A DNA stretch of 43,264 nt from a virus. Position 1 is the stretch's first letter. Each line of letters opens with the position of its first letter. Where the stretch lies: positions 1-43,264 of IMG/VR virus record IMGVR_UViG_3300033145_001054. One strand, given 5' to 3'. Position numbers and translations under genes: made by a program. The notes under the pieces are model-generated. The model was given only the letters and a program-made list of their open reading frames with translations. It was not told the DNA's origin and searched no databases. This document shows positions 1 through 43,264 of the stretch, piece by piece.

Positions 1-50
1 ATAAAAAAGCAAAGAAAAATATACATACAGTTAAAATAGGGGAAGTATGA
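1..50 (+). pseudogene. Truncated 3' end of a DUF6948-like gene (cassette copy 1)
   Basis: The in-frame reading from base 3 gives a 15-residue tail ending in KIGEV and a TGA at 48-50. It matches the last residues of the intact gene that ends at 823 (KIWEV), with a Trp to Gly change. The TGA overlaps the ATG of the next gene in the same ATGA arrangement as the intact copy. The window edge cuts the element, so it may be longer to the left. Confidence 0.6.
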
Positions 51-292
51 AAAGGTCTAAATATGGTGGCGATGGCTCTGGCTTTGGCTCTGAATATGGC
101 TCTGGATATGGCAATGGGTCTGGCTCTGGCTCTGGATATGGCTTTGGTGGTGGCTCTGGATATGGCTCTGGTGGTGGCTTTGGCTCTGGTGATGGCTCTG
201 GCGATGATGGCTCTGGTGATGGTTATAGCAATGGGTCTGGCTATGGTTATGGCTATGGTTATGGTTATGGCTCTGGCTTTAGCTATGGCTAA
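47..292 (+). CDS. Glycine-rich low-complexity protein (cassette copy 1)
   Basis: An 81-residue protein begins MKRSKYGGDG and then consists of GSG, GYG and GDG units. It is nearly all Gly, Ser, Tyr and Asp with no hydrophobic segment. The start is set by alignment with the third copy (MKMSKYDN) and by GGGGAAG just upstream. The DNA is a run of six-base GG(C/T)TCTGG-type units, so slippage or recombination can change length without changing frame. Function is unknown; such proteins can be flexible linkers, adhesive tips or phase-separating proteins. The same DNA is also open in a second frame (63-335), rich in Met, Ala and Leu, which I take as a by-product of the repeat. Confidence 0.6.
   Translation: MKRSKYGGDGSGFGSEYGSGYGNGSGSGSGYGFGGGSGYGSGGGFGSGDGSGDDGSGDGYSNGSGYGYGYGYGYGSGFSYG
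62..290 (+). repeat. Hexanucleotide-based coding repeat, array 1
   Basis: Imperfect six-base units of the type GGCTCT, GGATAT, GGTGAT and GGCTTT are repeated through the whole glycine-rich gene. The third position varies between C, T and A, so the array is not freshly homogenised. Two of three forward frames remain open because the unit length is a multiple of three. Confidence 0.85.
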
Positions 293-294
293 AA

Positions 295-351
295 CCTTGC
301 ACAATAAAAGCAAAGAAAAATATACATACAGTTAAAATATGGGAAACATGA
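295..351 (+). pseudogene. Truncated 3' end of a DUF6948-like gene (cassette copy 2)
   Basis: Reading from 295 gives PCTIKAKKNIHTVKIWET and a TGA at 349-351, matching the C-terminal end PCTIKAKENIQAVKIWEV of the intact gene (437-823). The element is fused directly behind the stop codon of the first glycine-rich gene at a shared AACCTTGC-like junction. This indicates deletion between two tandem copies. No start codon is left. Confidence 0.7.
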
Positions 352-392
352 AAATGTCTAAAGATGATAACTATGGTGATGGATATAGATAA
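348..392 (+). CDS. Repeat-less 14-residue version of the glycine-rich gene
   Basis: MKMSKDDNYGDGYR, beginning in an ATGA overlap with the preceding remnant. Its start matches the N-terminus of the third copy (MKMSKYDNY), but the repeat array has collapsed to about one unit before the stop. It may still be translated, because the upstream sequence is kept, or it may be debris of array contraction. Confidence 0.4.
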   Translation: MKMSKDDNYGDGYR

Positions 393-436
393 AGTTTATT
401 TAATTTACATAAATTATCTAAATAATGGAGGAGAAA
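390..436 (+). promoter_or_regulatory. Duplicated leader with strong ribosome-binding site (copy 1)
   Basis: AAAGTTTATTTAATTTACAT, a further AT-rich stretch and GGAGGAGAAA before the ATG at 437. Almost the same 47 bases occur at 1183-1229 before an unrelated gene. GGAGGAG sits 3-4 bases from the ATG at 437, so it favours this start over the ATG at 425, which would overlap the site. The AAAGTTTATTTAATTTAC stretch resembles a weak BRE/TATA element, so the unit may be a mobile promoter-plus-RBS. Confidence 0.55.
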
Positions 437-823
437 ATGATAAAAAAACAAAAAAACATAGAAGATAGGACTCTAAATGAGTTAAAAAGTTCAGTAAAAG
501 AAGTAGAAACAATAAAAGAAGAAATACAAAATAAAGGTAAATCTTATTGTATTGTTAGAACTTATTCAGCAGGGGTATTTGCAGGGGAATTTGATAGAAA
601 GACTGAAGGCAGAGAAGGCACAGTTTACAAAGCAAGAAGAATATTTTATTGGGATGGTGCTGCAAGTCTTTCTCAAATGGCAAATGAAGGAGTAAAAAAA
701 CCAGAGAATTGTAAATTTGCTCAAGAAGTTTCAGAAATAGATTTAAAAGAAATAATTGAGGTTTTACCTTGCACAATAAAAGCAAAAGAAAATATACAAG
801 CAGTTAAAATATGGGAAGTATGA
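437..823 (+). CDS. DUF6948-like protein
   Basis: A 128-residue soluble protein. The N-terminal 35 residues are charged and helical. The conserved block follows: CIVRTYSAGVFAGE, then RRIFYWDGAASLSQMANEGV, then PENCKF. These are the signatures I associate with the phage family DUF6948, whose function is not known. The ATG at 437 is preferred over an in-frame ATG at 425 because GGAGGAG lies between them. The stop overlaps the start of the following glycine-rich gene (ATGA), so the two are probably translationally coupled. This pairing is kept in the two truncated upstream copies, suggesting a functional unit. Confidence 0.75.
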   Translation: MIKKQKNIEDRTLNELKSSVKEVETIKEEIQNKGKSYCIVRTYSAGVFAGEFDRKTEGREGTVYKARRIFYWDGAASLSQMANEGVKKPENCKFAQEVSEIDLKEIIEVLPCTIKAKENIQAVKIWEV

Positions 824-1185
824 AAATGTCTAAATATGATAACTATAGTTGTGGCTATGGCTCTGGTGATGGCTCTGGCTATGATGGCTATGGTTGTGGC
901 TCTGGCTATGGCTCTGGCTCTAAATATGGCTCGGGTGATGGCTCTGGCGATGCCTCTGGTGATGGCTCTGGCGATGCCTCTGGCTATGGCTCTGGCCATG
1001 GCTCTGGCGATGCCTCTGGCGATGGCTCTGGCGATGGCTCTGGCGATGCCTCTGGTGATGGATTTGACGATGGCTCTGGCGATGGCTCTGGTGATGCCTC
1101 TGGCGATGGATTTGGCGATGGCTTTGGATTTGGCGATGGATTTGGCGATGGCTCTGGTGATAGCTTTGGATTTGGCGATGGCTAA
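820..1185 (+). CDS. Glycine/aspartate-rich low-complexity protein (cassette copy 3)
   Basis: A 121-residue protein beginning MKMSKYDNYSCGYGSG, followed by GSGDGSGDASGD units and a final FGDGFGFGDG part with Phe. Starting at the ATGA overlap (820) rather than the in-frame ATG at 811 agrees with the other two copies. Asp at regular spacing could bind calcium as in RTX nonapeptides, but the strict GGxGxDxxx spacing is absent, so this is only a thought. A second frame (836-1243), rich in Met, Ala and Leu, is also open. Confidence 0.6.
   Translation: MKMSKYDNYSCGYGSGDGSGYDGYGCGSGYGSGSKYGSGDGSGDASGDGSGDASGYGSGHGSGDASGDGSGDGSGDASGDGFDDGSGDGSGDASGDGFGDGFGFGDGFGDGSGDSFGFGDG
846..1180 (+). repeat. Hexanucleotide-based coding repeat, array 3
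   Basis: Units such as GGCTCTGGCGATGGCTCTGG and GGCGATGCCTCTGG recur with higher-order periods of 12 and 24 bases. Array 3 is longer than array 1 and uses GAT GCC TCT blocks not found there, so the arrays have diverged independently. Confidence 0.85.
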
Positions 1186-1229
1186 AGTTTATTTAATTTA
1201 CATAAATCATCTAAATAATGGAGGAGAAA
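1183..1229 (+). promoter_or_regulatory. Duplicated leader with strong ribosome-binding site (copy 2)
   Basis: Nearly identical to 390-436, differing at a few bases (AAATCATC for AAATTATC). GGAGGAG lies 3-4 bases before the ATG at 1230 and sets that start against the in-frame ATG at 1218. Finding the same leader before two different genes shows that it moves with the cassette. Confidence 0.55.
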
Positions 1230-1463
1230 ATGGAAGAAACTAAACCGGAACCAAAGGAATTTAGAGTAGCGTTGGAAGACGTAGTTTTAATGCTTGAACA
1301 TAAAAAAGACACACTATGCACTAAAGTAGCTAAGCTACAGGGTACAAAAGCAGAGAACTGTACTGCTTATTTGCAATTAGTAATAGAAAAAAATATCTAT
1401 ATAGAGCTTTACGAGAAGACACGAAATATGTATGATAGATTAGTGAAACTATACGGACAATAA
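1230..1463 (+). CDS. Hypothetical 77-residue helical protein
   Basis: MEETKPEPKEFRVALEDV, then a mainly helical, charged body with Cys at two positions. I do not recognise a family. It follows the third glycine-rich gene and precedes the replicative helicase by about 20 bases, so it is probably co-transcribed with the replication genes. Confidence 0.65.
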   Translation: MEETKPEPKEFRVALEDVVLMLEHKKDTLCTKVAKLQGTKAENCTAYLQLVIEKNIYIELYEKTRNMYDRLVKLYGQ

Positions 1464-1483
1464 AAACGGAGAAGAACTAATAA

Positions 1484-3808
1484 ATGACTGAAAAAATAAA
1501 TATTGGTAACTATCACTTTAAAGAGTTTTCATTATATCTAACACGATATAATTTTAAGAAAGCGACGAAGAAAATAAAAATATCAATTTTTGAATCTCTC
1601 TTAGAAAATAGCGAAGAAATAGTTACCGATAATAAAATTGATATTAATAAGATAAATATCGCTCCTTATTTTATAGAAGAGAATAAAAAACGCTTAGACA
1701 ATAACTGCTTCACGTTAGCAATGTCTAAAGATATACTTACGTTATTAAATAATTATGAGAATAAAGAGCGTATTAAAAATGTGAATATAGCTACAGAAGA
1801 CTACGAGTACAGAAATAGTTTAAAGAAAGAAAACTATAATATTTTAGTGAGCGAGAAAGAACAATACGATGAAGTAGACGTAAATGAGCTTATACCCGAC
1901 GATGATTATGATTATAATAGTCTTATAAGAAACTTAGAAAAAAACGAGAACTTAACACACCTATTTAATCATAAAATAAAAAATAATTTAAATTTAAATT
2001 CACCTAAGTTACAGAGAGTAACTTTTAAAGTTATAAACAAATGTGAAGACACGACTTTTCCGATAAAATATAAAATCGTATGTCCAGAACCTAATTGTAC
2101 TAATATAGTAAGATTCACAGAGTTAGATTTATACAGACCTATTAAATGTGGTAAAGACATAGAAGAAGAAGGTCATAAACTCACTATTTCAAATAAAATA
2201 GTTGAAACTTCTCGTTGTTTATATGGTTATAATATGGAAACTTTAGAAAACGATAACTTTAAAGAACTCACGCCAGTAGTTTATAGCTTCGAAGAACTAA
2301 AAGAAGATATTATAGAAGCTGAAATTATTAACGCTACGATAAGCACAGGTTCTATGAAATTAAATAATTTCTTATTAATACTTTCTACTAATCCTTTTAA
2401 TCGTGCTAAGCTAAATAAACAAATCATTAGTAAGACCAATAAATATTTTCTAGAAGATATTTATTTGAGCTTTAAAGATTACCTTAAAGAGCATCATAAT
2501 ATTTTAGTTCGTGACGATAATAAAATTGTAGCTCACGTTCTTATTTTTACATTATTAGCAAAGATATTTCATAATAAGCGTTTCTATAGCTATATTATTG
2601 GAGAAAGCGGGTCTGGAAAAACATATTGGTCAAAAATATTACCACGATTATTCACAGGATTAAATATCACTGTAAACGGCTCTCACGTATCGAAAAATAT
2701 ATTTTTAGGTGGCACAAGTGCCAAAAAGAGTGTGTTTAACACTACTATGATACAACGAGGTGTTGTTGGTACTCACGATTTAGTAATAGCCGAAGAGGCA
2801 AGTAACGCTTTAAATGCTTATAGTGATAGTGGAAATAATAAAGTTGATAATCTATTTTCAATGATTAAGTTAAGCTATGAAGAATTAGTACCTATCACCA
2901 CTCAAGGCACAAGCGAATACCCAAGCAGAGCGGTGCTATTTTTAACAGGGAACTTTGAGCAGTTAAGTACTACGAAAGACTATTTATCATTAGTAAGTGC
3001 GAGATATAAAACACTTGCTAATAACGCTAAATACTCAACGAATTGGCCCTTGTTTAAATCATTAGAATATTATAAAAAAGATTTAAAAAATGAAAATCTT
3101 GCAAGAGCACATTACGATATAAGAAGATTCAATAAAGATTATCATGATAACAATTACATACTTAGATTACCACCAGCAGAGATGGCAAGATTTAGTTTTT
3201 TTATAGCTATAGAGAATAATTCAAAAGAAGAGTTTAGCGAGTTTAATAAACTTAATTCTAATTTTAACTCGTTTACTCATAAAGAGCAGATTATAGAAGA
3301 GCTTGGTTTATTATTTCATAAATTAGATATTAACAGACTTAGTGATTCACAGATACCACTTTATAAGCCGTTTTTTAGTGACATATATAATTATTTATCT
3401 AAAGAGTTTTTCAATAAAAAGCAAAACTTTAGACTTACTAAAGACGATATAAATCAACATATCAAGATTAATATTTTGGATATAGCGAGAAGTTTCTTTT
3501 TATTACAAAAGCAATTCTACGGGAAAGAATTAAAGTTATTAGATGAAGATAAAAAACTATTCGAAAACTTTATGCTGTATAATTACAATAACTTATCGAA
3601 AGAAGAAGCTAACTTAACAAAGCGACCGTACTTTAATGATTACTCGTTATTCGACGAGAGTTTAGAATTTAATAGAGTTATCGACGACGAAGAAGGTGAA
3701 AAAAAGAAAAGTGAAACCCGAAGTTTATCTGGGCAAGAAGTAGATTTTAACGATTTGGAGGAAGTATCGAGTGATAATATATTCAAGAAAATGGAGAAAG
3801 TAGAATGA
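1484..3808 (+). CDS. AAA+ replicative helicase-like ATPase
   Basis: 774 residues. A Walker A motif GESGSGKT lies at residues 373-380, an acidic Walker B-like block LVIAEEAS near 435, and a sensor-1 TGNF near 488. Upstream there is a zinc-finger-like pair, CPEPNC and a later Cys, around residues 200-225. The long N-terminal region, zinc finger and single AAA+ module recall MCM or SF3/D5-type viral helicases. I cannot choose between them, and the Walker A is not the MCM form. With primase, polymerase and clamp encoded downstream, it is the best candidate for the fork helicase. The protein ends in SSDNIFKKMEKVE, similar to the N-terminus of the 191-residue protein at 6024. Confidence 0.75.
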   Translation: MTEKINIGNYHFKEFSLYLTRYNFKKATKKIKISIFESLLENSEEIVTDNKIDINKINIAPYFIEENKKRLDNNCFTLAMSKDILTLLNNYENKERIKNVNIATEDYEYRNSLKKENYNILVSEKEQYDEVDVNELIPDDDYDYNSLIRNLEKNENLTHLFNHKIKNNLNLNSPKLQRVTFKVINKCEDTTFPIKYKIVCPEPNCTNIVRFTELDLYRPIKCGKDIEEEGHKLTISNKIVETSRCLYGYNMETLENDNFKELTPVVYSFEELKEDIIEAEIINATISTGSMKLNNFLLILSTNPFNRAKLNKQIISKTNKYFLEDIYLSFKDYLKEHHNILVRDDNKIVAHVLIFTLLAKIFHNKRFYSYIIGESGSGKTYWSKILPRLFTGLNITVNGSHVSKNIFLGGTSAKKSVFNTTMIQRGVVGTHDLVIAEEASNALNAYSDSGNNKVDNLFSMIKLSYEELVPITTQGTSEYPSRAVLFLTGNFEQLSTTKDYLSLVSARYKTLANNAKYSTNWPLFKSLEYYKKDLKNENLARAHYDIRRFNKDYHDNNYILRLPPAEMARFSFFIAIENNSKEEFSEFNKLNSNFNSFTHKEQIIEELGLLFHKLDINRLSDSQIPLYKPFFSDIYNYLSKEFFNKKQNFRLTKDDINQHIKINILDIARSFFLLQKQFYGKELKLLDEDKKLFENFMLYNYNNLSKEEANLTKRPYFNDYSLFDESLEFNRVIDDEEGEKKKSETRSLSGQEVDFNDLEEVSSDNIFKKMEKVE

Positions 3809-3818
3809 AAAAATAACT

Positions 3819-3950
3819 ATGATGTATGCAGGGAATTGTCGTGTTTCTGGTGTAAAACTAGGAATAACCTGTGAAAATAAAGAAAAAGTTCAGTCAATAT
3901 TAAACAAACATTACAAAGATTGTAGTCAAATATTAAAGAAACGGAGATGA
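3819..3950 (+). CDS. Hypothetical 43-residue protein
   Basis: MMYAGNCRVSGVKLGITCEN followed by a basic helical tail ending LKKRR, with three Cys. It lies in the gap behind the helicase gene and has no strong ribosome-binding site. Recognised only as an open frame with normal codon use, so it is tentative. Confidence 0.4.
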   Translation: MMYAGNCRVSGVKLGITCENKEKVQSILNKHYKDCSQILKKRR

Positions 3951-3953
3951 AAA

Positions 3954-4118
3954 ATGTCAAAAATAAAAGATAATTGGATAATAATAACATTAGCAATAAT
4001 AGTTTTTTTATGGAATGGAGGAGTTAGTGCATTATATGCAAAGTCAGTATTTCAACAAGTAGTATTTGAAGCTAAGACCATATCATGGTTATTAGTGTTA
4101 ATGATGTTTAAGAGATAA
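3954..4118 (+). CDS. Small membrane protein, 54 residues
   Basis: A short basic N-terminus (MSKIKDN) precedes a hydrophobic segment at residues 8-28 and a second hydrophobic stretch near the C-terminus (WLLVLMMF). ACGGAGATG lies 9 bases upstream of the ATG. It probably spans the membrane once or twice. A membrane tether for the replication complex is possible but speculative. Confidence 0.5.
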   Translation: MSKIKDNWIIITLAIIVFLWNGGVSALYAKSVFQQVVFEAKTISWLLVLMMFKR

Positions 4119-4162
4119 AAAGAGGATTGAAAATGGAAATTAAATTATAATCAAATAACATT

Positions 4163-5629
4163 ATGAAAAAACAAATAGAGTTTCTTGGAATAACAGATAA
4201 AAGCACAGTTTATTCTAAATTTTCATTTGCTGAAATATGGAATTTTATTAATCCTAATGAAGAAAAAACTTATGAAATAAGGATAAAAAGTTCTATAAAA
4301 GATGATAAATTATATCATCCTAAAATTATAGGAAAAAGATTTAATATTCCTTATCATTTCACAGGTGTATTTATAACTAACGCTCATGAATATAAAAAAG
4401 TAGCGTGTTATTGTGTGGCAAATAAACTTACGGCGTATTTAAGTATAAACCCAAAAAGAAAATCTTATCACGGTAACGACGGACTTAAATTTAAAACACT
4501 AAACGGGAAAAAACAGAGTGAGCTAGGAATATTCAATATTTTAATAGACTTTGACCCTACTAAAAAACTAAAGACTAAGATAGATAACACAGAAGAAACA
4601 GCTTATAGGAAAGCTAAGCTTTTCTTGAAAGAAAACACTAATATCAAAAAATATATGTTAATAAGTAGTGGGAACGGAGCACAGTTAAGGATTCCATTAG
4701 ATAGTCCAATACTTTTACCTAAAGATGAGTACGATGATAAAAACAGATTTATGGAAACCAAAGAAATAGAAATATATTCAAGACTTTTAAAAACAGCTAT
4801 GGGAAAAATAATAAAAAAATATTCTAGCGACTTAATAATTGTTGATATAACAGGCTTTGAATTAGCTCGTGTAGGACGTTTACCTTTTTCAATAAATTTC
4901 AAGCGTAACAAGAAAAAATATTGTGGACCGATAGAAATTGTTGACGAAGGTGAAAATACCGGGCTTCACGATTTTATTAAGAGTTTCTATGATAAAATAG
5001 AGTTAGAAGAAAATAAATATGAACAATATAAAGCTAGGGAAATAAGTGATGAGTTTAAATACACTATAGATAATATTCAGGACTCAAAATTAGTTAAGTT
5101 TCTTATTAAAGACGAGTTACCGAGTGGAGGGCGTAATAATATACTATTCTTCCAGTTTAAGTTATTATTAAGTAATCTAAATATAAGTTTTAAGGAAGAG
5201 AAGATAAAAGCTTTAGTTCGTGATATGGAGCGAGTGCAAAAACATCATTTCCCGTTAAATCCTTGTACTGGAACTTTTCATCCAGAAGCTATAATAAATT
5301 ATTGTATAGAATGGGATATTAAACCAATATATCCTGTTTTATATTATAAAGAGCGTAAACGAAATTTAGGTAATTTGATATTTAAAGAAGTTTATGAAGA
5401 TTTTTTAAAAATTCATAACGGTTTTAAAACATTACCCGATGGAAAAAATATCACTAGAAAAATAATAAAATATTGTGAGCTTAATAAATTATGTTTCACT
5501 AATAAAAAATTATTGAGAATAGATTTAAAAAAATTATTCGTCGTTATAACAAATGATTGTAACGACGTAACTAAATTATCATATTTAATCGAAAGTAAAG
5601 TATTGAAAGATATTTTGGAGAAGACATAG
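4163..5629 (+). CDS. Archaeo-eukaryotic-type primase (AEP)
   Basis: 488 residues. The catalytic DxD motif is in ILIDFDP (D129, D131). It is followed by a SSGNGAQL motif (168-175) at the place of the AEP SxH-type motif, with Gln where many phage primases have His. The block VGRLPFSINFK (near 237) matches the RxPG-x-N-K nucleotide-binding segment. A PriCT-like helical region, LPSGGRNN, starts near residue 325. The protein makes RNA or DNA primers for the viral polymerase. It follows the helicase, as in many viral primase-helicase modules. Confidence 0.75.
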   Translation: MKKQIEFLGITDKSTVYSKFSFAEIWNFINPNEEKTYEIRIKSSIKDDKLYHPKIIGKRFNIPYHFTGVFITNAHEYKKVACYCVANKLTAYLSINPKRKSYHGNDGLKFKTLNGKKQSELGIFNILIDFDPTKKLKTKIDNTEETAYRKAKLFLKENTNIKKYMLISSGNGAQLRIPLDSPILLPKDEYDDKNRFMETKEIEIYSRLLKTAMGKIIKKYSSDLIIVDITGFELARVGRLPFSINFKRNKKKYCGPIEIVDEGENTGLHDFIKSFYDKIELEENKYEQYKAREISDEFKYTIDNIQDSKLVKFLIKDELPSGGRNNILFFQFKLLLSNLNISFKEEKIKALVRDMERVQKHHFPLNPCTGTFHPEAIINYCIEWDIKPIYPVLYYKERKRNLGNLIFKEVYEDFLKIHNGFKTLPDGKNITRKIIKYCELNKLCFTNKKLLRIDLKKLFVVITNDCNDVTKLSYLIESKVLKDILEKT

Positions 5630-5631
5630 AT

Positions 5632-5665
5632 TCAATTGAAAAGATTTAAATACAAGCTTCCCCGA
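5632..5665 (+). promoter_or_regulatory. Archaeal BRE/TATA promoter for the RHH operon
   Basis: TTGAAAAGATTTAAATAC with the TATA-like core at 5644-5652, then ACAAGCTTCCCC. The AAGCTTnCCC extension directly behind the TATA box is also present at 9098 and 20805, which marks this as a member of the same viral promoter class. The gene starts about 140 bases downstream, so the transcript has a long leader. Confidence 0.65.
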
Positions 5666-5790
5666 AATAAAGATATTAAGTATTAGACCCTTTCCCGAGC
5701 AGGGAAATTCGAAAAACGAGGTGTCAACCAAAATCCTAGAACGCCTACAACCCGAAAGGGAGAGACTAAAGTCTGGGTGTAACATTCACA
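5666..5790 (+). promoter_or_regulatory. Long structured 5' leader (possible switch or RNA element)
   Basis: Several hairpins are visible: TTTCCC/GGGAAA around GAGCA (5691-5707); CCC-GAAA-GGG, a GNRA-type tetraloop (5751-5760); and AGAC-TAAA-GTCT (5763-5774). ACCC at 5750-5753 can pair instead with GGGT at 5775-5778, which would exclude the tetraloop hairpin. There is no good ribosome-binding site right before the ATG at 5791. The leader may regulate the downstream regulator gene or be an independent RNA. Confidence 0.45.
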
Positions 5791-5976
5791 ATGAAACAAA
5801 TAAAAATAACTAAAGAAGACTTAGAAAGTCCAATAAAAGGAATTTCAGTAAGATTACCTGATAACTTAGGTAAAAAAATAAAGTCTGAAGCTTCTCTTTT
5901 AGGAATTACCAGAGACGACTTAATAAAGACTTTATTATTAAGTGGAATAACCAACACAGATTTGGAAACCATTTAA
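5791..5976 (+). CDS. Ribbon-helix-helix (CopG/Arc-like) DNA-binding protein
   Basis: 61 residues. ISVRLPDNLGKKIKSEA (18-34) followed by GITRDDLIKTLLLSGI is the strand-helix-helix pattern of RHH repressors, which act as dimers on palindromic operators. It is the only clear RHH protein seen. It is therefore the leading candidate to bind the paired palindromes before the operons at 17366 and 20871. It is preceded by its own promoter and a long leader. Confidence 0.65.
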   Translation: MKQIKITKEDLESPIKGISVRLPDNLGKKIKSEASLLGITRDDLIKTLLLSGITNTDLETI

Positions 5977-6023
5977 TTATGCTTGGAAATATACCAAAAT
6001 TTATAAAACCGGAGGAATATCAA

Positions 6024-6599
6024 ATGACAGAAGAAAACGTATTTAAGAAAATGGAAGCTGAAGGAGCTTCTACAGAAGTAGAGCAACAACAGCCCGTAGT
6101 TTCTAACAACGAAATTGATTATGAGAAATTAAGCAACATAGCAGTAGGAGACAAAGTCAAGTTCGAAAGAATAAGTTTAGACGGAAAAATAGTGAAAATT
6201 TCTAAAGCACAGTTATTTAACGCAGACACTAACGAAGAACCAATAACAGCTATGAACGATAAAACTAAAAAGTATTATAAATGCAATTTTATAATACATT
6301 ATGAGAACGAAGTTATACCAGAAGATAAACCACAGCGTGAATATATATCAGGAGTTATTCAATTTTTACAGAAAGATGGTTCATTAAGTGCGCATAATTT
6401 CTGGTACGAAGATTCAGGAACACAAACAGCCGCTCTTTGGGAGTTAGTTGCTAAGAAGAAAGGTATTGAACCTAAAGAGTTAAATCCCCGAGAATTTATT
6501 GGTTATTTAAACTCTGGTGTTAGTGTGAAACTAAGTTATGCCGACGTTATATATAACAAAAAAATATACCATAAGAATCTCCCTGTTGAGATTATTTAA
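6024..6599 (+). CDS. Putative replication-associated protein, possibly ssDNA-binding
   Basis: 191 residues. The start is set by GGAGGA seven bases before the ATG at 6024; the in-frame ATG at 5979 has no such site. The N-terminus, MTEENVFKKMEAEG, resembles the helicase C-terminus. A beta-rich middle (VGDKVKFERISLDGKIVKI, then NFIIHYENEVI and REYISGVIQFL) looks like an OB-type fold by strand pattern only. Placement between primase and nuclease-helicase fits a single-strand DNA-binding role, but no family motif proves it. Confidence 0.5.
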   Translation: MTEENVFKKMEAEGASTEVEQQQPVVSNNEIDYEKLSNIAVGDKVKFERISLDGKIVKISKAQLFNADTNEEPITAMNDKTKKYYKCNFIIHYENEVIPEDKPQREYISGVIQFLQKDGSLSAHNFWYEDSGTQTAALWELVAKKKGIEPKELNPREFIGYLNSGVSVKLSYADVIYNKKIYHKNLPVEII

Positions 6600-6612
6600 T
6601 TTTTTTATTTTT

Positions 6613-6730
6613 GGGAGTAATAACGGTAAGGCACCGTGTTTCCAATGAAGTGTCATAGACTGCTGAGTTGGTAAGCCGAGTGAGTGACTATGGCGTAAAT
6701 CGGTTGAAGGTTCGAGTCCTTCTATTCCCA
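6613..6730 (+). tRNA. tRNA-like gene with an insertion, anticodon not assigned
   Basis: The acceptor GGGAGTA (6613-6619) pairs with TATTCCC (6723-6729), with one G-T, and is followed by A73. A perfect T arm is present: GAAGG-TTCGAGT-CCTTC (6706-6722). GGTAAGGCA (6626-6634) looks like a D loop. The interior is about 40 bases too long. CCGTG (6634-6638) can pair with TATGG (6689-6693), while GTCATAG (6652-6658) can pair with CTATGGC (6688-6694), as expected for an intron-bearing anticodon arm or a type II tRNA. I could not decide on an anticodon; candidates seen include a CTGCTGA loop (Ser-GCT). Confidence 0.6.
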
Positions 6731-6771
6731 TATATAGCTACGAATAAATTATTTTTAAAAAGGTGATTGAT

Positions 6772-6936
6772 ATGATGAAAACCAAAAAAAATTTTTTACA
6801 AGAAATAGAAGATTTTATTGATAAAAATGCTATAGAATATGATGATGTTTCTATAACTATAGAAATAGAAAACGTAAACCTGTTAAACATATCTTCAATT
6901 AAATCTGATAGATTCCATGGAAAATTAAAATGTTAA
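6772..6936 (+). CDS. Hypothetical 54-residue acidic protein
   Basis: MMKTKKNFLQEIEDFIDKNA and an amphipathic beta-like part (VSITIEIENVNLLNI). AAGGTGA lies about seven bases upstream. The end overlaps the nuclease-helicase gene by seven bases, which indicates coupling. No family recognised. Confidence 0.55.
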   Translation: MMKTKKNFLQEIEDFIDKNAIEYDDVSITIEIENVNLLNISSIKSDRFHGKLKC

Positions 6937-9080
6937 GGCTGAGTTATTCCCAAATAAAGTTATTTAAGACATGTAAGCGTAATTATTATTATAGATACGT
7001 ACTAAAGCTAAAAGAGAAAAACATTGAGACAAAGTGGATGAACTTTGGTAGTGCAATGCATAAAGTTCTAGAAGACTATTATAATGATACTAACATCAAT
7101 TATCAACAAAATATGATAGAACAGTGGAAAATATTTAAGCTTGATGGTAGAATGGATTTCAATTCTTTCCGTGTTCACGTTCTCAACGGGATAGCTTTAC
7201 AATTAAAAGTCACTGACGTTGAAGAAAAATTCTTTTTTAGAGTAAAAGATTATCAAATAGTAGGCTACGGTGATATTATAAATAACAAAACAGGTCTTAT
7301 TCTGGATTGGAAAAGCGGTACTTATTCGAAGTTTAAAGCAGACGATTACAAAAACCAGCTTAAATATTACGCTTATTTTTTTTATAGAAAGTATAACAAA
7401 TTACCTAGCGAGTGTAGTTTATTTTTCAACAAAAAAAGTAAGCGTGTAAGTTTTACTTTTAGCAAAAGTGATATAAAAGAAGTTGAAGAAGAGATTATAC
7501 AAGTAGGTGATGAAATTACTTATATGAAAGCGACGCTTAAAAAATCACATGATTGGGTCCAAAATATTAAATCGTGTTTCTTTTGTGGATATAAAAGAGC
7601 GTGTTTAGAAAACTCTACAGAGCTTAAATTCCATATTGTAATAAAGAACAATTTTTGCTTTCTAGAAGGTGATGTTACTCCATTATTGGTTGAGGGAATA
7701 GACAGAGAATTGAAATTTGATTTAAATAATAAATATTGGATTATGAAACAAGTTTTAGCAAAAAGCAACGGTGTTCCACCCAATAATTATGACGATATAG
7801 GCACCAAACATCTTTTTGATAAAATCCACAGAATGTTTGGTTTCGGGCACTTAAATAAAATAAAAGAGATTCTAAAACAATATGCTGAATATTATGATAA
7901 AATCTTAAATCTTGAAGTGGAAGATTTACGAGACAAAGATGTTCTTAATTCTAAACTAGATATTATGCCCGATAAGTTAATCACGGATAAAATATTCAGA
8001 CCTTATCAAATAGAAGCTATCGAGAGCTTTATTTATCATAACGGACTAGGTATATTTGAAATCGCAACAGGTGGCGGTAAAACTCTAATTGCGAGTGAAC
8101 TAATACGTATGGTTGACACTAATACTTTATGGATTATAGATAGAAAAGAACTGCTTTATCAGACTAAAGACGTATTAGAAAAACTTTTCGGTTTTGAAAT
8201 TGGATTAATTGGTGATAGTGTAAATAAACCACTTGGAATAACAATAGCTACAGTGCAAACTTTAAGCCAAGATATTCCACGATTTAAAAGCTTTCTAAAT
8301 AAAGTCAATTTTATCGTTGTAGATGAATTTCATAAAAGCGCAGCAGAGAGTTATCAAAAAATATTTAAAGAGCTACGAAATACTAAATACAGACTAGGAA
8401 TAAGCGGTACTGTTTATCGTGATGACGGAAATACACCAGTGCTTTTTAGTCTTATAGGTGAAGTGATATATAAAAAGTCCGCAACTGAGTTAGAAATTCT
8501 TGGTTATCTTATGAAGCCAGAAATTAAATTTTTGGAATTAGAGCAACGAGGTAGTTGGGTTGGAACTTATCCAGAAGTTTATGAATCTGTTATAGTTGAT
8601 AATATCGAAAGAAACAATATTATATATGGATTAACTAAAAAATATTTGGAAGAAGGTAAAAAAATTTTAATACTTACTAATCGAGTGGCACACGGTGAGA
8701 AATTATTAAAACTTTTCGAGTTTAATAAAATAAATGTTTATTTTATTCACGGGTCTGTTAATAATATAGCAAGAAAAGAAAAGTTTCAAGATTTTCGAGA
8801 TAATAAACTAATGATACTTATTGGAACTATCTCGATATTTAGCGAAGGAATTGATTTACCAGATTTGGATGTGATTATAAACGCTAGTGCAAATAAAGGT
8901 GAAGTTAAGACTATTCAGAGTTTAGGAAGAATACTTCGAAAGCACGAGACTAAAGAAAGAGCTATCTATATAGACTTCATTGATAATAGTAAATTCCTTA
9001 AAAAAGCAAGTAAGTCACGAATAGAAACCTTTAAGAAAGAGGGACACAAAGTAAAAATAGCAAAGTATCAAGATATGTAA
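6930..9080 (+). CDS. RecB/Cas4-like nuclease fused to SF2 helicase
   Basis: 716 residues in two modules. Residues 1-230 form a PD-(D/E)XK nuclease of the Cas4/AddB type: SYSQIKLFKTCKRN with C15, FGSAMH with H44, GD115, LDWK (D126, K128), and a Cys cluster C216, C219, C225 that with C15 could hold a [4Fe-4S] cluster. Residues from about 355 form an SF2 helicase: FRPYQ, Walker A ATGGGKT (379-385), DEFH (465-468), SGT (492-494), and a C-terminal domain with FSEGIDLPDLD and SLGRILR. It may resect or process ends for recombination, replication restart or packaging. The order nuclease-helicase in one chain is less usual than separate Cas4 and helicase genes. Confidence 0.85.
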   Translation: MLRLSYSQIKLFKTCKRNYYYRYVLKLKEKNIETKWMNFGSAMHKVLEDYYNDTNINYQQNMIEQWKIFKLDGRMDFNSFRVHVLNGIALQLKVTDVEEKFFFRVKDYQIVGYGDIINNKTGLILDWKSGTYSKFKADDYKNQLKYYAYFFYRKYNKLPSECSLFFNKKSKRVSFTFSKSDIKEVEEEIIQVGDEITYMKATLKKSHDWVQNIKSCFFCGYKRACLENSTELKFHIVIKNNFCFLEGDVTPLLVEGIDRELKFDLNNKYWIMKQVLAKSNGVPPNNYDDIGTKHLFDKIHRMFGFGHLNKIKEILKQYAEYYDKILNLEVEDLRDKDVLNSKLDIMPDKLITDKIFRPYQIEAIESFIYHNGLGIFEIATGGGKTLIASELIRMVDTNTLWIIDRKELLYQTKDVLEKLFGFEIGLIGDSVNKPLGITIATVQTLSQDIPRFKSFLNKVNFIVVDEFHKSAAESYQKIFKELRNTKYRLGISGTVYRDDGNTPVLFSLIGEVIYKKSATELEILGYLMKPEIKFLELEQRGSWVGTYPEVYESVIVDNIERNNIIYGLTKKYLEEGKKILILTNRVAHGEKLLKLFEFNKINVYFIHGSVNNIARKEKFQDFRDNKLMILIGTISIFSEGIDLPDLDVIINASANKGEVKTIQSLGRILRKHETKERAIYIDFIDNSKFLKKASKSRIETFKKEGHKVKIAKYQDM

Positions 9081-9108
9081 ATAGAAAAGTTTATAAACAA
9101 GCTTTCCC
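9079..9108 (+). promoter_or_regulatory. Archaeal BRE/TATA promoter for the PCNA operon
   Basis: AAATAGAAAAGTTTATAAAC (BRE and TATA, 9079-9098) followed by AAGCTTTCCC. The first twenty bases are identical to the promoter at 22216-22235. The upstream edge overlaps the stop codon of the nuclease-helicase gene. Confidence 0.8.
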
Positions 9109-9128
9109 TAAATAAGAGTAGTGAGTTT

Positions 9129-9153
9129 GTTCCTAGCTCTTAAGGGAACGGAG
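9129..9153 (+). promoter_or_regulatory. Leader hairpin next to the ribosome-binding site (member A)
   Basis: GTTCC (9129-9133) pairs with GGAAC (9145-9149) around loop TAGCTCTTAAG, and GGAG follows at once (9150-9153). The same layout with different stem bases but an AGCT...AAG loop occurs at 17335 and 20841. It could control translation or mRNA stability. Confidence 0.65.
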
Positions 9154-9158
9154 AAAAA

Positions 9159-9293
9159 ATGGAAAGACGTTATGGAAATTATAAATATTTACAAAAATCA
9201 TTAGCAGAACATTACGATTTGGAATATTTTGGTGGAGAAGGAGCAGATAAGAAAAGTCAATATTTAATTAAGGAGATACAATGCCTATATTAA
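9159..9293 (+). CDS. Hypothetical 44-residue protein
   Basis: MERRYGNYKYLQKSLAEHYD and a short acidic-basic tail ending EIQCLY. GGAG from the leader hairpin lies five bases upstream. It overlaps the next gene by 13 bases, carrying that gene's GGAG within its coding sequence. No family recognised. Confidence 0.55.
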   Translation: MERRYGNYKYLQKSLAEHYDLEYFGGEGADKKSQYLIKEIQCLY

Positions 9294-9814
9294 GAATACC
9301 AGAAATAGCCGAATCTCACGACGTTATTAGGGAACTTAGCGCAATGAAATTTATTGACTTAACACCTGAGGAACTTAGTAATAAGATAGTGAGACAGAAA
9401 GAACTTGAAGATAAACTACAGAGATTAAAAGACATAATCAAAACCAAAAGAAATGAGCTTTTAAGTAAAACAGCCGAAGAGCTTAAAGAAATTTCAAAAA
9501 TTATGGAGACAAAAAAAATGACTGAAATAAAAAAACCGGTATTAATAAAAGACAAAGTTAGTGAGTTAGAAAAGAAAGTTTATGAGTTTCTAAAGTCACT
9601 AACAACAGACCAAAAAGTGTTAGTAAGCTTAACCAATAAGCTACTAAACAGATTTAGACAAGAGAAAAAAGCATCAGAAACCAAAGAAGAGCCAGAAACC
9701 AAAGAAGAGCCAGAAACCAAAGAAGAGCCAGAAACTAAAGAAGAGCCAGAAACTAAAGAAGAGCCAAAAGAAACTAGCGACGAAGGAGTTGCTGAAATTG
9801 GTGAGGCTGTTTAA
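9281..9814 (+). CDS. Coiled-coil protein with EEPETK repeats
   Basis: 177 residues. The N-terminal part (PILRIPEIAESHDVIRELSA) is followed by long charged helices with coiled-coil heptads (about 35-85 and 95-130). A tail of five six-residue repeats, ETKEEP, leads to a final acidic segment. The gene lies directly before PCNA and after its own promoter. A scaffold or clamp-associated role is possible, but I recognise no family. Confidence 0.6.
   Translation: MPILRIPEIAESHDVIRELSAMKFIDLTPEELSNKIVRQKELEDKLQRLKDIIKTKRNELLSKTAEELKEISKIMETKKMTEIKKPVLIKDKVSELEKKVYEFLKSLTTDQKVLVSLTNKLLNRFRQEKKASETKEEPETKEEPETKEEPETKEEPETKEEPKETSDEGVAEIGEAV
9677..9766 (+). repeat. Five tandem 18-bp coding repeats
   Basis: GAAACCAAAGAAGAGCCA repeated five times without gaps. 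The first three copies carry ACC and the last two ACT at the Thr codon, so two sub-blocks expanded separately. Each unit encodes ETKEEP, and copy number changes keep the frame. Confidence 0.95.
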
Positions 9815-9815
9815 A

Positions 9816-10562
9816 ATGATAAAAATAAAGGCAAATAAGTTAAAAGATTTTTTGATCAAAACAACAGCAGATGGCTTAGTGAGTGACGCTAAGCTTATTT
9901 TTAGTGTAACAGGATTAAAAATGCAACATAAAGACGAGCCAGGAGTTATTTGTATTGTAGGTCTTTTGGATAAATCAAACTTCAATGAATATGAAGAGCT
10001 TATTTTAGACGTGAAAAGCACTAAGACGCTAATAAACGCCCTAAAGACGTTTAAGGATAATATGATAAATATTGTCAAGAAAGATAATATGGCAAAAATT
10101 TTAGACGAAAACGGAGGCTTCGATTTAGCTTTAGCTGAAAAGATAATATGCTATAAAGAATCACAGGGAGAACTAGCTTATAAAAATAAGATTCTAGTTA
10201 AAAAATCCATGGTAGATACTATTGTAGAACGTAGTAGTATAGTAGCTAGTGACGAAGTAATAATATTAAATAAAGATAAGGAACTTAGTTTCTCGATAGG
10301 TAAAGAGAGTGACTTAGCTAATAGTAAAGCAATTAGTAACGTCGAGGAAGAGCTTAAAACTAGCTTCGATTTAGCTTATTTTAAATCTATCACTGCGAAA
10401 CTGGACCCAATATTTGATTTTTCTATTGGAGTAAACGGAATGCCAAGTCGCTTCGAAGAGAAGACCGACAAATATAGTATCACTTATTATATAACACCGA
10501 TAAGCGAGAAGAAAGAAGATAAAATAACAGAAGAACCTAAAGAAGCAGAGAAATCTGTTTAA
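9816..10562 (+). CDS. pcn: PCNA-type sliding clamp
   Basis: 248 residues beginning MIKIKANKLKDFLIKTTADG, the usual first strand and helix of archaeal PCNA. Strand-helix alternation continues through two clamp-like domains, including SFDLAYFKSI and KYSITYYITPI near the end, which match the typical C-terminal PCNA block. A 20-residue charged tail follows. The start at 9816 (GGTGAGG about nine bases upstream) is chosen over an in-frame start at 9789. The clamp forms a ring on DNA and anchors polymerase, ligase and other factors. The virus also encodes a loader. Confidence 0.8.
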   Translation: MIKIKANKLKDFLIKTTADGLVSDAKLIFSVTGLKMQHKDEPGVICIVGLLDKSNFNEYEELILDVKSTKTLINALKTFKDNMINIVKKDNMAKILDENGGFDLALAEKIICYKESQGELAYKNKILVKKSMVDTIVERSSIVASDEVIILNKDKELSFSIGKESDLANSKAISNVEEELKTSFDLAYFKSITAKLDPIFDFSIGVNGMPSRFEEKTDKYSITYYITPISEKKEDKITEEPKEAEKSV

Positions 10563-10575
10563 TTTATTTTCAAAA

Positions 10576-10833
10576 ATGGCAATAAAAATAAAATCTAAAG
10601 AAGTTTGTTCCGTGTGTAATAAAGAAACACTGGAAGTTACAGAATTGTTTAGATTAAATTATCCTTTTGGAAAAAAGTTCCGAAAAGGTAAGAACCATCA
10701 TAAATTAGCACGACCTACAATGAGTGTTAAATTAAGATTAGAAAAATGTATGTCTAAAGAATGTAATCTTACTAGTCATGAAAAACTAAAAGATGTTACG
10801 GAGAAGATGAAAAATGGAAATGCCAATAGATGA
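10576..10833 (+). CDS. Small zinc-ribbon-like protein
   Basis: 85 residues with CSVC (11-14) and a second pair CMSKEC (near 62-67), typical spacing for one zinc site, with basic residues between (KKFRKGKNHHK). It probably binds nucleic acid or protein. It overlaps the next gene by 20 bases. Confidence 0.55.
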   Translation: MAIKIKSKEVCSVCNKETLEVTELFRLNYPFGKKFRKGKNHHKLARPTMSVKLRLEKCMSKECNLTSHEKLKDVTEKMKNGNANR

Positions 10834-11200
10834 AATAATTGATAGATTTACAATTTTCCGACTAAAAAAAGAAAGAATAGGCGGAGAAGAAATAACAAAA
10901 GCTTGTAAAAGTTATTCTGATGAAATAGGTGATTTTGCTTTAAAGTATGAAATTTTTGACTCTAAGTGGATTAAAAATTTACATAAAATAAATTCGAAGA
11001 TATGGGATTTAGAAGCAGATATAAGAAACGCTACACTTAACGATTTAAAAGAAATCGGTAGAAGAGCTTTATTAATTCGTGACGCTAATAAAGAACGCAT
11101 AAGAATCAAAAATGAAATAATTCGTATTACAGGGATAGGTTTTAAAGACGTGAAAATCAATCATTGTTCGGAGGAGAAAAATGCAACAAATATTCAATGA
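10814..11200 (+). CDS. DUF6165-like helical protein
   Basis: 128 residues. The pattern IDEIIDRFTIFRLKKERI, then INSKIWDLEADIR and IRDANKERIRIKNEI, resembles a phage and bacterial family (DUF6165-like, from memory) built of helical hairpins. Function is not known. The gene overlaps the clamp-loader gene by 20 bases, and the GGAGGAG of that gene lies in its coding sequence. Confidence 0.55.
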   Translation: MEMPIDEIIDRFTIFRLKKERIGGEEITKACKSYSDEIGDFALKYEIFDSKWIKNLHKINSKIWDLEADIRNATLNDLKEIGRRALLIRDANKERIRIKNEIIRITGIGFKDVKINHCSEEKNATNIQ

Positions 11201-12068
11201 AAAATACAGACCTAATAAGTTCAACGAAGTGATAGGATTAGATAGCGAAATCCCTAAACTTGTAAAAGACGGTAATATTCCTCATCTTCTTTTTATTGGT
11301 CCAGCTGGAACGGGGAAAACTACTACAGCCAGAATTATCATTAAAGAATTAGACGCAGATAGTCTAGTTTTAAACGCTTCCAAAGAGCGTGGAATAGACA
11401 CGATAAGAAATAAAATAGAGCCGTTTGCATCTAAAGCTAGTGATAAGATTAAGATAGTGTTTTTAGATGAGTTCGACCATACAACACCTGCATTTCAAAC
11501 AGCGTTACGTAATTTTATGGAAACTCACTCACTAACGACGAGATTTATTGCAACGTGTAATTATCCAACTAAAATAATTGATCCTTTAAAAAGTCGATTT
11601 GCTCAATTTAATTTTTCTAGATATGACGAAGAACATAAATGGCGATGGCTTAAGGGTATTGTAGATACAGAAAAAATAAATATAGAAGATTCAACTTTGT
11701 TTTTATTAGTGCGAAAATATAAAGACGATATACGAGCCATGATAAATTTCTTGAATAAAAACAAAAAAAAAGAAATCAAAAAAGAAGATATTACAAGAGA
11801 AGACGTAGTTTTGAATATTCTAGCTAAGCTTAAAGATAAGAAATGGCACGAGCTAAGAACTTCTTTATTATTAGAGAATCTGGATTATGCTAGTTTAATC
11901 GAAGAGTGCGAGATTATAATTTTCAATCACAAAGCTATACCGTTAGAAGCTAAACGAAAAGCAAATATATTAGCTAGTAAATACCAGTTCGAGATGTACT
12001 TTAGCTTTAACAAAGAATTAGCTTTTAGTAGCTTCTTAGCAGAATTGGAGAGCGTATTACAATGGTAG
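11181..12068 (+). CDS. rfcS: Clamp-loader ATPase, RFC small subunit-like
   Basis: 295 residues. FNEKYRPNKFNEVIG at the N-terminus is the RFC box. Walker A GPAGTGKT is at 40-47, Walker B LDEFD at 95-99, sensor-1 ATCN near 127, and SRF (138-140) stands for the RFC SRC arginine finger. The C-terminal helices form the collar. It opens and loads the PCNA ring using ATP. It is a little shorter than host RfcS. No RFC large subunit is seen; the protein at 13829 may be its partner. Confidence 0.9.
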   Translation: MQQIFNEKYRPNKFNEVIGLDSEIPKLVKDGNIPHLLFIGPAGTGKTTTARIIIKELDADSLVLNASKERGIDTIRNKIEPFASKASDKIKIVFLDEFDHTTPAFQTALRNFMETHSLTTRFIATCNYPTKIIDPLKSRFAQFNFSRYDEEHKWRWLKGIVDTEKINIEDSTLFLLVRKYKDDIRAMINFLNKNKKKEIKKEDITREDVVLNILAKLKDKKWHELRTSLLLENLDYASLIEECEIIIFNHKAIPLEAKRKANILASKYQFEMYFSFNKELAFSSFLAELESVLQW

Positions 12069-12256
12069 AAATAAAAGGAAGTGTTTGGTTTAGTTTAATG
12101 AGTTGTAATATTATAGGAATAGTTACTACTAACAATGGATATGAAGAAAAAGCATATATTGGAATAGGACAAGGGTTAGATACACAAGAAGACGAAAAAC
12201 ATATTGCATCATATGGAACTCCTTTTCCATTAAAACAAGCAAAAGAATTAATATGA
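12062..12256 (+). CDS. Hypothetical 64-residue phage-type protein
   Basis: MVEIKGSVWFSLMSCNIIGI followed by EEKAYIGIGQG and a C-terminal IASYGTPFPL. I recall similar short proteins in phage genomes without assigned function. It overlaps the clamp-loader stop and the glycosyltransferase start by a few bases each. Confidence 0.55.
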   Translation: MVEIKGSVWFSLMSCNIIGIVTTNNGYEEKAYIGIGQGLDTQEDEKHIASYGTPFPLKQAKELI

Positions 12257-13686
12257 AACAAATAAGAGTGCTTTACTATATGCACATAAGTACGAGACGA
12301 TTAGTCAGTGATAGTAATTATTATACGCTTCGAAATCTTTTAAAGTATATTAATCGATATTATTCAGACCATTATTATTTTTACATAACTTATCCGACGA
12401 GTAGCGAAAACGATATAGTTATGAAAGAACTAAAACAAGAGTTTAAAAATATTAATCCTGTACCTATAAAATATCACACGACGAACGCTTTTTTCAGAAA
12501 TTCTATAGACTGGGAAAGTATGAATAAGGAAGCTCGTGAGTACGATATTATTTTAAGCCAAACACCAGAAATTAATTTCGAACTATTAAGCTACGCTATT
12601 AGCAAAGGAACATATTGTCCATTAATAAGTTATTCTAATTGGCTTCCTAGTTTAGTGAGTAGACCTATTAATGCTAATTATGATAATGGTCAAAGAGAGC
12701 GATTAGCAATGGAAGCTAAGTATTTTTATAATTATATCTTAGCTTACAAGAATTATAATAATTCTTTGCATGGAACTAAATTATTAAAAGAATCATTCGA
12801 AAAAATAGACCATGGACCTTGGAAGCAGGAGATATTAAATAGTATTACACCATTATATCTTACGACTGACCACGAAGAAATTGATAAATATAAGCCGGCA
12901 AACTTAAAAAAATTCGATATTCCTACTATCGTATTTAATCACAGACACAATGTTTATACCGGATTCACAGACTTTTTTAGAGCTATCGAGAGAATAATAA
13001 AACTTAGACCTAATTTAAAGTTTAAGATATTTATGACCTCAGTAGGAGAAAACGATAAGACATATAAATTCGATATTCCTAATGAGTATTTCTTAAATAA
13101 GAAAACATTACCGTATCCGGAGTACGTCGAGACACTTTGGAAATGCCATATACAAATTAGTCCACATACAGGAGATAATCAATGGAGTATGTCACACTTC
13201 GACGGTATGTTTGCCAATTTAGTTCCACTTTATAGACGAGGACATTTTTTCGACGAGATGTTTGTTGGTTTAGATAATCTTGATAAATATAATTTTAAAG
13301 ATGACGATGAATTAATAGAAAAACTTATATTTATGATTGAAAATATTGATAAATTCGTTATCCAAAATGATATAATTTTTAAACATTTTCGGAATAACTG
13401 GGTATATGATAAACTTGTTCATTCTTGGGCAAAAGCTATAGATGATGTTTATAGCGTTGTAATGACATATCCTAGTTCTAAAAAATTAAAATTATTGAGC
13501 CAAGAAGACTTTCCTATGTCGTGGCAAGCCTTAAAAAATAAGATTAACATAAGCGACCAACGACCCCTTAATAATTATAGAAAAACTATTAAAGAAATAT
13601 TTAATTTAAAAGAAGATATGGAGAATAAAGAGATAGTTCTATATAATAACGACGATAATATACGAAAAACGAGGGGATTCTTTTGA
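12253..13686 (+). CDS. GT-B-like glycosyltransferase with clamp-tail motif
   Basis: 477 residues. An N-terminal Rossmann-like half (RVLYYMHISTRR, then EYDIILSQTPEINFELL) and a C-terminal half starting PTIVFNHRHNVYTGFTDFFRAI look like a GT-B fold, with SPHTGDNQWSMSHFDGMFAN in the donor-site position. Unlike the other glycosyltransferases, it lies inside the replication block, between clamp loader and polymerase. It ends KTRGFF, the same C-terminal tail as the protein at 13829. T4 alpha-glucosyltransferase is known to bind the T4 clamp, so a DNA glycosyltransferase that works at the fork is an attractive inference. The substrate is unknown. Confidence 0.6.
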   Translation: MKQIRVLYYMHISTRRLVSDSNYYTLRNLLKYINRYYSDHYYFYITYPTSSENDIVMKELKQEFKNINPVPIKYHTTNAFFRNSIDWESMNKEAREYDIILSQTPEINFELLSYAISKGTYCPLISYSNWLPSLVSRPINANYDNGQRERLAMEAKYFYNYILAYKNYNNSLHGTKLLKESFEKIDHGPWKQEILNSITPLYLTTDHEEIDKYKPANLKKFDIPTIVFNHRHNVYTGFTDFFRAIERIIKLRPNLKFKIFMTSVGENDKTYKFDIPNEYFLNKKTLPYPEYVETLWKCHIQISPHTGDNQWSMSHFDGMFANLVPLYRRGHFFDEMFVGLDNLDKYNFKDDDELIEKLIFMIENIDKFVIQNDIIFKHFRNNWVYDKLVHSWAKAIDDVYSVVMTYPSSKKLKLLSQEDFPMSWQALKNKINISDQRPLNNYRKTIKEIFNLKEDMENKEIVLYNNDDNIRKTRGFF

Positions 13687-13832
13687 GCGACGATAACTTA
13701 TCATTTATTGATAAAAGAATAACAAAAATATCATTTGCAGGAACAATAATAGAAGAAAAAAGAGTAAAAGTTCAAGGAGAAACATTAGCTGATGTTAAAA
13801 AATGTTTTGACGAAGAGTGGAAGAAAGAATGA
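13683..13832 (+). CDS. Hypothetical 49-residue protein, TTG start
   Basis: The TTG at 13683 overlaps the preceding TGA and the stop overlaps the next ATG (ATGA), so the frame fills the gap exactly. The protein is a beta-like segment (ITKISFAGTIIEEKRVKVQG) followed by an acidic helix. The match to gene junctions on both sides is the main support. Confidence 0.5.
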   Translation: MSDDNLSFIDKRITKISFAGTIIEEKRVKVQGETLADVKKCFDEEWKKE

Positions 13833-14350
13833 CTGGATTCTTCGGTAGCATAAAATATAATCTTTTACCCGATGATTATAAAGAGACCAGTAAGACTAAT
13901 CCGTTTATCGAGTATAAGCGAGTATTAGAAGGGTTTAGTCCTGACCAAAATATGTTAATTCCACTCGTGAATTGGTTTTCTAATCACAAGCTTAATATTA
14001 CCACGATGCAGAGAGCTAATAGAAATCTATTTTATAATAAAAAGTCTATTATAGCCCATTATATCGCTCTAAATATCAATCGCTCCGTAAGATTTATTAA
14101 GTATCCTAAGACGAAGAAAGAGCCTAATGAGCTAGATTTTTTAATTCCATATATATTAAGATACTATTCTTGGTCACAGCGAGAGTACGAATTTCATAAA
14201 GACTTAATCAACTTAGAAGACAGAGATTTACACTTGACTTTACATAGAGCGTTCGCACTAGAGAAAAAAGAACTTAGAAAATTGGGGATTAAGCAAGAAA
14301 AAATAAAAGTTAAATTCGAAAAACATCAACGTACTCGAGGTTTTTTCTGA
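13829..14350 (+). CDS. Putative clamp-loader partner subunit (T4 gp62-like)
   Basis: 173 residues. The block LIPLVNWFSNHKLNITTMQRANRNLF, then a helical segment and a KY/KRF-like turn, and ILRYYSWSQREYEFHKDL matches the order I remember for gp62-type clamp-loader A subunits (PF/LVN, ANxMN-like, KRFxKW-like, YYGYS-like). This is pattern memory, not a search. The gene lies between the RFC-like ATPase and PolB, as gp62 does between gp44 and gp43 in T4. It ends RTRGFF, a possible clamp-binding tail. ATG at 13829 is chosen over GTG at 13817. Confidence 0.5.
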   Translation: MTGFFGSIKYNLLPDDYKETSKTNPFIEYKRVLEGFSPDQNMLIPLVNWFSNHKLNITTMQRANRNLFYNKKSIIAHYIALNINRSVRFIKYPKTKKEPNELDFLIPYILRYYSWSQREYEFHKDLINLEDRDLHLTLHRAFALEKKELRKLGIKQEKIKVKFEKHQRTRGFF

Positions 14351-14859
14351 TGAAAGAATCACGATACGGAGCAAAAAACGGAAATTGGAAAGGAGGCAGA
14401 AGAGTATCTGACGATGGAAGAATATTCATATATTCTCCTAATCATCCTAATCCTGATATAGGAAGAAAAGGCACTAGATATTGTTATTTATATAGATTGA
14501 AAATGGAAAAAAAATTAGGAAGATATTTAAAAAAGAATGAGGTTGTTCATCATAAAGATGGTAATCCAAGTAATAATAAAATATATAATTTAGAAGTTAT
14601 GACAAGGTCAAAACACTGTGGTTTACATTGGGTTATAACACATAGAAAAAGAAAAACTAAAAGATATGAAGAAAAACTAGAATTATATGAAAAATCTATT
14701 TCTTTATATTATCAAGGATTATCAAGAGAAAAAATATGTAATATTTGTAATATAAATATATATGAATTTACTACTTTATTTAAAGATTTTGATTTAGAAA
14801 TAAGAGGAAATGCAGGAAAATATAATTCTAATTATAAACACGGAAGGATGTGCAAATGA
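14350..14859 (+). CDS. HNH endonuclease (homing type)
   Basis: 169 residues. The N-terminal GAKNGNWKGG is typical of free-standing phage HNH endonucleases. The HNH core is VVHHKDGNPSNNKIYNLEVM (H67, H68, D70, N80) with a later SKHCGLH. The C-terminal half is a helix-turn-helix-like DNA-reading part (YYQGLSREKICNICNI). It sits between the putative clamp-loader subunit and PolB. Such enzymes cut related genomes and spread by repair. Confidence 0.8.
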   Translation: MKESRYGAKNGNWKGGRRVSDDGRIFIYSPNHPNPDIGRKGTRYCYLYRLKMEKKLGRYLKKNEVVHHKDGNPSNNKIYNLEVMTRSKHCGLHWVITHRKRKTKRYEEKLELYEKSISLYYQGLSREKICNICNINIYEFTTLFKDFDLEIRGNAGKYNSNYKHGRMCK

Positions 14860-16688
14860 ATAAAAAGGATATATTGATTCTCGATATAGAAACATACTCT
14901 GAAGCAGATATTAATCAAGAGTTTGATAAATACGTCGAAACAGCAAAAGTCAAATGGATAGGATTCTATTCGTATAATAGCGAGAAATATCACGAGATTG
15001 AAGTTTTAGGTAATGAAAATCTAGTGATAGAATTTATTAGAGCTCATAAATTTATAATCACTTTTAATGGTGATGATTTTGATATTCCAATATTGAAAAA
15101 TAATAATCTATGGCCTGAAGGTTATAAAATAAGTGGTGACTTAAAAAAGATATTAAGCTCTAATATTCTTTGGGGTAAGAAACGCGGAGAATTGATGGGT
15201 TATAAATATAAAAAAGATAAATTGAAAATTATGTCAAAAGTTATGGGTACACCTGTAGAAAAAGGAGATATAGATTATATGATTTTTAAGAAAGATATTT
15301 ATAGCGACGACGAGAAAACAGAAATTAAAAAATATCTTAGAATTGATATAGAGCTAACTAAATTTTTATTTGATAAAGTATATAATTTCTGGTTACCGTT
15401 TAGCAATTTTATTAGTGAAAAAAATAGAGATAAATATTGTTGGATTACAAGCTCTATAGCTTCTGTAGTCTATAAAACGGCTTGTAATATTATGAATTGG
15501 CCAGAGACATACGGGGAGAAAGGGGAAAAAACTAAAGGTGGCGGGAGAACAATAGAGCCAAGAGTTGAAGAGGCTTGGGATGTCTGGTATTTGGACGTTA
15601 CAAGCCTATATCCACATATCTACGCTATGTTTAGTTTACTTTGTGAAGTTAATGCTGAAACAGAAAAAGCTTGGCACGGAAATCAATTTTTTAAAGTTGA
15701 AGGTTATTATGATATTTCAAAACCTCATAAGTTAGCTCTCGATATGATGCAGAAACTTAAAACACGATTAAAACTTAAAAAAGAAGACCCTACAAATGGA
15801 TTAATATACGCCTATAAAATCTATCTTAACACGTTTTATGGAACCAATAGAAGCAAAGTATTTGAAAATCTATATACTCCTAATTCAGGTAAAGATTGTT
15901 GTTATTTAGGTCGACAAATTAACAGAATAATGGAAACTATGATGGATAATATGGGTTACACTACTATTGCAGGAGATACAGATTCTGTTTTTGTTCAATA
16001 TCGTGACGGTATTAAAACTTATGATGAAGTAAAAGAAAGCTTAAAAATGATAGTTGCTTTTATTAACACCAATGTTCCTTTTCCACAAGAAACTTTTAAT
16101 ATTGATATAGAAAAAAAAATAGACTATATTATGTATGTAAAAGAAGAAGGAAAGAAAGCTAAGAAAAAGAACTACGCTTATGTTTATTCTAAAAAAGATG
16201 GCTCTAAGCACTTAATTGTTATGGGATTACCTATTATTAAGACTAATTCCACTAAGTTAGGACCATTAATCTTAGAGAAGCACATTAAACCAAGAATGAT
16301 AAAAGAACTACGCGGTAAATTTGAAAAATCCTGGATGGAAAAGTTAATAAAAGAAGAATTAGAAAAAGACCTAGGTTTAATGCTTATCGAGTATAAATCC
16401 AGTGCTTACACGTCTTATAAGTTCTTAGGGCGAAGCTGTTTAACAGCACAGATTAGTAAGCACTATCTAAATGAAAAGTCAGGGATTATATCGCTAATTA
16501 AGAATAAACGAATTGGACGGGTAGGCGGAGCTTTTAAATATTGCACTTTAGAAGAATCTAAAGATTTGGATATCAGCGATTTGGATTTAAAGAAAGTCTA
16601 TAATGAATTATCTCCCTTTGTCAATGGTGGATTAGAATATAATCCTAAAAAAATAACAAGAAATAATATTCAGGGGTTTTTTAAATGA
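14856..16688 (+). CDS. polB: Family B DNA polymerase
   Basis: 610 residues from the ATG at 14856 (GGAAGG eight bases upstream, ATGA overlap). The 3'-5' exonuclease has DIET (10-13), NGDDFD, and a YLRID block. The polymerase has motif A LDVTSLYP (D247), motif B KIYLNTFYG (K321 to G329) and motif C GDTDS (D374, D376). All catalytic residues are present. It is shorter than the usual 750-800 residues because the N-terminal domain is reduced. The C-terminus NNIQGFFK resembles a PIP-type clamp-binding tail. It should be the replicative polymerase. Confidence 0.92.
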   Translation: MNKKDILILDIETYSEADINQEFDKYVETAKVKWIGFYSYNSEKYHEIEVLGNENLVIEFIRAHKFIITFNGDDFDIPILKNNNLWPEGYKISGDLKKILSSNILWGKKRGELMGYKYKKDKLKIMSKVMGTPVEKGDIDYMIFKKDIYSDDEKTEIKKYLRIDIELTKFLFDKVYNFWLPFSNFISEKNRDKYCWITSSIASVVYKTACNIMNWPETYGEKGEKTKGGGRTIEPRVEEAWDVWYLDVTSLYPHIYAMFSLLCEVNAETEKAWHGNQFFKVEGYYDISKPHKLALDMMQKLKTRLKLKKEDPTNGLIYAYKIYLNTFYGTNRSKVFENLYTPNSGKDCCYLGRQINRIMETMMDNMGYTTIAGDTDSVFVQYRDGIKTYDEVKESLKMIVAFINTNVPFPQETFNIDIEKKIDYIMYVKEEGKKAKKKNYAYVYSKKDGSKHLIVMGLPIIKTNSTKLGPLILEKHIKPRMIKELRGKFEKSWMEKLIKEELEKDLGLMLIEYKSSAYTSYKFLGRSCLTAQISKHYLNEKSGIISLIKNKRIGRVGGAFKYCTLEESKDLDISDLDLKKVYNELSPFVNGGLEYNPKKITRNNIQGFFK

Positions 16689-16819
16689 AATGCAAAAGAT
16701 GTAATCGTGAGCTTAAAAATATAAAATCTATAGAAAGATGTTTTGGTAAACGTTGTTTCGAGCTAACTTTTGGAAAAGAAAAGAAAGCTAAAAAAATTGT
16801 CAGGGGTTATTTTTATTGA
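16685..16819 (+). CDS. DUF6011-like zinc protein, 44 residues
   Basis: CKRCNRELKNIKSIERCFGKRC has the spacing of the DUF6011 zinc finger (CxxCgrxLxxxxSIERGxGxxC). The start overlaps the PolB stop (ATGA). The C-terminus is KKIVRGYFY, a variant of the GFF tail seen in three neighbours. It may be a small clamp-associated adaptor. Confidence 0.65.
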   Translation: MKCKRCNRELKNIKSIERCFGKRCFELTFGKEKKAKKIVRGYFY

Positions 16820-16822
16820 AAA

Positions 16823-17215
16823 ATGGATGATTGGATAAATACTCCTAATATAATTACTGAAAATACAATAGGTTTTGTTTATCAGATAACCGAAAGAGAT
16901 ACAGGTATGATATATATAGGCATAAAGAAATTTTGGAAAATAATAAAATTAAAACCACTAAAAGGAAAAAAGAATAAGCGACATAAAACACAAGAAACTG
17001 ACTGGCGTATATATAATAGTAGTAATAAGGAACTAGAAGCTAAGATAAAAAAGAATCCTAATAATTATAAAAAAGAAATTATTAGACTATGTAAATCTAT
17101 CACAGAAATGAAAGCATATGAAGCTTATTATCAACTAGATTATTATGTATCAGGTAACTGGAATAAGCTATATAATGAAATGATAAATCTAAGAGTTAGA
17201 ATAAGAAAAAATTAA
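16823..17215 (+). CDS. GIY-YIG-type putative endonuclease
   Basis: 130 residues. GFVYQITERDTGMIYIGIKK contains the VY...YIG pair (19-20 and 31-33), followed by KKFWK, ESDW-like ETDWRIY and a helical part (LCKSITEMKAYEAYYQ). This layout matches phage SegE-like or 'putative endonuclease' proteins. With the HNH gene it brackets PolB, a known hot spot for homing enzymes. Confidence 0.7.
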   Translation: MDDWINTPNIITENTIGFVYQITERDTGMIYIGIKKFWKIIKLKPLKGKKNKRHKTQETDWRIYNSSNKELEAKIKKNPNNYKKEIIRLCKSITEMKAYEAYYQLDYYVSGNWNKLYNEMINLRVRIRKN

Positions 17216-17227
17216 TTTCAAGTTTTC

Positions 17228-17278
17228 CCTTTATAAAGGAAGTTCTTCACAAAACTAAATACTTTCCTCTTTATAAAG
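17228..17278 (+). promoter_or_regulatory. Paired palindromic operators before promoter B
   Basis: Two palindromes: CCTTTATAAAGG (17228-17239) and CTTTATAAAG (17269-17278), each flanked by TTCC on the left and GGAA on the right. Their centres are exactly 40 bp apart, about four helical turns. The same pair with the same spacing precedes promoter C. A dimeric repressor or activator binding cooperatively is likely; the RHH protein at 5791 is one candidate. Confidence 0.75.
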
Positions 17279-17280
17279 GA

Positions 17281-17311
17281 AAATAGAAAGATTTATATAC
17301 TCAAGCCCCGT
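17281..17311 (+). promoter_or_regulatory. Archaeal BRE/TATA promoter B
   Basis: AAATAGAAAG then TTTATATAC (17292-17300), followed by TCAAGCCCC. The TATA box begins 18.5 bp from the centre of the near operator, the same distance as in promoter C. A bound regulator would touch the BRE and so could block TFB or TBP. Confidence 0.8.
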
Positions 17312-17334
17312 CTTTAAAGTATCAAGAAAAGCTT

Positions 17335-17358
17335 ACTCGTAGCTTAAAGCGAGTGGAG
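17335..17358 (+). promoter_or_regulatory. Leader hairpin next to the ribosome-binding site (member B)
   Basis: ACTCG (17335-17339) pairs with CGAGT (17350-17354), loop TAGCTTAAAG, followed directly by GGAG. The sequence between TATA and hairpin (CTTTAAAGTAT, AAGAAAAGCTT) is close to that of member C, while the stem bases differ and still pair. Confidence 0.75.
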
Positions 17359-17365
17359 ATACAAA

Positions 17366-17758
17366 ATGAGACAACAAATAAAACTAAACACAACCCGAAT
17401 AGACAACGAAGCTTACGACTTACTACTAAAAGCAAACGTAGCTAGAGAGAACAAAGCTAAACTTGTTGATTCTGCAAATAAATATATCGAAGTCTTGACA
17501 CCTATCTTAAATAAGCGAAACATAAAAATCGCTAGTTCTCAGATATTTTTTAACAATATAGGTGATAATAAACACGAAAGGGCTATAGTTCGCTTAGACT
17601 TTACCGAAAAATATGGCGAGTATCAGGGAATAAAAGTTAAGCGACTAGAAAAAGAAATAAGCGAAGCCGGAATACCTACTCCTGCTGGTAGTCCAACTAG
17701 AAGAGTTGTAATAACACTTTACGAAGGAGTCTTTTTCGGACAAAAGAGGAGTGAATAA
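17366..17758 (+). CDS. Hypothetical 130-residue protein
   Basis: MRQQIKLNTTRIDNEAYDLL, a helical N-terminal half and a strand-rich middle (KIASSQIFFNNIGDN, RAIVRLDFTEKYGEY), with a C-terminal RRVVITLYEGVFFGQKRSE. No family recognised. It is the first gene behind promoter B, so it should be the most strongly controlled product of that operon. Confidence 0.6.
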   Translation: MRQQIKLNTTRIDNEAYDLLLKANVARENKAKLVDSANKYIEVLTPILNKRNIKIASSQIFFNNIGDNKHERAIVRLDFTEKYGEYQGIKVKRLEKEISEAGIPTPAGSPTRRVVITLYEGVFFGQKRSE

Positions 17759-17760
17759 AG

Positions 17761-17904
17761 ATGAAATCACTAAACGAAGAATATCAACAAATAGTTAAAA
17801 GTGGATTTATTTCACAAGAAGACGCCGACCGAACAGTCGCTTATATTAATTCTCTTGGAAAACCTATGAATTTCGACAATGGATATTGTCGATTTGGGGC
17901 ATAA
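17761..17904 (+). CDS. Hypothetical 47-residue protein
   Basis: MKSLNEEYQQIVKSGFISQE followed by DADRTVAYINSLGKPMNF and a short tail. The GAGTGA before it can serve as ribosome-binding site. It fills the gap in the promoter B operon. No family recognised. Confidence 0.5.
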   Translation: MKSLNEEYQQIVKSGFISQEDADRTVAYINSLGKPMNFDNGYCRFGA

Positions 17905-17906
17905 AG

Positions 17907-18836
17907 ATGAAAACATACAACACATACGAGGTTAAAAGTCTAAATGACTTAAACAAGCTAACTGGCTCACTAGACGAAGCACAATACAAAGCTATCTATT
18001 ATGGAGAAGATAAGAAGATAGCAGAAAACCATGTAGGGATTTACAATGATAGAACCGAAACACTAGCTCAAATTGGGTCCAGAAACTACGCTATAATTCA
18101 GCATAACGACGTTCTACAAGCTCTGGGAGAAACTCTTAAAGCTCGTAATATTGATATTATGGGTAGAGTAGACGATTTCGGAGACAAAGTGAAGTTCGAC
18201 CTAGTATTTAATAATAAGGGAACTCCTGTAAGAGACGGTGAAAAAGGAATTAAACTTGGAATTAGAGTCATTAATAGCTACGACAAAAGCACTAGTTTCA
18301 GACTAGAGATGTTTGGATTTCGTATGATTTGTCAAAACGGAATGAGTCTAGGAAAAGCTCTTAATAATGTAAAAGAAATCTGCTTCCACACCGGCAAAAA
18401 CAAGAATCTGGCTTTTATTAGACAGCTTACAAATAAGTTTATCGATACTGTAATAGATAGTAGCGATATTTTACAAAGCTATGTAAATAGTTCAATTGAA
18501 GACTCATTACTTTGGAAGAAAGTTGCTAAAATCGTAGAGCTTCTTTTGGATTCTAAAAAGCACCGTGAAAAAGTCTTGGATTTATTAAATATCTCTACCA
18601 TCGAAATAGAAGACACAAAGACAAAAAAAATTAAGTTTCAATATATCTTAAAAAAAGAAGGAAAGCAAAAAATCACCCGTTGGAGTTTATATAATGCGCT
18701 CACCAGTTACGTGACACATAACAAAATTGGATTTACAACAGAGACTAATATCCAAGACAAAGCACAGAAGATATTAAAGACAGATTTTAGAGAACTTGAA
18801 AAAATTCAAGTTCCTATAGTAAATGGAGGAAACTAA
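17907..18836 (+). CDS. DUF932-family protein
   Basis: 309 residues from the ATG at 17907 (an in-frame TTG at 17886 is less likely). The order RNYAIIQHNDVLQALGETL, then RVINSYDKSTSF and FRMICQNGM is characteristic of DUF932, a phage and plasmid family of unknown biochemical role. It lies in the promoter B operon. The C-terminal third is helical and lysine-rich. Confidence 0.8.
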   Translation: MKTYNTYEVKSLNDLNKLTGSLDEAQYKAIYYGEDKKIAENHVGIYNDRTETLAQIGSRNYAIIQHNDVLQALGETLKARNIDIMGRVDDFGDKVKFDLVFNNKGTPVRDGEKGIKLGIRVINSYDKSTSFRLEMFGFRMICQNGMSLGKALNNVKEICFHTGKNKNLAFIRQLTNKFIDTVIDSSDILQSYVNSSIEDSLLWKKVAKIVELLLDSKKHREKVLDLLNISTIEIEDTKTKKIKFQYILKKEGKQKITRWSLYNALTSYVTHNKIGFTTETNIQDKAQKILKTDFRELEKIQVPIVNGGN

Positions 18837-18837
18837 A

Positions 18838-19137
18838 ATGAAAACATACAACGAGTTTAGGAAAACAATGAAAGGAAAGGACAAAGCAGAAGTCAGCAAA
18901 GCTTGGAAAAAGTATAAGAGTGAAAGCTTAAAGACTCCGGCAAAAGCAAAGAGCGTATTACCGCCTGAAATAAAAACTATGAATAAGAAACTTACAGAAA
19001 CCAACAACTACCTAACCGAGCTACGAGATATGAAGCAAGAAGGGAAAGATGTAAAAGAGCCAATCACCAAAGCTTTGAAATCACTAAAAGAAGGGCGAGA
19101 AGCAAAGAAAGCAAAGATGACAGAACTAGGGCTTTAA
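18838..19137 (+). CDS. Lysine-rich protein with possible DNA-binding N-terminus
   Basis: 99 residues. GGAGGA ends eight bases before the ATG at 18838, which sets the start. MKTYNEFRKTMKG and KAEVSKAWKKYKSE resemble the short YN-F ... AWK-like box of viral HMG/YABBY-type DNA-binding proteins, though this is a weak similarity. The rest is helical and rich in Lys and Glu. It may be a chromatin-like or condensing protein. Confidence 0.5.
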   Translation: MKTYNEFRKTMKGKDKAEVSKAWKKYKSESLKTPAKAKSVLPPEIKTMNKKLTETNNYLTELRDMKQEGKDVKEPITKALKSLKEGREAKKAKMTELGL

Positions 19138-19164
19138 GCTTTAGCTATTTTTATTATTTTTTTT
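19138..19164 (+). terminator. T-tract transcription terminator candidate
   Basis: Behind the stop codon there is GCTTTAAGCTTTAGC, a weak hairpin, then TATTTTTATTATTTTTTTT. Archaeal RNA polymerase stops at such T tracts. It would end the promoter B operon before the ligase gene. Confidence 0.5.
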
Positions 19165-19234
19165 GAGGTGAAAAATGAGATGGTGAAAAGGACAATATTT
19201 ATTATTTGCAAAAAATCCTGAGAGATAACAAAAA

Positions 19235-20572
19235 ATGAAACAAATAATCGAATATCTGGAAAAAATCGAAGAGACACGAGGCACTAAAGCTAAAGAAGAA
19301 ATCTTATATGAAGCTTTCTTAAAGACTAATATAGACGAGTTCTTTAGATTAACTTATTCTAATACTAACTACGGTATAAGCTCTCGCTCATTTGAAAAGA
19401 TAGTAAACTATGACGGAAAAGAACCTTACTTTGATGCAGGTGAGTTAGTTGGGAAATGGGTAACAGCTGGTATATATAGTATTCCAAAATTATTATTAGT
19501 AAAAGATATTTTGGAAACTGTTGAAAAATATACAGGTAATGACTTATTATATTTCTTAAAACATAATTTGGAATCGTGTGAACCATTATCAGCAAAATGG
19601 ATAACTAGACTTATCCTAAAAGACCTAAAAATTGGTATCTCACTAAAAACAATCAATAAAGTTCTAGATAAGATGGGAAAATCTAAGATTGAAAAGTTCG
19701 AAGTTCAACTTTGTGGCAAGTTCGATTCTATTGAAGAATATAATTTAGGGTATCCAATATTAGCTTGTGTTAAGTACGATGGTCTCCGTGGGTTTTTGGA
19801 AAAGTCAGGAGATAAGGTAACTTTCACTTCACGAAACGGAGAAAATATAGATTATGTTCCAGAGCTGATTGGTTATTTTCAAAATAATTTTAACGATGAC
19901 TTTATTCTAGATGGTGAGATTATGGCAAAAGATTTCGCTACATTATCTAAAAGAATAGGTCGAAAACTTGAAAACTTTGTGCCTGTAGAAGATTTACATT
20001 TTAGAATTTTTGATATTATTAATTATGAAGGAGAAAATCAAGCTGATTTGCCACAAAGCACAAGAACAGAATTATTAAGAGAATTTATAAAAGAAAAAAG
20101 TACAACAATTATAAGATTAGAAGAATCATTTTATATTAAAACTAAAGAACAGCTTCAAGACTTCTATAATATTATAGTAGCTCGAAAAGAAGAGGGTATA
20201 ATAGTGAAGAAACTTAACGCTTCTTATGACTTCGGTTCTAGAAAAAACTGGTATAAGATTAAACCGAGCTATGATGCCACGCTAGAGGTGATAGGTAAGA
20301 AGCTAGGAACAGGTCGCAAAGCTGGTCTTATATCTAGCTTACTCGTGACTGATAGCTCTAGGAAAGTGACTTCATACGTCGGTGCGGGGCTAACCGATAA
20401 CGATATACTACGCTTAATGATGTTAGATAGAGAAAATAAGCTTATTAACTCTTTCGTGGATATTAGCTATAATGAGATTACTAGGAATAAGATTGGAGAA
20501 CTATCCCTTCGCTTTCCGAGAGTATTAAAGCTTCGAACAGATAAGACTATAGCAGATGATTTAAGTGTCTAG
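19235..20572 (+). CDS. lig: ATP-dependent DNA ligase
   Basis: 445 residues. Motif I CVKYDGLRG with nucleophile K180, DGEIMAK (motif III area), EEGIIVKK (motif IV), and WYKIKP (motif V) are in order, with an OB-fold C-terminal domain. The N-terminal domain (1-150) is the DNA-binding part seen in longer viral and archaeal ligases. It seals nicks using ATP, at Okazaki junctions. It shows no obvious PIP tail. The ribosome-binding site is weak (GAGAG), and it stands apart from the replication block. Confidence 0.92.
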   Translation: MKQIIEYLEKIEETRGTKAKEEILYEAFLKTNIDEFFRLTYSNTNYGISSRSFEKIVNYDGKEPYFDAGELVGKWVTAGIYSIPKLLLVKDILETVEKYTGNDLLYFLKHNLESCEPLSAKWITRLILKDLKIGISLKTINKVLDKMGKSKIEKFEVQLCGKFDSIEEYNLGYPILACVKYDGLRGFLEKSGDKVTFTSRNGENIDYVPELIGYFQNNFNDDFILDGEIMAKDFATLSKRIGRKLENFVPVEDLHFRIFDIINYEGENQADLPQSTRTELLREFIKEKSTTIIRLEESFYIKTKEQLQDFYNIIVARKEEGIIVKKLNASYDFGSRKNWYKIKPSYDATLEVIGKKLGTGRKAGLISSLLVTDSSRKVTSYVGAGLTDNDILRLMMLDRENKLINSFVDISYNEITRNKIGELSLRFPRVLKLRTDKTIADDLSV

Positions 20573-20741
20573 GGGTAGAAACCGAGACTTCCTTGTATAT
20601 GGTATAAAAACTATTTTTAAGTTAAATTGGGATATTGATATAGATTCTCACGAGATAGATTTAAAACTCACTTACGGAGAGAACTTCAATATCCTTATGG
20701 ATAAATACGTATATCTCAAATTTGACGAATTCTGTTTATAA
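20565..20741 (+). CDS. Hypothetical 58-residue protein, GTG start
   Basis: A GTG at 20565 overlaps the ligase stop by eight bases. The frame (SRGRNRDFLVYGIKTIF, then DIDIDSHEIDLKLTYGENF) is open to a TAA inside the first palindrome before promoter C. The lack of any other content here and the gene-overlap habit of this genome support it; the lack of a clear ribosome-binding site argues against it. Confidence 0.4.
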   Translation: MSRGRNRDFLVYGIKTIFKLNWDIDIDSHEIDLKLTYGENFNILMDKYVYLKFDEFCL

Positions 20742-20784
20742 AGGGATGTAGCAAAGTAGCTAAATATCTTTCTCTTTATAAAGG
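20734..20784 (+). promoter_or_regulatory. Paired palindromic operators before promoter C
   Basis: TTTATAAA cores at 20735-20742 and 20775-20782, centres exactly 40 bp apart, in the context CTTTATAAAGGAAAATAG for the near site. Spacing and context copy those before promoter B, although the 28 bases between the two sites differ. Confidence 0.75.
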
Positions 20785-20786
20785 AA

Positions 20787-20815
20787 AATAGAAAGCTTTA
20801 TAAACAAGCTTACCC
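20787..20815 (+). promoter_or_regulatory. Archaeal BRE/TATA promoter C
   Basis: AAATAGAAAG then CTTTATAAAC (TATA 20797-20805) followed by AAGCTTACCC. Distance from the near operator centre to the TATA box is 18.5 bp, as in promoter B. Confidence 0.8.
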
Positions 20816-20840
20816 TTCTTTAGAGTATTAAGAAAAGCTT

Positions 20841-20863
20841 CCGACAGCTTCTAAGTCGGGGAG
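20841..20863 (+). promoter_or_regulatory. Leader hairpin next to the ribosome-binding site (member C)
   Basis: CCGAC (20841-20845) pairs with GTCGG (20855-20859), loop AGCTTCTAA, followed by GGAG (20860-20863). It is the third member of the family. All five stem positions differ from member B and remain paired. Confidence 0.75.
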
Positions 20864-20870
20864 AAACAAA

Positions 20871-21068
20871 ATGTATAGCGAAACAAAAAAAGAAGTGGAT
20901 AAAAACAAAAAATATAATAGAAAAGAAAATAGATGTGAATATTATAGTTATGATGGTGGTAGCTATACTAATTGCGGAAATAAAGCAAATACAGAATATA
21001 CAACAAAAGAGGGAGATACATATAGATGTTGTAAAAGATGTAAAAAGAAATTGGAAGAGAGTGAATAA
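20871..21068 (+). CDS. Small cysteine-rich, zinc-finger-like protein
   Basis: 65 residues. A basic N-terminal third is followed by CEYY...NCGNKANTEY and YRCCKRCKKKLEESE. The CG(N)xA and CCxxC pattern occurs in short phage proteins that bind one zinc ion. It is the first gene behind promoter C. Confidence 0.6.
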   Translation: MYSETKKEVDKNKKYNRKENRCEYYSYDGGSYTNCGNKANTEYTTKEGDTYRCCKRCKKKLEESE

Positions 21069-21070
21069 AA

Positions 21071-21205
21071 ATGACAAATCCAAAAGCATATCAGATGTTT
21101 TCACAAGAAAGATACGAAAGAAGCGGCTGGAAAGAAGTTCACGAAGTCGCTACTAGTAGAGCTAACGAGCAACGACAATCAGAAGCTAACTGCGAGGTGA
21201 TATAA
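21071..21205 (+). CDS. Hypothetical 44-residue protein
   Basis: MTNPKAYQMFSQERYERSGW and a helical, polar tail (EVATSRANEQRQSEAN). GAGAGTGA provides a ribosome-binding site, and the gene ends one base before the next ATG. No family recognised. Confidence 0.5.
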   Translation: MTNPKAYQMFSQERYERSGWKEVHEVATSRANEQRQSEANCEVI

Positions 21206-21358
21206 ATGTTTCCTTTCTTTTTTAAACGAAAAACGCTCTATATGAGCCACGAAGAATATGAATCCAGAATGCAATTTATGGACACGTTTAACTTTCAACA
21301 AAGAACAAGACGTGAGAGCGTCCGAAATGGATTGCCTATTGGTAATCCGAGGTTGTGA
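21206..21358 (+). CDS. Hypothetical 50-residue protein
   Basis: MFPFFFKRKTLYMSHEEYES, then an amphipathic helix and an Arg-rich tail (QQRTRRESVRNGLPIG). GAGGTGA lies six bases upstream, one of the better sites here. The hydrophobic first residues could be a membrane-touching segment. No family recognised. Confidence 0.55.
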   Translation: MFPFFFKRKTLYMSHEEYESRMQFMDTFNFQQRTRRESVRNGLPIGNPRL

Positions 21359-21359
21359 A

Positions 21360-21695
21360 ATGAAAATTGCTACTATCCAAGTTTGTAATAGCTCTAGTGA
21401 GTTCGATAGATTAGTTAATCAGTTTAACAAACACAATAATGTTAGCTTTACACAGACTCATATATTTAGTCATCTAAAAGGAACTAAATATATAGCAGTA
21501 CTATTCTACACACCTCAAAAGAAACTAGCCAAACCGGTCATTACAATAGCTAGTGACCCTATTAAAGCTAGTTTTAAGCCTGTTACAGGTAACACTACTG
21601 TACAAGAAGCTCGTGACTTAGCTTTTAAAGCAACTCTAGAACTTCCTTTAAATAAATGTCCTAGATATTATAAAGAAACTATGACATCTTTTTGA
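21360..21695 (+). CDS. Hypothetical 111-residue protein
   Basis: The start at ATG 21360 follows the previous stop by one base; a longer in-frame reading from 21258 overlaps the preceding gene and is less likely. MKIATIQVCNSSSEFDRLVN and TKYIAVLFYTPQKK suggest an alpha-beta fold. TVQEARDLAFKATLEL looks like a C-terminal helix. After the TGA, the frame stays open for 23 codons. Confidence 0.6.
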   Translation: MKIATIQVCNSSSEFDRLVNQFNKHNNVSFTQTHIFSHLKGTKYIAVLFYTPQKKLAKPVITIASDPIKASFKPVTGNTTVQEARDLAFKATLELPLNKCPRYYKETMTSF

Positions 21696-21767
21696 TGCGA
21701 TGACGATATTCACGAGCCTGGTACATTTCACGAGTGTCCTTGTGAATACAAATTTTTCGAGGTATAA
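21696..21767 (+). other. Open in-frame extension behind a TGA stop
   Basis: Directly behind the TGA at 21693-21695 the same frame reads CDDDIHEPGTFHECPCEY and a short end to TAA, with no start codon of its own. The composition (HEPGTFHECPC) looks like a real zinc-binding segment. It is either a readthrough extension, a piece cut off by a nonsense change, or chance. Confidence 0.35.
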
Positions 21768-21769
21768 AA

Positions 21770-21907
21770 ATGAAATATATAAAAAAATGTGAATGTGGTA
21801 ATCGTATGATGATCAATTTAGAAGGTGCGAAGTTCGCATATAATAGTGAAGAGATAAGCTTCTCGTGCAATCAATGCAAGAAAATACACAAAATGAGGTT
21901 GATTTGA
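21770..21907 (+). CDS. Small zinc-ribbon protein, 45 residues
   Basis: KKCECGNRMMINLEG and SFSCNQCKKIHKM give a CxC ... CxxC single zinc ribbon. TCGAGG is found about seven bases upstream. Its function is unknown; it is one of several tiny Cys-rich proteins in this operon. Confidence 0.6.
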   Translation: MKYIKKCECGNRMMINLEGAKFAYNSEEISFSCNQCKKIHKMRLI

Positions 21908-21909
21908 AA

Positions 21910-22221
21910 ATGGAAATAAATGAATTAATACAACAACACTTAGAAATCAAAACACAGGTAGACGGACTAAAGAATGAAGACGAAGCTATTAAAGCCGAGA
22001 TTAAGCTAAAGCTTAAGGAAGCTAATATGGAACGCTATGAAGACAGCTCTAATAATCTAGTGACACTAAAAGAACAGACTAGGGAATCGCTTGATAAAGC
22101 TAAGGTGAAAGCTCTTATAGGTGATGAAAAATATGATACTGTCGTGAATAAAACTAAATTTGAAGTTTTAAAAATTTTCTCTAAAGAATCACGAAATAAA
22201 ATAAAAGCAAATTTCAAATAG
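21910..22221 (+). CDS. Coiled-coil phage-type protein
   Basis: 103 residues from ATG 21910 (an in-frame ATG at 21865 overlaps the previous gene). The first 45 residues form a coiled coil (LIQQHLEIKTQVDGLKNE). NLVTLKEQTRESLDKAKVKAL and the final helix resemble a group of short phage proteins linked to recombination or early functions, without a firm name. Confidence 0.6.
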   Translation: MEINELIQQHLEIKTQVDGLKNEDEAIKAEIKLKLKEANMERYEDSSNNLVTLKEQTRESLDKAKVKALIGDEKYDTVVNKTKFEVLKIFSKESRNKIKANFK

Positions 22222-22256
22222 AAAAGTTTATAAACATATATATTTATAAAATATAT
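22216..22256 (+). promoter_or_regulatory. Archaeal BRE/TATA promoter, probably leaderless
   Basis: AAATAGAAAAGTTTATAAAC (22216-22235) is identical to the promoter before the PCNA operon. The ATG at 22257 lies about 26 bases from the TATA centre, where archaeal transcription normally begins, and no ribosome-binding site precedes it. The mRNA therefore probably starts at or next to the start codon. Confidence 0.75.
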
Positions 22257-22475
22257 ATGTCCGTTATAGGTAACAAAAATATTGTAAAGGGTATTACTAT
22301 TCAGGTGAAGGATAATAATACTAATAAATCCAAATCTTTTACTATTTATGGATTGAAATTCCAAGCTTTATTTTTTAAAGTTCTTTTTTATGTCAAACAA
22401 CTCGTAGAGTATGATGAAATAAAATTAATATGTTACAAAAAAGGTGATAAAAATAGCAAAAAGAAATCTAAATGA
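22257..22475 (+). CDS. Hypothetical 72-residue basic protein
   Basis: MSVIGNKNIVKGITIQVKDN, a hydrophobic-aromatic middle (LKFQALFFKVLFYVKQLV) and a lysine-rich tail (KKGDKNSKKKSK). It is the first gene of a transcript leading to the surface-modification cassette. No family recognised. Confidence 0.55.
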   Translation: MSVIGNKNIVKGITIQVKDNNTNKSKSFTIYGLKFQALFFKVLFYVKQLVEYDEIKLICYKKGDKNSKKKSK

Positions 22476-22752
22476 AGACGAAGTGAAAGCAATTAATATC
22501 CAATTACCTAGATTGAAAAGTGAACTTACAAAAACAGAAAGGAATATAAGGATATTAAAAAGTAAATTAAAAGACGAAATCCCCCGAGCTTTTGAAGAAA
22601 AAACAAAGCAAACCAAAGACGAGCTACAACATAATGAAAATCTTTTGACACAATGTTGTAATGTGATAACCACACTTAAAGACCAATTTAAAAACGGTGT
22701 CACGATAAAAGAAAAAGTAAAACCCGAAACAGAACCAATAGAGGAAGAATAA
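22444..22752 (+). CDS. Coiled-coil protein, GTG start
   Basis: 102 residues. The GTG at 22444 overlaps the preceding gene by 32 bases; no in-frame ATG follows closely. The sequence is almost wholly helical (LPRLKSELTKTERNIRILKS) with two Cys (QCCNV) and an acidic tail (PETEPIEEE). Function unknown. Confidence 0.5.
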   Translation: MIKIAKRNLNEDEVKAINIQLPRLKSELTKTERNIRILKSKLKDEIPRAFEEKTKQTKDELQHNENLLTQCCNVITTLKDQFKNGVTIKEKVKPETEPIEEE

Positions 22753-22753
22753 A

Positions 22754-23278
22754 ATGGAAATTTCTAGACCACAAACAACACAAGAAAAAAGTTTGAAATC
22801 AGGTGGATTCAAAGATATTAAATCTTGGAGAGAATCAGATTTTATGCAAACTAACTTGGCAAAATCTTCACATATAGCACAAGATTTTATATATACTAGG
22901 CGAGAACCCTATTGTTTTAAATGTGCTAACACTGCTATAAAAGAAAAAATAAGGGACGTTGAAAAACAAATAGCTAAATCACGAACACGACAAGAAAGAA
23001 ATATTAAAATCGACGCTACTATGAATTTTAATGTTTTTGGTGGATTTGACAAATTTGAATATGTAGGAGAAAAAGAAATCCATGAAAAACCATTAACAGC
23101 AACTACTCAATCTGTTCGAATAATAACCGGAAAATACAAAATTTTTATGTGTAAACAGTGTAATAGTGAAATAAAGATAGAGTTTAGACATAAAGAATTA
23201 GACGAGCTAACCAATATAAAAAAGCGAGAAATACTACACGAAAAACCTTTACCTGAAGCACCTAAAAATGAGTTATAG
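22754..23278 (+). CDS. Hypothetical protein with two zinc-type Cys pairs
   Basis: 174 residues. CFKCAN (near 54-59) and MCKQCN (near 133-138) could form one zinc site separated by a helical hairpin (KEKIRDVEKQIAKSRTRQER) and a strand-rich segment. Function unknown. It ends ten bases inside the following gene. Confidence 0.55.
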   Translation: MEISRPQTTQEKSLKSGGFKDIKSWRESDFMQTNLAKSSHIAQDFIYTRREPYCFKCANTAIKEKIRDVEKQIAKSRTRQERNIKIDATMNFNVFGGFDKFEYVGEKEIHEKPLTATTQSVRIITGKYKIFMCKQCNSEIKIEFRHKELDELTNIKKREILHEKPLPEAPKNEL

Positions 23279-23492
23279 AGGTTCTTCTATAACTCATAAG
23301 ATACGCCACTTAAAAACAAACTCAGGGAATAATTTTTCAATAACTATCTCTAAATCAACAGCTGAAACTTTTAGTGGTTGCCGATTAAGAGAAGTGGTTT
23401 TAAGCGACGGTATTTTTTTAACGGCAGGAAGTTTTTCAATAATAGAAGAACAATTAATCAATAAAAAAAATTTAAAACAACTTAAAAAATGA
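23268..23492 (+). CDS. Possible AbrB/SpoVT-like DNA-binding protein
   Basis: 74 residues. KTNSGNNFSITISKSTAETF followed by LREVVLSDGIFLTAGS has the strand pattern of a swapped-hairpin AbrB N-terminal domain. The usual GDxV box is not clear, so confidence is low. Placed directly before the glycosyltransferases, it could be a local regulator. Confidence 0.4.
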   Translation: MSYRGSSITHKIRHLKTNSGNNFSITISKSTAETFSGCRLREVVLSDGIFLTAGSFSIIEEQLINKKNLKQLKK

Positions 23493-24724
23493 TAAAACCA
23501 AAAATATTATGGCTTAGTGATTCCACACTTACTACAACTGGATTCGCAACAATATCGTGGAATATTCTTAATAGATTAAAAGATGAGTTTGAGTGCCACG
23601 CTTTAGGTCACAATATGATTGGACAAACATTGAAACCTGGTGTTATTTTTGAAGATAACACCAAACTTGACTTTTATCTTCACGGAACTGGAGGAGCTAA
23701 ATATAGTATGAACAATATTAGTAATAAAATAAGAAAATATGATATTGATATTTTTGGTGGGTTACTCGATACTTTTATGTTATACGAAGCAGGTTTTATG
23801 CAAATAGATACCAGTCCAGCTAAGACGTTTTTTTATTACCCTAGCGACGGAGGAGGTTGTCTGCCTCGTTACTGTGAGAATATCTTACAAAAAATTGAAG
23901 TTCCAATTGCTATGAGTAAATTTGCCCGTGACCAAGTACATAAAATTTATGGTATAAAGAGTGAGTATATACCTCACGCTTACGACACTAAATGTTTTTA
24001 TCCTTTAAGCTCTACAAAAAAGGAAGTTCTTAGAGATAAATGGCAATTACGAGATAAATTTGTTGTAGGTGTCGTAGCTAGAAATCAAGGAAGAAAAATG
24101 CTTGATAGAACTATTAAAGCTTTCTCTATTTTTTGCAAAGATAGACCAGACGCAATACTTTTAATGCATACAGACCCTATGGATATGGCTCAAGTATTTG
24201 ATATTAATACGTTAATTCGTCGTTTCAATATCACTAATAGGGTATTATTCACAGGAACTTCATTATTTGATCCTTTCACGTATAAACAAATGAATGAAGT
24301 TTATAATCTTATGGATGTATTTTTATTGACTACTTCAGGTGAAGGTTTCGGAGTTCCAATTGTTGAAGCTATGGGGGTAGGGATACCCCAGCTTGTTACC
24401 GATTATACAACAACTAAAGAGCTAGTGATAGACGAGATAAAAACAGGTGAATCTATTAAACTAGTAGGTGAAACAGAAGAATGTCCTTATCCCCATACTA
24501 ACGAAGTACTCGATGGCACAACAACTGGTTCGTGGGATGTAGAGCGAGGGTTTTGTAGTATCTATGATTGTGCCGATAAACTTAATCTTATGTATGATAA
24601 ATGGAAAACTTCTAATTTAAATATTTACATTAAAAATTCACTAACTAAAGCTAAAAAATATTATACATGGGAAGCCGTAATGCCATCTTGGAAAAAATTA
24701 TTATGGAGACTATATGAAAAATGA
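23489..24724 (+). CDS. GT-B glycosyltransferase (GT4-like)
   Basis: 411 residues. The N-terminal domain starts KILWLSDSTLTTTGFATISW. The C-terminal domain has VGVVARNQGRKMLDRTIKAF and the donor-site EGFGVPIVEAMG (E285 and E293), the E-x7-E pattern of GT4. It transfers a sugar from a nucleotide donor to an unknown acceptor. It overlaps genes on both sides by four bases and opens the cassette. Confidence 0.85.
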   Translation: MIKPKILWLSDSTLTTTGFATISWNILNRLKDEFECHALGHNMIGQTLKPGVIFEDNTKLDFYLHGTGGAKYSMNNISNKIRKYDIDIFGGLLDTFMLYEAGFMQIDTSPAKTFFYYPSDGGGCLPRYCENILQKIEVPIAMSKFARDQVHKIYGIKSEYIPHAYDTKCFYPLSSTKKEVLRDKWQLRDKFVVGVVARNQGRKMLDRTIKAFSIFCKDRPDAILLMHTDPMDMAQVFDINTLIRRFNITNRVLFTGTSLFDPFTYKQMNEVYNLMDVFLLTTSGEGFGVPIVEAMGVGIPQLVTDYTTTKELVIDEIKTGESIKLVGETEECPYPHTNEVLDGTTTGSWDVERGFCSIYDCADKLNLMYDKWKTSNLNIYIKNSLTKAKKYYTWEAVMPSWKKLLWRLYEK

Positions 24725-24882
24725 AATATTGTTACATTTGTAGTAAACCATATACGTGGAATAAGTTTAATAATTGTTGTTCAGAACAATGTGAGAAAGA
24801 ATATAAATTGGAGATTAAAAATGAAAACAAACGAATCCAAAGAAGAAAAAAACTTGAAAATAACAGTATGTTCGGTTGTTAA
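24721..24882 (+). CDS. Small Cys-rich zinc-finger-like protein, 53 residues
   Basis: MKYCYICSKPYTWNKFNNCC then SEQCEKEYKLEIK: a CxxC ... CC-x3-C treble-clef-like pattern followed by a basic helix. Its start overlaps the preceding stop (ATGA), and its second half overlaps the next glycosyltransferase in another frame by 62 bases. The normal Cys spacing argues that it is real. Confidence 0.5.
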   Translation: MKYCYICSKPYTWNKFNNCCSEQCEKEYKLEIKNENKRIQRRKKLENNSMFGC

Positions 24883-25573
24883 AAATGACACATTTTTTTT
24901 AGAAATGATGCTTAAATCTGCTCTAGAATTTGCAGATGAAATAATAATTACCGATGATTCTGATGATGATAAAAATCTAAAACTATGTGAAAAACTAAAT
25001 AGAGATAACAAAATAAAACATTTTGTAAATCATTTTGGCGATAATTTTGGAAAAGGAAGACAATTCGCTCACGACCAAGCAACAGGTGATTGGATTTTAT
25101 GGCTTGACGCTGACGAAGTGATACACGAGGGTAATACTAAAATAATACCCAAATTAATTAAACAATTAATTAGTTTTGAAATAGATGTCTGTCATGTAGA
25201 ATATTTACATTTTATTAATGATTTTACTCATGTTGATAATAGTTGTAATCCTCATATAGGGTTATATCGTCTATATAAAAATTACGGAAAAGAAATAAAA
25301 TTTATAACAACAAATCATAGTTTACCAAAATATAATTGGAAAAAACTAATATTTACAGATAAAATATTAATTTGGCATCTTGGATATTTACGAGGTATGG
25401 AAAAAATAAAAGAAAGATTTTTGAGAAATTATCGGTATGGTACATTAGAACAACCTCGATGGCGTGATTGGCATTATTTTGGTGATTATCCAACAAGAAC
25501 AATTGATCCTAAAATTATACCTAAAGTGCTTCGTAATGGTTATCTTATGGATTTAGGAGATAGTTTCACATGA
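24821..25573 (+). CDS. GT-A glycosyltransferase (GT2-like)
   Basis: 250 residues from ATG 24821, with GGAG upstream; an in-frame GTG at 24791 has no such site. ITVCSVVKNDTFFLEMML and IIITDDSDDD are the GT2 nucleotide-binding strands. LDADEV (D96, D98) is the metal-binding DxD. YRLYKNYGKEI and HSLPKYNWK belong to the acceptor side. It is similar to the lipopolysaccharide-type glycosyltransferases that extend surface glycans. Confidence 0.8.
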   Translation: MKTNESKEEKNLKITVCSVVKNDTFFLEMMLKSALEFADEIIITDDSDDDKNLKLCEKLNRDNKIKHFVNHFGDNFGKGRQFAHDQATGDWILWLDADEVIHEGNTKIIPKLIKQLISFEIDVCHVEYLHFINDFTHVDNSCNPHIGLYRLYKNYGKEIKFITTNHSLPKYNWKKLIFTDKILIWHLGYLRGMEKIKERFLRNYRYGTLEQPRWRDWHYFGDYPTRTIDPKIIPKVLRNGYLMDLGDSFT

Positions 25574-26361
25574 AAAGCGTACTAGTTATTGGTTCAGAAG
25601 GATTTATTGGTAAAGAAGTTGTTAAACAATTAGAGAATGAAAATTATAATGTTGTTAAGTTTGATAAAAAATTAAATCCAAATAATGATACATTATTTCA
25701 TGATTTTGTATTAGATTATGAATATGATTATGTTATTAATTTAGCAGGATTAGTTGGATTGAAATTATGTTTAGATAATCCTATCAACGCAGTTTATCAA
25801 AATATTTTAGGTGTTACTAGAGTTTTAGATGCTATGAAAAACTCTGATACTAAAATTATTCATATTTCAACTTGGGCAGTTGAAGGAAATTTAATTAATC
25901 CTTACGACGTAACCAAACTGGCAGGAGAAAATATGACTATGAGTTATATTAAGCGTGGTTTAATTAAGGGTTGTGTTTGTCGTCTAGGAACTACTTATGG
26001 TCCTGGGATGTCAAAACTAGGAGTTATTCCTTCAATGCTTAAAAAATTAAAAGAAAATAAACCACTAGTTATTTATGGGCGAGGAGAACAGATAAGACAA
26101 TTTACATATATTAGTGACACAGCCAGTGGTATTATCAAAGTTATGGAATCTGGAGAAAACGGAGAATTATACCACGTCGTAAGCGACGAAATCACTAGCA
26201 TTAAACAAATAGCTGACTCGATAAGTGAAGATATTGAATATGAAAAATCTAGAGAAGGCGACGAAAAATATACAGTTCTCAATAATAAAAAACTAAAAGA
26301 ATTTGGTTGGAAACCTAAAATAAATTTCAAAAAAGGTGTGGAATTGATGAAAAATGGATAG
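25570..26361 (+). CDS. NAD-dependent sugar epimerase/dehydratase (extended SDR)
   Basis: 263 residues. GSEGFIG (8-14) is the Rossmann NAD-binding loop; HISTWAVEG (S100), and NPYDVTK (Y112, K116) give the catalytic Ser-Tyr-K set; RLGTTYGPGMSKLGVIPSML and IRQFTYISDTASG follow as in UDP-sugar epimerases. It makes an activated sugar, for example by C4 epimerisation; the exact substrate is not clear. It is about 50 residues shorter than typical GalE but keeps all motifs. Confidence 0.85.
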   Translation: MKSVLVIGSEGFIGKEVVKQLENENYNVVKFDKKLNPNNDTLFHDFVLDYEYDYVINLAGLVGLKLCLDNPINAVYQNILGVTRVLDAMKNSDTKIIHISTWAVEGNLINPYDVTKLAGENMTMSYIKRGLIKGCVCRLGTTYGPGMSKLGVIPSMLKKLKENKPLVIYGRGEQIRQFTYISDTASGIIKVMESGENGELYHVVSDEITSIKQIADSISEDIEYEKSREGDEKYTVLNNKKLKEFGWKPKINFKKGVELMKNG

Positions 26362-27292
26362 AGAAAAACTATATACTAGCACGAGCCCTAAATTATATAA
26401 TTATTTAGACAGATTAAAAAACATTAAAGATTTAAATAAATGGCAACCTATAAATCTTCAAATAGCACCTACTGAAAAGTGTAATCTTAATTGTTCTTTC
26501 TGTTCTGTTAAAGAACGTGGGCATGAAGAACTATCTATTGAATCAATATTACAAGCTATCGTAGAATTTAAACAGCTTGGTTTATTAAGTGTAGAAATAA
26601 CAGGAGGAGGTGACCCTACACTTTATCCTAAAATAAACGAGCTTATATTATTCTGTAAAGCACTAAATTTAAAAGTTGGTTTAATCACTAACGGAATACT
26701 TTTAAAAGACAAAATTGAACAATTCGTTTTAGATAAATTAGATTGGCTTAGAATAAGTCTTAATGGTATTGACGAAGGAAAATGGCCTGCTATACCAAAA
26801 ATTAATGGAACTTTAGGATTTAGTTATGTTTGGAACTCTAAATCAAATGAAAAAATATTAGGTGAAATATATAAAAAATATGGTTGTCAATATAGTAGTT
26901 ATATAAGAATAGTTCCAAACTGTTTAGAACCAAAAGAACAAATAACATTAAGAGATACTGTAGCAAAATTGGTAAAAGATAATAACTACGAAGATAAAAT
27001 GTTTGTTCAAACAAAAGATTATTCTATTCACGATAAATGCTATATTGGTAATCTTAAACCATTTCTTTACACAGACGGATATATTTATCAATGTAGCGCA
27101 GTAGCTCTATATAATAGACGATTCGACGAAAGATGGCGAATTTGTCATATGTCTGAAATTAATAATCATTGGCCTTTTTGTAATAATTTATTTGATAATT
27201 CAATGTGTGAAAAAGGAAAATGTTTTTATTGTGACCAAAATAAAATATTAGACGATTTACAAATGGAGGTTGATAAAAATGGGTTTATCTAA
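26354..27292 (+). CDS. Radical SAM enzyme
   Basis: 312 residues. CNLNCSFC (C43, C47, C50) is the [4Fe-4S]/SAM motif. ITGGGDPTLYP is the GGE-like SAM-binding segment, and LKVGLITNG the next strand. The C-terminal quarter has further Cys (CSAV, CNNLF, CEKGKCFYC), which may bind a second cluster as in SPASM/twitch proteins. Within a glycan cassette it may modify a sugar or a peptide. Its overlap with the SDR gene and with the methyltransferase shows co-expression. Confidence 0.85.
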   Translation: MDREKLYTSTSPKLYNYLDRLKNIKDLNKWQPINLQIAPTEKCNLNCSFCSVKERGHEELSIESILQAIVEFKQLGLLSVEITGGGDPTLYPKINELILFCKALNLKVGLITNGILLKDKIEQFVLDKLDWLRISLNGIDEGKWPAIPKINGTLGFSYVWNSKSNEKILGEIYKKYGCQYSSYIRIVPNCLEPKEQITLRDTVAKLVKDNNYEDKMFVQTKDYSIHDKCYIGNLKPFLYTDGYIYQCSAVALYNRRFDERWRICHMSEINNHWPFCNNLFDNSMCEKGKCFYCDQNKILDDLQMEVDKNGFI

Positions 27293-27884
27293 ATTCGATA
27301 AATCATATTTTATAGGTGGAGCAGAATCTAATTATATTAATTATCCTAAACGAAAATATAAACAGTTAGCTAAGGATATTTCAAAAACAATTAAAGATAT
27401 CAAATATGATAATATATTAGATTTTGGATGTGCCACTGGTAACTTAGTAAGAGAATTTGTAAAAATGCGTTATTCTATTTATGGAACAGACATTAGTAAA
27501 TGGGCTATATCTTATGGAATTAGAAAATTTAATTTACAAAATAATATATGGTTATACAACAATACTTTATTAATATTCTCTAGTCTAATATTAATGTTAG
27601 ACGTTATTGAACATATGACATTAAAAAAAATAGATAATTTTTTAATTAAATTCAAAAAATATAAAGGGTTAAAAATATTAGTTCGTATTCCAGTGAGTGC
27701 TATTGAAGGACAAGATTTTGTTTTAAACTGTAGCAAAAAAGATAAAACTCATATTCAAGTTCACTCTAAAACTTGGTGGAGAAAATTATTCAAGAAATAT
27801 GGTTTTGAGATAACTAAAGTTATAGACGAGAAAGCAATATATGATTCGGATGGTGTAATAGCATGGGTATTAACAAAAGAATAA
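27279..27884 (+). CDS. SAM-dependent methyltransferase
   Basis: 201 residues; GGAGGT lies eight bases before the ATG at 27279. ILDFGCATGNL (46-56) is motif I and YGTDIS the acidic loop. MLDVIEHM matches the class I 'DVIEH' post-II block. Such enzymes methylate sugars or small molecules at the end of glycan synthesis. No target-recognition domain for DNA is seen. Confidence 0.8.
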   Translation: MGLSKFDKSYFIGGAESNYINYPKRKYKQLAKDISKTIKDIKYDNILDFGCATGNLVREFVKMRYSIYGTDISKWAISYGIRKFNLQNNIWLYNNTLLIFSSLILMLDVIEHMTLKKIDNFLIKFKKYKGLKILVRIPVSAIEGQDFVLNCSKKDKTHIQVHSKTWWRKLFKKYGFEITKVIDEKAIYDSDGVIAWVLTKE

Positions 27885-28687
27885 GTATACATATAGCAAT
27901 AAAAGAAAGAGCTTCAGAGCCTGCTCTACTTATTCAAAGCTTACGAACACAAACTTATCAAGATTGGGATTTAGTTATACTCGATGGAAATAAAATTCCA
28001 TTAGCTACTAATCATTTTTTTATATCATTAATCAATAGAGTTAAATTAGAAAGACATGGCGTGAATATAATAAAAGATGATTTGAACAAAGGTGTTTGCT
28101 ATGCGAGAAATAAAATTATTAAAGAAGATTATTTTAATAATCCGTTTGTGTGTCGTTTGGATGACGACACTATTATTCAACCTGATTACCTTGATAAGCT
28201 TATGGTTGTTATTAAATCTGGTTACGATATTGCTTCTGGTGTCACTCCCTTATTGGGTTATCCTGAGCTTATTAGAAGTACAAAAAAAGTCAAGCCAATC
28301 ATCAATAAAAAAGAATTTAACACGAAAGGCGAAATAACTAAATACGGTGATGATTGTGGTTACGCTTATCTAGAAAAAGAAATTATATCTACTCACGAAT
28401 TTCGGTCTTGTGCATTAATAAAAAAAGAAGTGATAGAAAAAATACAATATGAAGAAAACTTATCACCAACGGGCTTTCGAGAAGAAGCTTTTTTTAGCTT
28501 TAGAGCTATATATGCTGGTTTTAAGATAGGAGTACACACTGGAGCAATAGCTTATCACATCGCTTGTCCTAGTGGAGGAGTACGAAGTACCGATTATGGA
28601 ATTAGAGCACAGAGCGATGATAATTATTTTAAAAAATGGGTAAAAAAATTATATAAGAAAAATGGACCTATCAAAATACGTGGATAA
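27863..28687 (+). CDS. GT-A glycosyltransferase (GT2-like)
   Basis: 274 residues. SIHIAIKERASEPALLIQSL, LVILDGNK and the metal-binding LDDDTIIQPDYLD (100-102) mark a GT2 enzyme; ALIKKEVIEKIQYEENLSPT and EEAFFSFRA are the acceptor-side block. It overlaps the methyltransferase by 22 bases. It adds a sugar to the same unknown glycan. Confidence 0.8.
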   Translation: MGINKRISIHIAIKERASEPALLIQSLRTQTYQDWDLVILDGNKIPLATNHFFISLINRVKLERHGVNIIKDDLNKGVCYARNKIIKEDYFNNPFVCRLDDDTIIQPDYLDKLMVVIKSGYDIASGVTPLLGYPELIRSTKKVKPIINKKEFNTKGEITKYGDDCGYAYLEKEIISTHEFRSCALIKKEVIEKIQYEENLSPTGFREEAFFSFRAIYAGFKIGVHTGAIAYHIACPSGGVRSTDYGIRAQSDDNYFKKWVKKLYKKNGPIKIRG

Positions 28688-28775
28688 TTTTTATCCATTT
28701 GAACAAGAGTGGAAAACAGAATGGCGACGTTTAAAGAAACAAATAGAGAAATCGAATTCAGACCAGAAACAATGA
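28662..28775 (+). CDS. Hypothetical 37-residue protein
   Basis: MDLSKYVDNFYPFEQEWKTE followed by a basic helix. It overlaps the preceding gene by 26 bases and the next small frame by about 55. At most one of the two small frames here need be real. Confidence 0.35.
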   Translation: MDLSKYVDNFYPFEQEWKTEWRRLKKQIEKSNSDQKQ

Positions 28776-28870
28776 ATTTTTGGCAAAAGATTAAATGGTG
28801 TATAAAGTTATTTATGGGTTTTAAAACAATAATAAAAGTGAAAGAAAAGGAGAAATCAGATGAAAGTTGA
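28721..28870 (+). CDS. Hypothetical 49-residue protein
   Basis: MATFKETNREIEFRPETMNF then an amphipathic helix (WQKIKWCIKLFMGFKTIIKV) that could lie on a membrane, and a charged tail. It overlaps the next glycosyltransferase by 11 bases, in keeping with the genome's habit. Confidence 0.45.
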   Translation: MATFKETNREIEFRPETMNFWQKIKWCIKLFMGFKTIIKVKEKEKSDES

Positions 28871-29987
28871 TATTATAGGAAATATTTTTGGTTTATCAGG
28901 TTATGACAGACATACTCGTGGTTTGGCTAATGCTTTAAACGACGTAGGTATAGATGTTAAATTGTCTGTTTCACTTATAGAACAATGGGAGCGACAAGTA
29001 AACGACTTTGAGCTTAACGCTATCACTAAAACATTTGATAAAGATAGAACTATGATTGCTATTACACAGCCTCAACATTGGAGATTATATTTGGCTCAGA
29101 AACCTAAACACTTCTTTGGATTTTGTGTTTGGGAGGGAGATAAAGTTCCAGAATATTGGTTACCTTATTTATTTGATACAAGAGTTAATAAAATATTAGT
29201 TCCTAGTAATCACACTAAAGACGCTATTATTAAAACAATTAGAAATTATCCAAATATAACTGTTAAAAATCTTGATAATATAAATAAAACAGTAAATAAA
29301 ATTCATATAATACCTCACGGTTACGATAGTTCAAAATATTATCCAGATAAGAAAAAGCCAAATAAAAAATTTACATTTTTAGCTAATAAGGGCTGGAGCC
29401 AAGGAGCTTACGATAGAGGCGGAATGCAATATATTTTTAAGGCTTTTACAGAAGAGTTCACTAATAAAGATAACGTATGCTTAAAAGCTAAGATAAATAT
29501 GAGTTATAATGCTCCTAATTGGAATCACAAAGAAGAGCTTAAAAAAATAGGAATAATCAAAAACAAAGATACGCCTGAGATATTATTAAATCTGTCGAAT
29601 CTTAACGATAAGGCTTTGAATAATTTCTATAATGAAGGGGATGTTTTTATTTCTACATCAATGGCAGAAGCTTTTAATTTACCTGTGATAGAAGCTATGG
29701 CGACTGGAATACCAGCTATAGTTACGGAATTCGGAGGACAGAGTGACTTCGTTAATTCCGATAACGGGTATCTTATAAATAAAGGCCATCTAATAAACTA
29801 TAGTAAAGAAATAGCTTATGAGGAAACGAAATGGTTTAAGCCCTCGATAGCCAAAATAAGAAATGTTATGCGTAGAGCTTACGAAAATCAAAAAGAAGTA
29901 AAAGAAAAAGGAAAAAAAGCTTTATTAAAAGCTTCTGAATATACGTGGATTCAAGCCTCTAAAAAATTAAAAAAATTACTTTTTTAA
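28860..29987 (+). CDS. GT-B glycosyltransferase (GT4-like)
   Basis: 375 residues. MKVDIIGNIFGLSGYDRHTR begins the N-terminal domain; IPHGYDSSKYYP and FLANKGWSQGAYDRGGMQY the hinge; MAEAFNLPVIEAMATG (near 269-284) the donor site with both Glu residues. GGAG lies about eight bases upstream. It is the last plus-strand gene of the cassette, and its end forms half of a terminator hairpin. Confidence 0.85.
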   Translation: MKVDIIGNIFGLSGYDRHTRGLANALNDVGIDVKLSVSLIEQWERQVNDFELNAITKTFDKDRTMIAITQPQHWRLYLAQKPKHFFGFCVWEGDKVPEYWLPYLFDTRVNKILVPSNHTKDAIIKTIRNYPNITVKNLDNINKTVNKIHIIPHGYDSSKYYPDKKKPNKKFTFLANKGWSQGAYDRGGMQYIFKAFTEEFTNKDNVCLKAKINMSYNAPNWNHKEELKKIGIIKNKDTPEILLNLSNLNDKALNNFYNEGDVFISTSMAEAFNLPVIEAMATGIPAIVTEFGGQSDFVNSDNGYLINKGHLINYSKEIAYEETKWFKPSIAKIRNVMRRAYENQKEVKEKGKKALLKASEYTWIQASKKLKKLLF

Positions 29988-29990
29988 TTT
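29964..29990. terminator. Bidirectional hairpin terminator between converging operons
   Basis: AAATTAAAAAA (29964-29974) pairs with TTTTTTAATTT (29980-29990) over an 11-bp perfect stem with a five-base loop. The arms contain T tracts on both strands, so either direction can terminate here. The hairpin overlaps the last codons of the plus-strand glycosyltransferase and the stop of the minus-strand holin-like gene. Confidence 0.7.
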
Positions 29991-30165
29991 ATTTATTCTT
30001 TATATAATTCTTGATAAAGTATATTGCCACAGCTACTATACCAGCCCATTTTTGTGGAGTATTAACCTGATAAGCCACTAAACTTGGCAATAAAAATATT
30101 GCTGCATTTTGTATAGTCTTCCATACACCTGTCAATACATTATAATTTGGTTTTTTTATCGTCAT
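29989..30165 (-). CDS. Small holin-like membrane protein
   Basis: 58 residues. An amphipathic-to-hydrophobic segment (TIQNAAIFLLPSLVAY) and a second one (WAGIVAVAIYFIKNYI) form two membrane spans with a basic C-terminus, the layout of small class II holins. GAGGTG lies five bases before the ATG. It follows directly behind the transglutaminase-like gene, so the two look like a lysis pair. Holin function is inferred from size, topology and neighbour. Confidence 0.6.
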   Translation of the reverse strand: MTIKKPNYNVLTGVWKTIQNAAIFLLPSLVAYQVNTPQKWAGIVAVAIYFIKNYIKNK

Positions 30166-30177
30166 TTTGACACCTCG

Positions 30178-30873
30178 TCATTTTATAAATTTAAACGGTA
30201 ACATACTCTTACTCATACTTTTTATATCATTAGTGAGCCAATTTGGTTTCTCATATCTTGTGTTTTCTTCCCATATTGGTTCATTTGCAAATGCTTCTGT
30301 TCTGGATTTATCAGGGTACCAACTTCCTTCTAATGGCATAAATCTTCCATTATTCTCATTAAAAACCACACAATAAGCATGATATTCTCGTCTTGTTTTA
30401 TCTATACTACAAACATATCCTACAGCTGTAAAAACTTCCCATTCACTTAGTCCAAAAAGTCTTAACACTTTAGTCATAAGAACAGCATAACCGTCACAAT
30501 CATCAACACATCTTCTATGAGTTTCTATAGCTCTTGCCCAATATTCAGATTTGCCCCAATTTTTTGAGTCGCTTAAATAAGATAATCTTTGATTAACTGC
30601 TTTCTGAACATCAAGTATTCTATTCCATCTTGTGTGTCTCATATCTATTTTAGACTTATAATAATTCATAAGCTCTTTGTCTTCATTACTAGTTTGGTCA
30701 AATACGTTTCTCACGTTTTCTAATCCTTTTCCTGTAATTAATGGATAATATACCAGTGTGGTCTTTTTAAATTTAAAAAGCTCTGGAATATTTTTCAATA
30801 TTATATTTCCATTCTTTGCCCAAAATTTATCCGAATAAAGTTTTTTTATTATAATTTTTATTACTCCTGCCAT
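30178..30873 (-). CDS. Transglutaminase-like cysteine peptidase, putative endolysin
   Basis: 231 residues. RCVDDCDGYAVLMTKVL holds the nucleophile C126, YHAYCVVF the His (H165), and MPLEGSWYPD an acidic partner (E182 or D188), in the Cys-His-Asp/Glu order of bacterial transglutaminase-like peptidases. Pseudomurein endoisopeptidases of methanogen viruses use the same fold, so cleavage of a host wall peptide is possible. No signal peptide is seen, fitting release by the holin-like neighbour. A role in tail or head maturation is an alternative. Confidence 0.6.
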   Translation of the reverse strand: MAGVIKIIIKKLYSDKFWAKNGNIILKNIPELFKFKKTTLVYYPLITGKGLENVRNVFDQTSNEDKELMNYYKSKIDMRHTRWNRILDVQKAVNQRLSYLSDSKNWGKSEYWARAIETHRRCVDDCDGYAVLMTKVLRLFGLSEWEVFTAVGYVCSIDKTRREYHAYCVVFNENNGRFMPLEGSWYPDKSRTEAFANEPIWEENTRYEKPNWLTNDIKSMSKSMLPFKFIK

Positions 30874-32042
30874 TGATATCCAAAATAATTTAACAACGGT
30901 GTAACTGTTGTGTCGCTAGTAGTTAATGTTATTTTAACTTTTAATTGAGTTCCAGTATTTATATATTCGTGACCTGTTGCTTCAGTATGACTTTCATAAT
31001 TGGCTCCGTTATCTGCACTTGCGGCTAAAGTTATCGCAGTGTTTGTAGGAGTAGTTTTTTTTGCTGTTATTAAACCACTTGTAATTGTAGCTTCAACTGT
31101 AATAACATCCGAAATATAATAACCTGATGTTTTATATCCTGCTGCTATGCTAAAGTCCTGTATCGACATTGTGCAACTTGAAACAACATTGCTACTACCA
31201 TTTCCAATAGACGCAGTTACTTTGGGTTTAACTGCACTAATATCTCCGCCCGTTGCATCATCTGAGATTATGTTATAACCACTGTCGCCAGTGAGCGAGT
31301 ATTCAGTTTTAAGAGAACCATCTAATTTAATAGTTATTTTAAACCAAACATCTGCTGGAAATGTAGCTGAACCAGTATCTACATTACTACCAGTTCCTGA
31401 ATCGGATATAATCCAATTCCCATTAACTCTGGTTATAGCCAGATATTCTGCCCCTTTTGTTAACGTAGCTGAACAAGACCCGGTGGTTGAACCACCTGCA
31501 GTATGAGTCATTGCATTTATATGACATTTTACTGAACAAAATGTTACAGTATTATCGTTTTCAATATAACAACTTGAAGTATGTTGACTTGAAGAATCTG
31601 TAGCAGCAGCATAATCTTCTTCGTCGTTACTGGCATCAAAAGTTATACTGGCACTACCACCAGCAACAGCCCCCAAAACTTTAGTCCAACCAGTAGGACT
31701 ATCAATACCTGTAAAATCATAATCATAAGTAAAAATTCCCGTATCTACATCCAGCTTAAATGCTTTTGCTGTAGCGTCGTAAACAACATTTGAACTATTA
31801 GTTTCATCATATTTGCTTGAATCTTTTGCACTATCCCAAGTCCAATTATCAAAATCAGCATCTGTAAAAGTTACTGGATTAGTAGCATCTTTCTCTGCTG
31901 TTATTAATGTTCTAAGTGAGTTTTTCACTAAAGCATTTCTGTTTATCACTTCGTTAAAAGTACCGTTGTAATCTGCGCTCTCTTGTCCAGCTTCTCCAAA
32001 AGCTATATCTGTTCCACCTAATTTTGCATTTCTTATTGCCAT
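30861..32042 (-). CDS. Putative tail fibre / receptor-binding protein
   Basis: 393 residues, strongly beta-rich and full of Ser, Thr, Asp and Gly. The middle (FTGIDSPTGWTKVLGAVAGG, then SASITFDASNDEED and WFKITIKLDGSLKTEYSL) has the character of a concanavalin-like sugar-binding jelly roll. The C-terminal ADNGANYES...LKVKITLT resembles a fibre end domain. It lies between the tail and lysis genes. Confidence 0.6.
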   Translation of the reverse strand: MAIRNAKLGGTDIAFGEAGQESADYNGTFNEVINRNALVKNSLRTLITAEKDATNPVTFTDADFDNWTWDSAKDSSKYDETNSSNVVYDATAKAFKLDVDTGIFTYDYDFTGIDSPTGWTKVLGAVAGGSASITFDASNDEEDYAAATDSSSQHTSSCYIENDNTVTFCSVKCHINAMTHTAGGSTTGSCSATLTKGAEYLAITRVNGNWIISDSGTGSNVDTGSATFPADVWFKITIKLDGSLKTEYSLTGDSGYNIISDDATGGDISAVKPKVTASIGNGSSNVVSSCTMSIQDFSIAAGYKTSGYYISDVITVEATITSGLITAKKTTPTNTAITLAASADNGANYESHTEATGHEYINTGTQLKVKITLTTSDTTVTPLLNYFGYQWQE

Positions 32043-32043
32043 T

Positions 32044-32412
32044 TTAAAACACCGTCCAATTTAATTCTAATCTTAATTCATTACTACCATCAAAACTTAT
32101 AGCATTTCCAAAATTAACATAATTGAAAGCTTCCACATTTGTACTGCCTGGATTAAGAGTGAATTCATTAATTCCAAGTCCACTAAGTTCTGCAGGAGTA
32201 AAATCTGTCCTCCATTTTATCGTCGCTAATGTAGATATATCTGCTGAACCACCTGTAAAAGTTCTAGCACTTCCTACAGGTGCTATTAATCCAGACCTAG
32301 AAGCTAACTCTGTTCCAGAACCACTTCCTAATAGCATAAAAAGCGGTCTATTGCTAGCTAAACTTCCTATCATTAAAGCTACACCACTATGAGCTGTATA
32401 TGTAACTGCCAT
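32044..32412 (-). CDS. Tail or baseplate-associated structural protein
   Basis: 122 residues from the ATG at 32412 (GGAGGT about ten bases upstream), not the longer frame from 32430. MAVTYTAHSGVALMIGSLAS, a beta-rich body and RLELNWTVF at the end suggest a small beta-sandwich, possibly a fibre base or baseplate wedge. No family recognised. Confidence 0.55.
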   Translation of the reverse strand: MAVTYTAHSGVALMIGSLASNRPLFMLLGSGSGTELASRSGLIAPVGSARTFTGGSADISTLATIKWRTDFTPAELSGLGINEFTLNPGSTNVEAFNYVNFGNAISFDGSNELRLELNWTVF

Positions 32413-32413
32413 T

Positions 32414-33943
32414 TTAAAATATACCTCCACTTTTTGTTATTGTAAATGGAATACCACTTAATGCATCAAAGAACCAACTTCCTGGTGATAATCCTGAGGG
32501 AGTATCAAAAGCAAATCGGGTATCTGAATCAAAAACTATACTGCTTCCAATATTTCTAGTTTTTAGATACCAGTTTTGTTTTATCCCAATACTTCCTTCT
32601 GCAAATTCCAATCGAGTTAATCCATCTGAAGTATCAATATCTGCTCCTTGAATATCACGAATACTCAATAAAGCATCTTTCATTGTATCCGTGAAGTCTT
32701 TAATTTTTTTATTAACTATTATTTTTATTCCTTGGTCTGCTAATAATTTTTTTTTATCTATAGTGTATTTAATTTCTAACATTTCATAAGTTTGATTATC
32801 TATTCCATCGTTTGGTAAATCAACAAGACAAGTTTGACCAGCTGTTAAACTTATTTCTCCATCAATATATAAAGTACCTTGAACTTTAAGATTAGCACCA
32901 GCTGCTATTTCATCTTTTACTACCTGCACAGCTTCGTTAGGGTCTTTTATCGTCTTATTTTGAATAATTTTTTCTTTTAATCCATAAGCGGCGATACTAC
33001 TTCTATCACGCCCGAATTTAATTATTGGCGAAGCTTTATCATAAGACGTTTCTATTAATACTCCACTAACAGGAATATTATTACCTACTTCTGTACCTGA
33101 TGTGAATACAAATTGTTTATCATGAAAACTTACTAAATATTGCTCTCCACTTACAGGAACTGAAATCATTTCTAATACTCCACCTTTTTTTTGAAGTCCA
33201 CTAGCTTTTACATTTATACTATAAGGACTAAATTGTAATTTGAAAACACTTCCTACTCCGTCAGCTGTAAAATTTTCACTAAATCCATTAAGCTCTTTAT
33301 CACCATAAACCCATACTTGATTGACAATTTCTTTTCTTGTTTGTAACCACGTCGCATTTATAATGTTTGTATTATTAAATACTTTTCCACTCGATGTTGT
33401 ACCTTTCGTTTTAAATTGTAAAACTTTATTTGTATCTATAAAAAATGTAAATACATCTCCTGCTAATCGTTTTAAAGCATCAAAAATATTATTATGATTA
33501 AAAGCAATTCTTTGTAAAGTTAAACCTGTAGCAACTTTATTATAAGTCACATCAGGTACATCGGCCATAATAACAGCGATAATATCACTTATTTCTTCGT
33601 TTGTGAATACCGTAGGAGGTATTGTTAAATCTTGTAATCTAGCAGTATAATCACGCCCTAGAATCGTTATCCTTTCTTTTCCACTCTTACCACTGAACTT
33701 TCTATCTTCTAATATACCAATAAATATCTTTGTACCACCAGTAATAGGTATCGCCATATCACTAAGCCAAACACCGACTTCTTTACCTATTGTAAAAACA
33801 TTAGTAAATTGTCCTTGAACATTAGAATAAGTAAGCGAGAAATCACTGGCTGAGTTTGTATCTCCTACTTTACTTGTAACTAGACCTGTTATCACGTCAT
33901 TATATACAGTTCCATCTATTTCCACTCTAACAAATGTTGTCAT
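32414..33943 (-). CDS. Baseplate hub / tail tip protein (gpD or gp27-like)
   Basis: 509 residues. RITILGRDYTARLQDLTIPP, FTNEEISDIIAVIMAD and FDALKRLAGDVFTFFIDTNK are the usual sequence of the hub fold seen in late-control D and related proteins. The position directly behind the tape measure gene fits the distal tail. The middle contains a carbohydrate- or DNA-like beta domain (VSGEQYLVSFHDKQFVF) of unknown use. It overlaps the tape measure start by four bases. Confidence 0.75.
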   Translation of the reverse strand: MTTFVRVEIDGTVYNDVITGLVTSKVGDTNSASDFSLTYSNVQGQFTNVFTIGKEVGVWLSDMAIPITGGTKIFIGILEDRKFSGKSGKERITILGRDYTARLQDLTIPPTVFTNEEISDIIAVIMADVPDVTYNKVATGLTLQRIAFNHNNIFDALKRLAGDVFTFFIDTNKVLQFKTKGTTSSGKVFNNTNIINATWLQTRKEIVNQVWVYGDKELNGFSENFTADGVGSVFKLQFSPYSINVKASGLQKKGGVLEMISVPVSGEQYLVSFHDKQFVFTSGTEVGNNIPVSGVLIETSYDKASPIIKFGRDRSSIAAYGLKEKIIQNKTIKDPNEAVQVVKDEIAAGANLKVQGTLYIDGEISLTAGQTCLVDLPNDGIDNQTYEMLEIKYTIDKKKLLADQGIKIIVNKKIKDFTDTMKDALLSIRDIQGADIDTSDGLTRLEFAEGSIGIKQNWYLKTRNIGSSIVFDSDTRFAFDTPSGLSPGSWFFDALSGIPFTITKSGGIF

Positions 33944-35916
33944 CCTAACGACACCATATTTTTTAATTTCATTTCTAAAGCTTCAGCCATTTCATCAGGG
34001 TCTGTTCCATAAATATTTTCTATAATAACATTTATAGAATGTCCAAAAGGAGAATTTCCTTTAAACCCAACGATAGTGTCATTTTTATCAAAAGATACAG
34101 GTTGAGTTCCTGGTCGTGAAAGGAAATCTCCTGCTCTAAAAGGATCATCTGGTGTTCCACTACCAACTGCTGGAGCATTGTTTATTAATGGACTTCCACC
34201 AAAAGCAGAACCTCCACCAGGCAAATCTTCACCAATCATATATCCTCTACTTCTAAGACTAACTAACGCTGCGCTTAAATCTCTAGTTGATATAACAGTT
34301 TCTTTAGTTATTTCATTTATTTTTCCTAATATTCTTAATCTATCTTCTTCAGCAATATTTAAATCTAATGCTAATTTAGTAAATTGTTGAGTAAGTAATA
34401 TTCTTTGTTTTTCTTCAATTGTTTCGGCTTTATTTAATTCTATAAGATTATTTAATTTTTGTTCAAAATTAATTAACTCATCAGTTAAAGGAACAATTGC
34501 TTTAATTTGATTTAATAATGCATCTGATTGCATGCTTGTACCATTAGTTAAATCACTATAACTAAATGTTGCTAATGATATAAAATCATTAAGTAAACTC
34601 ATAGGTTGTTGTGTTTCACTAATTTTTTTTTTAATCTGTTCATAAGCTAATTTTAATCCATTTAATCTTCCTTCCTGTGTTACAAATGTTTCATTAGATA
34701 ATTTAGCAGCAATTTTATCTATTTCAGACATAGATAAACCAAATCCTTTTAATGAATCTTCTAATTCTGTTGTTTCAATATTTATTAATGCTATGGCGTT
34801 AGTAGCACTTAAAGTATTTCCTATAAATAAAGTAACTCCTTCACCTATTTCAGTCATAGAAGCAGTAAATCTATTTTTAAATATTTGAATTTGATTTTCA
34901 CTCGATTGTAACATATCGTCTGTAGCTTTCTGAGCATTTCCAGCTGAATTTCCCATGGCTTCTAATTGTGCAGCAAAATCAGCAGCTGATGCACCAGTTA
35001 ATGGTAATACTGCTTGTAAAGCTCTAATATTTTGAAATAAATCTGTCATAGGTATATTATTATCTACACCTGCTTGGGCAACCAATCTTAAAGCTTCAGC
35101 AAATCCTTTTTCTTGTATTAATGTTAATCCACTTTCAAAACCTAATTTTTCAATTAAATTTGTCATTGCTTCTGTTGGTTTGGCAAAGGAAATCATAGCT
35201 CTTCTTAAAGCTGTTACTGCTTCGTCCGTAGATTGTCCTGCTTTAGTTAAAGTAACTATGGATGCTGCTACTTCTTCAAAACCTACTCCTAATGAAGGAG
35301 CAATAGCTACTACTCTTCCTATAGCTGGTGCTAATTCATTAAATGTAGTTTTTCCGTTTCTTATAGCTGTAAATAATATATCACTCACATTCGTAGCTTC
35401 ACTAGCTTCCAAACCATATGCGTTTATAACAGTAGTTAAACCATCAACGGCTATTTTAGTATCACTAACTCCTGCAATCGCAGCATTCATAGCAACTTTT
35501 AAAAACTGTGTAGCTTCAGCTGAATCTGTAATTCCAGCAGAAATTGTTTGATAAAGACCGCTAGCTACTTCTATTTCTCCATTCATAACAGGTATTGTAG
35601 AAGATAATTTTAAAACTTCCATTTTAAAAGTTTTCATTGCATCGGTTCCTTTAGGCATTAATGTTTGAACTTCTTTCATTCTTTTTTCAAATATTAACGC
35701 CTTTTGAGTAGCCTTTACTAACCCAAAACCTAAAACTGCTACTCCGGCTATCGTGGCGTAACTCATTGCTTTTGCTAAAGCAAAAGAAGCTTTACTTAAA
35801 GAACCTGTTTGAGTTTTTGCTTTTAAAAATGTTGTTGAAAAATCATCTATAGCTCTAATAACAATATTAACTCCGGCACCACCGGCAAATCCGGCTAATA
35901 AACTTCCTATGACCAT
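33940..35916 (-). CDS. Tail tape measure protein
   Basis: 658 residues. A hydrophobic N-terminus (MVIGSLLAGFAGGAGVNIVI) and a first helix lead to the TP901-type core: MKEVQTLMPKG, KLSSTIPVMNGEIEVASGLY, LTTVINAYGLEASEA, NGKTTFNELAPAIGRV. A second hydrophobic stretch is near 55-70. The length suggests a tail of roughly 100 nm by the usual 0.15 nm per residue rule. The C-terminus (SFDKNDTIVGFKGNSPFGHS) is typical of the tip-proximal end. Confidence 0.9.
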   Translation of the reverse strand: MVIGSLLAGFAGGAGVNIVIRAIDDFSTTFLKAKTQTGSLSKASFALAKAMSYATIAGVAVLGFGLVKATQKALIFEKRMKEVQTLMPKGTDAMKTFKMEVLKLSSTIPVMNGEIEVASGLYQTISAGITDSAEATQFLKVAMNAAIAGVSDTKIAVDGLTTVINAYGLEASEATNVSDILFTAIRNGKTTFNELAPAIGRVVAIAPSLGVGFEEVAASIVTLTKAGQSTDEAVTALRRAMISFAKPTEAMTNLIEKLGFESGLTLIQEKGFAEALRLVAQAGVDNNIPMTDLFQNIRALQAVLPLTGASAADFAAQLEAMGNSAGNAQKATDDMLQSSENQIQIFKNRFTASMTEIGEGVTLFIGNTLSATNAIALINIETTELEDSLKGFGLSMSEIDKIAAKLSNETFVTQEGRLNGLKLAYEQIKKKISETQQPMSLLNDFISLATFSYSDLTNGTSMQSDALLNQIKAIVPLTDELINFEQKLNNLIELNKAETIEEKQRILLTQQFTKLALDLNIAEEDRLRILGKINEITKETVISTRDLSAALVSLRSRGYMIGEDLPGGGSAFGGSPLINNAPAVGSGTPDDPFRAGDFLSRPGTQPVSFDKNDTIVGFKGNSPFGHSINVIIENIYGTDPDEMAEALEMKLKNMVSLG

Positions 35917-36455
35917 TTATTTCCTCTTATTTTTAATCGCTTCTCTTGCAGTTTTTCTTTTCTCTTTTTCATAATTTTTCTTTTTTTCTTCACAATCGTT
36001 ATTATATGCGAATATTAAAAAATTTATTTCTGTGTTTGTTAATTGTGGTATCGTAAAATAATTATATCCGTATTTGTGTAATAATAAGATATTCTCTGCT
36101 TTTAACTTTGCATCATCGATGTATCTTTTTTTTCAACAGGCACCAATACTTTTTCTTCAAAAGTTTTATTACTTTCTGTAATTATGATTGTTATTATCTC
36201 AGTAATTAACGCTGGTTTTCCTGCTTTAATCAAATCATCATAACTCATTTTTGGTTTTATTAAGTGTTTTTCTAAAACCCTTGAATCATTGTCTTTCTCG
36301 CTTTTATCACTATTAACCAATGATACCCATTCTCCTCTTGGTAATGGTGTAAAAACTATTTTTTGTTTAGATTTCAATTCTCTTGTTATAGACATTATTT
36401 CGCCTTTTTCGTTTCTCTCAAATAACAAATCTTCTTTTGTTAAAAATTCTCCCAT
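35917..36455 (-). CDS. Tail assembly chaperone, -1 frameshift product (G-T type)
   Basis: The first frame ends at 36102, but GAAAAAAAAG (36134-36125 on the minus strand) allows a -1 slip. The new frame then reads RYIDDAKLKAENILLLHKYG, FTIPQLTNTEINFLIFAYNN and a basic tail, and stops three bases before the tape measure ATG. The T part has no good start of its own. This matches the programmed frameshift in tail chaperones of lambda-like and many other tailed viruses. The fused protein is about 178 residues. Confidence 0.75.
36102..36455 (-). CDS. Tail assembly chaperone, unshifted product (G-like)
   Basis: 117 residues: MGEFLTKEDLLFERNEKGEI, FTPLPRGEWVSLVNSD and a helical C-terminal part (MSYDDLIKAGKPALITEI). 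It lies between tail tube and tape measure, the conserved place of G. It has GAGGTG upstream. The last residues VEKKDTSMMQS follow the slippery site and are replaced in the shifted form. Confidence 0.75.
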   Translation of the reverse strand: MGEFLTKEDLLFERNEKGEIMSITRELKSKQKIVFTPLPRGEWVSLVNSDKSEKDNDSRVLEKHLIKPKMSYDDLIKAGKPALITEIITIIITESNKTFEEKVLVPVEKKDTSMMQS

Positions 36456-36479
36456 TTCTTTGCACCTCGTTTAGTTTGA

Positions 36480-36517
36480 TTAATCTCGTTTGATCAATCA
36501 TTAAAAAAATAAATTAA
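36480..36517 (-). terminator. T-rich terminator candidate behind the tail tube gene
   Basis: On the minus strand the tube gene stop is followed by TAATTAATTTATTTTTTTAA. Then TGATCAAACGAG and a related ATCAAACTAAACGAG appear before the chaperone gene. The T tract could thin out transcription after the abundant tube protein. The two near-repeats may be a small operator. Confidence 0.4.
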
Positions 36518-37534
36518 TTAAAATGGTAAATACTTTATTGTTGCGTCTTGAACTACTGCACTTACAGATTTAGGTATAAGTGTTAATTCCCACTCGTCTA
36601 TTCCTTCGATTGGATTAGGAGCTGTAAAATTATCTATATCACACCCGCTCATTGTAATAAATGATGTTCCGCTTGCTGTGTTTCCATAATTCCTAATTTC
36701 AATAGCACCATTTATTGTTGATAATCCACCACTTACATATAAACCATAAAGTCTTGTTGCTTCTTTAGAATCACCATCCATTGTCATAGAAAATTCATGT
36801 TCTCGCTCTGTTGCTTTTGGTGTTGTTATCTCTCTAGAGCCATTTGTTACATGAGCACCATCACGGTCAAAATTATTCTTCATAGAATAACTCCAAGTTT
36901 TAGCGTCCATTATAGTTCCACTAGATAAATGAATTAAACTATCAAATGGTGCGTGCGGTCGTCGTGTTATTGGTGTTAATGCTCCAAAAGTAGGGGCACC
37001 AGAACTAAAATCCCTAGTCTTAGCAATCACACCAACTGAACAAAGTAACGGTGCGGAATTATCAGTTTTTGCTAAAGTATATGTATTCACAACATTACCC
37101 TTATAAGTTCTAATAAAATTAAGTCCCGTAGGGTTAAACTGTTGTGCTGATTCTAATCCAAAACTTGTAAAAGGACATCTTGGTCCAGATACTACTGGGC
37201 TTTGTGTGTTACTTTCTAACTGAGTAATAACGTGACTATAAAAAACTGGGCTTCCAGTTAATGAATCACTTCCATTACCTAAAGCAAACAAAAGCATCCT
37301 CAAATCTTGTGGATAAAAATCAAAATTTGCTCCATAATTTTTTACTCCTGGTGTACTAACGCTTACATTTCTGGATGCTGTTCCGTGATACCTAATACGC
37401 TGAATATTTTCAGTATCATCAGGTTCAAATCCTTGAACTAATCCTATCCATTGATTTGACCCACTTGTTACTCCATAAGTTCCACTTTCATAAGAAAAAC
37501 TTGTTTGATTTTGTCCTGCCATAAAAATTCCCAT
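36518..37534 (-). CDS. Major tail (tube) protein
   Basis: 338 residues with mixed beta content: SFSYESGTYGVTSGSNQWIG at the start, PEDTEN-like PDDTENIQRIRYHG, and at the end ITMSGCDIDNFTAPNPIEG followed by EWELTLIPKS. Position before the chaperone and tape measure, length, and a beta-rich repeated pattern support the assignment. GAGGTGA lies nine bases before the ATG. Confidence 0.7.
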   Translation of the reverse strand: MGIFMAGQNQTSFSYESGTYGVTSGSNQWIGLVQGFEPDDTENIQRIRYHGTASRNVSVSTPGVKNYGANFDFYPQDLRMLLFALGNGSDSLTGSPVFYSHVITQLESNTQSPVVSGPRCPFTSFGLESAQQFNPTGLNFIRTYKGNVVNTYTLAKTDNSAPLLCSVGVIAKTRDFSSGAPTFGALTPITRRPHAPFDSLIHLSSGTIMDAKTWSYSMKNNFDRDGAHVTNGSREITTPKATEREHEFSMTMDGDSKEATRLYGLYVSGGLSTINGAIEIRNYGNTASGTSFITMSGCDIDNFTAPNPIEGIDEWELTLIPKSVSAVVQDATIKYLPF

Positions 37535-37551
37535 ACTAATTCACCTCATTG

Positions 37552-38010
37552 TTATGTTGTTATATAATTATATCTAAACTCTGATATTTTACTTTTTATT
37601 CCTTCTTCTCCAGGGTCGTCTAAATCTCTAGCAAAATTTATGCCAAAATCCCAAAGTTGAACATTAGTTGATGTATTTGCTGTTGCTGTCGGGTATTGAT
37701 TTTTTCTTAAATCATTATATACTTCGCCCCATAAATCGTTTTTTTCTTTTTCATTCCGAGCCCAAATTCTAACTTCTATTGCTAGATTTACTAAACTCTG
37801 TTCACTCTGTTGACCTAACTTCTGGTCTCCAATAATTGAACCTTTAATTGTAATAATAGGATATCTGACTTTCTCTCTAGGATAAGAAGTCATAACAAAT
37901 TTTTCACCCGTAGGTCTTTTAGTAGATATAGGATCAATAATTAAAGATTTAAGTCTATCTCTCATAAAAAGTATTGTGTCACTTAATAAATTTGTTGATA
38001 TTATTACCAT
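37552..38010 (-). CDS. Tail terminator-like protein
   Basis: 152 residues: helix-first start (LLSDTILFMRDRLKSLI), then YPIITIKGSIIGDQKLG and VNLAIEVRIWARNEKEKNDL, the usual layout of phage tail-terminator (gpU-like) proteins. It lies directly before the tube gene, as expected. The start ATG has only a weak ribosome-binding site. Confidence 0.6.
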   Translation of the reverse strand: MVIISTNLLSDTILFMRDRLKSLIIDPISTKRPTGEKFVMTSYPREKVRYPIITIKGSIIGDQKLGQQSEQSLVNLAIEVRIWARNEKEKNDLWGEVYNDLRKNQYPTATANTSTNVQLWDFGINFARDLDDPGEEGIKSKISEFRYNYITT

Positions 38011-38041
38011 TTTTGTCTCGTTTGACTGAGTAAATATCGTT

Positions 38042-38416
38042 TTATCTACTAGCTTTTTTTAATGCTTTATTTATACTTTGTCGTCGTCTATCTAAACTAT
38101 GTTTAAAATGACCTCGACCTATTATTTTAGTTGTCCCATCTTCTAAAAATTCGGCGTACGGTAATTTTGATTGTATCACTGATACAAATGGAATATCTAA
38201 AATTGAATCTTTACCTATACTATTCATAAATTGTCCAGTATCTACGCTTCGTTGTTCTGATTTTCTTCCTGCTATACTTTCAACAACTTCACCGATTAAC
38301 TTTAACCCTTCTTTATGAATTGTTTCGTTTATATTTCCAAAGCGTCTTAATTGTTCTTTTTCTAACACTATTTGAGTTGATTTTATACCTGTAAATATTA
38401 TTGATAATTTAACCAT
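38042..38416 (-). CDS. HK97 gp10-like head-tail / minor tail protein
   Basis: 124 residues: RSVDTGQFMNSIGKDS and LPYAEFLEDGTTKIIGRGHF match the VDTGxLxxS and YAxFxExGT signature of the HK97 gp10 family, needed for tail completion. It overlaps the preceding gene by eight bases. Confidence 0.75.
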   Translation of the reverse strand: MVKLSIIFTGIKSTQIVLEKEQLRRFGNINETIHKEGLKLIGEVVESIAGRKSEQRSVDTGQFMNSIGKDSILDIPFVSVIQSKLPYAEFLEDGTTKIIGRGHFKHSLDRRRQSINKALKKASR

Positions 38417-38600
38417 TTTTATGTTTTGAATTGGTTATTATTTTTTTTGAAACTTCTTTTTTAGGCTCTTCTTTTTTAGGTTCTTCTATTTTATTAACTA
38501 CTTCATAATTACCTGTTGCAATTAATTCTTTTGCCTTTTTATCTTCAACATCCATTTCTTCTCGTGGGTTATGAAATCCTATGTATTTTATTTTCGTCAT
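38409..38600 (-). CDS. Small neck-region protein with KEEPKK tail
   Basis: 63 residues from ATG 38600, with AGGTGA about nine bases upstream. TKIKYIGFHNPREEMDVEDK and KELIATGNYE look like short phage head-gene neighbours. The C-terminal half is low-complexity (EEPKKEEPKKEVSKK). Role unknown. Confidence 0.55.
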   Translation of the reverse strand: MTKIKYIGFHNPREEMDVEDKKAKELIATGNYEVVNKIEEPKKEEPKKEVSKKIITNSKHKNG

Positions 38601-38601
38601 T

Positions 38602-39030
38602 TTACATTTCACCTATTAAGCTTCCATTAGGTAAAGCTCTTATATAAAGCTTTTTATAAACTATGTCTCCTATAGGAGGCCAAGCTTCTTCACCATCAGG
38701 TATGATATTATATTCTCCTTCTATTGGACTTCCTAATCCTATTTTTAAAGCGCCAGGACTAGGTGTAACTGTTGTTGTTGTTCCTTTAATATATAATCTC
38801 TTATCGGCTGTAGTTATCTTTCCTTGTTGCAATAAAACAGCTTCTCTACTTCCAAAAACATCTTTAACTGGTAAAACTAATCCCGATAACCATACGTCAC
38901 TTCCAGATTGTGTTAATACGTGAGCGTCGTCATAATCATTCGCAGATACAGAGCCAGAATAAAATTTAAATCTAGCTCGATGTTGTAACATACTTTCAAT
39001 ATCCTTTTGCATTTGTGTAAATTCTGACAT
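38602..39030 (-). CDS. Head-closure/stopper-like protein
   Basis: 142 residues: a short N-terminal helix (MQKDIESMLQHRARFKFYSG) and a beta-barrel-like body (VWLSGLVLPVKDVFG, ITTADKRLYIKG, GDIVYKKLYIRALPNG). The place between the adaptor-like and gp10-like genes fits head closure. No direct family signature. Confidence 0.5.
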   Translation of the reverse strand: MSEFTQMQKDIESMLQHRARFKFYSGSVSANDYDDAHVLTQSGSDVWLSGLVLPVKDVFGSREAVLLQQGKITTADKRLYIKGTTTTVTPSPGALKIGLGSPIEGEYNIIPDGEEAWPPIGDIVYKKLYIRALPNGSLIGEM

Positions 39031-39031
39031 T

Positions 39032-39415
39032 TTAACCCAAAGCTTTATAATAATGAAAACTCCCTTTTAAATCTCTTAAATCACCATAGGCATTCTTTTC
39101 TAGTGCTTCGGCACTCGATAGCGAAGCTGAACCTTTGCCCTTCTTAATAGTAAACTCACCTAATTTAGTCTCTGAGGCGTCGCTCCCCTGCGTTTCTATA
39201 TCTATTAAAACTTTCGCTTTCGTGAGTTCTACTAAAGGTCCCTGTATTGCTTCTGGTATAGCGTCGTTTACATAATTTTTCCCTAAATAATTATTTATCT
39301 TAGTAAGTCTTTGCGTCACTATATTGGTCATATTTGTGCCACTAATAGATAAAGGAATATTATCGGTTCTTTTACTAACTTCTGTGATAACTGAACCAAC
39401 ATTCCAATCCCCCAT
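39032..39415 (-). CDS. Head-tail adaptor-like protein
   Basis: 127 residues, mostly helical: VGSVITEVSKRTDNIPLSI, RLTKINNYLGKNYVND, IQGPLVELTKAKVLIDIETQ. A helical bundle of this size in this place matches gp6/gp15-type adaptors that sit on the portal. Assigned by position and helix pattern. Confidence 0.55.
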   Translation of the reverse strand: MGDWNVGSVITEVSKRTDNIPLSISGTNMTNIVTQRLTKINNYLGKNYVNDAIPEAIQGPLVELTKAKVLIDIETQGSDASETKLGEFTIKKGKGSASLSSAEALEKNAYGDLRDLKGSFHYYKALG

Positions 39416-39416
39416 T

Positions 39417-39662
39417 CTAAGCCACGCTACCTAATTTTTGCCACGTCGCACCAGATACACCAGCTATGTTTTGATATAACTGATTACCTGCTCTATCATA
39501 AGCAATAGTTCCGCCACTAAGTGCTCCTTGTGTTGATTGTGCTGGTGTCACTATATTTGTAGGGTCTCCTTGAACATACATAATTGCTATTCCACCACCA
39601 AGGTGTTTAGTAAATCCGGGTACTAATCCAATAACTGTGCTTCCTGTGTTTTCAACTGCCAT
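39417..39662 (-). CDS. Small structural protein
   Basis: 81 residues: MAVENTGSTVIGLVPGFTKH, GGGIAIMYVQGDPTNIVTPA and a C-terminal QNIAGVSGATWQKLGSVA. The C-terminal GVSGxTWxKLG is like ends of phage decoration or fibre proteins. Role unknown. Confidence 0.5.
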   Translation of the reverse strand: MAVENTGSTVIGLVPGFTKHLGGGIAIMYVQGDPTNIVTPAQSTQGALSGGTIAYDRAGNQLYQNIAGVSGATWQKLGSVA

Positions 39663-39664
39663 TT

Positions 39665-39955
39665 TTATCCTCTCACTCGTAATCTAGCTTTGCACTTTTC
39701 ACATTCAAAAATCTTAATCTCTCCAATTACAGGATTCATTTTTCCTGAACATCGATAACAAGATTTTCGAACATCTATTGGTTTTTCTTTGACTACAAGT
39801 TTTTCTTTGACTGGATTAGACAATAATATTTTTTGTATTAAAACGTCTTCTTTGTCTTTGTAAAAAAAAGAAACTTTTCTGTTATTAAGAATATACTCTT
39901 GTTCTTTTCTAATTAAATCCTTAGCTTCTTTTTTTGTATAAATTTTATCTTTCAT
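39665..39955 (-). CDS. Zinc-ribbon protein in the head operon
   Basis: 96 residues: helical, charged N-terminal part (KKEAKDLIRKEQEYILNNRK) and a C-terminal ribbon CYRCSGKMNPVIGEIKIFEC plus CKARLRVRG, a CxxC ... CxxC site. Unusual among structural genes; could be an assembly factor. Confidence 0.6.
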   Translation of the reverse strand: MKDKIYTKKEAKDLIRKEQEYILNNRKVSFFYKDKEDVLIQKILLSNPVKEKLVVKEKPIDVRKSCYRCSGKMNPVIGEIKIFECEKCKARLRVRG

Positions 39956-39964
39956 TTTGTCACC

Positions 39965-40525
39965 TCAAAATAAATACACTCTAACTGTTGCTTCAGACCC
40001 GCCACCTATAACTACAGTTCCTCTGTTAAGCCCAGCCCCAGTTGCTTTAACTGTATTTAATGCTGCTCCTGCTCCTACTGCAAAACCCACTCCATTATTA
40101 AGAGAAGCTTCAGCAATAAAATCGTGTAAACCTCTTGTTAATATCATTGGATTTACCCCTGATGCTGTAGTGTCTATACAAACTCCTAACGCTTGTGCAC
40201 TGGCCAATGGAATAGCTACTGGTATTCCGCCACTCGCTGCTGAACCACAAACCCACATTCCACCTGAAATAACAGATTCTGCTGTTAAAGAAGTTATCAT
40301 TTCTCCTTTTGCTGCACCAAAATCTGTTATATATCCTGCTGCTTCTACTTTAGATGCTGAATACACATTCGCCCCAGATATAGTTCCACCTTGTATAACA
40401 TTTCCTACAACTGAATCATTAGAATAAATGTCACCGCCAGAAATTGCTCCTCCAACAGTAAGTCCACTTTGAACATCAATATTTACAACTTTAAAATTTC
40501 TTCTTCTTAATCCATCTTGAACCAT
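39965..40525 (-). CDS. Putative capsid decoration protein
   Basis: 186 residues: the N-terminal third (NIDVQSGLTVGGAISGGDIY, then SVVGNVIQGGTISGANVYSA) has fibre-like VxGGxISGG repeats. The C-terminal half (GVNPMILTRGLHDFIAEASL, then GFAVGAGAALNTV) is beta-rich, in the style of decoration proteins. AGGTGA lies before the ATG. Confidence 0.5.
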   Translation of the reverse strand: MVQDGLRRRNFKVVNIDVQSGLTVGGAISGGDIYSNDSVVGNVIQGGTISGANVYSASKVEAAGYITDFGAAKGEMITSLTAESVISGGMWVCGSAASGGIPVAIPLASAQALGVCIDTTASGVNPMILTRGLHDFIAEASLNNGVGFAVGAGAALNTVKATGAGLNRGTVVIGGGSEATVRVYLF

Positions 40526-40584
40526 TTCATTTCACCTACTCGCTTTTTTGCACGGGGAATATCAACCCGCCATTCAGTGTAATA

Positions 40585-40629
40585 TTAAAAAAAATAAAAA
40601 ATTAAAAATAACAACTTTAAGAGGTTGTT
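40585..40629 (-). terminator. Hairpin plus T-tract terminator behind the capsid gene
   Basis: On the minus strand AACAAC and GTTGTT (40629-40610) form a six-bp stem across the capsid gene stop, followed by TTTTTAATTTTTTATTTTTT. This is the strongest hairpin/T-tract in the operon. Partial stop here would make capsid mRNA more abundant than the neck and tail mRNA. Confidence 0.7.
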
Positions 40630-41486
40630 ATTTTAGATACTGCGTTACTTCTTAAAAGTTCCACACAAATCCTCTGAGTAACTGCTGAACCAGTCATATC
40701 AAAGTTTGGCAATGTAAATCCTTCTACTGTAATAGGTCTCTTCTCTGCTATTCCGTAGCACTCGTCTTTATCAGTTACATAAGCATACTTAGTATATGTA
40801 GTCGAAGGTGCTGCGTTAGTTGAAAATCTCATTACGTTTAATCCGTAAATAACTCCAACCATTCCAGTTGATATCATTTCCCTGTTTCCTGATTTGTTAG
40901 CTTCTACAAAAGTATCAATGTTCCTTAGGTCTTGAACTACTTCATTTCCTACAAACATTGTAGTTGCGTTTTTATCAGCTTGGTCTAGGTCAAAAATACT
41001 TTCAGTGATATTTGCAATTGTTATTGCTGCTCCACCTGCTGTTGTATTATCTGCACCATCCAATGCAGTGATAATCAATGATGTTTCGTTTTCTGCTAAT
41101 TTTCGTCCAATCTTTTTGACATTTTTATCAAGTAGTGCCCATTTGCTATCTTCCATAAGCTCACGAGTTATCTTAACTGCTGCACCATATTTTACAGGTT
41201 TAAAATTAACATTAGTGTATTCGTCTTGATCAAGGGTAATCTCTTGACCTTCAGCGATTATTCTAATATTCAATTTATTCTCAACTTCTAAATCCACGTC
41301 GATGCTTGAACCTGGTATAGACGAAGGACCCATATAAAGTGCTGCTTCACTTCGTGGAATCAACGCTTTTTGGCTTTCTTCAATAAGTACGTCGTAAATC
41401 TTCCTAGGTATTAAAAGGGTTCCCTGTGTTCCCGTTCCTGTAGTAAGAAGTTCTTTTATATTTTGCATTTCATTTATTTGTTCCAT
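40617..41486 (-). CDS. Major capsid protein (HK97-like)
   Basis: 289 residues from the ATG at 41486 (AGGTGA a few bases upstream; the GTG at 41495 overlaps the site). GTLLIPRKIYDVLIEESQKA, IRIIAEGQEITLDQDEYTNV, FKPVKYGAAVKITRELMEDS and MFVGNEVVQDLRNI follow the order N-arm, E-loop, P-domain and A-domain of HK97-fold capsid proteins. Its length suggests a mature form without large insertions. The scaffold/protease gene lies upstream, as usual. Confidence 0.85.
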   Translation of the reverse strand: MEQINEMQNIKELLTTGTGTQGTLLIPRKIYDVLIEESQKALIPRSEAALYMGPSSIPGSSIDVDLEVENKLNIRIIAEGQEITLDQDEYTNVNFKPVKYGAAVKITRELMEDSKWALLDKNVKKIGRKLAENETSLIITALDGADNTTAGGAAITIANITESIFDLDQADKNATTMFVGNEVVQDLRNIDTFVEANKSGNREMISTGMVGVIYGLNVMRFSTNAAPSTTYTKYAYVTDKDECYGIAEKRPITVEGFTLPNFDMTGSAVTQRICVELLRSNAVSKITTS

Positions 41487-41495
41487 CTTCTTCAC

Positions 41496-41954
41496 CTATG
41501 GGGTTAGCTCTATTAAAGCGTAATTTCCTGACGTTGCGTTTGTCCAAGCTCTTCCAGCTTTTATTTTAATTGCTTGTGTTACCATTGCTGGTACATCTGT
41601 ACCAGAAACACTAGCTAATGGAATAAAATCATCTACACCATTTGCTGCTACAGGTTGTCCACCAATTACAGTTCCAGCAACTCTAGCAATAATTACTGCC
41701 TTAGTTACAAGTGAAACGTAAGTCCCAGATGCTGCGCCCTGTAAAGCGACTCCGTTAAAAGCTGCTCCAGAAGCTCCTGTTGCAATCATAATATCTCCTG
41801 TTACAAATGAATTTAGTCCACTAGATACACAATCAGCTACACCAGATGCAAAACATAATTGTCCACCAGATGTTGCTCCTATAGCAATTCCACCTATTGT
41901 TCTTGGATTACCTGCGTCAAAAGGTGCTACATATCCTGTTGGGTTTACTGCCAT
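41496..41954 (-). CDS. Putative decoration/head protein
   Basis: 152 residues rich in Gly, Ala, Ser and Val: PFDAGNPRTIGGIAIGATSG, LNSFVTGDIMIATGASGAAF and VIIARVAGTVIGGQPVAANG. It is beta-rich and placed between scaffold and capsid genes, as lambda gpD is. It shares a general style with the protein at 39965 (ASG, GADxxA). Confidence 0.6.
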   Translation of the reverse strand: MAVNPTGYVAPFDAGNPRTIGGIAIGATSGGQLCFASGVADCVSSGLNSFVTGDIMIATGASGAAFNGVALQGAASGTYVSLVTKAVIIARVAGTVIGGQPVAANGVDDFIPLASVSGTDVPAMVTQAIKIKAGRAWTNATSGNYALIELTP

Positions 41955-41956
41955 TT

Positions 41957-42475
41957 TTAATCACTCCCCTTAATATCATAACTACCATCTGCCTTAGGTT
42001 CTTTATATAGAGAGAAACCTTCAATTTGGCTTTCTTCTACAACATAAGTACCTATTGCTCCTTCGTTAATATCTTTTGTTATTTTCATCTTCCCTTTTGT
42101 GTTTGCTTTAGCGTCTTTCTTTTCTACAGTTTTTTCAGGAACCAATTCTGCAATTAGCTCTGCTGAAATCTTAGATTCAGAAAGTTTTTCAATTACTTCT
42201 TCACGTTTACTATCCTTCATCTCAGAAATAATATCCATAGCTTTTTTCTTCTCTGCTACTAGCTCGTTTTTAACTTCTTCCTTAAGTTTTATTTTAAGCT
42301 CTTCTTCTTTAAGCTTAGCTTCTTCTGCTAGCTTGACCTTCTCTTCGGCTTCTATCCTTAACTGTTCCTTAGCTTCTACAAGGGCTTTCTCTTTAAGCTT
42401 AGCCATCTCTTCAGTTTTAGCTTTCTGTTCCCTTAGTATCTGCTCTCGCAGTTCATTTTCGTTAACATCAGTCAT
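41957..42475 (-). CDS. Nested scaffold from an internal start
   Basis: M185 of the protease/scaffold fusion is preceded by GGAGGT with a seven-base space (42488-42483), as good as any site in the genome. Translation from here gives a 172-residue scaffold alone, beginning MTDVNENELREQILREQKAK. The lambda C/Nu3 genes use the same arrangement, which gives more scaffold than protease. Confidence 0.7.
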   Translation of the reverse strand: MTDVNENELREQILREQKAKTEEMAKLKEKALVEAKEQLRIEAEEKVKLAEEAKLKEEELKIKLKEEVKNELVAEKKKAMDIISEMKDSKREEVIEKLSESKISAELIAELVPEKTVEKKDAKANTKGKMKITKDINEGAIGTYVVEESQIEGFSLYKEPKADGSYDIKGSD

Positions 42476-43027
42476 TTTATTGACCTCCTTTTTATTTATA
42501 TGATTGTCGTTTTGACTTTCATTCACTTTTTCTTTAAACACCTTAAAATCAGAAATTTTCTCAAAAATAGGTGTAATTTTATTTTTTTTATCCAATTTAT
42601 GTTCTTTAATACTCTCTAAACTATGACGTATATCTGTACCTCGAACACCAGGAGTTGGTGTTGTAGATAGCTCCATACTCTCTAAACCAATGGCCTTTAC
42701 GTAGTCATCGTCGTCGTGCACTCTCACTAATTTTTTAACAATTGCGCCTATACTTACTGTTTTGATTCTTTTATCTGTTATTTTTTCTTCAGTAGGCTTA
42801 TCTTTAATCCACCCATTAAAAACAACAACTCCATCTTTATTAGGTGTATTAGATTTTTCAACCAAACCAATAGCGTTGTCTGTCTCGCTTCTATGATCCT
42901 TCAATATTGGTTTTCCTATCATAGTTGGTGCAAATTTATTAAGCTCTTCACTAGTATAAAGAATACCGTTTCTTGAAATACCAGGTTGAACTGCTATTCC
43001 GTGAACTCTAAATTTACTTTCAATCAT
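41957..43027 (-). CDS. Prohead protease fused to scaffold
   Basis: 356 residues. The protease part (1-140) has GIAVQPGISRNGILYTSEEL, KPILKDHR (H45) and IKTVSIGAIV (S92), the His-Ser pair expected of herpesvirus-like (S78/U35-type) prohead proteases. The scaffold part (185-300) is a long charged coiled coil (AKLKEKALVEAKEQLRIEAE). The C-terminal tail (VVEESQIEGFSLYKEP) may hold a capsid-binding end. The protease should cut itself, scaffold and possibly the capsid protein. Confidence 0.8.
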   Translation of the reverse strand: MIESKFRVHGIAVQPGISRNGILYTSEELNKFAPTMIGKPILKDHRSETDNAIGLVEKSNTPNKDGVVVFNGWIKDKPTEEKITDKRIKTVSIGAIVKKLVRVHDDDDYVKAIGLESMELSTTPTPGVRGTDIRHSLESIKEHKLDKKNKITPIFEKISDFKVFKEKVNESQNDNHINKKEVNKMTDVNENELREQILREQKAKTEEMAKLKEKALVEAKEQLRIEAEEKVKLAEEAKLKEEELKIKLKEEVKNELVAEKKKAMDIISEMKDSKREEVIEKLSESKISAELIAELVPEKTVEKKDAKANTKGKMKITKDINEGAIGTYVVEESQIEGFSLYKEPKADGSYDIKGSD

Positions 43028-43028
43028 T

Positions 43029-43127
43029 TTAATCGACCTCTATAACTCCTTCAATAATTATAGGAACATTTTCTGCTATTATTAATCTTCCCTGCTCGTC
43101 ACGTTTTTCCTTTGTTTTATTTTCCAT
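43029..43127 (-). CDS. Hypothetical 32-residue protein at the start of the head operon
   Basis: MENKTKEKRDEQGRLIIAEN followed by VPIIIEGVIEVD. AGGTGA lies about eight bases before the ATG, and the stop is one base before the protease ATG. Short but well placed; function unknown. Confidence 0.55.
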   Translation of the reverse strand: MENKTKEKRDEQGRLIIAENVPIIIEGVIEVD

Positions 43128-43149
43128 ATTTTTCACCTGTGTTTTTTAT

Positions 43150-43200
43150 CTCTCTGTTTATTTATTATTTTTATTGTATATAAATGCTTTATTGTATATT
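43150..43200 (-). promoter_or_regulatory. BRE/TATA promoter of the structural operon
   Basis: On the minus strand CAATAAAGCA then TTTATATAC (43184-43176), the same TATA box as promoter B and a similar purine-rich BRE. Transcription would start near 43150 and give a short leader to the 32-residue gene. It is the only clear TATA promoter seen for the minus strand. Confidence 0.65.
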
Positions 43201-43264
43201 ATATAATTAGCTTTCATTTAATCACCTCTAATTTATTAAATTATATTTATCAAACAATTATTAT

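Follow-up and report, generated by a model that had tools for sequence, protein, structure and literature searches.

In an uncultured tailed virus, four proteins encoded in the replication block have closely similar aromatic C-terminal tails, and, judged from their sequences, the tails as a whole set quite probably constitute a virus-specific sliding-clamp docking motif. The best explanation of these termini is a short C-terminal docking motif of the form [TIV]-[RKQ]-x-[FY]-F, which looks like the aromatic part of a PIP box minus its glutamine. The window analyzed was the whole record of 43,264 nt, and all four tails were read in its sequence exactly where the original prediction had placed them. 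The features concerned are as follows:

9816–10562, + strand: PCNA-like viral sliding clamp, the proposed partner of the tails (PDB profile matches, NCBIfam)
11181–12068, + strand: clamp-loader ATPase of the T4 gp44 type (PHROG 168, clamp loader, E = 7e-66; 53% identical to the orthologue in the related virus L031)
12253–13686, + strand: 477-aa protein with the C-terminal tail ...NIRKTRGFF
13660–13686, + strand: tail IRKTRGFF and stop codon, ending ACG AGG GGA TTC TTT TGA (from the sequence)
13829–14350, + strand: gp62-like putative clamp-loader subunit, 173 aa, ending ...KHQRTRGFF
14333–14350, + strand: tail TRGFF and stop codon, ACT CGA GGT TTT TTC TGA (from the sequence)
14350–14859, + strand: HNH endonuclease without a tail, ending YKHGRMCK (Pfam HNH_3, 4e-11)
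14850–16688, + strand: family B DNA polymerase (PolB), 612 aa, ending ...ITRNNIQGFFK
16647–16688, + strand: C-terminal extension of PolB, KKITRNNIQGFFK, and stop codon; lacking in the PolB of the related virus L029 (alignment)
16685–16819, + strand: zinc mini-protein, 44 aa, ending ...KKIVRGYFY

The pattern [RQ]G[FY]F occurred four times among the 69 plausible window proteins (13,832 residues), every time within the last six residues. When the motif is taken as given, the composition-based chance of at least four occurrences is about 5e-12. In a look-elsewhere test, for which the window proteins were shuffled and their C-termini scanned in a reduced alphabet, the observed sharing of any 4-residue pattern was reached in 5 of 2,000 shuffles, and that of any 3-residue pattern in 23 of 2,000. 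The sharing of the tails is significant, yet not astronomically so from the window alone, and a related virus in which two orthologous proteins are also tailed lends independent support (see below). Over the last 11–13 residues, the tails carry a net charge of +1 to +5. The HNH endonuclease was tail-less, in agreement with the original prediction, as was the product of the ORF at 13683–13832, which ends ...EEWKKE. The tail was also absent from the ligase, helicase, and primase of the window, all plausible clamp clients. The pentapeptide TRGFF is exactly shared by the 477-aa and gp62-like proteins, and its codons differ at all five positions (ACG AGG GGA TTC TTT versus ACT CGA GGT TTT TTC), which excludes a recent DNA duplication, a DNA repeat, or a copied RNA signal and indicates that selection acts on the peptide. 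A fusion of PolB with the zinc protein by frameshifting was considered and rejected, because a −1 slip on TTTTTTAAATGA encounters TAA immediately.

The replication block in which the tailed genes are located includes the genes for the clamp, the loader ATPase, the 477-aa protein, the gp62-like protein, the HNH endonuclease, PolB, and the zinc mini-protein, a GIY-YIG-like ORF, and also primase-like and Cas4-helicase genes. The product of the last of these (6930–9080) is a UvsW-like helicase fused to a PD-(D/E)XK (Cas4-like) nuclease, and the fusion is conserved in L029. The expectation that the virus encodes its own clamp was borne out by homology to PCNA: a two-sequence profile of the window and L031 clamps, used in an hmmsearch of the PDB, gave best matches that were all archaeal PCNAs (3lx1, E = 2.5e-5), and the product of 9816–10562 matched the (archaeal) sliding clamp of NCBIfam (2.6e-4), with no match in Pfam or PHROGs. 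The loader ATPase is itself aromatic-ended (SVLQW, 12033–12068; GGLQF in L031), and this conserved LQ[WF] ending may have a role in assembly. PolB matched Pfam DNA_pol_B (6.9e-8) and has orthologues in both L029 and L031. At 612 aa it is short, and when aligned with viral PolBs of 800–900 aa it is missing their N-terminal region.

The 477-aa protein had been described as a glycosyltransferase, a label we could not sustain: searches of Pfam, PHROGs, NCBIfam, and PDB and by tblastn returned neither a glycosyltransferase family nor any other family match. The name “gp62-like” for the product of 13829–14350 is based on a position downstream of the loader ATPase and on a weak colinear similarity to a member of PHROG 225 (gp62; hhalign P = 0.009, 42 columns); a PHROG match proper was not obtained. 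The zinc mini-protein is DUF6011-like with a score below the Pfam gathering threshold, and it matched PHROG 25989 (8e-5). Orthologues of the 477-aa and 44-aa proteins were found in neither L029 nor L031.

L031, a 125-kb record found with an alignment of the window and L029 PolBs, carries diverged orthologues of the clamp (39%–41% identity to the window protein), the loader ATPase (53%), the gp62-like protein (44%–45%), and PolB (44%–50%), and its gp62-like gene is likewise located downstream of the loader ATPase gene. Rather than the random C-termini that the original prediction named as its refutation, the homologous gp62-like and PolB proteins of L031 keep a C-terminal TK[SK]FF, ending IRKTKSFF and VRTKKFF, respectively, and these two were the only FF-ending ORFs among 259 non-overlapping ORFs of that record. 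The L031 PolB is encoded by two overlapping genes (L031:8121-11104), with a break at motif A that has the look of a split intein: an intein N-part containing an endonuclease-like stretch closes the product of the first gene, that of the second opens with a 38-residue intein C-part with an HN end followed by SLYPHIM, and Pfam Intein_splicing matched both genes (1.1e-7 and 6e-3).

The second relative, L029, is a 42-kb record reached via the helicase segment. Its helicase, p206, and PolB share 39%, 38%, and 44% identity (the last over 591 residues) with those of the window. The L029 PolB stops at ...NELKPFIKNEVV, exactly where the window PolB continues with NGGLEYNPKKITRNNIQGFFK, and so has no tail; three downstream frames were checked for a tail masked by a sequencing frameshift, and no tail-like peptide was present. 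Within this 42-kb record, whose classification is linear and which may be a fragment or otherwise incomplete, neither a clamp loader, sought with a family model that matches 14 of 14 control genomes, nor a clamp, sought with the window clamp as the query, was found. With one relative for each state, the tail was thus retained in L031 along with the clamp, the loader ATPase, and the gp62-like protein, and the PolB tail was missing from L029, where the clamp and loader were undetected. This pattern suggests, at the level of sequence, that the tail and the clamp module are gained and lost together. Because the tail tracks the clamp, loader, and gp62-like genes, its partner is most likely to be found in the clamp module, and the retention of the helicase and p206 in the tail-less L029 argues against either as that partner. 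A tailed L031 and a tail-less L029 are what a clamp-docking tail predicts, and not what chance or a translational signal predicts.

The tails might instead be by-products of translation, with Shine-Dalgarno-like AGGGG or GAGGT elements and a T-rich spacer preceding an overlapping start codon and the encoded amino acids being incidental. For the ORF at 12253, the gp62-like gene, and PolB in the window, AGGGG or GAGGT does lie 5–9 nt ahead of the overlapping start of the next gene. A distance of approximately 15 nt, however, separates the tail of the zinc gene from the next ATG, the FF codons lie outside the Shine-Dalgarno element, and the two copies of TRGFF use a different codon at each position. 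In L031, the gp62-like tail has no G-rich motif (ACC AAA TCT TTC TTC TAG), and behind the PolB tail comes a gap of >30 nt, with no overlapping or close gene; these L031 tails remove the translational reading of the three window tails, and we consider it very improbable. Still less credible is a chance coincidence of four short C-termini, or their shared ancestry through a small duplicated DNA segment. The generic motif scan leaves some room for coincidence, as 0.25 to 1.2% of shuffles reached the observed sharing, but the presence of the tail on orthologous proteins of the diverged L031 argues against chance, and the thoroughly different TRGFF codons argue against a duplicated segment.

A partner other than the clamp deserves somewhat more weight, although it too seems unlikely. 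The tails could bind another replisome protein, such as the loader ATPase, or connect the polymerase to the gp62-like protein, and since gain or loss affects the clamp, loader ATPase, and gp62-like protein jointly, the correlation with L029 cannot separate these candidates. Against this, aromatic C-terminal tails common to unrelated proteins are the standard route to the clamp in T4 and archaea, and a loader subunit would hardly depend on a PolB-type tail to contact the ATPase that is its own partner.

From this comparison, we infer that the clamp is the binding partner of the tails; which pocket they occupy and what the two accessory proteins do are proposed here on the same footing. Each tailed protein closes in a short, basic, and probably flexible stretch, with the motif at most one residue from the C-terminus. 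The two aromatic residues of the tail would enter a hydrophobic pocket of the PCNA-like clamp of the virus, in the manner of positions 7 and 8 of a PIP box. PolB docked on the clamp would gain processivity, and the ring would be kept in place for the loader by the gp62-like subunit, a task that falls to the RFC large subunit in archaea. The same clamp may also carry the 477-aa and 44-aa proteins, as the identity of their motif suggests. Single-chain AlphaFold models made without an alignment were unusable (pLDDT of 33 for the clamp and 39 for the gp62-like protein).

The proposed arrangement has a close counterpart in phage T4, in which gp43, gp55, and gp33 have similar, interchangeable C-terminal clamp tails (PMC2988020). 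In both cases, several unrelated proteins of one virus with its own clamp share near-identical tails (four in the window and two in L031), and the window loader ATPase belongs to the T4 gp44 family. However, the T4 tails are hydrophobic and acidic, whereas those of the window and L031 are basic (net +1 to +5) and mostly FF-ended, and the non-polymerase carriers are transcription factors in T4 but a loader subunit, the 477-aa protein, and the zinc mini-protein here. T4 also provides a non-replicase enzyme tethered to the viral clamp, as proposed here for the 477-aa protein: the DNA-modifying alpha-glucosyltransferase binds the clamp gp45 (PMC13216743). Unlike that enzyme, the 477-aa protein has no glycosyltransferase match of any kind.

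The tails also resemble the archaeal C-terminal type of PIP box (QxxPsi-xx-theta-theta) in their two C-terminal aromatics, basic flanks, and PCNA-type clamp (PMC6881253, PMC3504372). Archaeal PIP boxes occur at the very C-terminus, 34% of known PCNA-binding motifs have no Q, and positive flanks increase the affinity of PIP for PCNA (PMC6881253). The glutamine of position 1 is replaced by I, H, R, or K in the window tails and by I or F in those of L031. Position 4, canonically L, M, I, or V, is I in the window PolB and V in the zinc protein but a non-canonical Thr in four of the six tails (the 477-aa protein, both gp62-like proteins, and the L031 PolB). The aromatics of positions 7 and 8 are present throughout, as FF in five tails and YF in the zinc protein, and in all six tails at most one residue follows the second aromatic, an extreme C-terminal position like that in archaeal clients. 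The archaeal RFC large subunit is a clamp-loader subunit among the listed PCNA-binding proteins (PMC4929162); the gp62-like protein differs from it in not being an AAA ATPase and in its weak similarity to T4-type gp62. Small PCNA-binding proteins are also known, such as the 64-aa TIP (PMC4929162), which is a possible parallel, by analogy, for the zinc mini-protein. Taken together, these likenesses suggest that the kind of docking signal is already known from phage T4 and archaea and that its spelling is new.

Single-protein scans of IMG/VR with PolB, the gp62-like protein, and the 477-aa protein, a pattern search with a pair of PolB motifs, and two scans of genome contigs with alignments returned no relatives. 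The loader ATPase as the query retrieved distant loci only, and PolB motif A retrieved distant polymerases only. Some distant PolBs carry PIP-like ends (KTTLDLFFGG in L019 and L020, KQKTLEDW in L025), and they are too distant for comparison. GenBank phages were searched as well: PolB gave only cellular Pol II-like matches, and the 477-aa protein and the major head protein likewise found no relative there. No hits came from the Rfam and tRNA scans. Elsewhere in the window, glycine-rich repeat ORFs (GSGYGSG, GSGDGSGDASG) occupy the left end (47–292 and 811–1185), near-identical copies of TTAATTTACATAAATnATCTAAATAATG lie upstream of the genes at 425 and 1218, and 23489–29987 is occupied by a sugar gene cluster (group 1 glycosyltransferases and an NAD epimerase) that includes a radical SAM gene.

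More broadly, there is about an even chance that the window represents a lineage of uncultured tailed viruses with a private, glutamine-less clamp code, [TIV][RKQ]x[FY]F, which is fitted to their own PCNA-like clamp, drifts from virus to virus (L031 has TK[SK]FF in place of the TRGFF seen here), and has come to be used by proteins outside replication as well, so that uncharacterized proteins active at the fork could be recognized by it. If the tails are indeed clamp-docking motifs, a five-residue ending would flag the viral clamp clients in genomes whose proteins mostly match no family, and the 477-aa orphan and the 44-aa zinc protein would be assigned to the replication fork. Clamp-docking signals could then also be a private code of a virus, unlike the PIP box of the host, and be gained or lost along with the clamp.
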